Positions 1-64,000 of a DNA stretch of 64,000 bases are shown here, in pieces. Position 1 is the stretch's first letter, and every line of letters begins with the position of its first letter. The DNA is from Rhodobacteraceae bacterium CG17_big_fil_post_rev_8_21_14_2_50_63_15 (GTDB lineage Bacteria > Pseudomonadota > Alphaproteobacteria > Rhodobacterales > Rhodobacteraceae). The DNA lies in contig PFEY01000094.1 in assembly GCA_002783205.1 (NCBI GenBank), positions 962-64,961 on the forward strand. The letters are read 5' to 3'. The position numbers were made by a program, and so were the translations under genes. The notes below the pieces were generated by a model. The model saw only the letters and a list, made by a program, of their open reading frames with translations, ran no database searches and had not been told where the DNA came from.

Positions 1-36
1 GCTGGGCTCCTTGAATGAAAACCTTGAAGGGGAGAC

Positions 37-59
37 CCGGAGTCTTGAAAAGACTCCGG
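37..59. terminator. Perfect 10-bp hairpin (ccggagtctt-gaa-aagactccgg) just 3' of serC; terminator or intercistronic stem-loop
   Basis: Perfect inverted repeat read from sequence; no clear T-tract on the serC strand. Confidence 0.45.
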
Positions 60-85
60 ATCGATTTCTTTCCAAAAAATCGGGA

Positions 86-1240
86 TCAGGCCGCGACGGT
101 CTGTGCGGCGATCTCGGTCTCGAACGCCCATTGGATCCACGGCATGAGAGCGGCCACATCGGCGGTTTCCACCGTGCCACCGCACCAGATCCGCAGGCCC
201 GGCGGTGCGTCGCGATAGGCGCCGATGTCATAGGCGACACCGGCTGTTTCGAGCCGCTTGGCGACGGATTTGGCAAAGGCTGCGCCATCGGTGATCCGCG
301 CATCCTCAAAGGTCAAACACACCGAAGTATTCGACCGGATCGCCGGATCAGCCGCCAGAAAGGCGAGCCAATCGTTTTGCGCCACGAATTCCTCGACCGC
401 CACCAGATTGGCATCGGCGCGGGCCCGCAGACCCGGCAGACCACCAATGTCTGCCGCCCAGTCGAGTGCGACGAGGTAATCCTCGACTGCGAGCATCGAC
501 GGCGTGTTGATCGTCTCGCCCGTGAAAATGCCCTCGATCAGCTTGCCGCCCTTGGTCAGGCGGAAAATCTTTGGCATCGGCCAGGGCGGCGTATGGCTTT
601 CAAGCCGTTCTACCGCGCGGGGGCTGAGGATCAGCATGCCATGCGCCGCCTCGCCGCCCAGCACCTTTTGCCAGGAGAAGGTCGTCACATCGAGCTTGTC
701 CCAGGGCAGATCCTGCGCAAAGGCGGCAGAGGTGGCATCGCAGATCGTGAGACCCTGACGATCGGCCTTGATCCAGTCGCCGTTGGGGACGCGCACGCCT
801 GAGGTCGTGCCGTTCCAGGTAAAGACCACATCCTTGTCGGTATCGACGCCAGACAGATCGACGATCTGGCCATAATCGGCGGTCTTGACCACGGCATCGA
901 GCTTGAGTTGCTTGACCGCATCCGTAACCCAGCCTGCACCAAAGCTCTCCCAGGCGAGCATCTCGACCGGGCGGTCCCCCAGCAGAGACCACATCGCCAT
1001 TTCCACAGCGCCGGTGTCGGAGGCGGGCACGATGCCGATCCGGTAATCGACCGGAACGCCGAGGATGGCGCGGGTCTTGTCGATCGCAGCCTTGAGCCGG
1101 GCCTTGCCGACAGCGGCGCGGTGGCTGCGACCCAAGGGGGCGTCAGACAGCATGTCGAGCGTGAATGTGGGGATCTTGGCGCAGGGGCCAGAGGAAAAAC
1201 GCGGATTTCCCGGCCGCGTTGCCGGTGCTTCAATAGCCAT
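86..1240 (-). CDS. serC: Phosphoserine aminotransferase
   Basis: 384 aa; alphaproteobacterial SerC-like N-terminus ([16 protein letters not shown]) and PLP-site region ([28 protein letters not shown]); divergent from serB. Confidence 0.93.
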
Positions 1241-1345
1241 ATAGCTACCCTTTCAGATAAGCGCCCCTCGTTGGGGAGGGGTGTCCCACGGACGGGATTA
1301 CGGCCAAGCGGGGTCTTTCGCAAGTGCAGAAATGACGCTAAACCG
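1241..1345 (-). ncRNA. Candidate serC leader RNA motif (alphaproteobacterial serC 5' UTR)
   Basis: 5' UTR of serC on - strand reads ...cgaaagaccccgcttggccgtaatcccgtccgtgggacacccctccccaacgaggggcgctt..., with stems tccc/ggga (1284-1287/1294-1297) and cccctc/gagggg (1264-1269/1276-1281). Confidence 0.5.
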
Positions 1346-1398
1346 CCGTTTGAGACAGAAATTGCGACACCGCGCGCCTACGATCGGAAACACGGCCC

Positions 1399-2274
1399 AT
1401 GTTCACAGTCAGTCTGATCGCCCCCCCCGGTGCTCTGGAGCCAGCTTTGGTTGACTCCTGGCGCAATGCATGGGGGGGCGGCGATGCGGTCTGGCTCGCC
1501 CCGGACGAGGCGGCGGAATTCCCGCTGCCGGAGGTGCCGGGCAATCGCTGGGAGGTCTGGGCACAGGCGCAGGCCCGCGGTGTCGATCTGGTGGTCCAGC
1601 CCACAGAGGGGCGGCGCAAGAAGATGCTGCTTGCGGATATGGACAGCACCATGATCGAACAGGAATGTATCGACGAACTGGCGGAGGTTGCGGGCGTGGG
1701 CGCGCATGTGCGCGCCATCACCGCGCGGGCGATGAATGGGGAGCTGGATTTCGAGGCCGCACTTCTGGAACGGGTAGCGCTGCTCGGCGGTCTGTCCGAA
1801 CGCGTGATCGCCGAGGTTCTGTCATGCCGGATCAGCTATATGCGGGGGGGTGCGGAACTGGTGGCGACGATGCGGGCCAACGGCGCCTATTGCGCGCTGG
1901 TGTCGGGGGGATTCACCGCCTTTACCCGGCCCGTCGCGGCCCGGCTGGGCTTTGACGAGAACCGGGCCAACACGCTTCTGACCGAGGATGGCCGATTGCT
2001 GGGGGATGTTGCGCGGCCCATTCTGGGGCGTGAGGCCAAGGTGCAGGCGCTGGCAGAGATCAGCGCACGGCTGGGGATCTCCGAGGCCGAAGTGATCGCC
2101 GTGGGCGACGGGGCCAATGATTTGGGAATGTTGGCGCGTGCGGGTTCCGGCGTGGCTCTGCACGCCAAGCCATCTGTCGCGGCACAATGCGATCTCCGCA
2201 TCAACCACGGCGATCTGACCGCGTTGCTTTATGTGCAGGGCTATGCGCGGGATGCATTTGCTGCGCCAGCCTGA
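1399..2274 (+). CDS. serB: Phosphoserine phosphatase
   Basis: HAD motif LLADMDSTMIEQECIDELA and VGDGANDLGML. Confidence 0.95.
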   Translation: MFTVSLIAPPGALEPALVDSWRNAWGGGDAVWLAPDEAAEFPLPEVPGNRWEVWAQAQARGVDLVVQPTEGRRKKMLLADMDSTMIEQECIDELAEVAGVGAHVRAITARAMNGELDFEAALLERVALLGGLSERVIAEVLSCRISYMRGGAELVATMRANGAYCALVSGGFTAFTRPVAARLGFDENRANTLLTEDGRLLGDVARPILGREAKVQALAEISARLGISEAEVIAVGDGANDLGMLARAGSGVALHAKPSVAAQCDLRINHGDLTALLYVQGYARDAFAAPA

Positions 2275-2290
2275 GGCCTGATAGCGGGAG

Positions 2291-2318
2291 TCCGGGGCGA
2301 GCGCGCGCCTGCCCCGGA
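2291..2318. terminator. Bidirectional hairpin between convergent serB and EF-hand gene
   Basis: Perfect 8-bp stem tccggggc / gccccgga with 12-nt loop. Confidence 0.5.
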
Positions 2319-2325
2319 TGATGCC

Positions 2326-2577
2326 CTATCCGTCGCTGGAGGGCAGCGTGCCCGCCTCTTGCGCGGAGGCCAGTTCCTCGGCGGTCAGAGCGCCATCAGC
2401 GTTGGTATCGGCGGCCATGAAGGCATCGCCCGGCGTCTCGGGCATGGCGGCCTGAAACTCTGACATCGTGATATAGCCATCGCCATTTACATCCATGCTG
2501 GCGAACTCCGCCGCCTGCGCCGTGACCGGCAGGGTGAGGACGATGGCAAGGCCAACTACCGTGACTCTCTTGGTCAT
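2326..2577 (-). CDS. Secreted EF-hand domain protein
   Basis: Start reassigned to MTKRVTVVGLAIVL (signal peptide); two EF-hand loops DVNGDGYITMSEF and DTNADGALTAEEL. Confidence 0.8.
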   Translation of the reverse strand: MTKRVTVVGLAIVLTLPVTAQAAEFASMDVNGDGYITMSEFQAAMPETPGDAFMAADTNADGALTAEELASAQEAGTLPSSDG

Positions 2578-2859
2578 GTGGGATTTCCTTTCGTTTGTTT
2601 CCGGGACGGAGATACGCCGCCGTGATCTCAGGCTGTGCAATGCGCAGGGAAATGTCCCAACCCTTGCACGATACCTGCCCAATGGCGCGAAAACCGGCCA
2701 GATTGGGGGCAGCGTCTGCGCGGACCTACGCCGCCTGAAACTTGCGGGCGGGTGATCGCGCATCACCAAGGCAGCTTTGGGCGACGCATCGCCGGAGAAG
2801 ATGGCCTGTCGCAATCGGCATAATCACGCCGAGGCACAGGTTGCGCCCGGTGAGTCGGG

Positions 2860-3855
2860 TCAGGCGAGCGGTGCCGCCGGTTTGATCATCCCGGTTTCGA
2901 TCCCGCGCCAATTGACGATTGGTGCATTGCGAAACCTGCGCGCTGAGGGGTGTTCGGGATCGAGCACGCCCAAGCGCACGAGGATCGAGGCGATCGCGCA
3001 TTCCGCGCCGCGCGTGCCGCCGTCGATGATCTTGAGCGCCACGCCCAGTTTGCGGCGCGGCAGGATAGCGATGAAGAACGCCTCGGCTCCGGTCTTGAGC
3101 GCCACCGGCTCGGTGCAGGCGCGCATAAGCTCGGTGCAGGCACGGCCCTCGCCGGCGACCAGATCGGGATGTGCCACCATCGCCTGCCAGAGCCGCACCG
3201 CCGCGCGCTCAGAAGCGTTGCCGGTCTCCGAGGCTCCGGCAAACCAGGCCATGGCGCGGGCCATGCCGTGCAAGGTGCAGGCCGGATTGGGCGCAGAGCA
3301 GCCATCAATGCCGAAGAAGGGCGATGTTTCCCGCGTCACCGTATCAAAGGCCTCAAGCACCGCCTTCTGCACCGGGTGGTCTGGTGCGATATAGTCCGGC
3401 CCACCCTTGAGATGGCGGTTGAGGGTCAGGAAGCCGGAGTGTTTGCCGGAACAGTTATTGTGCATCTGGCACGGGGCCGTGTCGGAGCAGATCAGGGCCT
3501 TGTTGGCCTCCTTGTCCTGCGGGTAATGCGCGCCGCAGCGAAAGTCGTCATCCTCAAGACCAAGCGCGGCAAGCCAGGCCTGCACCCGGTCGGTGTGGAT
3601 CTTCGCCCCGTTATGCGACGCGCAGGCGAGCGCGAGATGCTCGGATGTCAGGCCATGAGCCTCCGCCGCGCCGCTTGTCACCAGCGGCAGCGCCTGAATC
3701 ATCTTGGACGACGAACGCGGCAGGATGATCTCGGACGGATTGCCCCAGGCCTCGACGATCCCGCCGCCTGCGTCACAGATCACGGCATGGCCCAGATGCA
3801 CGCTTTCGGGTTTCGGGCCACGCCAGATTTCAGTCAGGGGAACGGGTAATGTCAT
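2860..3855 (-). CDS. Asparaginase (L-asparaginase II family)
   Basis: MTLPVPLTEIWRGPKPESVHLGHAV, CSGKHSGFL, GIDGCSAPNPACTL motifs; start moved from 3921 to 3855. Confidence 0.85.
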   Translation of the reverse strand: MTLPVPLTEIWRGPKPESVHLGHAVICDAGGGIVEAWGNPSEIILPRSSSKMIQALPLVTSGAAEAHGLTSEHLALACASHNGAKIHTDRVQAWLAALGLEDDDFRCGAHYPQDKEANKALICSDTAPCQMHNNCSGKHSGFLTLNRHLKGGPDYIAPDHPVQKAVLEAFDTVTRETSPFFGIDGCSAPNPACTLHGMARAMAWFAGASETGNASERAAVRLWQAMVAHPDLVAGEGRACTELMRACTEPVALKTGAEAFFIAILPRRKLGVALKIIDGGTRGAECAIASILVRLGVLDPEHPSARRFRNAPIVNWRGIETGMIKPAAPLA

Positions 3856-4045
3856 GGTCTTTCTCCGGTAGATCGGTTTGGCAGGCAGGGCGTGCGAAAA
3901 TCCGCCAATTGCGTCTTTCACTTCTCGCCTGTTTCAGGCTAATGTTGCAATGTCGAGACGGGACTGGCCGCACAATAAAAAATTCCGCGAAGGGATGCAG
4001 GCGGCCCACGAAATTGAGGCTCAGGACAGCTTGGAGGCTGGACAT

Positions 4046-4573
4046 ATGATATCACGATTTGGGGGCGTACTCGCCCTGGCTGTGACCTTGGTCACGTCAA
4101 CGGGAGTGGCTGCACAGCAAACCAGCACCAATCAGGTGGCCACCAGCACGGCATGGAGCGTGTTCGAGGACAAGGATCCGCGCGAATGCTGGGCGGTGTC
4201 GGCCCCTACTGAAACCGTCAATACCAAGGATGGGCGCGTGGTGGCGGTGAAACGTGGCGACATTCTGTTGATGACCTTTTTCCGCCCCGGAGCAGGAGTT
4301 CAGGGGCAGATCACCTTTACCGGCGGATACCCGTTTGCTGGCGGCTCGACCGTCGGCCTCGATGTCGGCGGCACCCGGTTCGAGCTGTTTACAGAAGGCG
4401 AATGGGCCTGGCCCGCGAGCACGGAGGATGATGCAAAGATCCTTGCTGCGATGAAACGCGGCACCGATGCGGTGCTGACCGCGCGCTCGGGTCGGGGCAC
4501 GCAAACCAAGGACACGTTTTCCCTGCTGGGTTACACGGCTGCGGTGGACGAGGCTCAAAAACGCTGCAAGTAG
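4046..4573 (+). CDS. Invasion-associated locus B (IalB)-like secreted protein
   Basis: Signal peptide MISRFGGVLALAVTLV; IalB-like W/C pattern (TAWSVFEDKDPRECWAVSAP); start moved to 4046. Confidence 0.65.
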   Translation: MISRFGGVLALAVTLVTSTGVAAQQTSTNQVATSTAWSVFEDKDPRECWAVSAPTETVNTKDGRVVAVKRGDILLMTFFRPGAGVQGQITFTGGYPFAGGSTVGLDVGGTRFELFTEGEWAWPASTEDDAKILAAMKRGTDAVLTARSGRGTQTKDTFSLLGYTAAVDEAQKRCK

Positions 4574-4595
4574 GGCGCAGGTGGTAACGCTTGAC

Positions 4596-4629
4596 AGGCG
4601 GCAGGCCCGACGCGGCGCTGCCGCCTTTT
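4596..4629 (+). terminator. Rho-independent-like terminator of the IalB-like gene
   Basis: aggcggca (4596-4603) / tgccgcct (4619-4626) perfect stem followed by TTT. Confidence 0.65.
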
Positions 4630-4636
4630 CATGACA

Positions 4637-6253
4637 TCAGCGCAGAACCTTGTTTTCAGGCCAGGTCAGGCGGGTTTGCAACGCGATGGCACGACTCTGA
4701 CCGGCAGGCAGGTCGAACACCCATGCCAGAATGCCGCGTTGGCCGTCGACATCCTCCTCGCTTGCGGACGGCGTGGCCTGCCATGTGATCTTCAGATCCT
4801 GCTGTTCCGAGACCGGCACGCGGTCCAGCACCCGGAGTGGCCAGGCCTGATCGGTCAGGTTCTCGATCTTGATTTCGAGATTTTCGGTCATCTCGTTGGA
4901 CTTGGTGATCAGTCCCCGATCGCCCTCGTTGCGACTGGTCACGAGCCGCGTGAGGCGCAACCCGTCAATCGGCCCGAAAGAGAGATCAGCCTCGGCGCCA
5001 GCCGCGATCAGGTTCATCCAGCGTTGCCCGACATAGCGGCCATCAAGGTAAAAGCGCGCCTCGGCCGTGGGAAGCAGAATCTCGCCGGTGTCATTGGTGA
5101 CATGTGCCATCAGAAAGGCCGTCTGATCCAGCATCGGAACGGCCTGAGCGACAATCCCGGCGGTGATCTCGATTGGCCCCAACATCAGCCGGACCCGATC
5201 TGCGCCGCTTGCCACGCTGACCGGCGCAGGCGTGTGGTATGTAACCGACAGCCCGTCAAAACTGGCGGTTGCCACGTCGGCCTCGGCCGCCTCGACAGCC
5301 GGAGCGGCCATTGACATCATCCCGCTTTCCGCCTTGCGCGCGAGCGGCGAGATCGCATCGGGATCCTCGATGCGCGGCATCCATGGCCAGATCTGGCCGG
5401 GCTCGGTCTGTTCCGACGGCCGCAGGGTCGAGAGCGTGAGCGCCACATCCTGCCAGTTCTCGCCGGTGCTCTGCTGCACGAAGGCCCCCCGCTCGATCCT
5501 GAGCGCACCGCTACCGCGCGCAAGATGCAGGTCATAGAGCGGCTGCCATCCGGCATCCGGGATGGTATAGGTCACGCTGAGCGTGCCGGTCGTCGCGGCA
5601 TCGCTGGTGATCGCCACGGCCAACATGGCGCGCGCCTGGTCCTCGGGCACGAGCGCCGCGAGCGTCTGCAAAGCTCGCGCAAGTGCCTCGGTCTGGTCCT
5701 TGAGGGCGCGTTCGGCGGCCTCCGCGCGGCGGTTGGCCTCGGCCTCGGCCCGCCGGGCGTCCAGCGTTTCCGCCCCGATCATCCCCGAAAGGTCGCGCAA
5801 GCGATCGACCTCCAGCGCCGCCGCGCCGTCCCGCTGCCCGATCTGTCCGAGAAAGGCGATGCGGGCGCGCGCCGCCTCTGCCTCAAGACGGATATCCTCG
5901 ATCCCGGCTCGCGCCTCGCGCAGGGCCTGTTCCAGCCGCTCGACCTCGGCGCGGGCAGAAATCAGCGCCGGGCTGTCGGCTGCCTCACGCGGCGGCACAT
6001 AATCGCTACGGGTGGTGACGCCGCCGATCCGCGCCCCGCTGAGCGTCACGCGGACCGAGGCGAGCGGTGTGCCCTGCGGCAGATCGGCGAGGATCAGGTC
6101 ATGTTGACCGGCGGGGGCGCTAAAGGCCAGATCGCGGGTCACGGTGGCCCCTTGCGGGTAGAGCGTGACCGCGCTCACGCGGCTGGTGAGAGGAATGTCC
6201 GCAGCCCAAAGCGGAAGCGGGGCAAGGGCAAGGATGAGGGTCAGGGCACGCAT
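4637..6253 (-). CDS. DUF4139 domain-containing protein (mucoidy inhibitor A family)
   Basis: Signal peptide MRALTLILALAPLPLWA; VTLYPQGATVTRDL N-terminus; GWQPLYDLHL and QQDLKITWQATPSASEEDVDGQRGILAW C-terminal region. Confidence 0.8.
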   Translation of the reverse strand: MRALTLILALAPLPLWAADIPLTSRVSAVTLYPQGATVTRDLAFSAPAGQHDLILADLPQGTPLASVRVTLSGARIGGVTTRSDYVPPREAADSPALISARAEVERLEQALREARAGIEDIRLEAEAARARIAFLGQIGQRDGAAALEVDRLRDLSGMIGAETLDARRAEAEANRRAEAAERALKDQTEALARALQTLAALVPEDQARAMLAVAITSDAATTGTLSVTYTIPDAGWQPLYDLHLARGSGALRIERGAFVQQSTGENWQDVALTLSTLRPSEQTEPGQIWPWMPRIEDPDAISPLARKAESGMMSMAAPAVEAAEADVATASFDGLSVTYHTPAPVSVASGADRVRLMLGPIEITAGIVAQAVPMLDQTAFLMAHVTNDTGEILLPTAEARFYLDGRYVGQRWMNLIAAGAEADLSFGPIDGLRLTRLVTSRNEGDRGLITKSNEMTENLEIKIENLTDQAWPLRVLDRVPVSEQQDLKITWQATPSASEEDVDGQRGILAWVFDLPAGQSRAIALQTRLTWPENKVLR

Positions 6254-6303
6254 CGGGCTCTCCATGTGGCAATCATCGCTGTGAAAGTGGGCAGGACAGG
6301 GCA

Positions 6304-6336
6304 CAAAAAACAAGGGGCGCCGTGACGCACCCCTTG
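6304..6336 (-). terminator. Rho-independent terminator downstream of asd gene neighbourhood
   Basis: caagggg (6311-6317) / ccccttg (6330-6336) stem; on - strand followed by TTTTTT (6305-6310). Confidence 0.75.
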
Positions 6337-6360
6337 CAAAGCCCTGATCACAGGCGACAT

Positions 6361-7392
6361 TCAGCCTTTCTTTAGCACCCTTTTTCCGAGTGTTTCGGCG
6401 ATCTGCACCGCATTCAGTGCGGCCCCCTTGCGCAGATTGTCGGAGACGCACCAGAGGTTGATTCCGTTGTCGATTGTCGGATCCTGACGGATCCGGCTGA
6501 CGAAGGTGGCATAATCACCGACACACTCGATCGGCGTGACGTAGCCGCCATCCTCGCGCTTGTCGATCACCATGATGCCGGGCGCCTCACGCAGGATGTC
6601 GCGCGCCTCGGCTTCATCCAGATGATCCTCGAACTCGATGTTGATCGCCTCGGAATGGCCGACAAAGACCGGCACGCGCACGCAGGTGGCCGTGACCTTG
6701 ATCTTGGGATCAAGGATCTTCTTGGTCTCTGCGACCATCTTCCATTCTTCCTTGGTCTGGCCGTCCTCGAGAAACACGTCGATATGCGGGATCACGTTGA
6801 AGGCGATCTGCTTGGTGAATTTCTTGGGCGGCTTGTTGTCGGTCGGATTGTAGACCGCCTTGGTCTGATCCCAAAGCTCATCCATGCCTTCCTTGCCGGC
6901 GCCCGAAACCGACTGATAGGTCGCCACGACAACGCGCTTGATGCGGGCGCGATCATGCAGCGGCTTGAGCGCGACGACCATCTGCGCGGTCGAGCAGTTG
7001 GGATTGGCGATGATGTTCTTCTTGGCATAGCCTTCGACGGCTTGCGGGTTCACCTCTGGAACCACCAGCGGCACGTCGGGGTCATAGCGATAGAGTGACG
7101 AATTGTCGATCACGATACAGCCCGCCTTGGCCGCCCTGGGCGCATAGATCTTGGTCGCGTCCGATCCGATGGCAAAGAGCGCGATGTCCCAGCCGGTGAA
7201 ATCGAAACCGTCGAGATCGCGGGTCTTGAGGGTGCGATCGCCAAAGCTGACTTCGGTGCCGAGAGAGCGGCGGCTGGCCAGAGCCACGATCTCATCCACC
7301 GGAAACTCGCGTTCAGCGAGGATATTCAGCATTTCGCGGCCCACGTTGCCCGTGGCACCGACAACGGCGATTTTGTAACCCATCAACTTCAT
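6361..7392 (-). CDS. asd: Aspartate-semialdehyde dehydrogenase
   Basis: MGYKIAVVGATGNVGREML; NPNCSTAQMVVALKPL; YQSVSGAGKEGMDEL. Confidence 0.97.
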   Translation of the reverse strand: MKLMGYKIAVVGATGNVGREMLNILAEREFPVDEIVALASRRSLGTEVSFGDRTLKTRDLDGFDFTGWDIALFAIGSDATKIYAPRAAKAGCIVIDNSSLYRYDPDVPLVVPEVNPQAVEGYAKKNIIANPNCSTAQMVVALKPLHDRARIKRVVVATYQSVSGAGKEGMDELWDQTKAVYNPTDNKPPKKFTKQIAFNVIPHIDVFLEDGQTKEEWKMVAETKKILDPKIKVTATCVRVPVFVGHSEAINIEFEDHLDEAEARDILREAPGIMVIDKREDGGYVTPIECVGDYATFVSRIRQDPTIDNGINLWCVSDNLRKGAALNAVQIAETLGKRVLKKG

Positions 7393-7455
7393 GCCTCCAT
7401 TGCAGGATTTGCGAGGCGCGTCATACAGGGATTGCCGCCCCTGCGAAAGGGGGGG

Positions 7456-8628
7456 TCAGTTCATGCTGTCGCGACTGAAGAGATAGATCACAAGGCCGAA
7501 GAGCAGGGCAAAGCCGAAGAGTGCAAAGAGCGCGACATATCCCGCAAGCGCGGTTTGCGCGGCGGCAGAGGCAAAGAGCGGCCCGGAGACAAACTGCGCC
7601 ACCCCCACCCCGCCGATGCCAAAGAGATTGAGCAGCGTCACTCCCCGCCCCGCGAGATGGGCGGGAATGAAACTTCGGCCATGCGCGACGATGACCGGGA
7701 AGGAGGCGCCGAAAAAGCCGATGACGGCGAGCAGGGTGATGGAGAGCGCGAGGCTCTTGTCGGGCAGGGCCATGAGCGCAAGAGCGGCCGTCGCGCACAT
7801 GGCATTGCCGATAAAGATCACCCATTTCCGGCTGTTGCAAAGGCGATCGAGCGGACCGTAAACCAACGTGCCGGCAATCATCGCAAGTCCCATCACGAGC
7901 GTCGCCTGCCCGACCTGACCGGTATCAAGCGCGAAGATGTCGCGCAGATAGGGCCCGGCCCAGAGGCCGCGCAGCGCCGCTGCGGGCGCATAGGCCACGA
8001 ACATCAAGGGCAGGATTGCCCAGAGCTTGGGCATTCTCAGGAGATCGAATACCGAGCCGCGCGACGCGCCAGTCACCGCCTCGGGATCCCGCACCAGCAG
8101 GTGGATACCAAGCGCCACAACCGCTGAAAGGCCTGCCAGCCCCCAGAGTGCCGCGCGCCAGCCCATCGTTTCGGCGGCCAAGGCCATCGGGTAGGAGGCG
8201 ACAAGATTGCCAACCGAGCCGACCCCCAACATCAGTGCCGCCAATGTGGCAAACTGCGCCGGCGGAAACTGCCGCGCGAAAATGTAGTAGGAGGCCATCA
8301 GCACCGGCGAACACCCCACCCCGATCAGCGCCATGGCGAGGCTGATCTGCAAGGGCGTAGTCGCCATCGCAAAAAGCGCCGCCCCGCCGCCACCGCCGAC
8401 CAAGAGCAGGGCCGCCGTGGTGCGGCGCGGCCCAACCCGGTCAAGCGCCCATCCTACCGGCAACTGCATCGCCGCAAAAACCAGGAACCAGAGCCCGGAC
8501 GCAAAGGCCAGATCATCTGGCGTCGTGCCGATGTCGCGCGCCAGAACGCCGCTCAACACCGCCAGAAAGGCACGAAAGAACTGGCTCAGCACATAAGCGA
8601 GGCACAAGAGGGCTAGACCGACGCGCAT
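7456..8628 (-). CDS. MFS transporter
   Basis: 12-TM-like hydrophobic pattern; MFS motif region LPVGWALDRVGPRRT. Confidence 0.85.
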   Translation of the reverse strand: MRVGLALLCLAYVLSQFFRAFLAVLSGVLARDIGTTPDDLAFASGLWFLVFAAMQLPVGWALDRVGPRRTTAALLLVGGGGGAALFAMATTPLQISLAMALIGVGCSPVLMASYYIFARQFPPAQFATLAALMLGVGSVGNLVASYPMALAAETMGWRAALWGLAGLSAVVALGIHLLVRDPEAVTGASRGSVFDLLRMPKLWAILPLMFVAYAPAAALRGLWAGPYLRDIFALDTGQVGQATLVMGLAMIAGTLVYGPLDRLCNSRKWVIFIGNAMCATAALALMALPDKSLALSITLLAVIGFFGASFPVIVAHGRSFIPAHLAGRGVTLLNLFGIGGVGVAQFVSGPLFASAAAQTALAGYVALFALFGFALLFGLVIYLFSRDSMN

Positions 8629-8651
8629 TCAGTTCTCCTTGCCCGACAAAG

Positions 8652-9581
8652 TCACGCCACACCACGCTTGATCAGGACATCGACATGCGCGGCCACGCTC
8701 GCCGCGAGGGCATCGAGATTGTAACCTCCTTCGAGACAGGACAGGATCCGCCCGCCACAGAGATCATCCGCCAGATCGCAGAGCCGTCCCGTGACCCAGG
8801 CAAAGTCCTCGGTGGTCAGCCTCAGATCGGCCAGCGGATCGTCGCGATGCGCGTCAAACCCGGCAGAAACGAGGATCAGGTCGGGTTTGAAGGCGCGGAC
8901 GCGGGGAAACACCTTGTCCTCATAGGCACGCCGGAACTCGACGCCACCAGAGCCGGGCGCCAGCGGAAGGTTGACGATCGTGTCATGCGGCCCGGTCTCG
9001 TCTGCGGCACCGGTGCCCGGCCAGAGCGGAAACTGATGCGACGAGACAAAGAGCGCGCGCGGTTCGTCCTCCAACAGATCTTGCGTGCCATTGCCGTGAT
9101 GCACGTCGAAATCCACCACGGCGATGCGGCCAATGCCATGATGAATCAGCGCGTGTTTTGCGGCCACTGCAACATTGCCAAAGAGGCAGAACCCCATGGT
9201 CGTCTCGCGCTCGGCGTGATGACCGGGCGGGCGCACGGCGACAAAGGCGTTGCGCACCTCGCCCGCAAGCACCAGATCAACGGCCCGCACCGCCCCGCCC
9301 ACCGCGCGATGTGCCGCAGCCAGCGTTCCCGGCGACATCCAGGTGTCGGCGTCCAGTTGCGCGAAACCAGTGGCCGGTGCGGCGGCACGAATTGACTCGA
9401 TCTGCCGCTTGGGATGAACGCGCAACAGATCATCCTCTGCCACCAGCGGCGCCGTCACGCGCATCAGGTCCTTCTCCGCAAGCGCTGCGAGAATGTACTC
9501 CAGCCGGGCGACCTGTTCGGGATGGCCGGGGGGTGTTTCGTGACCAAGGCACTCGGGGTGGGTGATCAGGGCTGTGGTCAT
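8652..9581 (-). CDS. Histone deacetylase family / acetylpolyamine amidohydrolase-like
   Basis: RPPGHHAERETTMGFCLFGNVAVAAKHA; VDFDVHHGNGTQ; LVSAGFDAHRDDPL. Confidence 0.92.
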   Translation of the reverse strand: MTTALITHPECLGHETPPGHPEQVARLEYILAALAEKDLMRVTAPLVAEDDLLRVHPKRQIESIRAAAPATGFAQLDADTWMSPGTLAAAHRAVGGAVRAVDLVLAGEVRNAFVAVRPPGHHAERETTMGFCLFGNVAVAAKHALIHHGIGRIAVVDFDVHHGNGTQDLLEDEPRALFVSSHQFPLWPGTGAADETGPHDTIVNLPLAPGSGGVEFRRAYEDKVFPRVRAFKPDLILVSAGFDAHRDDPLADLRLTTEDFAWVTGRLCDLADDLCGGRILSCLEGGYNLDALAASVAAHVDVLIKRGVA

Positions 9582-9874
9582 GGGCGTCCTCCGTCTGTGG
9601 CTCGAACAGAACTGGAAATTCGGGGCTTGTCCAGTGCCGCTCCGGTGCCTTGCGGACCGTGGCGTTCATCTGTTTCCGTGAAGACCGTGTAAATTTGCAG
9701 CACAATCTCGCGCGATCGGACCAGACCCTATCGCGCTTCATTGAAAAGTCACGTCTCTCTTGCTACGTTCAAGGCATGCCCGGCACCGGGGCTTGGCGGT
9801 GCACAGCCAAGGAGGACGATGTCCTGTCTTTCACGACCATTGCGGCTGGGGCCGCTGACCATGGGGCACTCTCG

Positions 9875-10240
9875 ATGATGCCCGTGATGACCGCAGACAG
9901 CGAAGCGCAGCTTGCGGCGATTCTCACCTCGCTTGACGACGACAAGGCCGAAGATGTCGTGCAGATTGATCTCCGCGGCAAGACCGCGATCGGAGATTAC
10001 ATGGTGATCTGCTCGGGTCGGTCCTCGCGTCAGGTAGCCGCGATCGCGGAAAATCTGGTGGACCGACTCAAGCAGGAGCACGGCGTTCAGGCCCGGACCG
10101 AGGGCAAGGAGACCGGCGATTGGGTGCTGATCGACACCGGCGATGTGATCGTCCATGTCTTTCGTCCCGAGGTGCGCGAGTTCTATCAGCTTGAGAAGAT
10201 GTGGCTGCCCACCGGAAAGTCAGCGGCGTCTCAAGCCTGA
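9875..10240 (+). CDS. rsfS: Ribosome silencing factor RsfS
   Basis: DIA family: DKAEDVVQIDLRGKTAIGDYMVICSGRSSRQV; DWVLIDTGDVIVHVF; start uncertain within ORF 9650..10240. Confidence 0.92.
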   Translation: MMPVMTADSEAQLAAILTSLDDDKAEDVVQIDLRGKTAIGDYMVICSGRSSRQVAAIAENLVDRLKQEHGVQARTEGKETGDWVLIDTGDVIVHVFRPEVREFYQLEKMWLPTGKSAASQA

Positions 10241-10711
10241 ATGCGGGTGCATATCTGCGCCGTGGGTCGGCTACGGACCGGCCCAGAACGCGCGTTGATC
10301 GACGACTATGTCACCCGGTTTGACCGGACAGGGCGCAGATTGGGCCTTGGACCGCTGAGCTTGCACGAAGTCGAGGACAGGAAGGGCGGCGGCAGATCCG
10401 CCGAGGCGGCCCTGCTGGAGCGCGTCCTGCCAGACGGCGCGATGCTGGTGATGCTCGATGAGCGGGGCGAGGTGATCAGTTCGCCCGATTTTGCAGACCG
10501 GCTCGCGGGGTGGCGCGACGCGGGGAGAGCAGACCTTGCCTTCCTGATCGGCGGCGCAGACGGGCTTGTGCCGGAGTTGCGCGCGCGGGCCGATTTCACA
10601 CTGTCCTTTGGCCGCATGGTCTGGCCGCATCTCCTCGTCCGGGTGATGCTGGCCGAGCAACTCTATCGCGCAGCGTCGATTCTGGCGGGCGGCCCCTATC
10701 ACAGGATCTGA
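10241..10711 (+). CDS. rlmH: 23S rRNA (pseudouridine1915-N3)-methyltransferase RlmH
   Basis: SPOUT family; LDERGEVISSPDFA; FLIGGADG; MVWPHLLVRVMLAEQLYRAASILAGGPYHR. Confidence 0.97.
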   Translation: MRVHICAVGRLRTGPERALIDDYVTRFDRTGRRLGLGPLSLHEVEDRKGGGRSAEAALLERVLPDGAMLVMLDERGEVISSPDFADRLAGWRDAGRADLAFLIGGADGLVPELRARADFTLSFGRMVWPHLLVRVMLAEQLYRAASILAGGPYHRI

Positions 10712-10727
10712 GACCGCCCCGCGCCGA

Positions 10728-11141
10728 TCAACGCTTCAGCGAGTCGCGGATCTCCATCAGGACATCCAGCTCGGACGGGCCGGGTTCCGCGGCGGGGGCT
10801 TCGGGGATGACAACGCCCTTGGCACGATTGACCGCCTTGACCAGAAGGAACACTACCCAGGCCACGATCAGGAAATTGATCACCGCCATGATGAACCGGC
10901 CATAGGCAAAGACGGCGGCACCCGCCGCTTCGGCTGCGGCGATCGAGGGATAGTCGCCCGAGCCGAGCAGGATATAGAGGCCGGAGAAATCGATGCCACC
11001 GAGGAACAGGCTGATGATCGGGTTGATGAGATCGGCGACAAGTGAACTGACAATCGCCGTAAACGCCGCGCCGATGATGATACCCACGGCCATGTCCATG
11101 ACATTGCCCTTGGCGATGAACTCCTTGAATTCCTGAATCAT
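10728..11141 (-). CDS. mscL: Large-conductance mechanosensitive channel
   Basis: [32 protein letters not shown]. Confidence 0.97.
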
Positions 11142-11356
11142 TTTCGTTCCTTCCTGCTAATGTGAACCGAGCTCTCGGACCCTTGCGCGGCGGCCTTAGC
11201 ACAGAACGCTGCTCATCAGGAAAGATTTCTCTGCCCGGCGACGGGGAAAAGCAGGCGCACCCTCCCCCGATTTTGCGAAATTCGGGCAGCAGGTGGCTTG
11301 CACCGGCCTGCGCCGCCGCTTAGCGTGCCTCGAAACCAGACGCGCGGGAGAGACCG

Positions 11357-12166
11357 ATGCACCTTGGCTTGAGCGAGTCCGACGGCCTCTTTTACCTCCA
11401 TCACGTGCCGACCCGCAAAGGGGCGGCAACCTTTGTCTTCGTCAACGCGCTGACCGGATCGACCGACGCCTGGGAGGCGGCGGTCGCTCCCGCCTTGCGG
11501 GCGCAGGGATTTGGCACGCTGAGCTACAATTTCCGAGGGCAGGTGGAGTCGCCCTTCGATCCGGCGCTGGAGTTGACGGACAAGGTGATCGTCGCGGATC
11601 TGGAGCGGCTTCTGGCGCATCTGCAACCCGCGCGGCCCATTCTGGTGGGCCTTTCGATCGGAGGGCTCTATGCCGCCCGCGCGGTGCTGGCGGGGGCGCA
11701 AGCCGAGGGATTGGTGCTCCTCAACACGCTGCGAGAGATCGGGCCGCGAATCGACTGGGTCAACACCGCGATGGCGCGGATCGTGGCGCATGGCGGCGTG
11801 GGGCTCTTTCTCGATGCGCTCTTTCCGCTCTTGGTCAATGGCGATTTCGCCGCCAAGGCGCGGCAGAATTTCCTCAGGTCGGATTACGCGCCGCTGCCGC
11901 CGGAACATGGCCACATGAACCTGATGCGCAATGCGGCGGCGACCGACTGGAACCTTGATTACAGCGCGCTTGCGCTTCCGGTTCTGGTGATCACCGGGCT
12001 TCAGGACCGCGTCTTTCTGGACCGCGACATCGTGGACCGGCTCTATGCCACCCTGCCCGACGCGCGGCGCGAGGACTGGGCCGAGGCTGGACATCTTCTG
12101 CCGCAGGAGGCGCCGGACCGGCTGGCGGCAAGTCTCGCCCGTTTCGGGATGGAGTTGGGCGCATGA
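11357..12166 (+). CDS. Alpha/beta hydrolase (3-oxoadipate enol-lactonase-like)
   Basis: GLSIGG nucleophile elbow; C-terminal His in EAGHLLPQEAP. Confidence 0.8.
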   Translation: MHLGLSESDGLFYLHHVPTRKGAATFVFVNALTGSTDAWEAAVAPALRAQGFGTLSYNFRGQVESPFDPALELTDKVIVADLERLLAHLQPARPILVGLSIGGLYAARAVLAGAQAEGLVLLNTLREIGPRIDWVNTAMARIVAHGGVGLFLDALFPLLVNGDFAAKARQNFLRSDYAPLPPEHGHMNLMRNAAATDWNLDYSALALPVLVITGLQDRVFLDRDIVDRLYATLPDARREDWAEAGHLLPQEAPDRLAASLARFGMELGA

Positions 12167-13095
12167 ACATCCCCGAGAAATGGGCCTATCCGGCGGTCAT
12201 GGTGGGCGTAGCGGGTCATGCCAGCTCTGAATTCTTCGCCAAGCTGGGCGGCGTGGCCGGCCCCGAGACAAGCGTCTGGCGCTATCTGCTGGGCGGCTTT
12301 GGGCTCATCCTCTGGGCGCTCTGGGACCGTGACAGCCGCGATCTGCTCACCCCGCTGCGTCAGGAGGGGCTCAAGATCGTCTGGTTGTCGCTGATGGGCG
12401 TCACCGTGACTTATCTCTTTTTCCATTGGGCGCTCGACTATGCCACCGTCATTCAGGTGGCCACCGTCACCACGACCATCCCGGTCTTTGTCGCGCTGGC
12501 CAACTGGATGATCAACGGCGTTCATCCCGGCGCGGTCAAGATGGTGACGGGCCTTCTGGCGGTGCTGGGCATTGCGGTTCTTTTGACCGATGGCGCATTG
12601 GCGGCTCTGGCGGGCGAGGCAGGAACGCTGCCGGGGGTGCTGCTGGCCATGGCCTGCGCGGCGCTTGGATCCTTTTATGCGGTGCTGATCAAGCCGGTGA
12701 TGGGGCGCCACGGGGGGCTCAGGATCATCGCGCTGACAATGATGATCGGCGGCATCGGCCTCTGGCTTCTGGTGGGCGTGGCCTGGGGCAAATGGGTGAA
12801 CCCGGCGAGCATCGTCGAGAAGCCGGCACTCGCGGCCTGGTCGCTGGTGATCCTCGCGCTGTGGAACACCACGATCACGCAACTGATGTGGTTCGGCGGG
12901 TTGTCGGCGGCCCCCGACATCACCCGCGCCTCCTATCTCTTTTTCCTCAAGCCGATCATCGCGGCGGCGCTGGCGATCGTGATCCTCGGCTCGTTTCCCA
13001 CCCGATTGCAGGTGCTTGCGATCGTAATGGTTACCGGCTGCGTGCTGGTGGAACTGTTCTGGCCAAGGCTGCGCGCGCTTTTTGCCCGCGCCTGA
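12163..13095 (+). CDS. EamA/DMT family transporter
   Basis: 10-TM pattern; translationally coupled (4-nt overlap) to upstream hydrolase. Confidence 0.82.
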   Translation: MNIPEKWAYPAVMVGVAGHASSEFFAKLGGVAGPETSVWRYLLGGFGLILWALWDRDSRDLLTPLRQEGLKIVWLSLMGVTVTYLFFHWALDYATVIQVATVTTTIPVFVALANWMINGVHPGAVKMVTGLLAVLGIAVLLTDGALAALAGEAGTLPGVLLAMACAALGSFYAVLIKPVMGRHGGLRIIALTMMIGGIGLWLLVGVAWGKWVNPASIVEKPALAAWSLVILALWNTTITQLMWFGGLSAAPDITRASYLFFLKPIIAAALAIVILGSFPTRLQVLAIVMVTGCVLVELFWPRLRALFARA

Positions 13096-13794
13096 TCAGA
13101 ACCGTTCGACCCAGGGGCGCAGGGTGATCTCGTCGCTCCAGGCGGATCGGTCCTGACGGATCAGGTCCAGATAGGCCCGCGCGATGGCATCGGGGTCGAG
13201 CATGGAGTCGGGTTTGTCCGGCGGCTCTGTCCGTCCCGGATTGCGGATCGCCCCGTCGATGTTGATCCAGGCCACATGGATGCCCTGCGGGTGCAACTCG
13301 CGCGCCATGCTCTGCGCCAGCCCGCGCTGCGCGAATTTCCCCATGGCAAAGGGCGCGGATTGGGCAAATCCCTTGACCCCCGCCGAGGCCCCGGTGAACA
13401 GGATCGTGCCACGCACGCCGCCCAGGGGCGCGGATGCCAGCATCCGCCGCGCTGCCGCCTGCCCCATGAAAAATGCCCCCAGGGTCGTGACCTCGACCGC
13501 CGCGCGCACCTCCTCCGGGTCCAGGTCCGCCACCGGGCCGCGCACCCGTCGCGACGGATTATAGACCGCTACGCGCGGGGCCTCGGGGAGGTCGTCAAAG
13601 AGCCGCGCCATCGCCGCCGGGTCGCGGGCATCCAGCGCCACGGTCCGCGCGCCGGTTTCCCGCGCCAGCGCATCGAGCTTGCCGGTGTCGCGCGCGGCAA
13701 GCGTGAGCGCATAGCCCTCTGTTGCGAGCAACCGAGCAAGAGAGGCCGAGAGGCCAGCGCCGACCCCCACGATCACGGCAATCGGTTTCGACAT
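13096..13794 (-). CDS. SDR family oxidoreductase
   Basis: IVGVGAGLSASLARLLA cofactor region; SAPFAMGKFAQRGLAQSMARELHPQG. Confidence 0.82.
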   Translation of the reverse strand: MSKPIAVIVGVGAGLSASLARLLATEGYALTLAARDTGKLDALARETGARTVALDARDPAAMARLFDDLPEAPRVAVYNPSRRVRGPVADLDPEEVRAAVEVTTLGAFFMGQAAARRMLASAPLGGVRGTILFTGASAGVKGFAQSAPFAMGKFAQRGLAQSMARELHPQGIHVAWINIDGAIRNPGRTEPPDKPDSMLDPDAIARAYLDLIRQDRSAWSDEITLRPWVERF

Positions 13795-13797
13795 GTC

Positions 13798-14397
13798 TCA
13801 GCCCACCTGCAATTCACTCTCGGGGATGATGCGATAGAATTCGCCCCCTGACCAGAGGCCGAACCAGCCTTCATGGTGCTGTCCGATCTCTACGAGTCGA
13901 TAGAAGGTCTTGCGGTCGATGAGCGCTTCAAGGCCCGTCCGGATCATCACATAGGGCGATGGTTCCCCGGTTTCCGGAGCGCGCAAGATACGAATCGGGT
14001 GATCCGGCCCGGCATTCACCTGATCGCCGACATTGGTCTCGAATCGCAGCACCTGTTCGGCGCCGGAGCCCGACAATTCGAAATCGACCGCAACAAAGGG
14101 GGCATCATCGACGGTGATGCCTACCTTTTCCACCGGAGTGACCAGAAAATAGGCCTCCCCCTCGCGCCGCAGGATGCCCGAGAACAGCCGCACCAGTTCC
14201 ACCCGGCGGATCGGCGAGCCGAGATAGAACCATGTGCCGTCGCGGGCGATTCTGATATCGAGGTCGCCGCAAAAGGGCGGGTTCCACAAATGCACCGGTG
14301 GCAGTCCCCGTTTCGCTTGCCTCGCGGCACGGGCAGAAGCGGCAAGTCCCTCCGCTGACAGGGTTGTGAGAGGAGCGTCGCTCATTGCTTTTGCCAT
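13798..14397 (-). CDS. DUF1285 domain-containing protein
   Basis: LPPVHLWNPPFCGDLDIRIARDGTWFYLGSPIRRVELVRLFSGILRREGE; divergent from moxR. Confidence 0.8.
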   Translation of the reverse strand: MAKAMSDAPLTTLSAEGLAASARAARQAKRGLPPVHLWNPPFCGDLDIRIARDGTWFYLGSPIRRVELVRLFSGILRREGEAYFLVTPVEKVGITVDDAPFVAVDFELSGSGAEQVLRFETNVGDQVNAGPDHPIRILRAPETGEPSPYVMIRTGLEALIDRKTFYRLVEIGQHHEGWFGLWSGGEFYRIIPESELQVG

Positions 14398-14454
14398 TTC
14401 TCTATCGCGCTATACACTCTACCCTTAGGATATAATCCGAAAGGGAGTTTTGCC

Positions 14455-15462
14455 ATGACCGACAACATTGATCTTCTGGCGGGGCTGGAGGCGCTGGAGG
14501 GCAAGTTGGCGCAGGCCCGCGCCTCGATCACCCGGCGGTTCATCGGACAGGAGCGGGTCGTCGATCTGTCACTCTCGGCGCTCTTGTGTGGCGGGCATGG
14601 CCTCTTGATCGGCCTGCCGGGTCTGGGCAAGACGCGGCTGGTCGAAACGCTGGGCACGGTGATGGGTCTGCATACGAACCGGGTGCAGTTCACCCCCGAT
14701 CTGATGCCCGCCGACATTCTGGGCAGCGAAGTTCTCGAAACCACGGAAGATGGCAAACGCGCCTTCAAGTTCATCGAAGGGCCGATCTTCTGCCAGCTTC
14801 TGATGGCCGACGAGATCAACCGCGCCAGCCCGCGCACGCAATCGGCACTGTTGCAGGCGATGCAGGAACGGCAGGTGACGGTGGCGGGGATAAACCGCCC
14901 CCTTGCCCCACCGTTTCACGTGTTGGCCACCCAGAACCCGATCGAACAAGAGGGCACCTATCCCTTGCCCGAGGCGCAACTTGATCGGTTTCTGGTGCAG
15001 ATCGAAGTGCCCTATCCCGACCGCGACACCGAACGCGCCATTCTGCTGGCCACCACGGGGGCCGAAGAAGAGGCCGCGCATACCGTTTTTACCCCGGCCG
15101 ACCTGATCGCCGCACAGCACATGCTGCGCCGGATGCCGGTCGGTGAAAAGGTGATGGAGGTTATCCTCGATCTCGTCCGCGCCTGCCGCCCCGAGGATGC
15201 AACCGCCACTGCCACGGTGCGCGAGAGCGTCGCCTGGGGGCCGGGTCCGCGTGCCGCGCAGGCGCTCATGCTTACCGTGCGGGCAAGGGCAATGCTGCAG
15301 GGCCGTCTTGCCCCAGACGCAAGCGACGTTGCAGCGATGGCACAGCCCGTGCTGGCACATCGCATGGCGCTCAATTTTGCCGCTCGGGCGCGGGGCGACA
15401 GTCTGAGAGAGTTGATCGCGCGCATGGTCGAGGATGTCACGCACATTCGGGCCGCCGCCTGA
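14455..15462 (+). CDS. MoxR family AAA+ ATPase
   Basis: GLLIGLPGLGKTRLV Walker A; DEINRASPRTQSALLQAMQERQVT; ATQNPIEQEGTYPLPEAQLDRF. Confidence 0.95.
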   Translation: MTDNIDLLAGLEALEGKLAQARASITRRFIGQERVVDLSLSALLCGGHGLLIGLPGLGKTRLVETLGTVMGLHTNRVQFTPDLMPADILGSEVLETTEDGKRAFKFIEGPIFCQLLMADEINRASPRTQSALLQAMQERQVTVAGINRPLAPPFHVLATQNPIEQEGTYPLPEAQLDRFLVQIEVPYPDRDTERAILLATTGAEEEAAHTVFTPADLIAAQHMLRRMPVGEKVMEVILDLVRACRPEDATATATVRESVAWGPGPRAAQALMLTVRARAMLQGRLAPDASDVAAMAQPVLAHRMALNFAARARGDSLRELIARMVEDVTHIRAAA

Positions 15463-15463
15463 G

Positions 15464-16345
15464 ATGTCCCTGCTTTCCGCACCCTTGCGCGCCCGCGCAG
15501 AGGCAGAGGCCGCCCGCCTGCCGCCGCTTCTGGCGAGGGCAGAGCATCTGGCCGGCACTGTTCTTCTAGGCGAGCATGGCCGAAGACGGGCAGGCCTTGG
15601 TGATGATTTCTGGCAATACCGACCGGTGCAGCCCGGCGACAGCCGACAGATGATCGACTGGCGGCGTTCGGCGCGGTCGGATGTGCAGTATGTGCGACAA
15701 CGCGAATGGCAGATCGCGCAGAGCGTCATGATCTGGGCCGATCCCGCCGCGTCGATGCGATTCGCCTCGGACAAGAACCTGCCCGAAAAGGCCGAGCGTG
15801 CGAGGCTTCTGGCGATGGCGATGGCAGTGCTGCTCTTGCGCGGCGGCGAACGTGTGGGGCTGACCGGAAGCAGCCTGCCGCCACGGCGCGGACAGGCACA
15901 ACTGGCCCGGTTGGCTCTGGCGCTGATGCAGGACAGTGAGGCGGATTATACCAGCCCCGATATGGGTGGCCTGGTGCCGCATGGCCGGGCGCTGCTGATT
16001 TCGGATTTCATGGGCGATCTCGCAGGTCTGCGCGGGGCGTTGACAGCTGCGGCGGATCGTGGTGTTCAAGGCATACTCTATCAGATCCTCGACCCAGCCG
16101 AAGAAGTGTTTCCTTACCGCGGGCGCACGATCTTCGAGAGCGTTGGCGGCACGCTGACGCATGAGACGCTGAAAGCCAATGACCTGCGCGCGAGGTATCT
16201 GGAACGGCTGGCAGAACGCAAGGTTGAGTTGGGCCGGCTTTGTGCCGCAACGGGCTGGCGGCTCGGCGTTCACCACACCAGCGAAAACGCACAATCGGCG
16301 CTTCTGTGGCTCTATCGAGCGATGGACGGGGGGACGATGGCATGA
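15464..16345 (+). CDS. DUF58 domain-containing protein
   Basis: DFWQYRPVQPGDSRQMIDWRRSARSDVQYVRQRE; start chosen at MSLLSAPLRA. Confidence 0.9.
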   Translation: MSLLSAPLRARAEAEAARLPPLLARAEHLAGTVLLGEHGRRRAGLGDDFWQYRPVQPGDSRQMIDWRRSARSDVQYVRQREWQIAQSVMIWADPAASMRFASDKNLPEKAERARLLAMAMAVLLLRGGERVGLTGSSLPPRRGQAQLARLALALMQDSEADYTSPDMGGLVPHGRALLISDFMGDLAGLRGALTAAADRGVQGILYQILDPAEEVFPYRGRTIFESVGGTLTHETLKANDLRARYLERLAERKVELGRLCAATGWRLGVHHTSENAQSALLWLYRAMDGGTMA

Positions 16346-19101
16346 TCCTCGGACCCATCGGATTTACCACGCCGTGGCTATTGCTGACCCTCGTCGCGCT
16401 GCCAATCTTGTGGATTATCCTGCGCGCCGTGCCGCCGACGCCCATTCGGCGCCGGTTTCCCGGAGTGGCCCTGCTCTTGGGTCTCAAGGACGAGGATAGC
16501 GTGACAGACCGCACGCCGTGGTGGCTTTTGCTCTTGCGGACGATTGCAGTAGCGGCGGTGATCGCCGGCCTGGCCGGACCGGTTCTCAATCCGCGCGCCG
16601 AAGGCGAGGCGCGCGCGACCGGGCCGCTCTTGATCGTGACCGATGGCAGCTGGGCCTCGGCGCGCGACTGGCGTGAAAAGATCGCCGTGATCAATGGTCT
16701 GCTGGCCGAGGCAGGCCGCGCAGGGCGTCCGGTAGCCCTGATGCGTCTGAGCGATCCTGAGGAACTGGAATTTCAGGCTGCCGAGAGTTGGCGCAGCCGC
16801 CTGGCGGGCCTTGTCCCCGCACCTTGGGCGGTAACGCCCGCGATGATGGAGCGTGCCGCAGATCTGCTGGGCGAGGGCAGCTTTGAAACCCGCTGGCTCT
16901 CTGACGGGCTGGCCTATGACGGACGTGAGGACCTGCTGGTGGCGCTTGAGGCCCGTGGGCCGGTCACGGTGCATGAAAGTCCACGTCCGGTGCTGGCACT
17001 TCGCCCGGCCGCGATGACTGACGGTCAGATCGTACTTAGCGCGGCGCGCGCAACCGCGAACGGGCCGCGCGACATCATGGTGGCAGCGCATGGATTGGAC
17101 CCTGCGGGCGTGCTGCGGGTGCTTGCAACGCTGCCTCTGCAGTTTGACGCGACGGCGACAGAGGCGAGCGGGGCCCTGTCGTTGCCGCCTGAATTGCGTG
17201 CCCGCCTTACCTCCTTCGAGATCGCGGGCGAGGAAACCGCGGGGTCCGTGAGCCTCACCGATGACGGGCTCAAGCGACGCGAGGTTGCCCTGATTGCGGG
17301 CCGCGAGGATCGCGAAGGGCTCGAATTGCTGTCACCGCTGCATTATCTGCATCAGGCCTTTGCGCCATCCGCAGATATGCTCGACGGCGCGCTGATGGAT
17401 GTTCTGCCCGCCAACCCGGACGTGATCGTGCTTGCCGATGTGGCGACGCTCTCGGGGGCAGAGGAGGCGGCGTTGCTTGACTGGGTGAACGGCGGTGGGA
17501 TGCTGTTGCGGTTTGCCGGGCCAAGGGTGGCGGCAAGTGACGTGTCGCGCGGGGAAGAGGCGCCGCTCATGCCGGTGCGGCTGCGCGCCGGGGGGCGCAC
17601 CGTGGGCGGCGCGATGAGTTGGGGCGAGCCCAAGACGTTGGCGACGTTTCCAGAAGGTAGCCCGTTTCAGGGCCTCGTCATTCCCGGCGATGTGACGGTC
17701 AGCGCTCAGGTCATGGCGCAGCCCGATCCAACGCTTGCCGAAAGGGTCATTGCGCAACTGACGGATGGCACGCCGCTTGTCACCCGCAAACGGATCGGTG
17801 CTGGGCAGGTTGTGCTCTTTCACGTCACCGCGAATGCGGAATGGTCCACGCTACCGCTGTCGGGTCTTTTCGTGCAGATGCTGGAACGCCTGGCCGTTGC
17901 ATCAAGCGTGACGCCCCCCGATGCGACCGAACTGGCGGGCAGCACATGGCAACCGGTCGAGGTGCTCGACGGCTTTGGCAAGCTGATGGATGCCGGCGCC
18001 CGACCGGGTGTTGCAGGAGAGAGGCTGCTTGCCGAAGCGCTTGGTCCCGATCTTTTGCCGGGGCTCTACGAGGGGCCGGAGCGGCGCGTGGCGCGCAACG
18101 TGATCGCGCGGGACGACATGCTGGCACCTGTGGCATGGCCCGAGCGCATCCCGGTCGAGGGGCTGGAACGCGCCGCCGAGATGCCGCTCGGTGGCTGGCT
18201 TCTGGCCGCTGCCGCATTGCTCTTGACGGTGGATATTCTGGCCGCGCTGGCGCTGTCGGGACGGCTCTGGCCGATGCGCACAGCAATTGGCCTGCTGCTT
18301 GCTGTGCTCAGCCTCGGCACCCCCGATCGGGTCATGGCGCAGGATGATACCCGGGCCATTGCGGCGACAGCTGAAGTGGTGCTGGCGCATGTCATTACAG
18401 GCAATTCAGCCCTTGATGATACCGCGCATTCCGGGCTGATCGGACTTGGTCAGGTTCTCAGTTTTCGCACCTCGGTTGAGCCGGCAGAACCGATTGCCGT
18501 CGATCTGGAAACCGACGAGTTGGCGTTTTACCCGATCCTCTACTGGCCGATCAGCCCGGATCAGCCGACGCCCTCTGCCGAAGCGTATGTGCGCCTCAAC
18601 GCCTATCTGCGCGGCGGCGGTTTGATCCTGTTTGATACGCGCGATGCGGATGTGGCAGGCTTTGGGGCGGCTTCAACCAATGGCGCGCGGCTGCAACGGC
18701 TGGCCGCGCCGCTCGACATTCCGCCGCTCGAGCCGGTGCCCGAGGATCATGTGCTCACACGCACCTTCTATCTGCTCAGCGATTTTCCAGGCCGATATAC
18801 CGGGCGCCCGGTCTGGGTCGAGTCGGCCCCCCCGGATGCGGAGCGAATCGAGGGAATGCCGTTTCGCAACCTGAATGACGGCGTGACTCCGGTGGTGATC
18901 GGCGGCAATGACTGGGCCGCGGCCTGGGCCGTAAACGATCGCGGTGATTTCCTGTTTCCGGTGGGGCGTGGCTATACCGGCGAGCGGCAGCGCGAATTGG
19001 CCTACCGGTTCGGCATCAACCTAGTGATGCATGTTCTGACCGGCAATTACAAATCCGATCAGGTGCATGTGCCCGCGCTCCTCGAGAGGTTGGGCCAATG
19101 A
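16342..19101 (+). CDS. BatA-like N-terminus plus DUF4159 membrane protein
   Basis: MILGPIGFTTPWLLLTLVALPILWIILRAVPP N-terminus; C-terminal DUF4159-like region; 4-nt overlap with DUF58 gene. Confidence 0.82.
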   Translation: MILGPIGFTTPWLLLTLVALPILWIILRAVPPTPIRRRFPGVALLLGLKDEDSVTDRTPWWLLLLRTIAVAAVIAGLAGPVLNPRAEGEARATGPLLIVTDGSWASARDWREKIAVINGLLAEAGRAGRPVALMRLSDPEELEFQAAESWRSRLAGLVPAPWAVTPAMMERAADLLGEGSFETRWLSDGLAYDGREDLLVALEARGPVTVHESPRPVLALRPAAMTDGQIVLSAARATANGPRDIMVAAHGLDPAGVLRVLATLPLQFDATATEASGALSLPPELRARLTSFEIAGEETAGSVSLTDDGLKRREVALIAGREDREGLELLSPLHYLHQAFAPSADMLDGALMDVLPANPDVIVLADVATLSGAEEAALLDWVNGGGMLLRFAGPRVAASDVSRGEEAPLMPVRLRAGGRTVGGAMSWGEPKTLATFPEGSPFQGLVIPGDVTVSAQVMAQPDPTLAERVIAQLTDGTPLVTRKRIGAGQVVLFHVTANAEWSTLPLSGLFVQMLERLAVASSVTPPDATELAGSTWQPVEVLDGFGKLMDAGARPGVAGERLLAEALGPDLLPGLYEGPERRVARNVIARDDMLAPVAWPERIPVEGLERAAEMPLGGWLLAAAALLLTVDILAALALSGRLWPMRTAIGLLLAVLSLGTPDRVMAQDDTRAIAATAEVVLAHVITGNSALDDTAHSGLIGLGQVLSFRTSVEPAEPIAVDLETDELAFYPILYWPISPDQPTPSAEAYVRLNAYLRGGGLILFDTRDADVAGFGAASTNGARLQRLAAPLDIPPLEPVPEDHVLTRTFYLLSDFPGRYTGRPVWVESAPPDAERIEGMPFRNLNDGVTPVVIGGNDWAAAWAVNDRGDFLFPVGRGYTGERQRELAYRFGINLVMHVLTGNYKSDQVHVPALLERLGQ

Positions 19102-21146
19102 CAAGCAGTGTGATCTTCGCGCCGATACTGCCGGAATGGGTGATTGCCGGGCTGGCGGTCCTTGTGCTGGCTGGGCTGGGCTTGGCGGTGTGGCGCGGTC
19201 TTTCGGGGTGGGCCTATCGGGCCGGTGCGGGGGTTGCGATCCTTGCCGCCCTGCTCGGACCTTCCTATCAGCAGGAGGAGCGCACGCCGCTCAGCGACAT
19301 CGTGCTGATCGTCGAAGATCAGAGCGCCAGCCAAAAGCTGGGAGCGCGCGCGGAAGCCACGGCGCAGGCAGCGGAGACACTCGTCGCCAGGCTCGCAGCG
19401 CGCCCGAACACGGAAGTGCACCGCGTGAGCGTGCCGGACGCGCCCGAAAACGGCGGCACATTGGCGATGACTGCGCTCGCACAGGCCGTGGCCGAAGTGC
19501 CGCAGGGACGAATCGCAGGAGTAATCCTGCTCTCAGACGGGCGTGTGCATGACGCCGAGCGTGCGCCCGATCTGCCTGCACCGGCGCATCTCTTGCACAG
19601 CGGGCGCACAGACGACTGGGACCGGCGCTTGCGGATCGACAACGCGCCCGCCTTTGCCATTCTGGGCGAGGAGGTCCGGTTGACGCTGACCGTGACCGAC
19701 GAGGGGGCAGCGCCTGAAGGCGTCACGACAGTGCCGCTCGACATCTCGGTCGATGGGGCAGAGCCGCGACGGTTCGAGGTGCCTTTGGGGGAGTCGATCA
19801 CGCTGCCACTCAAGCTGCCGCACGGCGGCCGCAACGTGTTGGAATTCAGCACCCCCCGAGACCCCGGAGAGCTAACCGACCGCAACAATACCGCCCTCGT
19901 GCAGATCAACGGCGTGCGTGACCGGCTGAGCGTGCTTCTGGTTTCGGGTCAACCGCATCCGGGCACACGAACCTGGCGCAACCTGCTGAAATCTGACAGT
20001 TCGGTCGATCTTGTGCATTTTACCATCTTGCGGCCGCCCGACAAACAAGACGGCGTACCGGTGCGGGAACTGTCGCTGATTGCCTTTCCGACGCGCGAGT
20101 TGTTTCTGGAAAAAGTCGATGATTTCGACCTGATCATCTTTGACCGCTACCGCAGACGGGGAATTTTGCCCACGGTCTATCTGGAAAACATCCGCCAATA
20201 TGTCGAAAACGGTGGCGCCGTGCTGTTTGCCGCTGGCCCGGATTTTGCCGGAGCCGAGAGCATCTATCGGGGGCCGTTCGAGGCCATCGTGCCTGCGCGG
20301 CCCACCGCGCGCGTGGTGGAGGAAGGCTATCTTCCCAAGGTCACGGATCTGGGACAGCGGCATCCTGTGACAGCCGGGCTGGAACAGGAATTTGCCGGGC
20401 ATTGGGGCCGCTGGCTGAGGCAGGTCGAGGTTACGCAAAGCAGTGGTGACGTGGTGATGTCCGGTGCGGGCGACAGGCCACTCTTGTTGTTGGACCGGGT
20501 TGGAGAAGGGCGCGTGGCCCTTCTGACTTCGGATCATGCCTGGCTCTGGGGGCGAGGGTTCGAGGGCGGCGGGCCGCAACTGGAACTGCTGCGGCGGCTG
20601 GCACACTGGATGATGAAGGAACCGGAACTGGAAGAAGAGGCGCTCTGGGCCGAGGCCACCGGCCAACAGATGCGCGTGATCCGCCGTTCGCTCAGCGCGG
20701 AAGTCGGACCAGTCACAATCACCATGCCGTCTGGCATGGTGGTGGAACGCGATCTTGAAGAGGTCTCGCCGGGGCGGTTCGAGACGCTCTTCGACGGCCC
20801 GGATATCGGTCTCTACCGGCTCGAGAACGGCGAGCAGAGTGCGGTGATCGGTCTTGGGCCGGCGGCGCCTGTGGAATTCGAGCAGACCATCGCCAGTGCC
20901 GAGGCGCTGCAACCGATGATCGACGCCACCCGGGGCGGGGTGCGGGCGATTGAGGACGGAGTGCCCGAAATCCGCGAGGTGCGCGCGGGCCGCCCCGCCG
21001 CCGGGCGCGGCTGGATCGGGATCACCCCGCGCGGGGCCTATGAGACGCAATCTGTCCGCCAGATGGCGCTTTTGCCGCCCTGGCTGGTGCTGATGCTGGT
21101 CTCCGGGATGATCCTCGCGGGATGGTTGCGCGAAGGACGACGCTGA
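19098..21146 (+). CDS. Membrane protein with vWA-like and glutamine-amidotransferase-like domains
   Basis: Two N-terminal TMs, MIDAS-like DQSAS, GVILLSDGRVHD, C-terminal TM; 4-nt overlap with upstream gene. Confidence 0.75.
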   Translation: MTSSVIFAPILPEWVIAGLAVLVLAGLGLAVWRGLSGWAYRAGAGVAILAALLGPSYQQEERTPLSDIVLIVEDQSASQKLGARAEATAQAAETLVARLAARPNTEVHRVSVPDAPENGGTLAMTALAQAVAEVPQGRIAGVILLSDGRVHDAERAPDLPAPAHLLHSGRTDDWDRRLRIDNAPAFAILGEEVRLTLTVTDEGAAPEGVTTVPLDISVDGAEPRRFEVPLGESITLPLKLPHGGRNVLEFSTPRDPGELTDRNNTALVQINGVRDRLSVLLVSGQPHPGTRTWRNLLKSDSSVDLVHFTILRPPDKQDGVPVRELSLIAFPTRELFLEKVDDFDLIIFDRYRRRGILPTVYLENIRQYVENGGAVLFAAGPDFAGAESIYRGPFEAIVPARPTARVVEEGYLPKVTDLGQRHPVTAGLEQEFAGHWGRWLRQVEVTQSSGDVVMSGAGDRPLLLLDRVGEGRVALLTSDHAWLWGRGFEGGGPQLELLRRLAHWMMKEPELEEEALWAEATGQQMRVIRRSLSAEVGPVTITMPSGMVVERDLEEVSPGRFETLFDGPDIGLYRLENGEQSAVIGLGPAAPVEFEQTIASAEALQPMIDATRGGVRAIEDGVPEIREVRAGRPAAGRGWIGITPRGAYETQSVRQMALLPPWLVLMLVSGMILAGWLREGRR

Positions 21147-21197
21147 CAGCACCGTTTCACACCTTCGTCCACCCCCCTTTCAGATGTCCCGGCCCGC

Positions 21198-21557
21198 TCA
21201 CGGCCCGAGGCTGACGCGCAACGCCTCTGATGACCATCCATCCACCGAGCAATGCGCCCTGATGAAGATCTCGCGCGTTCCCTCGGGCAGGTCGAGATCT
21301 TCGAGCGAGCGCGTGAAAGGCTGTTCGTTGACATGCGGGTGGTGCAGCAGACGATAGCCAAGCCGGTTGCCGTCCTTGTCCTGCACTTCCCAGCCGTCAA
21401 CGTAATGATCCCAACCAGTATCGGGATGCTGCACTGTGACATCCACGCGCCAGGAGGTGCCGGGTTGCCTTACCGCCGCGTCCAGTATGTCCGGCTCATC
21501 CGCGGCACCGGCTGACCCCAGGAGGCAGCTTGCAAGCATCAGGAACAAAGATCTCAT
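21198..21557 (-). CDS. Small secreted hypothetical protein
   Basis: Signal peptide MRSLFLMLASCLLGSAGA; TSWRVDVTVQHPDTGWDHYVDGWEV. Confidence 0.65.
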   Translation of the reverse strand: MRSLFLMLASCLLGSAGAADEPDILDAAVRQPGTSWRVDVTVQHPDTGWDHYVDGWEVQDKDGNRLGYRLLHHPHVNEQPFTRSLEDLDLPEGTREIFIRAHCSVDGWSSEALRVSLGP

Positions 21558-21592
21558 GCGGCAATCCTATTTCTTTGCAACACAGTTTGCAC

Positions 21593-22312
21593 TCAACTCT
21601 TCGTGGGGTCTTGTGCCTCGTCCTGAGTGAGCAGGACAGCGCGGGATTGCGATGCAAATTCTCGCCGCAAGAGCACGATGACCGTCGTCCCTGTGGCGAC
21701 GATCAGGGGCCATGGCCCCAGCAGCCAGGCCACTGTCGCCAAGGCGAAATAGAGCGATCGCAGACCTCGGTTGAAGCCGCGCGCGGCGGTGATGTTGATC
21801 TCACCGGCCTTGCGCGCCCGACCAAGCGAGAGGGGATCATCCGCCGCATTGGGCACCGCCGCCATCAGCACGGCGCAATAGCCGAACAGACGGTTCGACC
21901 AGACGAACTTCAGAAACGCATTGGCCAGAAAAACGAGAATGACAAGGATCTTGAATTCCCAGACAACCTGCGGCTCTTGCCCCGGCGTGAGATCTCCGGC
22001 GATGCCGATCACGCGGTCCAGATCCCCCAAGAGCGCAAGGGCCCCGCCCATGGCAATCAGCGTGGCAGAGGCGAAAAACGAGGTTCCCTGCCGCAACGTG
22101 GCCAAAATCTGCGCGTCAAAGATCCGCGGATCACGGGCCACCATCTGCACCATCCATTCCCGCCGGTACTGCGCCATCAAAACAGAGACCGAGGGGCGAT
22201 TTCTGGGAGGATTATCAATGATGAAACCAAGCAGAAGCGAGGCGCCTACCAAGACCACCAAGCTGGCGAAATCACGAGGATCGAAATGTGTGAGTTGATC
22301 TGCCCAAGTCAT
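21593..22312 (-). CDS. DUF599 family membrane protein
   Basis: VLMAQYRREWMVQMVARDPRIFDAQILATLRQGTSFFASATLIAMGG. Confidence 0.82.
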   Translation of the reverse strand: MTWADQLTHFDPRDFASLVVLVGASLLLGFIIDNPPRNRPSVSVLMAQYRREWMVQMVARDPRIFDAQILATLRQGTSFFASATLIAMGGALALLGDLDRVIGIAGDLTPGQEPQVVWEFKILVILVFLANAFLKFVWSNRLFGYCAVLMAAVPNAADDPLSLGRARKAGEINITAARGFNRGLRSLYFALATVAWLLGPWPLIVATGTTVIVLLRREFASQSRAVLLTQDEAQDPTKS

Positions 22313-22356
22313 TGCGTCAAGCTAACGCCAAGAAGTTTGACTTGCCAGATGCTAAA

Positions 22357-22379
22357 ATTGGTTATATTTATTTACCAAT
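22357..22379. promoter_or_regulatory. Operator-like inverted repeat ATTGGT-N11-ACCAAT upstream of glcDEF
   Basis: Perfect 6+6 palindrome, AT-rich spacer, 16 nt before glcD start. Confidence 0.4.
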
Positions 22380-22394
22380 AAAGGGGAGCGACTC

Positions 22395-23828
22395 ATGGAC
22401 ATGCCCATACCACGGCCTGAGATTCTGGCGCGGAAAGCAGAGTTGATAAAAAGGTTACAAAAGGTTCTGCCCTCGGATGCGGTGATTTCAGATCCGTCAG
22501 AAACGCGCGCCTATGAGTGCGACGCCCTCACCGCCTATAAATGCGCGCCCTTGCTCGCGATCCTTCCGGCGAGCACCCAGGAAGTGTCAGATGCGCTTGC
22601 GATCTGTCACGACATGGGGGTGCCGGTGGTGCCGCGCGGCTCTGGTACGTCACTGGCAGGCGGCGCATTGCCGACGGCGGACAGCGTGATCCTTGGTGTG
22701 GCTCGGCTGAATGCGGTGCTGGAAACAGATTATGAGAACCGATTCATCAAGGTGCAGACCGGGCGCACCAACCTGAGCGTCACCGGCGCCGTGGAAGAGC
22801 ACGGTTTCTTCTACGCGCCCGACCCGTCCAGCCAGCTGGCCTGTGCCATCGCGGGCAATATCGCGATGAACTCGGGCGGCGCGCATTGCCTCAAATATGG
22901 TGTCACCACGAACAACCTGATGGGTGTCACCCTGGTGCTGATGGATGGCACAGTGGTGGAACTGGGCGGGGCGCATCTGGAGGCCGAGGGCTATGATCTT
23001 CTGGGCCTCATCTGTGGCTCCGAGGGACAATTGGGCGTGGTGACGGAGGCGACGCTGCGCATCCTGCGCAAACCCGAGGGCGCGCGCCCGGTGCTGGTCG
23101 GTTTCGACTCGAACGAGGTGGCGGGTGCCTGCGTCAGCGACATCATCAAGGCAGGCGTTCTGCCGGTGGCGATCGAATTCATGGACCGGCCCTGCATCGA
23201 GGCCACCGAGGCCTTTGCCAAGGCCGGTTATCCGATGTGCGAGGCGCTGCTCATCATCGAGGTCGAGGGGTCAGAGGCCGAGATCGACGAACAACTGGCG
23301 CTGATCGAAGCGATCGCGCGGCGGCACAATCCGGTCGAATTGCGCCAGAGCCGATCCCCGGAGGAGAGCGCCCGGATCTGGCTGGGCCGCAAATCGGCCT
23401 TTGGTGCGATGGGGCAGATCAACGATTACATGTGCCTTGACGGCACCATCCCGGTGAGCCAGCTGCCTCTGGTGCTGCGGCGGATCCGGGAGATGAGCGG
23501 CGAGTTTGGCCTCGACGTGGCAAATGTGTTTCACGCAGGCGACGGCAACATGCACCCGCTGATCCTGTTTGATGCCAACAAGCCGGGCGATCTGGAACTC
23601 TGCGAAACTTTTGGTGCTGAGATCCTCAAGCTCTGTGTCGAGGTCGGTGGATGCCTGACCGGCGAGCATGGTGTGGGGATCGAAAAGCGCGATCTCATGC
23701 CCCATCAATACGCACCCGCCGATCTGGAGGCGCAGATGAACATCAAGGATGTGTTCGATCCGAAATGGCTGCTCAACCCGGCCAAGGTCTTTCCGCTCGC
23801 CACCTCCGAGGCGCGGCGCGCGGCCTGA
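22395..23828 (+). CDS. glcD: Glycolate oxidase subunit GlcD (FAD-linked)
   Basis: VVPRGSGTSLAGGALP; HAGDGNMHPLILFD; TGEHGVGIEKRDLM. Confidence 0.93.
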   Translation: MDMPIPRPEILARKAELIKRLQKVLPSDAVISDPSETRAYECDALTAYKCAPLLAILPASTQEVSDALAICHDMGVPVVPRGSGTSLAGGALPTADSVILGVARLNAVLETDYENRFIKVQTGRTNLSVTGAVEEHGFFYAPDPSSQLACAIAGNIAMNSGGAHCLKYGVTTNNLMGVTLVLMDGTVVELGGAHLEAEGYDLLGLICGSEGQLGVVTEATLRILRKPEGARPVLVGFDSNEVAGACVSDIIKAGVLPVAIEFMDRPCIEATEAFAKAGYPMCEALLIIEVEGSEAEIDEQLALIEAIARRHNPVELRQSRSPEESARIWLGRKSAFGAMGQINDYMCLDGTIPVSQLPLVLRRIREMSGEFGLDVANVFHAGDGNMHPLILFDANKPGDLELCETFGAEILKLCVEVGGCLTGEHGVGIEKRDLMPHQYAPADLEAQMNIKDVFDPKWLLNPAKVFPLATSEARRAA

Positions 23829-23837
23829 GCCATCGCA

Positions 23838-23889
23838 CCGGGGGCGCCGCCCCCGGACCCCCGGGATATTTTAAGCCAGAAGAAGCAGT
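23838..23889 (+). repeat. Candidate Rhodobacterales-type intergenic repeat between glcD and glcE
   Basis: ccgggggcgccgcccccggacccccgggatattttaagccagaagaagcagt; 7-bp GC hairpin followed by ggatatttt..agaagaag. Confidence 0.55.
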
Positions 23890-25035
23890 ATGACACCGAA
23901 CACCGAGGCGGACCTCGCCGCGATCATTGCAGGAGCGGACGGCCCCTTGCGCATCTTGGGCGGCGGCACCCGCCCCATCGGAGCACCCTCAAATTGCGCG
24001 CCGCTCAGCACGTCGGGTCTGAGCGGCATTACGCTTTATGAGCCGGGCGCGCTGACCATCGTGGCGCAAGCGGGCACACCGCTGGCTGAAATCGAGGCGG
24101 TTCTTGCAACCGAGGGGCAGCGACTTGCCTTTGAGCCGATGGACCATCGCGGACTGTTGGGAACGATGGGGACCCCCACGATCGGTGGAGTGGTGGCCGT
24201 CAATGTCAGCGGGCCGCGCCGGATTCAGGCCGGGGCGTGCCGTGATTTCCTGCTCGGCGTGCGGTTTGTCGACGGGCGCGGCACGATCGTCAAGAACGGC
24301 GGGCGGGTGATGAAGAATGTCACGGGCTATGATCTGGTCAAACTGATGGCGGGCAGTTATGGCACGCTCGGCGTATTGACCGAGGTGGCGCTCAAGGTGC
24401 TGCCCTGCCCGCGCAGCATCGGCATGGTGCGGATCGAGGGGCTGAGCGATGAAAGGGCCGTTTCTGCGCTCGCGCAGGTTCTCGGATCGCCTTATGAAAT
24501 CACCGGGGCCGCACATCTGCCCAAGGCGACGGCAGGCACACCCGTCACGATGATCCGGCTGGAGGGATTTGAGGCTTCAGTGCTCTATCGCGCCGGGGAA
24601 TTGAAGAGGCTTCTGGCCGAATTTGGCGATGTGATCATTGACACCGATCAAGACAGGACCATCGACGCGTGGCGTCAGATCCGTGATGTGACGCCGTTTC
24701 ATGGCCGTGACGGCGATGTCTGGCGGCTGTCGGTCAAGCCTGGCGATGCGCCGGGTGTGGTGGCGTCGCTCGCAGGCGTGGAGGCGCTCTATGATTGGGG
24801 TGGCGGGCTGATCTGGCTGCTGGCCCCGGTGGGGTCGGGCGTGACCGGGCGGCAGATCCGTCGCGCGGTGGCAGAGCGCGGCGGTCATGCCCTGCTGATT
24901 CGGGGCGACCGGACAGAGGGTGCCTTTCCGCCGCTGCCCGCGCCTCTGGCCGCGTTGCAGCAGGGCTTACGGCAGAAGTTCGACCCGAGACAGATTCTCA
25001 ACCCCGGCCTGATGGCCACGGGCGAGCCTGTATAA
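23890..25035 (+). CDS. glcE: Glycolate oxidase subunit GlcE
   Basis: FAD-binding; VVAVNVSGPRRIQAGACRDFLLGVRFVDGRG; located between glcD and glcF. Confidence 0.92.
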   Translation: MTPNTEADLAAIIAGADGPLRILGGGTRPIGAPSNCAPLSTSGLSGITLYEPGALTIVAQAGTPLAEIEAVLATEGQRLAFEPMDHRGLLGTMGTPTIGGVVAVNVSGPRRIQAGACRDFLLGVRFVDGRGTIVKNGGRVMKNVTGYDLVKLMAGSYGTLGVLTEVALKVLPCPRSIGMVRIEGLSDERAVSALAQVLGSPYEITGAAHLPKATAGTPVTMIRLEGFEASVLYRAGELKRLLAEFGDVIIDTDQDRTIDAWRQIRDVTPFHGRDGDVWRLSVKPGDAPGVVASLAGVEALYDWGGGLIWLLAPVGSGVTGRQIRRAVAERGGHALLIRGDRTEGAFPPLPAPLAALQQGLRQKFDPRQILNPGLMATGEPV

Positions 25036-25057
25036 CCGGCAGGGAAAGACCAGATCC

Positions 25058-26380
25058 ATGAAAACCGACTTCACCGCGGAACAACTGGCTGATCCCAAGA
25101 TCGCGCGCGCCAACGAGATCCTGCGCTCTTGCGTCCATTGCGGATTTTGCACTGCCACCTGTCCCACCTATCAGGTCCTGGGCGATGAACTGGACAGCCC
25201 GCGGGGACGCATCTATCTCATCAAGGACATGCTGGAGAAGAACCGCGTGCCGGATGCCAACACCGTCAAGCATATCGACCGCTGTCTCTCCTGTCTGGCC
25301 TGTATGACGACCTGTCCGTCGGGCGTGCATTACATGCATCTGGTGGATCAGGCGCGCGAATACATCGAGGAACGCTACAAGCGGCCGATTGGCGAACATG
25401 CCCTGCGCTGGATCCTGGCGCGCATCCTGCCCTATCCGATGCGGTTTCGTCTGGCGTTGCTCGGGGCCAAGATCGGACGCCCCTTTGCACGGCTGATGCC
25501 AGACGCCCGCCTGCGCGCGATGCTCGAGATGGCACCACGGCAGATCCCTCCCGTCAGCCGCAATGACGACCCTCAGACATTCGCGGCGCAGGGCCCGCGC
25601 CGAAAGCGCGTGGCGCTGATGACGGGCTGTGCGCAGAAGGCGCTCAATACCGATATCAACGATGCCACGATCCGGCTCCTGACGCGGCTAGGCTGCGAGG
25701 TGGTGGTGGCGGAGGGCGCGGGCTGCTGCGGCGCGCTCACCCATCACATGGGCAAGACCGCCGAGAGCCATGCCACGGCCGCGCGCAACATCCGTGCCTG
25801 GACGCGCGAGATGGATCGGGGCGGGTTGGACGCCGTGGTGATCAACACCTCGGGCTGCGGCACGACGGTCAAGGATTACGGCTACATGTTCCGGCATGAG
25901 GCCTTGGCCGGGGATGCCGCTCGGGTCAGTGCCATCGCGATGGATGTGAGCGAACTTCTGATGCAGCTTGATCTGCCCGAAGGCGGGGCGCAGCCGATGA
26001 CGGTGGCCTATCATGCCGCCTGCTCGCTCCAGCACGGGCAGAAGATCAAGACCTATCCCAAGGATCTGCTGAAACGCGCCGGGTTCAGCGTTGTGGAACC
26101 TGCCGACAGTCACCTCTGTTGTGGGTCCGCAGGCACCTACAACCTGATGCAGCCGGAGATTTCCAAACAGCTGAAGGCGCGCAAGGTGCGCACGCTCGAG
26201 GCAAAGAACCCGGATGTGATCGCGGCCGGAAACATCGGCTGCATGATGCAGATCGGATCAGGCAGCGGCCTTCCGGTGGTGCATACGGTAGAACTTCTGG
26301 ACTGGGCCACAGGGGGCCCGCAACCGCCCGCGTTGGGGCGGGCGGCGCAGGGGATAACCGGGGTTCCGATCCTGCGTTGA
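25058..26380 (+). CDS. glcF: Glycolate oxidase iron-sulfur subunit GlcF
   Basis: CVHCGFCTATCPTY and CLSCLACMTTCPSG [4Fe-4S] motifs; CCG domains. Confidence 0.95.
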   Translation: MKTDFTAEQLADPKIARANEILRSCVHCGFCTATCPTYQVLGDELDSPRGRIYLIKDMLEKNRVPDANTVKHIDRCLSCLACMTTCPSGVHYMHLVDQAREYIEERYKRPIGEHALRWILARILPYPMRFRLALLGAKIGRPFARLMPDARLRAMLEMAPRQIPPVSRNDDPQTFAAQGPRRKRVALMTGCAQKALNTDINDATIRLLTRLGCEVVVAEGAGCCGALTHHMGKTAESHATAARNIRAWTREMDRGGLDAVVINTSGCGTTVKDYGYMFRHEALAGDAARVSAIAMDVSELLMQLDLPEGGAQPMTVAYHAACSLQHGQKIKTYPKDLLKRAGFSVVEPADSHLCCGSAGTYNLMQPEISKQLKARKVRTLEAKNPDVIAAGNIGCMMQIGSGSGLPVVHTVELLDWATGGPQPPALGRAAQGITGVPILR

Positions 26381-26441
26381 TGGTCATAATCTGGCCCCGA
26401 ACGCCTGTTATCGAACCTGTGTTGCGTGTTCTGGAGGCCCT

Positions 26442-27245
26442 ATGCTGCGCTTTCTCTTTCTGGTCCTGGCCGGTGCTCTGTCTGGCCCCGCGCAGGCGCA
26501 GGACAGCCGTCTGCACAAGCTCGAAGTCGGAGACGAGGCGCGCCAATGGGAGGCGGTGGGGCGGCTCGATCTTGGCGGGCGCGGGTTCTGCACGGGTGCT
26601 CTGGTCGCGCCCAATCTGGTGCTGACGGCGGCGCATTGCCTCTATGACAAGGCCACCGGCGCGCGACTTGATCCTGCGCGGATCGAGTTCCTTGCCGGCT
26701 GGCGCAACGGGCGGGCCGCAGCGACGCGATCGGTGCGGCGCGCGGTGAGCCATCCCGACTACGATTATGGCAATCGCGTCACGGCCGAGCGCGTGCGCAA
26801 CGATCTCGCGTTGCTCGAACTTTATCATCCGATCAACAACACGACCATAACCCCGTTCGAGACGGATGAGCGCCCCCGCAAGGGTCAGAAGATCGGCGTT
26901 GTCAGCTATGGCAAGGACCGGGCCGAGGCGCCATCGCTGCAAAACATCTGCGAGGTTCTGGCGCGTCAGGACGAGGTTCTGGTGATGTCCTGCGATGTCG
27001 ATTTCGGATCGAGCGGGTCCCCCGTCTTCAGCTTTGAGGGTGGCGTGCCGCGTATCGTCTCAGTCGTGTCGGCGATGGCCGAGGTCGAGGGGCGCAAGGT
27101 CTCGCTTGGCACCCGGCTGATTGACCCCCTACAGGTGCTGCGCGCAGCCCTTGACGCGGGCGAGGGCGTGTTTCAGGACGCTGCGCCGAAGATGTTCACC
27201 ACCGGTACCCGCCGCGAAACCGGTGCGAAATTCGCGAAGCCATGA
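26442..27245 (+). CDS. Secreted trypsin-like serine protease (paralog 1)
   Basis: TAAHC, NDLALLEL, FGSSGSPV catalytic triad; signal peptide. Confidence 0.9.
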   Translation: MLRFLFLVLAGALSGPAQAQDSRLHKLEVGDEARQWEAVGRLDLGGRGFCTGALVAPNLVLTAAHCLYDKATGARLDPARIEFLAGWRNGRAAATRSVRRAVSHPDYDYGNRVTAERVRNDLALLELYHPINNTTITPFETDERPRKGQKIGVVSYGKDRAEAPSLQNICEVLARQDEVLVMSCDVDFGSSGSPVFSFEGGVPRIVSVVSAMAEVEGRKVSLGTRLIDPLQVLRAALDAGEGVFQDAAPKMFTTGTRRETGAKFAKP

Positions 27246-28060
27246 TCCGGTTGCGTCATTTCCTGACTGCGTTTGGCCTCTGTGCCGCGATGAGTGGCCC
27301 TGGCCTGACCGAGCCGAGTGGCCTGATCCGGCTTACCGATCGGGACGATCTCTTTGGCTGGGAGGCCGTCGGTCGCGTCGATATCGGTGACTCGGGCTTT
27401 TGCACGGGCGTGCTCATCGCGCCCGATCAGGTGCTGACCGCCGCGCATTGCCTTTTTGATTCTGCCGGACAGCCGGTGCCTGCGGACACGATCCGCTTCC
27501 GGGCCGGGTTGCGCGACGGGGTGGCCATCGCCGAGGCCGATGTCGCACGCTACGTGGCCGCACGCAGCTATGATCCGGCGGCGGGCATGCAGGCGGACAA
27601 TGTCCGTCAGGATGCGGCGCTCCTGCATCTTGGTACGCCGATCCAGAGTGGGCTTGCTGCACCCTTTCGCCTGCATGAGGCACCGCGCGAGGGCCAGCGG
27701 GTGAGCGTTGTGTCCTATGGCCAGAACCGCGACAGCGCCCCCTCGTGGCAGCGCGACTGCGGGCTTTTGTGGCGGTCAGAAGGGCTGATGGCCTTCGATT
27801 GCAACGTCATCTTCGGATCCTCCGGCGCCCCGGTCTTTGCCAGGGACGGCCAACGCGCGCGCATCATCTCCCTGATCAGTGGCGGAAACTGGGAGAATGC
27901 CGAAAAACGCGCCATCGGCATGGATCTGCCCGCCCTCGTCGCCAGCCTCAAGCGGGATTTAATGACCATGCCTTCGGCTAGCATCGGCAACAGCGGATTT
28001 CGGCGGATGCCGGTGGGGGATGGCGCGCGCGCCTCGGGCGCCAAATTTGCTCGGCCCTGA
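27242..28060 (+). CDS. Secreted trypsin-like serine protease (paralog 2)
   Basis: TAAHC, QDAALLHL, FGSSGAPV; signal peptide; 4-nt overlap with paralog 1. Confidence 0.9.
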   Translation: MIRLRHFLTAFGLCAAMSGPGLTEPSGLIRLTDRDDLFGWEAVGRVDIGDSGFCTGVLIAPDQVLTAAHCLFDSAGQPVPADTIRFRAGLRDGVAIAEADVARYVAARSYDPAAGMQADNVRQDAALLHLGTPIQSGLAAPFRLHEAPREGQRVSVVSYGQNRDSAPSWQRDCGLLWRSEGLMAFDCNVIFGSSGAPVFARDGQRARIISLISGGNWENAEKRAIGMDLPALVASLKRDLMTMPSASIGNSGFRRMPVGDGARASGAKFARP

Positions 28061-28074
28061 CCAGCGGCGCGGGA

Positions 28075-28103
28075 CTTGACAAGGCACGTCGCACTTCCCA
28101 AAT
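28075..28103 (+). promoter_or_regulatory. Sigma32 (RpoH)-like promoter of hsp20
   Basis: CTTGAC-N17-CCAAAT. Confidence 0.5.
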
Positions 28104-28107
28104 TCGG

Positions 28108-28200
28108 GATGCTCCGGTGCCAGATCACGGGCCGGACGCATCGACGCCTGTCCCCGCGGGGAGGGCATGACATCAGGTATCGCTCAATGGAGGATGACCC
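28108..28200 (+). ncRNA. ROSE-like RNA thermometer in hsp20 5' UTR
   Basis: Hairpin gatgctccgg/ccgga-c-gcatc (28108-28142); middle GC hairpin (about 28145-28166); final hairpin AUC-G-CUC/GAGGAU (28179-28195) with UCGCU (28180-28184) sequestering SD GGAGGA (28189-28194), start ATG 28201. Confidence 0.72.
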
Positions 28201-28668
28201 ATGCGCAACTTTGATCTTGCACCGCTTTATCGTGCAACCGTCGGCTTTGACCAGATTGCCGACCTTCTGGATCGGGTAATGGCCAGCGATGTGCCGCAAC
28301 CCACATACCCACCCTACAACATCGAGAAAACCGCCGACGATGCCTATCGCATCTCGATCGCCGTCGCGGGCTTTGCCGCAGGAGATCTCACAGTCGAGGT
28401 TAAAGAGGGCGCGGTGGTGGTATCGGCCACCAAGGCGGAGGATGACGGCAACCGCACCTATCTGCACCGTGGCATCGCGACCCGCGCCTTCGAGCGGCGC
28501 TTTCAGCTCGCCGATCATGTGAAGGTCACGGGGGCAAGCCATGTCGATGGCATGCTGCATATCGACCTGCAGCGTGAAGTGCCCGAGGCGCTCAAGCCAC
28601 GCCGCATCGCGATTGCCAATGGCGAAACCGGGGTAAAAGATGTGATCGAGGCCCAGAAGGTCAACTGA
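28201..28668 (+). CDS. Hsp20 family small heat shock protein (IbpA-like)
   Basis: MRNFDLAPLYRATVGFDQIADLLDR; YPPYNIEKTADDAYRISIAVAGF alpha-crystallin domain. Confidence 0.95.
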   Translation: MRNFDLAPLYRATVGFDQIADLLDRVMASDVPQPTYPPYNIEKTADDAYRISIAVAGFAAGDLTVEVKEGAVVVSATKAEDDGNRTYLHRGIATRAFERRFQLADHVKVTGASHVDGMLHIDLQREVPEALKPRRIAIANGETGVKDVIEAQKVN

Positions 28669-28726
28669 TAGACCGCTATTGCGACGTCTTGCCCGGTCAG
28701 ATCGCTCTGGTCGGGCAATTTGCGTC

Positions 28727-29968
28727 TCAAAGACGGCGGGCCTCGATCAGCACCTCATCCGCTTGGCCACCGATCAACTGGAGCGTGCCGTTTTCGGTGA
28801 CATCAAACCGCGTCACTTGTTCCAAGGCATCTAGCATCCTTCGTTCCTGCTCCATCAGAGGCTCGGGGCAGGCCATCATCGTGCTGCCCATTGCGCCAAA
28901 ATGCAACCCTTCCCCCGTCAGGCTGAACCCGCCGACCAGACGGTTGCACCCGCCACTGCCGGCTACACGGCCGGGCGCGATAAAATTGAGCGACAGGCGC
29001 TCCACTTCGATCAGGTCTGCAGATCCCATGGCGGTGATCTGCCAGGGCGATCCGATCAGAAGGTCCGACGGATCGCCGCCACAACCGCGCAGGATCCGGG
29101 TGCCCAAGACCAGTTCGGCACTATCCGGATAAGGCATTCCGGTCGCATCATCATGGCAGAGCGACTCGCGGATGCTGAGGCGCGCATCTATCGAGGGCAT
29201 GTCGAGCAGATAGGCCGCATCAATGACCTTCACTTTGGGGCGCGGCACAGAGTGGGTGATCGCGCCATAATCGGCGGTAATCTCGGCCGTGGTTTCGTTG
29301 AGTACCACAGCCCAGCCCGGCTCGTTCCCACGCGCACGATAGGGGCCAGCGTCCGGTGAAGGTGCCTTGACGCATAATGGCAGATCGCGCCCCTCAAGGC
29401 GGATCGTCATCTCTTCGCCCTTGTTCCATACACTCGTTTCGGGATCATTGATCCCTTCATACCGCGCGCCCGAGGCCGCCACGACTTGCCTGAGCGGGAT
29501 ATCCCGCCCTTCGGCCCGCAGCACCATCTCTTCGTTCAGAATGCCGATAGAGACAGTAAGGTCGCCGCAGACGAAATCGGTCACAAATGCCATCGGCGTC
29601 ACCGGTTCGAGAACCAGGTTGCCGAGATCAAGCGCATCCGCACCGGCGTCAAGCAGCACGTCCCGAAGAATCCATCGCACTTGTCCCTGAACGCGGATTA
29701 CCGCGCTCAGACGTCCAGCCAGACCTCTCGGGATCTCCATCGCGAAGGGGAGCGGCACCTGCAGGCCATCGGCCGTTAGATGGGTTTCCGCCAGAAGGCT
29801 GCCAAAACGCCCTTCAACGGCAACAATCGCCTGAGCGTCAGGTGGCAGCGCGATCCGCTGCAAATAGCCGACCGCACCCGACACCTTGCGTTTGCCGCTC
29901 TCCTGCGCTGTCGCTGAAAGCGATGCTGACAACACAAGCAGTCCGGTCAGAATGACGGAGCGGAGCAT
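28727..29968 (-). CDS. Multi-domain envelope protein: YbaY-like + COG3650/MliC-like + META/HslJ-like
   Basis: Signal peptide MLRSVILTGLLVLSASLSATA; YbaY-like N-term; RARGNEPGWAVVL; META-like LIGSPWQITAM...SGGCNRLVGGFSLTGEGLHFGAMGSTMMACPEPLMEQERRML. Confidence 0.78.
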   Translation of the reverse strand: MLRSVILTGLLVLSASLSATAQESGKRKVSGAVGYLQRIALPPDAQAIVAVEGRFGSLLAETHLTADGLQVPLPFAMEIPRGLAGRLSAVIRVQGQVRWILRDVLLDAGADALDLGNLVLEPVTPMAFVTDFVCGDLTVSIGILNEEMVLRAEGRDIPLRQVVAASGARYEGINDPETSVWNKGEEMTIRLEGRDLPLCVKAPSPDAGPYRARGNEPGWAVVLNETTAEITADYGAITHSVPRPKVKVIDAAYLLDMPSIDARLSIRESLCHDDATGMPYPDSAELVLGTRILRGCGGDPSDLLIGSPWQITAMGSADLIEVERLSLNFIAPGRVAGSGGCNRLVGGFSLTGEGLHFGAMGSTMMACPEPLMEQERRMLDALEQVTRFDVTENGTLQLIGGQADEVLIEARRL

Positions 29969-30041
29969 TGGTGGTCTCCCTTGCCAAGTCGGAACTGCAC
30001 GTAGTCTAGCCATTGCTCTGGCAGAGGTCGAGGGTCGAATG

Positions 30042-31514
30042 TCAGACGCTCATGCAGATATATTTCATCTCCACAAATTCCTCGATTCCGTGGTGGCTAC
30101 CTTCGCGCCCGAGTCCCGATTGCTTGACCCCGCCGAAGGGCGCGAGTTCGGTCGAGATAATGCCGGTATTTACGCCGACAATCCCGTATTCCAGCGCCTC
30201 GGCCACCTTGTACACACGGCTGAGATCGCCCGCGTAGAAATAGCTCGCGAGACCAAAGATCGTGTCATTGGCCATTGCGATCACATCATCGACGGTGTCG
30301 AACTTGAAGAGCGGGGCGAGCGGGCCAAAGGTCTCTTCCGTGGCAAAGGTCATGTCCTGCGTCGCACCGGTCACAATCGTGGGGGGCAGGAAATAGCCCG
30401 CGCCTTGCACCGGTGTGCCGCCGCCAAGAATCACCTTGGCCCCCTTGGCGGTGGCGTCGGCCAAATGGTCCCGGACCTTGGTGATCGCATCGCCATTGAT
30501 CAGCGGGCCAAGCGTCACGCCTTCCTCCATCCCGTCGCCCATCCTGAGCTTTTCCACCGCCGTTTTCAGCTTGGCTGCAAAGGCGTCATAGACACCGGCC
30601 TGAACATAGATGCGGTTGGCACAAACGCAGGTCTGGCCATTGTTGCGGAACTTGCACAGGATCGCGCCTTCGACGGCAGCATCGAGATCGGCATCGTCGA
30701 ACACGATGAAGGGTGCGTTGCCGCCCAGTTCCATCGAACATTTCATCACCTGATCGGCGGCCTGGCGCAAGAGGATGCGGCCGACCTCGGTCGATCCGGT
30801 AAAGGTAAGCTTGCGCACGCCCGGGTTCTCGCAGAATTCCTTGCCGACTTCGCTCGAGCGCGACGATGTGACAATATTGAACACGCCTGCCGGAACCCCC
30901 GCGCGTTCGGCCAGAATACCCATCACCGTCGCCGAGAGCGGCGTCTCGGCAGCGGGGCGCCCGACAAAGGCGCAGCCTGCAGCGAGTGCCGGGGCCGCCT
31001 TGCGGGTGATCATCGCGTTGGGAAAGTTCCATGGCGTGATCGAGCCGACAACGCCGATCGGCTGTTTGATCACCATGATCCGCTTGTCGCGTTGATGTCC
31101 GGGGATAGTCTCGCCATAGATGCGCTTGGCCTGCTCACCGAAAAACTCGATGAAGGACGCCCCATAGGCCACCTCGCCTTTTGCCTCGGCCAGTGGTTTG
31201 CCCTGTTCAGAGGTCAGGATCACGCCCAGATCGTGCTGATTCTCCATCATCAGATCGAAGAAGCGGCGCAGCACATTGGCGCGTTCCTTGCCGGTCCATT
31301 TCGCCCATTCCTTCTGCGCCGCCTCAGCAGAGGCGATGGCGCGGGCCACCTGCGCGCGGCTGAGATCGGCGACATGCGCGATGACCTCGCCTCGGGCCGG
31401 GTTGGTGACTGCAAAGGTGCCGTTGTCGCCATCCACCCATTCGCCGTTGATATAGGCCCGTTCGCAGAGCAGGCTGGGATCCTTCAGCATGGATTTCAGA
31501 TCGGTCTTGGACAT
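30042..31514 (-). CDS. gabD: NAD(P)-dependent succinate-semialdehyde dehydrogenase
   Basis: ALDH: FTGSTEVGRIL, MELGGNAPFIVFDDADLD, NNGQTCVCANRI. Confidence 0.92.
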   Translation of the reverse strand: MSKTDLKSMLKDPSLLCERAYINGEWVDGDNGTFAVTNPARGEVIAHVADLSRAQVARAIASAEAAQKEWAKWTGKERANVLRRFFDLMMENQHDLGVILTSEQGKPLAEAKGEVAYGASFIEFFGEQAKRIYGETIPGHQRDKRIMVIKQPIGVVGSITPWNFPNAMITRKAAPALAAGCAFVGRPAAETPLSATVMGILAERAGVPAGVFNIVTSSRSSEVGKEFCENPGVRKLTFTGSTEVGRILLRQAADQVMKCSMELGGNAPFIVFDDADLDAAVEGAILCKFRNNGQTCVCANRIYVQAGVYDAFAAKLKTAVEKLRMGDGMEEGVTLGPLINGDAITKVRDHLADATAKGAKVILGGGTPVQGAGYFLPPTIVTGATQDMTFATEETFGPLAPLFKFDTVDDVIAMANDTIFGLASYFYAGDLSRVYKVAEALEYGIVGVNTGIISTELAPFGGVKQSGLGREGSHHGIEEFVEMKYICMSV

Positions 31515-31605
31515 CGCATTCCCCTTTTCGGCATGTCATTTGGTCTCGCAAAGGCAAACCAGCTTGGGCTAGGAATGTCTAGGGCCAGATACTGGAGAAA
31601 ACACA

Positions 31606-32394
31606 ATGGAACTGGATGATGCCTATGCCAACGTCCCTCATATTCCAGGTGGCGCCCAATATCCGGCGCGTTGGATGGTCGCGGCGGAGACGTTTCGTGC
31701 CCGGTTGAGCAATGCGCGCCGGGCAGAGCTTGGCCGACCTTACGGCGATAGCGCACGTCAGGTGTTCGATCTCTTTCACCCGACGGGCACGGCGCGGGGG
31801 CTCTGCGTCTTTGTGCATGGTGGCTACTGGCTGCGGTTTGACCGATCCTATTGGTCGCATCTGGCGGCAGGACCGCTGGCGCGGGGATGGGCGGTCATGA
31901 TGCCGTCCTATGACCTTTGCCCCGAGGTACGGATCGCCGACATCACCCGCCAGACCGCACAAGCGGTCTGCGTTCTGGCGGCGCGGAACGAGGGGCCGAT
32001 TGCGCTCGTGGGTCATTCGGCGGGCGGACATCTGGTGGCGCGCATGGCGGTGCCGGGTGTCTTGCCCGGCGATGTGGCGGCACGGCTGAGCCACGTCATG
32101 CCAATCTCACCGGTCTCGGATCTGCGGCCGCTTCTGCAGACCTCGATGAACGAACAATTCGGCCTCGACATGGAGGCGGCCAAGGCCGAGAGCCCGGTTT
32201 TGATGCGGCCCTTGCCTGTTGCGGTCACCGTCTGGGTTGGGGCGAACGAGCGGCCAGCATTTCTGGATCAGGCCCGATGGCTGGCCGAGGCGTGGAACGC
32301 AGGCCATGAGATTGCCGAAGGTCGGCACCATTTCGACGTGATCGCGGCGCTTGAGGACCCAGACAGCCGGATGGTAGAGCAATTGCTGGGATAG
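31606..32394 (+). CDS. Alpha/beta hydrolase (kynurenine formamidase/BD-FAE-like)
   Basis: FVHGGYWLRFDRS oxyanion motif; VGHSAGGHL nucleophile; EGRHHFDVI. Confidence 0.8.
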   Translation: MELDDAYANVPHIPGGAQYPARWMVAAETFRARLSNARRAELGRPYGDSARQVFDLFHPTGTARGLCVFVHGGYWLRFDRSYWSHLAAGPLARGWAVMMPSYDLCPEVRIADITRQTAQAVCVLAARNEGPIALVGHSAGGHLVARMAVPGVLPGDVAARLSHVMPISPVSDLRPLLQTSMNEQFGLDMEAAKAESPVLMRPLPVAVTVWVGANERPAFLDQARWLAEAWNAGHEIAEGRHHFDVIAALEDPDSRMVEQLLG

Positions 32395-32550
32395 GCTGGC
32401 CGATCTGACATGGGGTGGACCTTGATGTCTGGCCGCAATGTGCAGTCCGATGGCCAAAGGCTGTTGCGCAGGGGCCATCCGCAAGACCGGGCTCCGGGAT
32501 GACCCGTCCCCAGAACGTTGATTTGGCACAGTTTCGACCCGAGTGGCCCA

Positions 32551-32916
32551 TCAACTTCTTCTGAGATAGCCCGAGTCTACTGCGCGGATCAGCCTGCGTT
32601 CCAGCACCCGCAGCACCGCGCGCAGATCATGGCCTCGTTTCAACACACGGCCATCCATGCCGATCACCGCATATTGCCCCTGCTTGCCGTGCAGCCCCGG
32701 CCGCTTTTCGATACGGTAGAGCGGATGTTCCGCCGTGCGGCGAAAGATCGAAAATACCGCCGTCTCGCGCAGGCAGGAAATCCCGTAGTCGCGCCATTCG
32801 CCCGCTGCCACCATACGCCCGTAGATCGACAGGATGACGGCCAGTTCCGGGCGTTGGAACGCCACCTGCTCGGCCCCTTGGGTCTGTGTGAACGGGTATG
32901 GCGGTTGCGCGTTCAT
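32551..32916 (-). CDS. DUF2794 domain-containing protein
   Basis: VAFQRPELAVILSIYGRMVAAGEWRDYGISCLRETAVFSIFRRTAEHPLYRIEKRPGL. Confidence 0.82.
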   Translation of the reverse strand: MNAQPPYPFTQTQGAEQVAFQRPELAVILSIYGRMVAAGEWRDYGISCLRETAVFSIFRRTAEHPLYRIEKRPGLHGKQGQYAVIGMDGRVLKRGHDLRAVLRVLERRLIRAVDSGYLRRS

Positions 32917-32985
32917 GGGATGAGCGTCACCCGTATCGGCCCGGAAATCAAGCGGTTTCAGGCACCCGCGCCGCGCCTCCGGCCC

Positions 32986-33426
32986 TCATGCCCGATGTTC
33001 GGTTGGCACCCAATCGGCGGGATCGCGGTTCCAGAATCGGTTGGGATTGTCCTCGTCCATGCCGCGCCGGTGACGACAGCGCCGCGCGGGCACGAGGTGG
33101 ATCACCGGTTCCTCATAGGGATGGGCGCCGTAGATCGCGTGGATCAGCGCCTCAAGCACCGCGCCCTCGGCGGTGGTGAAGATCTGCCATTCGACGCAGG
33201 GCACCTGCATTGTCTCCTCGGTGGCCCGATTGCGTCCGCCGCCGCGCGACCGGAACCTCTGCAGCCCAGTCGAGCTGTGAAACGACACCCGGTCGTAATC
33301 GCCATGGGCCAACGGATCACATTCCAGCACGGCCGCCTCGATCCGTGGCAGCGCCTCGGCAGGACATTGGACCAGGATGCGCAGCCCGCTTTCGATCCGA
33401 TAGCGATCCGGTTCACGGTCACCCAT
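32986..33426 (-). CDS. Nif3/YqfO C-terminal-type domain protein
   Basis: ALIHAIYGAHPYEEPVIHLVP. Confidence 0.7.
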   Translation of the reverse strand: MGDREPDRYRIESGLRILVQCPAEALPRIEAAVLECDPLAHGDYDRVSFHSSTGLQRFRSRGGGRNRATEETMQVPCVEWQIFTTAEGAVLEALIHAIYGAHPYEEPVIHLVPARRCRHRRGMDEDNPNRFWNRDPADWVPTEHRA

Positions 33427-34147
33427 GGGCCGGCACCTGCGGATCGTTCCCGATCACCGCGGCAAACGCGCACCTTCCCCGCTCGCTCATCTGCAGGCCG
33501 CGCCGGGGCCCTGCGGGATGCACCCAACCCTCGGCCAGGGCGTGATCGAGAATTGCCCGGCCCAGCACCCCGCCGAGGTGCTCGCGACGCTCGGACCAGT
33601 CGAGACAGGGCTTTGCCACGACCATGCCCACCCCGTCTGGAAAGACCACGCCGAGCGTGCTCCAGACAGGCGAGCGCTGCGCCACCATTCCTTCGCCCTC
33701 ATGCCGGAGCGCGCCCCGGCCGATCAGCGCATCGCAGAGCGCGACGGCAACGGCACCGCCAAGATGGTTGTAGCAGCATCGAAGCAGGGCAAGGTCTGCC
33801 GCCCTTGCCCGCTGCGCACGCACCAAATGATCGAAAGGGGCAAGCCCCGAGACATGCTCCAGCATCGCCGCCACCTCTGGCCCCGCGATCCGGTGATAGA
33901 GACAACGCCCGCTGCGCCGCTGCGTGATCAGCCCCGCCTCTTCGAGATGGCGCAGATGCACGCTTGCGGTCTGAGCGGTGATGCCAGCATCGGCAGCCAG
34001 TTCCTTGTTCGTCCAGGCGCGCCCGTCCATCATCGCACAAAGCATCCGGGCGCGGCTTGCATTGGCAAGGGCATGGCCCGTGATATCCAGTCTCGGCATC
34101 GTCATGTCGACAGTCTGCGTCGGAGTGCGGGCAAGGTCCAGCGCCAA
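33419..34147 (-). CDS. ArsR-family winged-helix transcriptional regulator
   Basis: HALANASRARMLCAMMDGRAWTNKELAADAGITAQTASVHLRHLEEAGLI. Confidence 0.88.
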   Translation of the reverse strand: MALDLARTPTQTVDMTMPRLDITGHALANASRARMLCAMMDGRAWTNKELAADAGITAQTASVHLRHLEEAGLITQRRSGRCLYHRIAGPEVAAMLEHVSGLAPFDHLVRAQRARAADLALLRCCYNHLGGAVAVALCDALIGRGALRHEGEGMVAQRSPVWSTLGVVFPDGVGMVVAKPCLDWSERREHLGGVLGRAILDHALAEGWVHPAGPRRGLQMSERGRCAFAAVIGNDPQVPAHG

Positions 34148-34192
34148 CGCTTCGCTCGGTGACTGAGGATCAGTACCTGTGCATCCGGGGCC

Positions 34193-35839
34193 TCAGCCAA
34201 AGCGCCCCTGACAGAACCAGCCACCCGAGATCTGCGCCCCATGCGCCTGGAAAAGCCAGAGCCGCTCGCCGCGTGTCGTGACCACCTGCCAGTAATCGCG
34301 CAGCCCCGTGCGCCAGTCGGGATCCTCCAGCCACCATTCCGGCGCGATCCGCTCCGGCCCGAGGGCCCCGGCCACCTCATGCGACCGCCCGCGCCAGTGA
34401 AAGAGGTGAAGCGGGGAGTTGCCCGGCACATCGCGCAACCGTTCGGGCCGCCACAGCAGCAGCGGACGCGGCAGGGGGGGCACCGGCCAGGGCGCCGGGG
34501 CCGGCTCGGACCAGGCGGCGGGCAGGATCAGCGCCGATTTCTCGGGGATCAGGCTTTCGGCCGGGTGGCGGCGGGTGATCGCCTCGAGCCCGATGCGCAT
34601 GCCGAGACGGGTGATCAGATCGGCCAGCGCACCGCTCTCATCGTCCACCCTGCGCAGGGTCTCGAAACGGGTCTCGCTCTGCTGCGGCGGAACCGGATCG
34701 GTTGCAACCGCTTCGAGCCGCAGCCGGTCGATGCCAAAGCCCGCCTCGATCGCCTCTAGTCGCATCGCAAAGAGCGGCAGAAGGCTCTCGGGCCTGTCCG
34801 CCGGACGCGCAAGACGCAGATCGACCGCCTGATGGCTGCCATCAGTGCGAAACACCTCGAATCGCAGATGCCGCGCGCCCTGCCCCCTGTCGCGCAACAT
34901 CCGGCAGAGCCGGGTTGCCAGACGCTCCAGTCCCGCGCGCAGATCGTCCTGCAACCCGATCGGCTCGGGCAGGCTCAGACGGGTAGCAAAGCAAGGCTGC
35001 GGGGCCGCGGGCGAGACCGGTTCGGGAACAAGGCCAAGCGCCTGATCGAGCCGCAGCATGACCTCGGGACCGAACCGCCGCCCCAGAGCGGCACGCGGCT
35101 GTCCCATCAGATCGCCGATCCGTCGCAGCCCGAGACGGCCCAGATCCTGCACCACGGTCTCTGGCAGGCGCAAGGCCGCCACCGGCAAGGGGGCAAGCAC
35201 GCTGTGCAACTGGCCTTCGGGCGCGATCTGTCCGGCCTCTGTCCTGCCCTGCGCCATCGGGGGAATGCCGCCGCGCTCCCAGGGCCTGCGCCGCGCGGCG
35301 CGCGAGCGGGTGGCGCGGGCCTCCTGCTCGATCGCGTCACCCGGCCGGCCCGGCCCGGCCTCCTGCCCGGCAAAGCGCGCCAGGGCCCAGGCCGCGCCCA
35401 CCGTATCGGCCAGCCCGCACCGCGCGCTCAGCCCCAGCCCGGCGGCCTCTTGCCCGACCATCCGCAGCACCCCCGCCTCGCCGCCAAAAAGATGCGCGCA
35501 ACCGGTGATGTCGAGCATCAGCCCAGCCTCGCCGTCGATCCCCACCAGCGGCGAGAACCGTTCCGCCCAGCGGCCAAGCACGCGCAGGAAGGCCGCCTCG
35601 GCAGCCCGGTCCTGTGGCCAGGTCCGCAGATCGGGACAGAGCGCGCGCGCCTCGCGCAGGGGCTGGCCACGCCGCAACCCCGCCGCCTCGGCCTCTGCCG
35701 AAAGCGACGCCAGAACCGGTCGCGCCCCATCCTCGGCCACCGTCGCAAAGGGCTGCGTGGCGATATCCCCCGCCCGCCGCAAAAGACGCTCGGCCGCAAG
35801 CCGGGGAAACCAGACAGAGAGCAGACAACGAGGCGGCAT
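34193..35839 (-). CDS. imuB: ImuB-like Y-family polymerase homolog (translesion synthesis accessory)
   Basis: LSVWFPRLAAERLLRR; GLRRGQPLREARALCPDL; GLMLDITGCAHLFGGE; EWWLEDPDWRTGLRDYWQVVTTRGERLWLFQ. Confidence 0.88.
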   Translation of the reverse strand: MPPRCLLSVWFPRLAAERLLRRAGDIATQPFATVAEDGARPVLASLSAEAEAAGLRRGQPLREARALCPDLRTWPQDRAAEAAFLRVLGRWAERFSPLVGIDGEAGLMLDITGCAHLFGGEAGVLRMVGQEAAGLGLSARCGLADTVGAAWALARFAGQEAGPGRPGDAIEQEARATRSRAARRRPWERGGIPPMAQGRTEAGQIAPEGQLHSVLAPLPVAALRLPETVVQDLGRLGLRRIGDLMGQPRAALGRRFGPEVMLRLDQALGLVPEPVSPAAPQPCFATRLSLPEPIGLQDDLRAGLERLATRLCRMLRDRGQGARHLRFEVFRTDGSHQAVDLRLARPADRPESLLPLFAMRLEAIEAGFGIDRLRLEAVATDPVPPQQSETRFETLRRVDDESGALADLITRLGMRIGLEAITRRHPAESLIPEKSALILPAAWSEPAPAPWPVPPLPRPLLLWRPERLRDVPGNSPLHLFHWRGRSHEVAGALGPERIAPEWWLEDPDWRTGLRDYWQVVTTRGERLWLFQAHGAQISGGWFCQGRFG

Positions 35840-35848
35840 GGCAGGCTT

Positions 35849-35863
35849 GTTCTTTTTTTGTTC
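35849..35863 (-). promoter_or_regulatory. LexA/SOS box GTTC-N7-GTTC upstream of imuB
   Basis: gttctttttttgttc, exact alphaproteobacterial direct-repeat SOS box, 10 nt upstream of the imuB start codon. Confidence 0.75.
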
Positions 35864-35933
35864 CTGTTTCTAGGTCGGGGGAAGGCGGGAGTCGAGTCCG
35901 TTCGTCGGCGGACCAAAGGGAGACTGGCGGGTC

Positions 35934-35999
35934 TGAGTATTTGAAGGAACAGTGAAAGACGGGCGCGCGTTTCCTCTTTCAGCGTTCTGCAAATACTCA
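35934..35999. repeat. Long imperfect inverted repeat in the imuB-frmA divergent intergenic region
   Basis: tgagtatttg (35934-35943)/caaatactca (35990-35999) perfect 10 bp, continuing gaac/gttc and tgaaag/ctttca. Confidence 0.75.
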
Positions 36000-36100
36000 T
36001 ATCGCGCCCACCACCGGGCAGATCGCGGTTGCGGGCGGGATTGCAAAGCCAGGCACATTCCCGCACAGTCCGGCCAAACCCAGAGCAAGAGGACGGATCA

Positions 36101-37213
36101 ATGCGCACAAGAGCCGCGGTCGCCGTGGAGGCTGGCAAACCGATGGAAATCATGGAGGTCAATCTCGACGGCCCGAAGGCGGGCGAGGTTCTGGTCGAGA
36201 TCAAGGCCACGGGCCTCTGCCACACCGATGATTTCACGCTCTCGGGGGCGGATTCCGAGGGCGCGTTTCCGGCCATTCTGGGGCATGAGGGGGCGGGCGT
36301 CGTGCTGGAGGTGGGCCCGGGCGTGACCAGCCTCGAACCCGGGGATCATGTGATTCCCCTCTACACGCCGGAATGCCGCGAATGTGAGTATTGCCTCAAC
36401 CCGAAAACCAATCTCTGTCAGGCGATCCGCTCGACCCAAGGCCAAGGCGTGATGCCCGATGGCACCTCGCGCTTCTCGATGCTCGATGGCACGCCGATCC
36501 TGCATTACATGGGGTGTTCTACCTTCAGCAATCACACCGTCCTGCCCGAGATCGCGCTGGCCAAGGTGCGCAAGGACGCGCCGTTCGACAAGATCTGCTA
36601 TATTGGCTGCGGCGTGACCACTGGCATTGGCGCGGTGATCAACACCGCCAAGGTCGAGATCGGCAGTCGTGCCATCGTCTTTGGTCTGGGCGGCATCGGT
36701 CTCAACGTCATTCAGGGCCTTCGACTGGCCGGAGCGGATCAGATCGTGGGGGTTGATCTCAACCCCGGCAGGGTCGAGATGGCCACTCGCTTTGGCATGA
36801 CCGATTTCGTCAACCCCAGGGAGGTCAGCGGCGATCTGGTCGCGCATCTGGTGGCGCTCACCGGGGGCGGCGCGGATTACACATTCGATGCCACCGGCAA
36901 TGTGCAGGTGATGCGCACGGCGCTCGAGGCCGCGCACAAGGGCTGGGGCGAAAGCATCATCATCGGCGTCGCGCCGGCGGGGGCCGAGATCTCGACCCGT
37001 CCCTTCCAGTTGGTGACGGGGCGGTCGTGGCGGGGCACGGCCTTTGGCGGCGCGCGCGGGCGCACCGACGTGCCGAAGATCGTGGACTGGTACATGCAGG
37101 GCAAGATCGAGATCGACCCGATGATCACTCACCGCCTGACGCTCGACGAAATCAACAAGGGATTCGAGTTGATGCATGCCGGCGAGAGCATCCGCAGCGT
37201 CGTGGTCTATTGA
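36101..37213 (+). CDS. frmA: S-(hydroxymethyl)glutathione dehydrogenase / class III alcohol dehydrogenase
   Basis: ATGLCHTDDFTLSGADSEGAFPAILGHEGAGVV; GCGVTTGIGAV; GGARGRTDVPKIVDWY. Confidence 0.95.
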   Translation: MRTRAAVAVEAGKPMEIMEVNLDGPKAGEVLVEIKATGLCHTDDFTLSGADSEGAFPAILGHEGAGVVLEVGPGVTSLEPGDHVIPLYTPECRECEYCLNPKTNLCQAIRSTQGQGVMPDGTSRFSMLDGTPILHYMGCSTFSNHTVLPEIALAKVRKDAPFDKICYIGCGVTTGIGAVINTAKVEIGSRAIVFGLGGIGLNVIQGLRLAGADQIVGVDLNPGRVEMATRFGMTDFVNPREVSGDLVAHLVALTGGGADYTFDATGNVQVMRTALEAAHKGWGESIIIGVAPAGAEISTRPFQLVTGRSWRGTAFGGARGRTDVPKIVDWYMQGKIEIDPMITHRLTLDEINKGFELMHAGESIRSVVVY

Positions 37214-37239
37214 GAAACCGCCGCTGATGCAAAACTTGC

Positions 37240-37268
37240 AACGCCGCACAGCCCGCTGTGCAGCGTTT
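37240..37268 (+). terminator. Hairpin 3' of frmA
   Basis: aacgc-c-gcacag cccg ctgtgc-a-gcgtt stem with one mismatch; short T run. Confidence 0.5.
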
Positions 37269-37330
37269 CGCATTGCGGTCCCGGCGTGAGGGCTTAAACT
37301 CTGATCAAACTCCGGCAAAGGATCATACAG

Positions 37331-38203
37331 ATGAGCGACAGCGCCTATATCCCGCCCGAAGTCTGGAGGTGGGAACAACCCTCAGGCGGGCAATTCGCCT
37401 CGATCAACCGGCCGATTGCGGGCGCGACCCATGACCGAGACCTGCCGGTGGGCAAGCATCCTTTCCAGCTCTACTCACTCGCCACGCCCAACGGAGTCAA
37501 GGTCACGGTGATGTTCGAGGAACTGCTCGCGGCGGGCCATGACGCGGAATATGACGCCTGGATGATCGAGATCGGTGCGGGCGATCAGTTCGGTTCCGGC
37601 TTTGTCGAGATCAACCCCAACTCTAAGATCCCCGCGCTGATGGATCGTTCCGGCGCCGCGCCGGTGCGGGTCTTCGAGAGCGGCTCGATCCTGCTTCATC
37701 TGGCCGAGAAATTCGGGGCCTTCCTGCCCGCCTCGGGCCCGGCGCGCACCGAAACGCTCAACTGGCTGTTCTGGCAGATGGGCAGCGCGCCCTATCTGGG
37801 CGGCGGTTTCGGCCATTTCTACGCCTATGCGCCCGAGAAATGGCAATATCCCATCGACCGTTTTTCGATGGAGACCAAGCGGCAGCTTGACGTGCTTGAT
37901 CGGCAACTGGCGGAACGGCCCTATATCGCGGGCGAGGAATATACCATCGCCGACATGGCGATCTGGCCGTGGTATGGCAACCTTGCGCTGCACCGGCAAT
38001 ATGGCGATGCCGGGCGGTTCCTGAGTGTGGACAGCTACACGCATCTTGTTGCCTGGGCGAAACGGATCGACGCCCGTCCGGCGGTTCAACGCGGACGGAA
38101 GGTCAACCGTAACTGGGGCGAGCCGCAGATGCAGTTGCACGAACGCCATGACGCCTCGGATTTCGAGACGCGAACGCAGGACAGGATCGGCGCGACCGCC
38201 TGA
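37331..38203 (+). CDS. yghU: Glutathione-dependent disulfide-bond oxidoreductase (YghU-like GST)
   Basis: PVGKHPFQLYSLATPNGVKVTVMFEELLAAGHDAEYDAWMI; GSGFVEINPNSKIPAL. Confidence 0.92.
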   Translation: MSDSAYIPPEVWRWEQPSGGQFASINRPIAGATHDRDLPVGKHPFQLYSLATPNGVKVTVMFEELLAAGHDAEYDAWMIEIGAGDQFGSGFVEINPNSKIPALMDRSGAAPVRVFESGSILLHLAEKFGAFLPASGPARTETLNWLFWQMGSAPYLGGGFGHFYAYAPEKWQYPIDRFSMETKRQLDVLDRQLAERPYIAGEEYTIADMAIWPWYGNLALHRQYGDAGRFLSVDSYTHLVAWAKRIDARPAVQRGRKVNRNWGEPQMQLHERHDASDFETRTQDRIGATA

Positions 38204-38268
38204 CTTCCGCGCAAGGGGGTTTCACCCGGCATCGGGATCGGGCATGAAAGGCACAAAGGAGACCGCTC

Positions 38269-38988
38269 ATGTCAGATCCCCGCTCGCCGCTCCTGGCTGT
38301 CCTGATTGACGCGGACAATGTTCCGGCAAAGTACGCCCGCGCGATCCTGAAGGAAGTGACCAGCTATGGCGAGCCTGCCTTGCGCCGGGTCTATGGCGAC
38401 TGGTCGAGCCAGCAACTGTCAGGCTGGACCCGGACGGCGCAGGAACTGGGCCTTGTCCAGCATCAGCAGACCGCAAATACCAAGGGCAAGAATGCAAGCG
38501 ACATCGGGTTGGTGATCGACGCCATGGACATTCTGCATGCCGGGCATTTCAACGGCTTCGTTCTGGTCTCGTCGGACAGCGATTTCACCCGGCTGGCCAG
38601 CCGCATCCGCGAACAGGGCCTGACAGTGATCGGCATCGGCGAGGCCAAGGCGCCAGACGCGCTCAAGAACGCCTGCAACCGTTTTGTTGCCATCGAGAAC
38701 ATCTGGCAGGGGTCCGAGGATGCCCCACGCGATGCGCCGGTGGAAAAGCTGGATACCAAGACTGTCACAGCGGCACAGCGGTTGTTTTTTGACGCGATGG
38801 AAAAGATCGATCAGGAGGATGAATGGTTTCCTCTGGGGCGTCTTGGACAGCAGATCCAGGCCGACAAGCCGGATTTCGACACCCGCAGTTATGGCAAGAA
38901 AAAACTGAGCGATCTGGTCAAGGAATTGAAGGTTTTCGAGACCAAGATCGGCCCCGGCAATCAGCTTCTTGTGCGACGACTGGACTGA
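38269..38988 (+). CDS. NYN (LabA-like PIN) domain protein with C-terminal OST-HTH/LOTUS-like domain
   Basis: AVLIDADNVPAKYA; GKNASDIGLVIDAMDIL; VLVSSDSDFTRLASRIREQG; C-terminal LGRLGQQIQADKPDFDTRSYGKKKLSDLVKEL. Confidence 0.88.
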   Translation: MSDPRSPLLAVLIDADNVPAKYARAILKEVTSYGEPALRRVYGDWSSQQLSGWTRTAQELGLVQHQQTANTKGKNASDIGLVIDAMDILHAGHFNGFVLVSSDSDFTRLASRIREQGLTVIGIGEAKAPDALKNACNRFVAIENIWQGSEDAPRDAPVEKLDTKTVTAAQRLFFDAMEKIDQEDEWFPLGRLGQQIQADKPDFDTRSYGKKKLSDLVKELKVFETKIGPGNQLLVRRLD

Positions 38989-40064
38989 TCCGGCAGTTCG
39001 GCGCGAATCTCGACGGAATCTGCGCCGCGCTCGCGCGGTGGGGCGATCTCGCGGACCTGCCCGTCAAAGCGCGGGGCGGGGGCGGGGGCGAGATGTCCCG
39101 CTTCGCAGCGCCACACGCCACGCGCCTGCATATGCGGATCCTCTGCGGCCTCGTCCGGGCGCAGGACGGCGGCAACGCAGGCTTCCGATCCGGCAAAAAC
39201 CTCCGTCCAGTGGGTGAGCGGATGTCGCAGGAACAGCGCCTCCAGCGCCGCTGATTGCCGGGGCCATGCGGCACGGTCATGCTGGTCCGCAAAGCGCGGG
39301 TCGCCTGTCAGACCCATCCGGCGCAGGAACTCCGCATAGAACTGCGGCTCTAGGCATTGCACACTGAGATGGCCGCCGCAACGGCAGCGATAGACCCGGC
39401 TCCAGTGTGGTCCGTCCAGCAGGCTCTGGCCGCGCGCCATCGACAGGTTGCCCGAGGGCATCATCGACATCAGGAGCGCCATCATATGCGCCGATCCGTC
39501 CACGATCGCGGCGTCCACCACACAGCCGGACCCGCCGCGCGCGACCCGGATCAGACCGGCCAGAACCCCCGCCACCAGATAGAGCGCCCCGCCGCCCACG
39601 TCCCCTACCAGGGTCGGCGGTGTCACCGGCGCCGTGCCGGGCGCACCGGCATACCAGAGCGCGCCGGAGGTGGCGATGTAATTGAGGTCATGTCCGGCGG
39701 TCTGCGCGCGCGGGCCGTCCTGACCCCAGCCGGTTATGCGCCCGTAGACAAGGCGGGGATTGGCGCTGTGCATCGCGTCTGGCCCGAGCCCCAGCCGTTC
39801 CATCACCCCGGGACGAAAGCCCTCGATCAGCGCATCGGCGCGCACGATCAGCGCCCGCGCCACCGCAAGATCGTCGGCATCCTTCAGGTCGAGGATGATC
39901 GACCGTTTTCCGCGATCCATCAGGTTGCGCGCGCCCGCCACGGCGTTGCCCTTGCCGGGACGATGGATCACGATCACCTCGGCCCCCAGTTCGGCAAGCA
40001 TCATCGCGGCAAAGGGCGCCGGCCCCAGCCCCTCGATCTCGATCACGCGCAGGCCCTTGAGCAT
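38961..40064 (-). CDS. CaiB/BaiF CoA-transferase (alpha-methylacyl-CoA racemase-like)
   Basis: MLKGLRVIEIEGLGPAPFAAMMLAELGAEVIVIHRPG; DLNYIATSGAL. Confidence 0.9.
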   Translation of the reverse strand: MLKGLRVIEIEGLGPAPFAAMMLAELGAEVIVIHRPGKGNAVAGARNLMDRGKRSIILDLKDADDLAVARALIVRADALIEGFRPGVMERLGLGPDAMHSANPRLVYGRITGWGQDGPRAQTAGHDLNYIATSGALWYAGAPGTAPVTPPTLVGDVGGGALYLVAGVLAGLIRVARGGSGCVVDAAIVDGSAHMMALLMSMMPSGNLSMARGQSLLDGPHWSRVYRCRCGGHLSVQCLEPQFYAEFLRRMGLTGDPRFADQHDRAAWPRQSAALEALFLRHPLTHWTEVFAGSEACVAAVLRPDEAAEDPHMQARGVWRCEAGHLAPAPAPRFDGQVREIAPPRERGADSVEIRAELPDQSSRRTRS

Positions 40065-40214
40065 GTCCGATCTCCCGATGACAGTGACGCCAGCCTAGGA
40101 GGTTGCAAGCCACGATGCCAGACTGTTGAAGCGCGCGCCTCCTTCTGCGCTCTTGGCGACGGCACTGGCCTGCGTTAGGCTCTGCCGCAAGGGCGCGGGA
40201 GAAGGAAATCACAG

Positions 40215-40724
40215 ATGAAGATGAGCGATGCACGCGATATCAAGGCGGATCGGGCGACGGTTTGGGCGGCCCTGCTCAGCCCAGACGTGTTGAAGGAATG
40301 CGTGCCCGGTGCGCAGGAGGTCATCGGCACAGCAGACGAAGGATTCGAAGCCACGGTGGTGCAGAAAGTCGGCCCCGTGAAGGCGACGTTCAAGGGCATG
40401 GTGACAGTGTCGAACATCGTCGAGATGGAGAGCCTGACCCTGACCGGCGAGGGCAAGGGAGGCGCCGCAGGCTATGCCAAGGGCGGCGCCAATGTCCGGC
40501 TCGAAGATTGCGAGGCCGGCACGCGGCTGATCTACGACGTCGAGGCCAATGTCGGCGGCAAGCTGGCACAACTCGGCAGCCGGATCGTGGACGGCTTTGC
40601 CAAGAAGATGGCCGATCAGTTCTTTACCCGGTTCGAGGAGGTCGTTGGCGCCCCCAATGCGGATGACCCCGCGCCGGAGCCAGAGGCCGAAAAGAAGGGC
40701 TGGCTGAAGCGGCTCATCCGTTAG
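40215..40724 (+). CDS. CoxG-like SRPBCC family protein
   Basis: ALLSPDVLKECVPGAQEVIG; YDVEANVGGKLAQLGSRIVDGFAKKMADQFF. Confidence 0.9.
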   Translation: MKMSDARDIKADRATVWAALLSPDVLKECVPGAQEVIGTADEGFEATVVQKVGPVKATFKGMVTVSNIVEMESLTLTGEGKGGAAGYAKGGANVRLEDCEAGTRLIYDVEANVGGKLAQLGSRIVDGFAKKMADQFFTRFEEVVGAPNADDPAPEPEAEKKGWLKRLIR

Positions 40725-40820
40725 GACTTGGAGGACCGATTCTGCCTCTGACATATTTCTCGCCGGGCTGTGATTTGTCGGCGGCACGCCGAGCCTATAG
40801 CCATTTCATACCGAAAACGA

Positions 40821-41309
40821 ATGCTCGGAGGCGAGCTATTGGACAGAGATCATCTTTCACCGCAAGACAGGCTCGACGGGCTGGCGCTTCTGATCCTGCG
40901 GCTGGGTCTGGCGTGGTTCATCTTTCTCTGGGCGGCGCACAAGATCATCACGCCCGCGCAGTATCAGGACCTCGCGCGCAATATCGACGGCGTCGAGGTG
41001 AGCCTTGCACAGGTCTATCTGGCGGGGGGGGTGCAGATCGCGCTCTGCCTCATGGTGGCGTTGGGAATGTTTCGCTACATCTCCTATGGCAGCCTGCTGG
41101 TGATGCACTTCTTTACCGTGCTGCGGCGGCTTGACGGGTTTTTCGATCCTTTCGCGGTGAATGCACGAGGATTTCCGGTCAACCGCAATCAGGTGATCGA
41201 TCTGGCGGTCCTCGCGGCATTCATCGCTTTGGTTCTATTGATCCGACGAGATCACTTCAGCATCGGCGGCTGGCTCGCGCGGCACGACTTGCCACGCTGG
41301 TGGATGTAG
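40821..41309 (+). CDS. DoxX-like small membrane protein
   Basis: Four TM-like segments; LILRLGLAWFIFLWAAHKIITPAQY; start uncertain. Confidence 0.65.
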   Translation: MLGGELLDRDHLSPQDRLDGLALLILRLGLAWFIFLWAAHKIITPAQYQDLARNIDGVEVSLAQVYLAGGVQIALCLMVALGMFRYISYGSLLVMHFFTVLRRLDGFFDPFAVNARGFPVNRNQVIDLAVLAAFIALVLLIRRDHFSIGGWLARHDLPRWWM

Positions 41310-41378
41310 CATTTGGCTCTGGCGCAGCGATGAAACGCTGCCTAGAAGAAACTAACGGCAACAGAAAGGACCTGACCC

Positions 41379-41747
41379 ATGCAGGACATCACCCGCCACC
41401 ATACCGGCCCCCGGATGAGCCAGATCGTCACCTATAACGGCACCGTCTATCTGGCGGGGCAAGTGGGCCATCCCGGTGACAGCGTGACCGAACAGACCAA
41501 GACCTGTCTGGCGCAGGTCGAGGCCCTGCTGGCCGAGGCAGGCAGCGACAAGACACGCATCCTGCAAACCATCGTCTGGCTCGCCGACATCAAGGATTTC
41601 GCAGCGATGAACGAGGTCTGGGATGCCTGGGTCGCGCCCGGCCATACCCCGGTGCGCGCCTGTGGCGAAGCAAAGCTTGCGACGCCAGACTATCTGGTTG
41701 AGTTCATCGTGACTGCGGCGCAGCGCGTACCCGGCTCCGACCGCTGA
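41379..41747 (+). CDS. RidA family protein
   Basis: [43 protein letters not shown]. Confidence 0.93.
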
Positions 41748-41817
41748 TCGAGACCGTGGACGACGGTGCCGGCCCAAGCTATCAGGCGGCACGATCCGAT
41801 CCATGAAAGGCGCGCAC

Positions 41818-43164
41818 ATGTCCGCACACGGCACCCCGATTCCGATGACCTCGCAGCGATCCGGCCCGCTTTCCGGGCAGGCGGATGTGCCGGGGGACAA
41901 ATCGATCAGCCACCGGGCGCTGATCCTGGGCGCGCTTTGCGTGGGCGAGACGGTGATCACCGGCCTGCTGGAAGGCGATGACGTGCTCGATACTGCCAAG
42001 GCGATGCGGGCCTTTGGAGCCGAGGTGACGCGCGACGCGTCAGGCATATGGCATGTGCATGGCGTGGGTGTGGGCGGCTTTGCCGAGCCGAATCAGGTGA
42101 TTGATTGCGGCAATTCCGGTACTGGTGTGCGGCTCATCATGGGGGCCATGGCAACCTCGCCGATTACCGCGACCTTCACCGGAGACGCGAGCCTGAACAA
42201 GCGGCCAATGGCGCGGGTGACAGATCCTCTGGCGCTTTTCGGGGCGCAGGCGGTGGGGCGCGCGGGTGGGCGGCTGCCGATGACGATTGTCGGCGCAGCA
42301 GAACCAGTGCCAGTGCGCTATACGGTGCCCGTTGCGTCCGCGCAGGTGAAATCCGCGGTGCTGCTCGCGGGGCTCAACGCGCCGGGGCAGACGGTGGTGA
42401 TCGAGCGCGAGGCGACGCGCGATCACAGCGAGCGGATGCTGGCGGGATTCGGGGCCGAGATTGTCACCGAAGAGACCGCCGAAGGCCGGGTGATCACGCT
42501 GACCGGACAGCCGGAACTGGTGCCTCAGAGGATCACCGTGCCGCGCGATCCCTCTTCGGCGGCGTTTCCGGTCTGTGCGGCGCTGATCGTGCCCGGATCG
42601 GATGTGCTGGTGCCCAATATCGGGCTCAACCCGACGCGTGCGGGGCTCTTTACCACGCTGCGAGAGATGGGGGCCGATCTGACCTACGAGAACCTGCGCG
42701 AGGAGGGCGGCGAGCCGGTGGCCGATCTGCGCGCGCGTTTCTCGCCCGATCTGAAGGGCATCGAGGTGCCGCCAGAGCGCGCGGCCTCGATGATCGACGA
42801 GTATCCGGTTCTGTCGGTGGTAGCGGTCTTTGCCCAAGGGGCCACGGTGATGCGCGGGGTCAAGGAGTTGCGCGTCAAGGAAAGCGACCGGATCGCAGCG
42901 ATGACTGCGGGTCTGCGCGCCGGTGGCGTGACAATCGAGGACGGCCCGGACTGGTGGATTGTGCAGGGTCTTGGCCATGGCAAGGTGCCCGGCGGGCAGA
43001 CCTGCGCCAGCCATCTTGATCACCGGATCGCCATGTCATTCCTCGTGATGGGCATGGCCACGCAAGCCCCGGTCAGCGTCGATGACGGCAGCCCGATCGC
43101 CACGTCCTTCCCGGTCTTCGAGGCGCTGATGGCCGGTCTTGGGGCCGATATCCGGCGTGGGTGA
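41818..43164 (+). CDS. aroA: 3-phosphoshikimate 1-carboxyvinyltransferase
   Basis: [55 protein letters not shown]. Confidence 0.97.
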
Positions 43165-43182
43165 CGACGGGGTTGCCCAACC

Positions 43183-43902
43183 TCAGCCCCGCCCGATGAA
43201 CGGCATCTTGGTGGCCATCAGGGTCATGAACTGAACGTTGGCTTCGATCGGCAAGTCTGCCATGTGCAGCACCGCGCGACCGACATGCGCTACGTCCATG
43301 GTGGGCGGAGGACTGTCCGGGTTGGTGGCGATGATCCCCTCCAGTAACTCGGTGCGCGCATTGCCGATGTCGATCTGCCCGCAGGCGATGTCATAGGCGC
43401 GACCGTCGAGGCTGAGCGTCCTTGTAAGACCCGTTATGGCGTGTTTTGTGGTGGTATAGGCGACCGATCCCATACGTGGCACGTGGGCCGAGATCGAGCC
43501 GTTGTTGATGATCCTCCCGCCCATCGGCACCTGCCGCCGCATCTGGCCAAAGGCCGCCTGCGCGCAGAGAAACATGCCGTGCAGGTTGACCTCCACGACT
43601 TGCCGCCACTCGTCATAGCCAAGCTCGTCGATCATCGCTGCGCGGCCAAAGCTGCCGGCATTGTTGAAGAGCACATCGAGGCGCCCCACCTGAGCGGCGA
43701 ATACGGCAAAGCAGCGCTCCACATCCTCGGGCGAGGTCACATCGCCGGGCAGGATCACCGCCTTGGGGTGGCCATCGGCCGCCGTCCGCAATGCCTCGGC
43801 GCGTCGTGCCATCAGACCCACCTGCCAGCCTGCGGTCAAAAACGCCCGTGCGCAGGCCGCGCCTATCCCGGCGCTCGCCCCGGTGATCAGAACCGTTTTC
43901 AT
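43183..43902 (-). CDS. SDR family oxidoreductase
   Basis: MKTVLITGASAGIGAACARAFL; VAYTTTKHAITGLTRTLSLDGR; start moved to 43902. Confidence 0.9.
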   Translation of the reverse strand: MKTVLITGASAGIGAACARAFLTAGWQVGLMARRAEALRTAADGHPKAVILPGDVTSPEDVERCFAVFAAQVGRLDVLFNNAGSFGRAAMIDELGYDEWRQVVEVNLHGMFLCAQAAFGQMRRQVPMGGRIINNGSISAHVPRMGSVAYTTTKHAITGLTRTLSLDGRAYDIACGQIDIGNARTELLEGIIATNPDSPPPTMDVAHVGRAVLHMADLPIEANVQFMTLMATKMPFIGRG

Positions 43903-45422
43903 TGCTCTTCCTCCAGTTCCAGTGCTACAGGTCTGGCGCGCAGATCTTCCACCGTCAGCGGCACCGTAGGCTTTGAGAGCCGGTTGCGCACCACCCAGTG
44001 CAGGCGCTCTTCGGCCCGCGTGATCGCCACATAGGCGAGCCGCTTCCACAAGGGTTGTCCGGCCTCGATGCGCCCCATGCGGGCGGCGACATCGATGTCG
44101 GGGGCAAAGACCTGGACCGCGCGCCACTGGCTGCCCTGCGCCTTGTGAATCGTCACCGCCGCGCCATGCAGAAAGGTCGCACCCATGTTGGCGGCAAAGG
44201 GAATGAAGGGCTCTGCCTCATCGGGTTTCTCGATTTTCACGATGGAGGCGGCGCTGACCTGCGGATCCTCGGCGCCGATCACATGCAAGCGCGAGAATCC
44301 CGGTCGATTGCCCGGCCCGAGATAGACCACCTGCGCGCCCTTGATCAGCCCGCGCGCTTCGAGATCGATCCGTTTCTTGCGATGCTTGAGCGGAAGTTCG
44401 ATTCCGTCGCAGATGAGCGGTTCACCGGGTAGGAGTTCGGTCTCGGGGGCGCCATGCACCGCGCGAAACGCATGGATGAGGCGGATGCGTGTGGCGTTGC
44501 GCCAGACAAGGACGGGGGAGCGCGCCATCAGGTCCACCTCGACGCGCTCGGCCCATCTGACGCGTTCGTCGCGCCGCGCGGCCTCCTCGACCATCGCCTC
44601 GAACTGTGGAAAATCCAGAGCCGGATCGGCCAGTGCATGTGCCAGATCAAGGATCGGGTTGCCGGCATCCTGTCGGTGCACCCGGCTCAGCGTCAGCTTG
44701 GCGGGTGCAGGCAGCGCCTCGAACACCATGCCGCCAGTGGATTTGACGGGCGGCAATTGCGCCGGATCGCCAAAGAGCAGAAGGGTGGGAAAAATCTCCC
44801 TGAGATCGGTCAGCTGCTGCGCATCAAGCATACTCGCCTCATCGACAAACCCGATATCGAGCGGCTCCTCGCGGCGTTTCCAGCCGGTGATGAAATCGGA
44901 TCCCCGCAGCCCTGCCACCGCCAGAGCGCCGGGGATGGATCTGGTCGTCTGGTAAAAGGCCAGCGCCCGGTCGAGCGCGAGATCCGTGAGCCCTTCGATG
45001 GCAGGCCGGGTGCCCTGGCCCGCCAGCCATTCGGCGATCTTCTCATATTCCGGGTGATAGACGGGGGTATAGAGGATGCGGTGGATGGTCGTCGCCGGAA
45101 CCCCGCGCAGGCGCAGGACGCTCGCCGCCTTGTTGGTCGGCGCAAGGATCGCCAGGGTGCGCCGATCGCGCCGTTTGCGCCCTTCATAATCGCCCGAGAC
45201 GATCTCGAGCCCCGCCTCCGTCAATGCGTGATAGAGTGCGGCCAGCAGCAGCGTCTTGCCCGATCCAGCCTTGCCGACGACGGCCATCACGGCCGATTTG
45301 CCGTCGCGCGGCGGGGTGAGCGCGCCCTCATCCAGATCGACGCCCACGCCTCGCAGCATCTCGACGATGCGGTCATGCGCCTCGGCCTGATCGGGGGAAA
45401 ATGTGAGCGCGGTCTCGGACAT
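43899..45422 (-). CDS. RecD-like ATP-dependent DNA helicase (UvrD-like C-terminal domain)
   Basis: VVGKAGSGKTLLLAAL; LAPTNKAASVLRLRGVPATTIHRILYTP; HKAQGSQWRAVQVF; AYVAITRAEERL. Confidence 0.9.
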   Translation of the reverse strand: MSETALTFSPDQAEAHDRIVEMLRGVGVDLDEGALTPPRDGKSAVMAVVGKAGSGKTLLLAALYHALTEAGLEIVSGDYEGRKRRDRRTLAILAPTNKAASVLRLRGVPATTIHRILYTPVYHPEYEKIAEWLAGQGTRPAIEGLTDLALDRALAFYQTTRSIPGALAVAGLRGSDFITGWKRREEPLDIGFVDEASMLDAQQLTDLREIFPTLLLFGDPAQLPPVKSTGGMVFEALPAPAKLTLSRVHRQDAGNPILDLAHALADPALDFPQFEAMVEEAARRDERVRWAERVEVDLMARSPVLVWRNATRIRLIHAFRAVHGAPETELLPGEPLICDGIELPLKHRKKRIDLEARGLIKGAQVVYLGPGNRPGFSRLHVIGAEDPQVSAASIVKIEKPDEAEPFIPFAANMGATFLHGAAVTIHKAQGSQWRAVQVFAPDIDVAARMGRIEAGQPLWKRLAYVAITRAEERLHWVVRNRLSKPTVPLTVEDLRARPVALELEEEQ

Positions 45423-45467
45423 GGGCGCGACCCTAACGCCGCGGCCGGTCAGGTGCCAGCAAAAGCC

Positions 45468-45517
45468 GCGTCTTTAGGCGATCTGCAAAAGGTGCAACAC
45501 CTTGTCTGCAAAGACGC
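45468..45517. other. Nested stem-loop in divergent helicase-mipZ intergenic region
   Basis: gcgtcttt (45468-45475)/aaagacgc (45510-45517) perfect outer stem; inner aaggtg-caa-cacctt. Confidence 0.6.
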
Positions 45518-45611
45518 TTGACCAGCCCTCGCACCCTTCCCTATTGCAGCGCCAGACGATACTGTTTCGCAAAAATATCGCGGCTGCCCGCGACCCGAGG
45601 GGAAAGTGATC

Positions 45612-46421
45612 ATGGCGCATATCATCGTCGTCGGCAATGAAAAGGGCGGTGCGGGCAAGTCCACCGTCTCGATGCATGTGGCCACGGCACTTGCCCGCCT
45701 TGGCCACAAGACCAGCGCACTCGATCTTGACCTGCGCCAGCGCACCTTCGGGCGCTATGCCGACAACCGAGCAAAGTTCATGAAGAAATCCGGGCTCAAC
45801 TTGCCCAGCCCCCGCTTTCACGACCTGCCCGATGTGGCCAACGATCAGCTGCGCCCCGGTGAAAACGTCTATGACCGCCGCCTCTCCGCTGCTGTCGCCG
45901 CGTTGGAACCCGACAGCGATTTCATCGTCATTGACTGCCCTGGTTCGCATACCCGCCTGAGCCAGGTCGCGCACAGTCTTGCCGACACTCTGATCACACC
46001 GCTGAACGACAGCTTCATCGACTTTGATCTTCTCGCTCATATCGACAGCGACGGGCGCAAGATCCTCGGCCCCTCGGTCTATTCCGAAATGGTCTGGAAT
46101 GCCCGTCAACTGCGCGCGCAGGCGGGTCTGCGCGCCATCGACTGGATCGTCGTGCGCAACCGTATGGGGGCGCAGCAGATGGTCAACAAGCAGAAGATGG
46201 GAGATGCGATCGAGGCGCTGTCGAAACGGATCGGCTTTCGGATCGCGCCCGGCTTCAACGAGCGGGTGATCTTTCGCGAACTGTTTCCACGTGGACTGAC
46301 GCTCCTCGATCTCAAGGATATCGGGGTCAAGGGGCTCAACATCTCCAACATCGCCGCCCGTCAGGAGCTGCGCGACCTCATGAAGGCCCTGAACCTGCCC
46401 GGTGTCACGGTCAATTTCTAA
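45612..46421 (+). CDS. mipZ: Division-plane positioning ATPase MipZ (ParA/MinD superfamily)
   Basis: MAHIIVVGNEKGGAGKSTVSMHVATALARLGHKTSALDLDLRQRTFGRY; NRKGARQMV-like loop NRMGAQQMVNKQKM. Confidence 0.93.
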   Translation: MAHIIVVGNEKGGAGKSTVSMHVATALARLGHKTSALDLDLRQRTFGRYADNRAKFMKKSGLNLPSPRFHDLPDVANDQLRPGENVYDRRLSAAVAALEPDSDFIVIDCPGSHTRLSQVAHSLADTLITPLNDSFIDFDLLAHIDSDGRKILGPSVYSEMVWNARQLRAQAGLRAIDWIVVRNRMGAQQMVNKQKMGDAIEALSKRIGFRIAPGFNERVIFRELFPRGLTLLDLKDIGVKGLNISNIAARQELRDLMKALNLPGVTVNF

Positions 46422-47056
46422 GGCGCGAGCCCGAGGACGATACGGTCCATCGGAATATCCCAAGGCTGCGGAAAGATCGTGACGATCTCGCAAAAGCTGT
46501 GACCAACGCCGATCGTGCGCGGGCGCGGGACGAGGGCTGCAAGCGCCATGTCGTAATAGCCCCCGCCATTGCCAAGCCGGTAGTTTTGGGCGTCCACCCC
46601 CAAGAGCGGCACGATCACCAGATCCGGGCGCAAAACCTCGGCCGTGGCGGGTACCGGGATGTTCCAGAACCCCCGCGTCATGGCGCATCCGGGATGCCAG
46701 CGGTGAAAAGCGACCGGCGCACCCTTGGCTGTGACCACAGGCAGGGCGACCTCAGCGCCGCGCAATGTCAGATCGCCGAGGAAGGACCGAAGGTCCATCT
46801 CTCCCCGTATCGGCCAATAGCCCGCGATGATGCGCCCCTTGGGATCGCCGATCTCATCGCTGAGCGCACCCATGACGCTGTCAGACTCGGCGCGCAATTC
46901 TTCCTGCGACAGGGTGCGCCGCGCCGCATAGAGACGCGCGCGCTCGGCCTTGCGAAAGCGGTTGACGTCGCGCCAGGTGGCGGCATCGACGACATGACCG
47001 CCGACAAGGTGATGGGCAAAACAGGGCGCCTCGCCTGGTGTATCGTCTTGGGTCAT
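46418..47056 (-). CDS. fau: 5-formyltetrahydrofolate cyclo-ligase
   Basis: ADLVIVPLLGVDAQNYRLGNGGGYYDMAL; IIAGYWPIRGEMD. Confidence 0.93.
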   Translation of the reverse strand: MTQDDTPGEAPCFAHHLVGGHVVDAATWRDVNRFRKAERARLYAARRTLSQEELRAESDSVMGALSDEIGDPKGRIIAGYWPIRGEMDLRSFLGDLTLRGAEVALPVVTAKGAPVAFHRWHPGCAMTRGFWNIPVPATAEVLRPDLVIVPLLGVDAQNYRLGNGGGYYDMALAALVPRPRTIGVGHSFCEIVTIFPQPWDIPMDRIVLGLAP

Positions 47057-47066
47057 GGCACTCCTT

Positions 47067-47966
47067 TCAAACAGGCGGGCCGGTACGTGGGTGCGGCCGG
47101 TTGCGCAGGCGGTGCTGATAGATCAGCGCCCAGAGGTTGGAGGCGAAGAGCGCTCCGATAACAACCGTCCCGCCCAGCACGGTCCAGCCGCCTGGATCCT
47201 CGCCGATCACAGCCCAGACGAGAAGCGGGGCCAGCACGGATTCGAGCAGGATCAGCAAGGCCACCTCCGCCGAGGAAATATAGCGCGGCCCCAGAGTTAA
47301 CAGGCAGGTCGAGACGCTGATGAACGCGCCATGCGCCAGAATGAGCGGCCAGTTCTGCGCCCAGATCCTCATTGGCTCTGCCAGCGGCCAGATCGCCAGC
47401 GACGCGCCCAGAAATGCAAGCGGAATGGCCGGGATCATCGACACGGCACGCAACTGCCGCGCCGCCGTCATCGCGGCGGCAAAATTGGCAGAGACGCCCA
47501 CGGCGACCAGATCGCCGCTCCAGTGTGCGCCCTGTGTCTCTCCCGATCCCCAGGCGATGATCCCAAGCCCCACGAACACCCCCAGCATGGTCCAAACCAT
47601 CCTTCGGCTGATCGCCTCGCCGAGAAACACCCGGCTGAATAGCGCGGCAAAGACTGGCATCGACGCCAAGATAAAGACCACATTCGCCACGCTCGTCCAA
47701 CTGATCGCCAGCACGAATCCGGGGGCCGTGATCGCAATCAGCACCGTATAGATCAGTCCGGGCCTTCCCGTTCGCGCCACGGATTGAAACCCGCGCAGCC
47801 CATGCGTCATCAGCACGCCCACAAGGATCACGCTGCCCGCCGTGAGCCCGCGCCAGAACGAGATCGACGCCGGATCGCCGTCAATCAGGCGCACAAACAA
47901 CGAATCCGGCACCACGAAGAGCACACCCAGACCGGTGATCAGCACGCCCTTGAGATGCTCATGCAT
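47067..47966 (-). CDS. EamA/DMT family transporter
   Basis: 10-TM pattern; DSLFVRLIDGDPASISFWRGLTAG. Confidence 0.85.
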   Translation of the reverse strand: MHEHLKGVLITGLGVLFVVPDSLFVRLIDGDPASISFWRGLTAGSVILVGVLMTHGLRGFQSVARTGRPGLIYTVLIAITAPGFVLAISWTSVANVVFILASMPVFAALFSRVFLGEAISRRMVWTMLGVFVGLGIIAWGSGETQGAHWSGDLVAVGVSANFAAAMTAARQLRAVSMIPAIPLAFLGASLAIWPLAEPMRIWAQNWPLILAHGAFISVSTCLLTLGPRYISSAEVALLILLESVLAPLLVWAVIGEDPGGWTVLGGTVVIGALFASNLWALIYQHRLRNRPHPRTGPPV

Positions 47967-47969
47967 GGC

Positions 47970-48377
47970 TCATGTCGTCTTTTGATGAACTTCGATCACG
48001 TTGCCATCGGGATCATAGAAGAAAATCTGGTGCCAGCCCGCAACCGCGCGGTTGCCCCAGTCGGAATAGGGCACACCCTTGGCGTCGAGATGCGCCATGA
48101 CCGCCGCGATGTCATCGGTGCGATAGGCAATGTGACCCTGCGCCACCGGGTTGACGATCTGTCCGGCGCGAAATCCGGCCTGTGCGTCGCGCCGCGCCAG
48201 ATGAGTCTGGATCGCCCCATCCCAGACAAACGCCACATCGCCGGCGTAACCCTTGTTCTTTTCCAGAACCGGAATATCGGTCTGTGGCACCTCCAGCCCA
48301 AGCACATCGCGGTAGAATGCTTCCATGTCCTCGACCCTGTCGGTCGCGAGATTGATGTGATGCAGCACCAGTTTCAT
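47970..48377 (-). CDS. VOC family (glyoxalase-like) protein
   Basis: MKLVLHHINLATDRVEDMEAFYRDVLGLE; IFFYDPDGNVIEVHQ; start moved to 48377. Confidence 0.88.
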   Translation of the reverse strand: MKLVLHHINLATDRVEDMEAFYRDVLGLEVPQTDIPVLEKNKGYAGDVAFVWDGAIQTHLARRDAQAGFRAGQIVNPVAQGHIAYRTDDIAAVMAHLDAKGVPYSDWGNRAVAGWHQIFFYDPDGNVIEVHQKTT

Positions 48378-48507
48378 GCGTCCGTTCCTCCCTTGACGTT
48401 GACTAAACGACCTGCCGGCAAAGGGCGAGCGAAAGATCACGCGCCCCCTCGCCAACCCTGTTGCGGCCGGTCTATGCTGAGGCAAGCCGCCAAGAAGGAG
48501 ACCCACC

Positions 48508-49278
48508 ATGCCCGCTCCCGAAAACCTGTTCAAGTCCGCCCTCGCGCGGGGGGACCGGCTCTATGGCTGCTGGGCAGGCTTTGCCGATGCCTATGCCACG
48601 GAGATTCTGGCCAGCGCCGGGTTTGACTGGCTGGTGATCGATGCCGAACATGCCCCAAACGACCTGCGGACGATCTCGGCGCAACTCGCCGTGCTTGCCG
48701 GCAAGCACAGCCAGCCAGTGGTGCGCCTGCCGATGGGAGAGGTCTGGGCGATCAAGCAGGTGCTCGACGCGGGCGCGCAGACGTTGCTCATCCCGATGGT
48801 CGAAAGCGCGGATCAGGCCCGCGCTCTGGTGCGCGCGATGCGCTATCCGCCCGACGGCCTGCGCGGCTCCGGCGCGGCTCTGGCGCGCGCCTCGCAGTTC
48901 TCCGGCGTCGCCGATTACATCCCCACCGCCAACGCGCAGATGTGCCTTTTGGTGCAGGTCGAGACGCGGGCGGGCCTCAACGCGCTCGAGGATATCCTGA
49001 CGGTCGAGGGCGTCGATGGCGTCTTTATCGGGCCGTCCGATCTGGCCGCAGACATGGGGTATCTCGGCGACAGCAGCGCCGCGCCAGTGCAGGTGGCGAT
49101 CAGGTCCGCGCTTGCCCGCATCGCCGCGTCGCAGAAGGCGGCAGGCATTCTCGCGCTCGACCGCACCACCGCGCTGACCTACCGCGACTGGGGCGCGCAG
49201 TTTCTGGCCGTGGGGATCGACGTGGTGATGCTGGCCCAGAGCGCGCGTGCCACGGTCGCCCGCTGGCGCGATGGCTGA
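48508..49278 (+). CDS. HpcH/HpaI aldolase family protein
   Basis: GCWAGFADAYATEILASAGFDWLVIDAEHAPND; VDGVFIGPSDLAADMGY. Confidence 0.94.
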   Translation: MPAPENLFKSALARGDRLYGCWAGFADAYATEILASAGFDWLVIDAEHAPNDLRTISAQLAVLAGKHSQPVVRLPMGEVWAIKQVLDAGAQTLLIPMVESADQARALVRAMRYPPDGLRGSGAALARASQFSGVADYIPTANAQMCLLVQVETRAGLNALEDILTVEGVDGVFIGPSDLAADMGYLGDSSAAPVQVAIRSALARIAASQKAAGILALDRTTALTYRDWGAQFLAVGIDVVMLAQSARATVARWRDG

Positions 49279-50215
49279 GTGGCTGCTGGCCGATGTCGGG
49301 GCATCCCACACGCGGGTTGCGCTTGCCACGCCTGCCGGACTGGTGCCCGGCACAGCACAAACATTCCAGAATGCTGGTTTTCCGGGGCTGGCGCCCTTGC
49401 TCGCCGACTATCTCGCGGCCCGGGAAGCCCTCCCCACGACCCTCTGCGCCGGGGTCGCCGGCCCGGTTTCCAGCGGCACCGCGCAACTGACCAATCTCGA
49501 CTGGTTCATTGACAGCCGCGTGTTGCGCAACGCGACCGGCGTTTCGGAGGTACATCTGCTCAACGACCTTCAGGCGCAGGCCTGGGCGCTTGACGATCTG
49601 GCGCCGGAGTCGGTCTTGCAGCTCGTTTCCGGCGCGCCGGACCCTTTGGGCCCGCGCCTGGTCATGGGTCTTGGCACCGGCAGCAACATCGCCGTGGCGC
49701 ATCGCCTTGGCCCGCGCCCGTTCGTCCCCCCTTCGGAGGCCGGGCATTCCAGCCTGCCACATATGGATGAGGCCACCAACGCCCTCATCTCGGCGCTTGC
49801 AACGGACATTCCCCACAAACCCTATGAGGCGCTGCTGTCGGGCCCGGGTCTGACCCGCCTGCACCGCCTGCGGACCGGCACCGTCCTGCCGCCGCCGGAA
49901 ATCGTCAACGCCCATGTCAGAGGCGAAGCCGCGGCAACCGCAACGCTCAGGGTCTTTGCGCGGCTTCTCGGCACGGTTCTGGGCAATCTTGCGCTGAGCC
50001 ATATGGCGACAGGTGGCGTCTTTCTGATCGGCGGCACGGCCCGCACCCTTGCAGCGCATCTCCTCTCGCTCGGGATGCGAGACTGTTTCACCGCAAAAGG
50101 CCCATACACAGAGATCCTGCTGGCCATGCCGCTCACGCTCATCATCGACGATCATGCCGCAGTCACCGGCTGCGCGCACTATCTCCGGCAGGGCACGAGG
50201 CCAGAGACAAGGTGA
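49271..50215 (+). CDS. glk: Glucokinase family protein
   Basis: LLADVGASHTRVAL; GLGTGSNIAVA; PSEAGHSSLPHMDE; overlaps upstream gene by 8 nt. Confidence 0.82.
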   Translation: MAEWLLADVGASHTRVALATPAGLVPGTAQTFQNAGFPGLAPLLADYLAAREALPTTLCAGVAGPVSSGTAQLTNLDWFIDSRVLRNATGVSEVHLLNDLQAQAWALDDLAPESVLQLVSGAPDPLGPRLVMGLGTGSNIAVAHRLGPRPFVPPSEAGHSSLPHMDEATNALISALATDIPHKPYEALLSGPGLTRLHRLRTGTVLPPPEIVNAHVRGEAAATATLRVFARLLGTVLGNLALSHMATGGVFLIGGTARTLAAHLLSLGMRDCFTAKGPYTEILLAMPLTLIIDDHAAVTGCAHYLRQGTRPETR

Positions 50216-50242
50216 TGGCGAGGCGCGCAGGACGATCCCGTC

Positions 50243-51268
50243 TCAAGCGCCCCAGGTGTCGCTCAACCGATAACCCAGCGGCCAGGGATCGTCGGGATCG
50301 AGCATGTGCTGGTGAATGCCGGTGATCCATGCCCGGCCGCTGATCTCGGGGATGACCGCCGGTCTGCCGCCGACGCGCGCGCTGCCAACAATCCGTCCCG
50401 TGAACGTCGAGGCGATGATTGAACTTGCTTCGAAAATCTGAGCCTCGGTGATCTGGCCCCTGGCTGCCATCACGGCGAGGCGCGCCGAGAGGGCGGTACC
50501 GGTTGGCGAGCGATCCACCTTGCCGGGGCGCACCGCCACCGCAGAGCGGCCGAGCAGCCGATTGCCCTCGACCGTAACCGGACCACAGAAAGCACAGAAG
50601 GAAATGTGATCCCACGCCGGGTTCTCGGGATGCACAAAGCCAAGCTGTTCGTTCGCGGCGCGCGTGATGCGCATCCCCATGCGGGCAATATCGCCCGCCT
50701 CGTCGGCGGTGATGGCAAAGCCCGCATCCCGCGCCTCGACCATGACGAAACTGTCGCCGCCATAGGCGGTATCGACCTTCAGTGTTCCCAGACCCTCAAC
50801 CTCCAGCGGCACCGCCAGTCGATCGGCAAAGCTGGGGACGTTGCGCACATGGATGCGTTCGGCCTTGCCGTTCCGACAGTCCGCCCGGACGCGCACCAGC
50901 CCGCCCGGTGCCTCGAGCACCAGATTGGTCACTGGCTCGGTCATCGGGATCAATCCGCCATCGAGAAGAACCGTCGCGACACAGATCGAGTTCGACCCGG
51001 ACATCGGCGGCGTATCGGCGGGCTCCATGATGATGAAAGCGGCCTCGGCCTCGGGGTTTTTCGGCGGCACCAGCAGATTGACATGCCGGAACACCCCGCC
51101 GCGCGGCTCGTTCAGTACGAAATTGCGCAAGGATTCGTCCTCGGCAACAAACGTCCGCTGTTCCCAGATCGTGGCCCCGGGGGGCGGCAGGACGCCGCCG
51201 ACGATGACATCGCCCACCTCGCCTTCGGCATGGGCGGAGATGACGTGAATGGTCTTGATGCTGCGCAT
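50243..51268 (-). CDS. Proline racemase superfamily protein, candidate trans-3-hydroxy-L-proline dehydratase
   Basis: [38 protein letters not shown] and [15 protein letters not shown] at the two catalytic positions. Confidence 0.85.
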
Positions 51269-51277
51269 GTCCGTTCC

Positions 51278-52381
51278 TCAGGTGTAGCGTGCGACAGGAT
51301 TGCCGAGGGCGTCGTAAATCGGCGTGATCCCCAGTCCGGGACGATCCGCTGCCGTCATCCGGCCGTTGATCCGGCGCGGCGCACCTTCGGCGATGTCCTT
51401 CGTCCCGTAGCTGTTGAAGTCGGTCGCCGAGAAGGTGAAATCCGACGGTGTCGAGCGCGCCAGATGGGCGATCGCCGCCGTCGTGATGTCGCCGCCCCAG
51501 GTGTCCTCGATCGTCATCGGGATGCCCTGCTCAACGCAGAGATCGCGCATGAGTTTCGCGCGGCTGAGCCCGCCTACCTTGGAGATCTTGAGGTTGATCA
51601 CGTCCATCGCATCCTCGGCCAGACCTCGCACCAGCATCCCAGTGCCGTCGATCACCTCGTCGAGCACGAAAGGCAGGGCGGTGCGGCGGCGAATCGAGAC
51701 GCATTCCTCATAGGTCAGGCAGGGCTGCTCGATATAGACATCGAGTCCAGAGACCGCGCCGACCACGCGCGCCGCCTCGTGCCGGGTCCAGCCGGTATTG
51801 GCGTCCGCGACCAGCAGGTCCGACGGCTTGAGCACCGCGCGCGTGGCATGGATGCGCGCGATATCCTCGTTGGCGTCGCCGCCGACCTTGAGCTGGAACT
51901 TGGTATAGCCCTCGGCGGCATAGCCCTCGATCTTCTTGGCCATGATCTCGGGTGCCTCCTGACTGATCGCGCGGTAGAGCACCACATCCTCCTGCGCGGC
52001 GCCGCCCAGCAGCGTATAGACGGGCTGACCGGTCGCCTTGCCCAGAAGATCCCAGCAGGCAATGTCGATCGGCGCCTTGGCATAGGGATGACCGCGCAGT
52101 GCTGCATCCATCACCCGGTTGACCTGACCGATGTTGCGCGGATCAAGACCGATCAGATGTGGGGCGAGTTCGGCGAGCCCCGCGCGCACACCCAGTGCGA
52201 AGGAGGGCAGATAGGCAGATCCCAATGGGCAGCATTCGGCATGTCCGCTCAGCCCCTCATCGGTTACGATTTCCACCACGGTGCTGTCGAACACTTCGAC
52301 GAAATTGCCGTTCGACCAGCTGTAGCGACCCTCCTTGAGCGGCAGGTCCACCTGATAGACGGTGATGGCGGTGATCTTCAT
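51278..52381 (-). CDS. Enolase superfamily (MR/MLE) enzyme, cis-3-hydroxyproline dehydratase / hydroxyproline-betaine epimerase-like
   Basis: [54 protein letters not shown]. Confidence 0.85.
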
Positions 52382-52393
52382 GGGTCGGTCCTT

Positions 52394-53650
52394 TCAGAAG
52401 CGGTTTGCGGAAAACGGGGTCAGATCGATTGGCGCAGGAATGTCGCGGGCAAGGGCCGCAACGATCTCCCCCGTCGCCGCCGCCTGTGTCAGGCCGAGAT
52501 GGCCATGCCCAAAGGCATGGATCACGCGGGCGCAGTGGGGCGAACGGCCGATGATCGGCAAGCTGTCGGGAAGCGAGGGGCGAAAGCCCATCCATTCTGT
52601 GCCTCCCTCGGTCCGCAGCCCCGGCAGAAAGCGTGCGGCCTTGGCCAGCAGCACCTGCGATCGCCTGAAATCGGGGGGGCGGCGGAGGCCGCCAAGTTCG
52701 ACTGCGCCCCCCACACGCACCCCGCCATTGATGCGCGAGACGACAAAGCCATGATCGGAAAAGGTCAGATGGGTGCGCAGGTCAAAGGCGCCCTCGGGCA
52801 GCGTCGTGTTGTAGCCGCGCTCGGTTTCGAGCGGAATCCTGTCGCCGAGCGTGCGCGCCAGATGATGCGACCACGCCCCCGCCGCCACGATTACCTGCCG
52901 TGCAGATTGAACCTCTCTCCCCGACAACCTCAGGTGAACGCTGTTTTCTTCTGCCTTCAGGGCTACCACCTCGGCCCGTTCAATGCGGCCGCCGCGCTGC
53001 CGGAATGTCTCGGCCAGATGCGCAAGCCAAGCCGCTGGATCGCAGGTATTGAGCCAATCCGGGGTAAAGCCCGCATGTTTGAAACGCGGGTCGAGACCGG
53101 GTTGAAGTTTGGCAAGGGCGTCGGCGCCGTGCAGAAGATCGAACCGGATCCCATGGCGCGCGCGTTCCTCCCAGACAGGAAGACTGGCGCGGAATGTCTG
53201 CTCGGAGTCGAAGATCTGCAACTGCCCCTCGCGTAACAGCAGATGTCCGGCATCAACGTTTGCCACCTGCCGCTCCAGCGCCTCCCGTGACAGCGTCATC
53301 AGCGCGGCCTGCGCCGCAAGCCCTGCGGCGTAGCGGTCTGGCAGGCTCGCGCGGAAGAAGCGCAGCAGCCACGGCAGGAGCGGCAAAGCGTAGGACGGCG
53401 GAATGCTGAGCGGCCCAAGCGGGTCGAGAAGCCAGCGCGGCGCGCGCCACAAAACGCCCGGTGTCGCCAGCGGCACGATATCGCTGAAGGCAAACGCTCC
53501 GGCATTGCTCTGCGAGGCCTCGGCCCCCACGCCCGTGCGATCGAAGACAAGAACGTCGGCCCCATGTCTTTGCAGGGCGAGAGCCACGTTAATGCCGATG
53601 ATCCCGGCACCGATCACAACGATATCCTGAACCTGTTCATCCCGCAGCAT
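52394..53650 (-). CDS. FAD-dependent D-amino acid / D-hydroxyproline dehydrogenase
   Basis: DIVVIGAGIIGINVALALQRHGADVLVFDR; SQSNAGAFAFSD; GHGHLGLTQAAATGEIVA. Confidence 0.88.
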   Translation of the reverse strand: MLRDEQVQDIVVIGAGIIGINVALALQRHGADVLVFDRTGVGAEASQSNAGAFAFSDIVPLATPGVLWRAPRWLLDPLGPLSIPPSYALPLLPWLLRFFRASLPDRYAAGLAAQAALMTLSREALERQVANVDAGHLLLREGQLQIFDSEQTFRASLPVWEERARHGIRFDLLHGADALAKLQPGLDPRFKHAGFTPDWLNTCDPAAWLAHLAETFRQRGGRIERAEVVALKAEENSVHLRLSGREVQSARQVIVAAGAWSHHLARTLGDRIPLETERGYNTTLPEGAFDLRTHLTFSDHGFVVSRINGGVRVGGAVELGGLRRPPDFRRSQVLLAKAARFLPGLRTEGGTEWMGFRPSLPDSLPIIGRSPHCARVIHAFGHGHLGLTQAAATGEIVAALARDIPAPIDLTPFSANRF

Positions 53651-53674
53651 GGTTTGGTCCGTTCCTAGTCGCTC

Positions 53675-54607
53675 TCAAAGGCGAATGCCCTTTGCGTATG
53701 GGTCTGCCGGGTCAAAGATCAGATCTGCCTCACCGGTGACAAAGGCTTGGCCTGTAATGGTTGGAATGACGCCGCCATTCGCTCCGGGTTGGTAGCTCAG
53801 GCGATAGGTGCTGCCAATGATGCTCTCCTGCACCCAGTCCTCTCCGGGCGCGAGCACGCCGTCGGCCGCAAGACAGGCGAGTTTTGCCGAGGATCCGGTG
53901 CCGCAGGGCGACCTGTCATAGGCGCCGCCCGGGCAGAGCACGAAATTGCGCCCGTTGGCGGCGGGATCAGCGGGCGGGCCGAAGAGCTCGATATGGTCGA
54001 TCCAGGCACCATTGCGCCCGGTGATCCCGGCCTCATCGAGCGCCGCGCGAATGCGCAAGGTGAGATCAGTCAGCGCCGCGATGTTCGACGAGTTGAGCGC
54101 GATCGGGCTCTGCTTGACCAGAAAGAACCAGTTGCCGCCCCAGGCGACATCGCCCGTGACCGGCCCCACGCCCGGAACGTCCACGGTGACGGCATGGAAG
54201 AGCCGGTCGCTCTCGACATTGACGACCGAGACGGTATGCGCGTCGTGCAGCGTGACCTCGACCACGCCCACCGGGGTTTCAAAGCGGTGCCGCCCCGGAC
54301 CAATCCGCCCCAGATGCGCCAGCGTCACCGCCAGACCAATGGTGGCATGGCCACACATGCCGAGATTGGCGATGGGGTTGAAATAGATCACCCCCGTGAC
54401 GCAATCCGGCGCCGAGGGCGACACCAGAAGGGCACCCACCATCGCATCATTGCCGCGCGGCTCGAGCAGGACAGCCTTGCACAGATCGCCATGCTCCGAC
54501 TGAAGCTGCGCCGCGCGCAAAGGCAGCGGGCCCGCGCCAAGATCGGGGCCGCCCGCCACGATCACCCGCGTCGGCTCGCCACCGGTATGGCTGTCGATCA
54601 CGCGCAT
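53675..54607 (-). CDS. 4-hydroxyproline 2-epimerase (proline racemase superfamily)
   Basis: MRVIDSHTGGEPTRVIVAGGP; catalytic NLGMCGHATIG and DRSPCGTGSSAKLA; true start 54607 inside a longer ORF. Confidence 0.9.
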   Translation of the reverse strand: MRVIDSHTGGEPTRVIVAGGPDLGAGPLPLRAAQLQSEHGDLCKAVLLEPRGNDAMVGALLVSPSAPDCVTGVIYFNPIANLGMCGHATIGLAVTLAHLGRIGPGRHRFETPVGVVEVTLHDAHTVSVVNVESDRLFHAVTVDVPGVGPVTGDVAWGGNWFFLVKQSPIALNSSNIAALTDLTLRIRAALDEAGITGRNGAWIDHIELFGPPADPAANGRNFVLCPGGAYDRSPCGTGSSAKLACLAADGVLAPGEDWVQESIIGSTYRLSYQPGANGGVIPTITGQAFVTGEADLIFDPADPYAKGIRL

Positions 54608-55557
54608 TGCGCAATCACCCCGCCCTGCCGCGACCAGTCGGCATACCAGGCGCGAAAGAGGGCGTATTGCCGCTCGACATAGCCTTGCTGCGACGGCGAG
54701 AGTCGGTCGCTCTCGTTGAAATGCAGCCGGTAAGCCTCTTCGCCTTTCAGCACCATCATGTGCTTGAAATAGAGCACCAGATCGGGGCCCTCGTCGAAAC
54801 TCGACAGCACCGCCATCGCCTCGTCCAGTTCGCGGGCGCGCTGCCGCGCCTCGGCATCGCCTTTGGCCGCGCGTTGGCAGAGCGCCACCAGATGCAGCAC
54901 CTCGCGCGGCAGGACGTTGCCGATGCCGGTGATCGCCCCCGTCGCCCCGCAATTGACAAACCCGTGATAGACGGCGGTGTCCACGCCGATCATCAGCGTC
55001 ACATCGGCGTCCTGCGAGGTGATGTTTTCGGCCGCATAACGCAGATCGTCGAAGCCGCCGAATTCTTTGAATCCGACCAGATTTGGATGTGCCGCACGCA
55101 AGGCATAGAACAGGTCCGCCCGCGTGGAAAAGCCGTAATAGGGACTGTTGTAGATCACCGAAGGCAGGGTTGGCGCGGCGGACAGGATCGCCTCGAAATG
55201 CGCCTTCTGCGCGGCAATCGACGGGCCGCGCGACAGCACTCGCGGGATCACCATCAACCCCAGTGCACCGACCTCCGCCGCATGGCGCGCATGGGCCACC
55301 GCCACGCTTGTATTGACGGCCCCGGTCCCCACCACCACCGGCACGCCGGCGGCGCAGAGCCGCGCCACGCCTTCCATCCGCTCGGCATCGGTCAGCAGGG
55401 GCCAGTCGCCCATCGAGCCGCAATAGATCACCGCAGACATGCCGAGCCCGACCAACTCTTGCCCCTTGGCGACGAGCTTGTCGTAATCCGGTTTGCGATC
55501 GGGCGTGCAGGGTGTCAGTAAGGCCGGCATACAGCCCGTGAAAACATTCTTCGTCAT
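54598..55557 (-). CDS. DapA-like aldolase family protein, candidate 1-pyrroline-4-hydroxy-2-carboxylate deaminase
   Basis: FTGCMPALLTPC; VIYNSPYYGFSTR; NLVGFKEFGG; overlaps the 4-Hyp epimerase start. Confidence 0.85.
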   Translation of the reverse strand: MTKNVFTGCMPALLTPCTPDRKPDYDKLVAKGQELVGLGMSAVIYCGSMGDWPLLTDAERMEGVARLCAAGVPVVVGTGAVNTSVAVAHARHAAEVGALGLMVIPRVLSRGPSIAAQKAHFEAILSAAPTLPSVIYNSPYYGFSTRADLFYALRAAHPNLVGFKEFGGFDDLRYAAENITSQDADVTLMIGVDTAVYHGFVNCGATGAITGIGNVLPREVLHLVALCQRAAKGDAEARQRARELDEAMAVLSSFDEGPDLVLYFKHMMVLKGEEAYRLHFNESDRLSPSQQGYVERQYALFRAWYADWSRQGGVIAQCA

Positions 55558-55634
55558 GTCCTTCTCCTCCTTCTGAGCCGACGCCATGCGGGGCCGACCG
55601 TGGTGTGCAATGCGGGTCTGTCGGTCTGACCGGG

Positions 55635-56366
55635 TCAGCGAACCTTGGCCAGAAACTTGCGGGTCAACTCCGAGCGGGGTGCGCCAAAAATCTGCGTGGG
55701 CGGCCCGATCTCCGCGATCACGCCCTCGTGGAAATAGGCCACCCGATCCGAGACATCGCGGGCAAAGCCCATCTCATGCGTGACGCATATCATCGTCATG
55801 CCCTCTTCGGCCAGCACCCGCATGGTATCGAGCACCTCGCCCACCAGTTCCGGATCAAGCGCCGAGGTCGCCTCGTCGAACAGCATGTAGTCGGGCTCCA
55901 TCGCCAGCGCCCGCGCAATTGCCAGCCGCTGCTGTTGTCCGCCCGAGAGCGCGTTGGGATAGGCGTTCAGCTTGTCGCCCAAACCAACATGCTGGAGTTG
56001 ATAGGCCGCGATCTCGCGTGCTTCGGCCCGCGATTTACCCTTCACGATCCGCGGCGCCAACGCCACGTTTTCAAGAGCCGTCAGATGCGGAAAGCTGTTC
56101 CATTGCTGAAATACCATGCCCATGCGTTGCCGCAGCTTGTTGAGATTGGTTCCCTTGGCGTGAACGTCAGTGCCGTCCACCCGGATCGCGCCCTTCTGGA
56201 TCGGCTCGAGCCCGTTGATGCAGTAAAGCAGCGTGGATTTGCCCGATCCCGATGCCCCGATGACCGACAGAACCTCGCCCTTTGGCACGTCAAGGTCGAT
56301 GCCTCTGAGGACATGAAGCGCGCCGAAATACTTGTGCAGGCCGCGGATTTCGATCATTGGACCCAC
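55635..56366 (-). CDS. Amino acid ABC transporter ATP-binding protein
   Basis: [65 protein letters not shown]. Confidence 0.96.
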
Positions 56367-57016
56367 CTCTTTTCAACTTTGGCTGCATAGCGAGAGATCG
56401 GATAGGACAGGGCAAAATAGAACGCCCCGGCAATCGAGATGATCAAGAGCGGTTCCTGCGTGCGGGTGATCAGGATCTGGCTGGCGCGCAACAGTTCGAC
56501 GTATCCCAGCACCGACACCAGCGCGCTGTCCTTCATCACGCCGAGCGCCACCCCCACCCAGGAGGGAAAGACCGCGCGCGCGCCGATCGGAAAGACCACA
56601 TAGCGCAAATCCTGCCAGTAGCTCATTCCCAGACTGCGCGCCGCCCGCCGCATCGGCACGCCGACCGCCTGCATCCCGCCCTGCGCCACATTAGCGACCA
56701 GCGCCGCCGTGTAGAGCGTGAGGACGATGACACCCGACGCAAAGGGATCGAGGTTGAGCCCGATGATCGGTGCGAAATTGTAGAACAGCACCAACTGGAT
56801 AATCAGCGGAACCGAGCGGAAGGCATCAAGCAGCGGAGCGAGCAGCACTGCGGCCAAGATCCGCCCCTCGTGCAGCAGCCAGCCGCAAATCACGCCAAGG
56901 AGCGTGCCAAGCGCGATGGAAACCGCAGAGATCATCAGCGTGCGCCACGCGGCCTGAGCCATGAACCAGATGTCATTTGTCCCGAAGCTGGTAAAGACGT
57001 TGATGCCACTCTGCAT
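56354..57016 (-). CDS. Amino acid ABC transporter permease
   Basis: HisM-like; [39 protein letters not shown]. Confidence 0.92.
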
Positions 57017-57026
57017 TGGGGGCGCC

Positions 57027-57689
57027 TCAGTATCGAAACAGCCGCACGGCCAGCAGCCGCGACGCCAGAAGGATGAGCTTGACCAGCACGTAGTAAATCA
57101 CTGCCGTCACCGCGAAATACTCGAAGATGCGATAGGTCCGGCTGGCAAAGAACTGGGTCTCGCCCGAAAGCTCGCGAAAGCCCACCAGCATCCCCAGCGA
57201 GGACATCAGCACCGCCCAGACAAGCTGATTGGTGAGCGGGTGATAAACGATGCGAAAGACCTGCGGGATGAGGATGCGAGTATAGACCTGCCAGGAGGTC
57301 ATGCCAAGGCTGAGCCCGGCGCGGCGCTGCGTATCCGGCACCGCCTGAAAGCCGCCGCGAAAGTTTTCCGCCAGATAGCCCGCGCAATTGAAGCTGAGCC
57401 CGGCCAGAACGATCGTGTAGGGCGTCAGATGCAGCCCAAAGGCACCCAGCCCGAAGCCGAAGAAGAACAGCTGAAACAGCGCGGGCGTGTTGCGCGCCAG
57501 TTCCACCCAGGAGGTGGCAAACCAGTAGAGCGGCCCGCGCATGTTCATGCGGATCACCGCCAGGCCAAGACCGATCACGATGCCGATGAGCATCGACAAA
57601 ATCGCAACCTGAAGGGTCAAAAGACCTGCATCGAGCAGATCCGGAACGCTCTTGAACACCGGGCGCCAATGGAAATTGTAGTCGAACAT
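57027..57689 (-). CDS. Amino acid ABC transporter permease
   Basis: HisM-like; WVELARNTPALFQLFFFGFGL; NCAGYLAENFRGGFQAV; start moved to 57689. Confidence 0.92.
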   Translation of the reverse strand: MFDYNFHWRPVFKSVPDLLDAGLLTLQVAILSMLIGIVIGLGLAVIRMNMRGPLYWFATSWVELARNTPALFQLFFFGFGLGAFGLHLTPYTIVLAGLSFNCAGYLAENFRGGFQAVPDTQRRAGLSLGMTSWQVYTRILIPQVFRIVYHPLTNQLVWAVLMSSLGMLVGFRELSGETQFFASRTYRIFEYFAVTAVIYYVLVKLILLASRLLAVRLFRY

Positions 57690-57747
57690 CAGCGCCTCTC
57701 GTGATGTGGCCCGCCCGCCGGGCGAGCGGGCCATGACGATGTGCGGA

Positions 57748-58548
57748 TCAGTACATCACACCGGGGATGCGCAATTCGGGGGCCTCGCCGCCGACATACT
57801 TGCCCCAGAGTTCCTGATAGCGGCCAGAGCGCACCTGATGGGTGACAAAGAGGTTGAGGTAGTTCAACCAGGACACATCCTCGCGCTTGGCGACAACCGA
57901 GGTGTAATCGGTCGTCCAGGGCATCCGCGGTCCCGCCACCACGTTGTCATACTGATCCGTAATCGGCTTGACGGCGGTATTGGTGGTGATACCGATATCG
58001 GCCTTGCCCTGTGCCACGGCCAGAAACACCTCGTTCTCGGACTGATAGCCCTGATAGAGGTTCTCCTCGCCCCATTCCTTGGCGATCTTGAGCCATTCCT
58101 GTTCCGGCACGGTGCCCAGACCCGCCGCGACGCGCTTGCCGCGGATATCCTCGAAATTCACGATGCCGCTGTCCTTGCCTATCACGCCTTGCGCATAATA
58201 GATCGCATAGGGAATGGAAAAGCCCACGGTCTTGGCCCGCGCCAGACTGTCAGAGGTGGCACCGAACACGACATCCGCGCGCCCCGTGACAATGACCGGC
58301 AGTCGTTCGGCCCAGGTCAGGGGAAGGATCTCGAGTTCGACCTCGAGCGCGGCGGCCATGTCCTTGCAGTAATCCACGTCAAAGCCGGCAGGCTCGTTGT
58401 TCGCGTCCCGATATCCGATCGGCGGAAAATCCAGAACCACTCCACACCGCAGGGTGCCGCGGTCGATCACATCATCCAGCGTGTCCGCCGAGACCGGCAT
58501 CGCCATCGTCAACAACAGCGCCCCGGTCGCAATACTCCGTTTCAACAT
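57748..58548 (-). CDS. Amino acid ABC transporter substrate-binding protein
   Basis: Signal peptide MLKRSIATGALLLTMAMPVSA; GTLRCGVVLDFPPIGYRDANNEPAGFDVDYCKDMAAAL. Confidence 0.94.
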   Translation of the reverse strand: MLKRSIATGALLLTMAMPVSADTLDDVIDRGTLRCGVVLDFPPIGYRDANNEPAGFDVDYCKDMAAALEVELEILPLTWAERLPVIVTGRADVVFGATSDSLARAKTVGFSIPYAIYYAQGVIGKDSGIVNFEDIRGKRVAAGLGTVPEQEWLKIAKEWGEENLYQGYQSENEVFLAVAQGKADIGITTNTAVKPITDQYDNVVAGPRMPWTTDYTSVVAKREDVSWLNYLNLFVTHQVRSGRYQELWGKYVGGEAPELRIPGVMY

Positions 58549-58598
58549 CTTTCTCTCCTGTTGTGAGATTCTTTTTTATCGTAGACCCACAGAGTAGA

Positions 58599-58614
58599 AT
58601 ATTGGATACAATAT
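58599..58614. promoter_or_regulatory. GntR/FCD-type operator palindrome ATATTG-GATA-CAATAT
   Basis: 16-bp inverted repeat between the divergent transporter operon and the GntR gene. Confidence 0.6.
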
Positions 58615-58684
58615 GCAATATGGAAATCTCCCTCTTTCCCTCCAACTTGCCATGTTTTACCAAAGCGCGACTCAGGAACCCGAA

Positions 58685-59344
58685 ATGAATCTGAAATCCA
58701 TAGATATTTCCGAGATGGCCTCGGCATCGACCATCGTGTTCGACATGCTGCGCAAGGCGATAATCGAGGGCGATCTGACCGAGGGTGAGCCGCTGCGCCA
58801 GGAAGAGATCGCGCGCATCTTCAACACCAGTCGGATCCCGGTGCGCGAGGCAATCTCGCGGTTGCAGGAACAGGGCCTTGTCAAGACGCAACGCTACAAG
58901 GGGGCTGTCGTCGCCAGCCTCTCGGCGACCGAAGCCGCAGAAATCTTTGACTTTCGCGCTCTCATCGAACCCGAAATCGTGCGCGACGCCACATCGCGCA
59001 TGACAGACGACAGCCTTCTGGCCGCTGAAAGGGCCTGCATTGCCTTCTCGGCCTGCACCACTCCGATGGACTGGGGCAATCTCAATCGCGCGTTCCACGC
59101 CGCTCTCTACAGCCCGAGCGCGCTGAAATACTTCATCGAGGTCTCGCACAAGGCGATGGACCGGGTCGAGCGGTATGTCCGGGCGCAATTGGTGATGAGC
59201 AACGGAATGGGGCGTGCAAATGAAGAGCATTTCGCGATTCTGAACGCTTGCAAAGCTGGAAATGCAGATGCTGCGGCGGCGCTGACCAAAAGCCACATCT
59301 GCGGCGCCAAGGACTCGCTCTTGCGGTATTTTCCGAAGGTGTGA
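58685..59344 (+). CDS. GntR family (FCD) transcriptional regulator
   Basis: LRKAIIEGDLTEGEPLRQEEIARIFNTSRIPVREAISRLQEQGLV; FCD domain; start chosen at MNLKSIDISEM. Confidence 0.92.
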   Translation: MNLKSIDISEMASASTIVFDMLRKAIIEGDLTEGEPLRQEEIARIFNTSRIPVREAISRLQEQGLVKTQRYKGAVVASLSATEAAEIFDFRALIEPEIVRDATSRMTDDSLLAAERACIAFSACTTPMDWGNLNRAFHAALYSPSALKYFIEVSHKAMDRVERYVRAQLVMSNGMGRANEEHFAILNACKAGNADAAAALTKSHICGAKDSLLRYFPKV

Positions 59345-59525
59345 GCGCCCGCAGAGAGCATCGGACGCTTCAATCGGACTGCACAGCGACGGCGGTGCGG
59401 TGCCCGGCGATCTGCCTCGGGTGACAGCAACCCGGTTCTGCCAGCCGCAGGCTCTGGCAATTCGCCCTCGCACCTCTGGACCAACTCTCTTATAACCTCT
59501 GCGAACCATGGGGGGAGTCGTTGTC

Positions 59526-60314
59526 ATGTCCGGAGAATTGTCACCCATCGACAAAGCCAAGTTCGTCGCGGCAAAGCGCTCGGTCGATTTCGTCGAGGAC
59601 GGGATGCGCGTGGGCCTCGGGACCGGTTCGACGGCCGCCTGGATGGTGCGCTGCCTGGGCGAGTTGGTGCGCGAGGACGGGCTGCGGATCAAGGGCGTGC
59701 CCACTTCCACCCGCACGGCGGATCTCGCGCGCGAGGTCGGAATAGAGGTGATCAGCCTTGATGAGGCAAAATGGCTCGACCTGACGATTGATGGCGCCGA
59801 TGAGTTCGACAGGAATCTCAATCTGATCAAGGGCGGCGGCGGGGCGCTCTTGCAGGAAAAGATCGTGGCCACGGCCTCGGACCAGATGATCGTCATCGCA
59901 GACGCTGCCAAGGAGGTCGAGACGCTGGGAGCCTTTCCGCTTCCTGTCGAGGTCATTCCTTTTGGCTGGCAGACCACGAAGTCGCTGATCGAAGAGTTGC
60001 TGATCAACATGGATGTTATGGGCCGTGATGCCTCCCTCAGGATGAATGGCGGGCGGGCCTTTATGACCGATGAGGGCAATTACATCCTTGATCTGCATCT
60101 CAACCGGATCGGCAATGCGCATCGTCTTTCCATGGCTCTCAATCAAGTACCAGGCCTCGTGGAGAACGGGCTGTTCCTCGATGTGTGCGATGTGGTGATC
60201 GTGGGACATGGTGATGGTCGCGTCGAGACGCGCAACATCAACGAAGGCACTGTCGAACAGGACCGCCTCGATTTCGTCGAGGCTGACAACCTCTTTACCG
60301 ATCTGAACGACTGA
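59526..60314 (+). CDS. rpiA: Ribose-5-phosphate isomerase A
   Basis: VGLGTGSTAAWMV; LTIDGADEFDRNLNLIKGGGGALLQEKI. Confidence 0.96.
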   Translation: MSGELSPIDKAKFVAAKRSVDFVEDGMRVGLGTGSTAAWMVRCLGELVREDGLRIKGVPTSTRTADLAREVGIEVISLDEAKWLDLTIDGADEFDRNLNLIKGGGGALLQEKIVATASDQMIVIADAAKEVETLGAFPLPVEVIPFGWQTTKSLIEELLINMDVMGRDASLRMNGGRAFMTDEGNYILDLHLNRIGNAHRLSMALNQVPGLVENGLFLDVCDVVIVGHGDGRVETRNINEGTVEQDRLDFVEADNLFTDLND

Positions 60315-60327
60315 GGCTGGGGCAGGC

Positions 60328-61683
60328 ATGACATTCGACTATGATCTTTTCGTGATTGGCGGCGGCTCTGGCGGGGTGCGCGCGGCGCGTGTGGCGGCGC
60401 AGGGCGGCGCGCGCGTGGCACTGGCCGAAGAGGACCGCTATGGCGGCACCTGCGTGATCCGGGGCTGTGTGCCTAAGAAACTGATGGTCTTTGCATCCGA
60501 ATATCCAACTGCAATGGCCGAGGCACAGGCCTATGGCTGGGCGGTTCAAACGGGTGCATTTGACTGGGATAGGTTCCGGAAGAAACTGCATATGGAACTC
60601 GACCGGCTGGAAGGCGTCTATCGCGGTGTTCTCCAGACCAACGGGGTCGAGACCTTTGACGCCCGAGCGCGGCTTGTGGATCCGCATACCGTTGAACTGC
60701 CCGATGGCACCAGAAAATGCGCCAAGCATATCCTGATCGCGACGGGCGGGCGGCCGGAGAAACCTGGCCTGCCAGGGGCGGAACACGGGATAACCTCGAA
60801 TGATATCTTTCATCTCGACTCGCTGCCCAAATCCATCCTGATCATCGGCGGCGGCTATATCGCCTGCGAATTCGCTTGTATTCTCAACGGTCTGGGCGTT
60901 CAGGTGACACAGTATTACCGCGGCGCGCAGATCCTGCGCGGCTTTGACGACGAGGCGCGTGGGCTGGTCTCTGACGAAATGATCCAATCGGGCGTCACCC
61001 TGCATCTGGGCACCAACATCCTGTCGATCGAGCCCGCCCCCGGTGGCTATCGCGTCAAGGCCACCAATGGCAGAGAGGCGGTTTTCGAAAAGGTGATGTT
61101 CGCCACCGGTCGCGCCCCCAATACAGAAGATCTCGGGCTGCAAGCGGCAGGCGTGGCCGTGGGTCGCAAGGGTGAGATCGTGGTCGACCGCTACAGCCAG
61201 ACCGGTGTGCCGTCGATCTACGCGATCGGCGACGTGACCGACCGGGTCAACCTTACGCCGGTAGCGATCCGTGACGGCATGGCCTTTGTCGAAACTGTGT
61301 TCAAGGGCAACCCGACTCCGGTCGATCATGTCCTGATCCCGACCGCAATCTTCACCCAGCCCGAGATGGGCACCGTGGGTCTGAGCGAGGAAGAGGCCCG
61401 TGACCGCGAGCCGATCGAAGTCTATGCCACGTCTTTTCGCCCGATGAAGAGCGCCTTTGCAGGCTGTCCGGACCGGGTGCTGATGAAACTGATCGTCAGC
61501 CAGACAACGCGAAAGGTTCTGGGCTGTCATATCGTTGCCCCCGGTGCGGGCGAATTGATCCAACTGGCGGGAATTGCGATCAAGATGGGCGCTGACAAAG
61601 AGGATTTCGACCGCACCGTGGCGGTGCATCCCACGATGTCCGAAGAACTTGTAACGATGAAAACCCCGGTGCGCGCGGGTTGA
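60328..61683 (+). CDS. gor: Glutathione-disulfide reductase
   Basis: YDLFVIGGGSGGVRAARVAA; GGTCVIRGCVPKKLM; C-terminal GVAVHPTMSEELVTM-like. Confidence 0.96.
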   Translation: MTFDYDLFVIGGGSGGVRAARVAAQGGARVALAEEDRYGGTCVIRGCVPKKLMVFASEYPTAMAEAQAYGWAVQTGAFDWDRFRKKLHMELDRLEGVYRGVLQTNGVETFDARARLVDPHTVELPDGTRKCAKHILIATGGRPEKPGLPGAEHGITSNDIFHLDSLPKSILIIGGGYIACEFACILNGLGVQVTQYYRGAQILRGFDDEARGLVSDEMIQSGVTLHLGTNILSIEPAPGGYRVKATNGREAVFEKVMFATGRAPNTEDLGLQAAGVAVGRKGEIVVDRYSQTGVPSIYAIGDVTDRVNLTPVAIRDGMAFVETVFKGNPTPVDHVLIPTAIFTQPEMGTVGLSEEEARDREPIEVYATSFRPMKSAFAGCPDRVLMKLIVSQTTRKVLGCHIVAPGAGELIQLAGIAIKMGADKEDFDRTVAVHPTMSEELVTMKTPVRAG

Positions 61684-61690
61684 TTTTTTG

Positions 61691-61705
61691 CCTGTGCTGC
61701 ACAGG
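61691..61705. promoter_or_regulatory. Palindrome cctgtgc-t-gcacagg upstream of hflK
   Basis: Perfect 7-bp inverted repeat with 1-nt centre in gor-hflK intergenic region. Confidence 0.35.
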
Positions 61706-61754
61706 TTAGTGAACAACAGCGTCAGAGTCGGGATAGAAGGGAAAGACAAAGCTT

Positions 61755-62903
61755 ATGGCAGGAAATTCTGGTGGCCCATGGGGCGGCGGCGGCAACTCTG
61801 GCGGCGGCGATGACCGCGACCGAAACACCGGTGGCGGAAGACGCCCGCCGGAAGGTGGCCCGCAACTGCCCGAGATCGACGAACTGGTGCGCAGAGGCCA
61901 AGACCGACTGCGCGTCCTGATGGGCGGGCGTGGCGGCGGCAACAGGGGCGGTGGTAACGCTGGCAGCGAAGGCCCACAATTAGGCAAGGGCACGATCGGG
62001 CTGGCCGTGCTTGGAGCGGTGGCGCTCTGGGCATTTGCCAGCGTCTACACGGTCAAACCGGAAGAACAGTCTGTCGAACTGTTCCTCGGCAAGTATTACA
62101 AGACCGGCAATCCCGGTTTGAACTTTGCGCCCTGGCCAGTGGTCACAGCCGAAGTGATGAATGTGACGTCGGAACGCACCGAGACGATCGGCAACCGGCA
62201 AGGCTCCAGCAATGACGGTCTGATGCTGACGACGGACGCCAATATCGTGGACATCAATTTTCAGGTGGTCTGGAACATTTCCGACCCGTCAAAGGCGCTG
62301 TTCAATATCCGTGATCCGCAACTAACCGTGCAGGCGGTCTCGGAATCGGTGATGCGCGAGATCATTGCCGCCTCGAACCTGTCGCCGATCCTCAACCGGG
62401 ACCGGGGCATCATTGCAGATACGGCCATGCAGAACATCCAGGAAACGATGGATGATTATGACAGCGGCATCCGTATCGTCCGGGTCAACCTCGACAAGGC
62501 CGATCCGCCACGCGACGTGATCGACAGCTTCCGCGAGGTGCAGGCCGCCGAGCAGGAACGCGACCGGCTGCAACGGCAGGCCGATGCCTATGCCAACCGC
62601 GTTCTTGCCGAAGCCCGCGGTCAGGCCGCGCAGATCCTCGAAGACTCCGAGGGATTTCGGGCGCGCGTGGTCAATGAGGCTTCGGGCGATGCAAGTCGCT
62701 TCACGTCTGTTCTCACAGAATATTCCAAGGCCCCTGAAGTGACGCGAAAGCGTCTTTATCTTGAAACCATGGAGCGGGTTCTGGGCGGCATCGACAAGAC
62801 CATTCTCGACGGCTCGGTCGTCGGCGGTGAGGGCGGCAGTAATGTCGTGCCTTATCTGCCGCTGAATGAGCTGCGTCGCAACACCACCGGAGAGGGGAAC
62901 TGA
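61755..62903 (+). CDS. hflK: FtsH protease modulator HflK
   Basis: Gly-rich N-terminus, TM, SPFH/band-7 domain; followed by hflC. Confidence 0.95.
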   Translation: MAGNSGGPWGGGGNSGGGDDRDRNTGGGRRPPEGGPQLPEIDELVRRGQDRLRVLMGGRGGGNRGGGNAGSEGPQLGKGTIGLAVLGAVALWAFASVYTVKPEEQSVELFLGKYYKTGNPGLNFAPWPVVTAEVMNVTSERTETIGNRQGSSNDGLMLTTDANIVDINFQVVWNISDPSKALFNIRDPQLTVQAVSESVMREIIAASNLSPILNRDRGIIADTAMQNIQETMDDYDSGIRIVRVNLDKADPPRDVIDSFREVQAAEQERDRLQRQADAYANRVLAEARGQAAQILEDSEGFRARVVNEASGDASRFTSVLTEYSKAPEVTRKRLYLETMERVLGGIDKTILDGSVVGGEGGSNVVPYLPLNELRRNTTGEGN

Positions 62904-62907
62904 GATC

Positions 62908-63786
62908 ATGGGCAAGGCAAAGATTTTCATCCCTTTTGTGGTCGTGATCCTGTTTCTGGGTTTGTCCTCGGTTTTCGTGGTCGATGAACGCGAGAAGGCT
63001 TTGGTGTTGCAATTCGGCCAGATCAAGGCGGTCAAGGAAGACCCGGGCCTGTCGTTCAAGATACCCTTCATTCAGGAGGTCGTGCGCTATGACGCCCGCA
63101 TCCTGTCGCTTGACACCGACACGATCGAAGTGACGCCCTCGGACGATCGCCGGCTGGTGGTCGATGCCTTTGCCCGCTACCGGATCCGGGACGTGGTTCA
63201 GTTCCGTCAGGCCGTGGGTATCGGAGGCCTCCGGGTCGCCGAGGACCGGCTTTCCTCGATCCTCAACGCCCAGATCCGCGAGGTGTTGGGGGCTGATCAG
63301 GTCACGTCGGATACGATCCTGTCGCAAGATCGCCGCGAGCTGATGCGACGCATTCAGAGGCAGTCACAGCGCAGCGCCGAAGGCCTTGGCCTTGATGTGG
63401 TGGACGTGCGTCTGAAACAGACCAACCTGCCCGACCAGAACCTCGAGGCCACCTTTGCCCGGATGCGGGCCGAACGCGAGCGCGAAGCGGCCGACGAGAT
63501 CGCCCGCGGCAACGAGGCCGCGCAGCGTGTCCGGGCGCTCGCCGACCGCACGGTGACCGAGACGCTGTCGGATGCCGAACGGCAGGCGCAGGTGGTCCGG
63601 GGCGAGGCCGATGCCGAACGCAACGCGATCTTTGCCGAGGCCTTTGGCGCCGATCCCGAATTCTTCGCCTTCTACCGCTCGCTTCAGGCGTATGAAAATG
63701 CATTGCAGTCCGGAAATTCCTCGATCGTGATGACGCAGGACAGCGAATTCTTCGACTACATGCGCTCGGGCAATGCTCCGGAATGA
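62908..63786 (+). CDS. hflC: Protease modulator HflC
   Basis: VVDEREKALVLQFGQIKAVKEDPGLSFKIPFIQEV; start MGKAKIFIP. Confidence 0.95.
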   Translation: MGKAKIFIPFVVVILFLGLSSVFVVDEREKALVLQFGQIKAVKEDPGLSFKIPFIQEVVRYDARILSLDTDTIEVTPSDDRRLVVDAFARYRIRDVVQFRQAVGIGGLRVAEDRLSSILNAQIREVLGADQVTSDTILSQDRRELMRRIQRQSQRSAEGLGLDVVDVRLKQTNLPDQNLEATFARMRAEREREAADEIARGNEAAQRVRALADRTVTETLSDAERQAQVVRGEADAERNAIFAEAFGADPEFFAFYRSLQAYENALQSGNSSIVMTQDSEFFDYMRSGNAPE

Positions 63787-63980
63787 TTGAAACTGCGCTT
63801 CTGGCCCTAGGGCTGGTGCTGATCGTCGAGGGGCTGGTCTATGCACTGGCCCCTTCGCTTGTCGATCAGATGCTCGTGGCGCTTGCGGCACTCCCGCCCG
63901 AGGCCCGCCGCCTGATGGGTCTTCTTGCACTGGTGCTCGGGCTGGCAATGGTCTGGGGGGCCAAGAGCCTTGGGGCCTGA
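63783..63980 (+). CDS. DUF2065 small membrane protein
   Basis: MIETALLALGLVLIVEGLVYALAPSLVDQML, position after hflC. Confidence 0.88.
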   Translation: MIETALLALGLVLIVEGLVYALAPSLVDQMLVALAALPPEARRLMGLLALVLGLAMVWGAKSLGA

Positions 63981-64000
63981 TCGCCAAGGCTCTTGCCTTC

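Follow-up and report, generated by a model that had tools for sequence, protein, structure and literature searches.

The window, i.e. the whole 64,000-nt stretch of DNA analysed here, carries near its middle a gene for a small heat-shock protein, hsp20, which directly follows two consecutive genes for trypsin-like proteases and converges with the gene for a protein containing YscW, MliC and META domains (Table 1). Named matches of an Hsp20 protein search came mostly from Roseovarius and other Rhodobacteraceae, on which basis the source genome was placed as a Roseovarius-type member of this family. In many relatives, too, hsp20 is preceded by the 3′ end of the second protease gene (..GAKFARP), which suggests that the protease-hsp20 gene order is conserved. 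Between the proteases and hsp20 lie a predicted RpoH (sigma32) promoter and a structured 5′ leader, the subject of this analysis.

Table 1. Positions of the hsp20 leader, its elements and other features in the window.
Feature	Position	Strand	Basis or detail
serC leader RNA	1240-1291	-	Rfam RF00517, 71.3 bits
Two consecutive trypsin-like protease genes, directly 5′ of hsp20	26442-28060	+	
-35 element CTTGAC of predicted RpoH (sigma32) promoter	28075-28080	+	sequence read directly
-10 element CCCAAAT	28097-28103	+	16 nt 3′ of the -35 element
Predicted 5′ UTR of about 90 nt, containing the ROSE element	28109-28200	+	covariance model R1, E 4.3e-19
Hairpin I, conserved part UCCGGUGCC...GGGCCGGA, bulged G28119	28113-28136	+	genus covariation; RF00435 hairpin I match
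Hairpin II, GCCUGUCCC-CGCG-GGGAGGGC, bulged G28150	28146-28166	+	arms 28146-28154 / 28159-28166
Hairpin III, putative thermosensor, Shine-Dalgarno sequence (SD) buried	28176-28199	+	leader folding; pairing in 95% of cells across 55 orthologues
UCGCU anti-SD motif, G28182 unpaired	28180-28184	+	class-wide U(U/C)GCU
SD GGAGGA	28189-28194	+	near-invariant in genus alignment
hsp20, small heat-shock protein, 155 aa	28201-28668	+	PF00011, 67.2 bits (cut-off 20.8)
Gene convergent with hsp20; product has YscW, MliC and META domains	28730-30013	-	

A first-pass annotation of this DNA had proposed a sigma32-like promoter, CTTGAC-N17-CCAAAT, at the right distance to start the leader. Its coordinates hold (CCAAAT at 28098-28103), and the parse is equivalent to the CTTGAC-N16-CCCAAAT used here; judging from the position of the -10 element, transcription would begin at about 28109-28111. 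The assignment to sigma32 is likewise supported: CTTGA[A/C] stands upstream of hsp20 in all 55 genus orthologues, with a spacer of 15-17 nt (16 in nearly all) and, in nearly all, a C-rich A/T -10 element at fixed spacing, while class-wide CTTGA precedes 51 of 55 other leaders against 2.6 expected, and RpoH is encoded in the source genome. Known alphaproteobacterial RpoH promoters share the CTTGA -35 element, a spacer of 15-16 nt and a C-rich -10 element ending in T, both in Sinorhizobium meliloti, whose RpoH1 consensus is quoted in PMC4843759 as CTTGAA-N15-16-CCTATAT, and in Rhodobacter sphaeroides, where the TTG and T-9 of RpoHI promoters are important (PMC3441632). The window promoter departs from its relatives in the last -35 position, which is C here, whereas it is A in most of the genus. 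A simple sigma-70 promoter scan gave no match at the hsp20 promoter, as expected for an RpoH promoter. Given the match to the known consensus, with its conserved fixed spacing, and the RpoH gene in the genome, hsp20 would be transcribed in an RpoH-dependent manner.

Three hairpins make up the leader, as the first-pass annotation had described, and its extent of about 90 nt, the GC hairpin, the coordinates and the pairings all proved right. In the window, hairpin I pairs GATGCTCCGG (28108-28117) with CCGGACGCATC (28132-28142), leaving C28137 bulged. The 10-bp stem with one bulged C reported for this position does form, but its lower half is not conserved: conservation is confined to the part from U28113-A28136 upward, plus the CC/GG pairs around the bulged G28119, and the lower extension GATGC/GCATC (to 28108-28142) is peculiar to the window sequence. 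The upper part runs on into two further C-G pairs around G28119, like the Rfam ROSE consensus. Hairpin III consists of GGUAUC-G-CUC (28176-28185), the loop AAUG (28186-28189) and GAG-GAU-g-ACC (28190-28199), so that direct reading bears out the earlier account of a last hairpin pairing AUC(G)CUC with GAGGAU around an AAUG loop, which buries the SD and leaves the G of UCGCU unpaired. A small upstream ORF (ATG at 28167), judged by eye, is not conserved in the orthologues.

Conservation was assessed in 55 aligned orthologues of the hsp20 upstream region (the genus set). The promoter and all three hairpins are kept in every one of them, and 89-99 nt separate the promoter from the ATG; 92.5% of cells are paired, and compensatory changes occur at 11 of 26 pairs. 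Covariation reaches 0.141 versus 0.090 in shuffled alignments (none of 500 shuffles was as high) and at most 0.091 in slid versions. Hairpin I contributes compensatory changes at seven of its nine pairs, and 95% of cells in hairpin II are paired. The G of UCGCU (G28182) is invariant (55/55), and the GCU/GAG core of hairpin III shows little or no variation, which is why genus-level support for this core takes the form of conservation rather than covariation.

To look beyond the genus, the 55 leaders served to train a covariance model, R1. It finds one strong match in the source genome, the window element itself (E 4.3e-19). Two weak extra matches (E 3.5, the next best, and 5.2) were set aside as chance because their 3-kb loci contain no Hsp20-coding match. 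Among 387 alphaproteobacterial genomes, 54 are positive (E <= 0.01), and all 49 checked matches outside the source genome lie directly 5′ of hsp20 on the same strand; all 80 named Rhodobacteraceae hsp20 loci likewise carry the element, whose end falls at the hsp20 start. Across the class, compensatory changes occur at 24 of the 26 pairs (hairpin II: seven of eight pairs covary). Covariation, again above every shuffle, amounts to 0.587, with 0.187 for shuffled alignments and no more than 0.10 for slid versions; this alignment was fitted to R1 and thus leans towards the structure. By inspection, 55 of the 56 leaders have U(U/C)GCU facing the SD; the other reads ACGCT. The Rhodobacterales leader probably represents one lineage of a single hsp20 control cassette that spans the alphaproteobacterial class, was inherited with the gene and combines an RpoH promoter with a three-hairpin ROSE element; most members would fall below the Rfam cut-off, and ROSE elements would be much commoner than annotated.

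With permissive settings, RF00435 (ROSE) came top of 4227 families for the leader stretch. The covariance check against Rfam ROSE that the first-pass annotation had called for gave a divided answer: the alignment is full length (model positions 1-94) and in the right place, over 28113-28207, i.e. to just beyond the start codon, but its score of 21.3 bits stays below the gathering cut-off of 45. No ROSE element scores at gathering level anywhere in the window, and RF01832 (ROSE_2) did not match the leader stretch. In other genera of the class, hsp20 leaders likewise match RF00435 over its full length but below threshold, with 23-34 bits, at the start of the gene. As this curation threshold is reached in just three of the 387 genomes, the silence of Rfam reflects model coverage rather than absence, and the missed cut-off limits the Rfam label, not the kind of element. 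The current ROSE model therefore overlooks most such leaders (three versus 54 of 387 genomes), a shortfall that a model built from the present alignments would mend.

Taken together, the evidence makes it very probable that hsp20 is transcribed by RpoH and that its leader contains an RNA thermometer of the ROSE type. This identity, already put forward in the first-pass annotation, is sustained by the full-length RF00435 alignment including the bulged G of hairpin I, by U(U/C)GCU opposite the SD, by the position of every tested match in front of an hsp20 gene and by class-wide covariation. The predicted leader also has the general build of ROSE elements: it lies in front of a small heat-shock gene and extends to the start codon, its 3′ hairpin pairs U(U/C)GCU imperfectly with the SD, and its three covarying hairpins fall within the usual two to four, of which the upstream ones are stable. 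From this membership, and from the features described for the group (PMC3669281, PMC4166951), we infer temperature-dependent melting and translational control of hsp20. Heat would raise RpoH activity and hence transcription from CTTGAC-N16-CCCAAAT, yielding the leader of about 90 nt. At growth temperature, hairpin III would pair UCGCU with the SD, with G28182 staying unpaired or making a non-canonical contact, and block ribosome binding; on heating, its imperfect helix would open and Hsp20 would be produced. Hairpins I and II would remain stable and may aid folding or stability.

Folding predictions agree on the structure and say little about its melting. In leaders folded up to the AUG, hairpin III dominates in 55 of 55 orthologues (core pair P >0.5; median 0.99), including that of the window (about 0.99). 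A rival fold appeared in the window leader when 15 coding nt were added (hairpin III P 0.05), and was rejected as a cut-point effect, hairpin III being back with 30 (0.98) or 60 nt (0.92). The predicted stability of hairpin III declines gradually, from -6.3 kcal/mol at 37 °C to -5.2 at 42 °C, SD accessibility is nearly flat below 50 °C, and its difference from shuffled upstream sequence is modest (P about 0.01). Since nearest-neighbour rules leave out the non-canonical pairs of ROSE, this shallow melting argues neither for nor against thermosensing. Taken at face value, it would also suit a leader that dampens translation constitutively or stabilises the mRNA, all heat control being transcriptional via RpoH, whose promoter is indeed strongly conserved. 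We nonetheless regard this as unlikely: the G has stayed unpaired and the UCGCU/SD helix imperfect although a single deletion, that of G28182, would make hairpin III far more stable in silico (-10.1 instead of -6.3 kcal/mol at 37 °C), and the entire ROSE architecture is preserved across the class with compensatory changes.

Less probable still is that the inverted repeats serve a heat-shock repressor as its DNA operator, an idea to which the conserved block just 3′ of the promoter lends itself and which has a precedent, as conserved nucleotides of the Bradyrhizobium japonicum element were first taken for the binding site of a temperature-responsive transcription factor (PMC4166951). Here, however, the most conserved positions are the bulged Gs, the SD and the sequence complementary to it, insertions and deletions change the lengths between hairpins in the genus alignment, and the sequence of hairpin I covaries freely, which is easier to reconcile with pairing in RNA than with a fixed binding site for a protein. 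Finally, a chance or assembly-specific sequence devoid of function, to which an ordinary single-sequence folding energy (z -0.8 to -1.4) and the sub-threshold Rfam score might point, is refuted by the 55/55 orthologues, the 80/80 family loci and the hsp20-only matches across the class: conservation of the leader is overwhelming even though its folding energy is unremarkable.

Further hsp20 copies deserve a brief description. A second hsp20 paralogue occurs in genus relatives. Its leader is ROSE-like as well: it has a UCGCU-type hairpin with an unpaired G facing an AAGGA SD (e.g. 237-270 of one locus; GAC..GUC-G-CUU..AAG-GAC..GUC) and follows a promoter of the form CTTGC...CCCATATT. A PF00011 search of the source genome, whose assembly is 94.5% complete, did not find this paralogue. 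The other Hsp20 gene of the source genome has no ROSE motif in its leader (about 1330-1395 of its contig), which contains a CCUCCUU able to pair with the SD AAGGAGG.

Small heat-shock genes of alpha- and gammaproteobacteria are a known setting of ROSE elements, and more than 40 candidates in these classes were predicted in 2005 (cited in PMC4166951). With respect to the RF00435 family, founded on ROSE1 of B. japonicum hspA, the window leader shares the position directly 5′ of a small heat-shock gene, a hairpin I of the type CCGG..GCC/GGgCCGG with a bulged G, the anti-SD motif with an unpaired G ahead of CUC, and the SD GGAGGA. It differs in having UCGCU for UUGCU (C-G for U-G beside the bulge), a weaker lower stem in which G28196 bulges out, and a shorter hairpin II. 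The ROSE-like elements of Pseudomonas and Escherichia coli ibpA (PMC3669281; RF01832) have the same U(U/C)GCU anti-SD hairpin before a small heat-shock gene and the same combination of RpoH and RNA thermometer, a dual control that is established for Pseudomonas ibpA (PMC3669281); these gammaproteobacterial elements have different upstream hairpins, and Pseudomonas has two hairpins in all. For Nautella sp. R11 of the same Roseobacter group, PMC3230580 reports, from sequence alone, ROSE-like motifs before ibpA and hspD, members of the same gene family. In the light of these motifs and the earlier candidates, the leader belongs to a known kind and is a solid but expected example, ROSE having already been reported in another Roseobacter. 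The present contribution is quantitative: support from covariation, occurrence exclusively at hsp20, linkage with the promoter, and a measure of how far the Rfam model falls short. Covariation, and not inspection alone, shows a ROSE-type leader behind a predicted RpoH promoter on hsp20 for a marine Roseobacter-group genus and for much of the class, and marine strains that live well below 37 °C would lend themselves to studying how such a thermometer is tuned.
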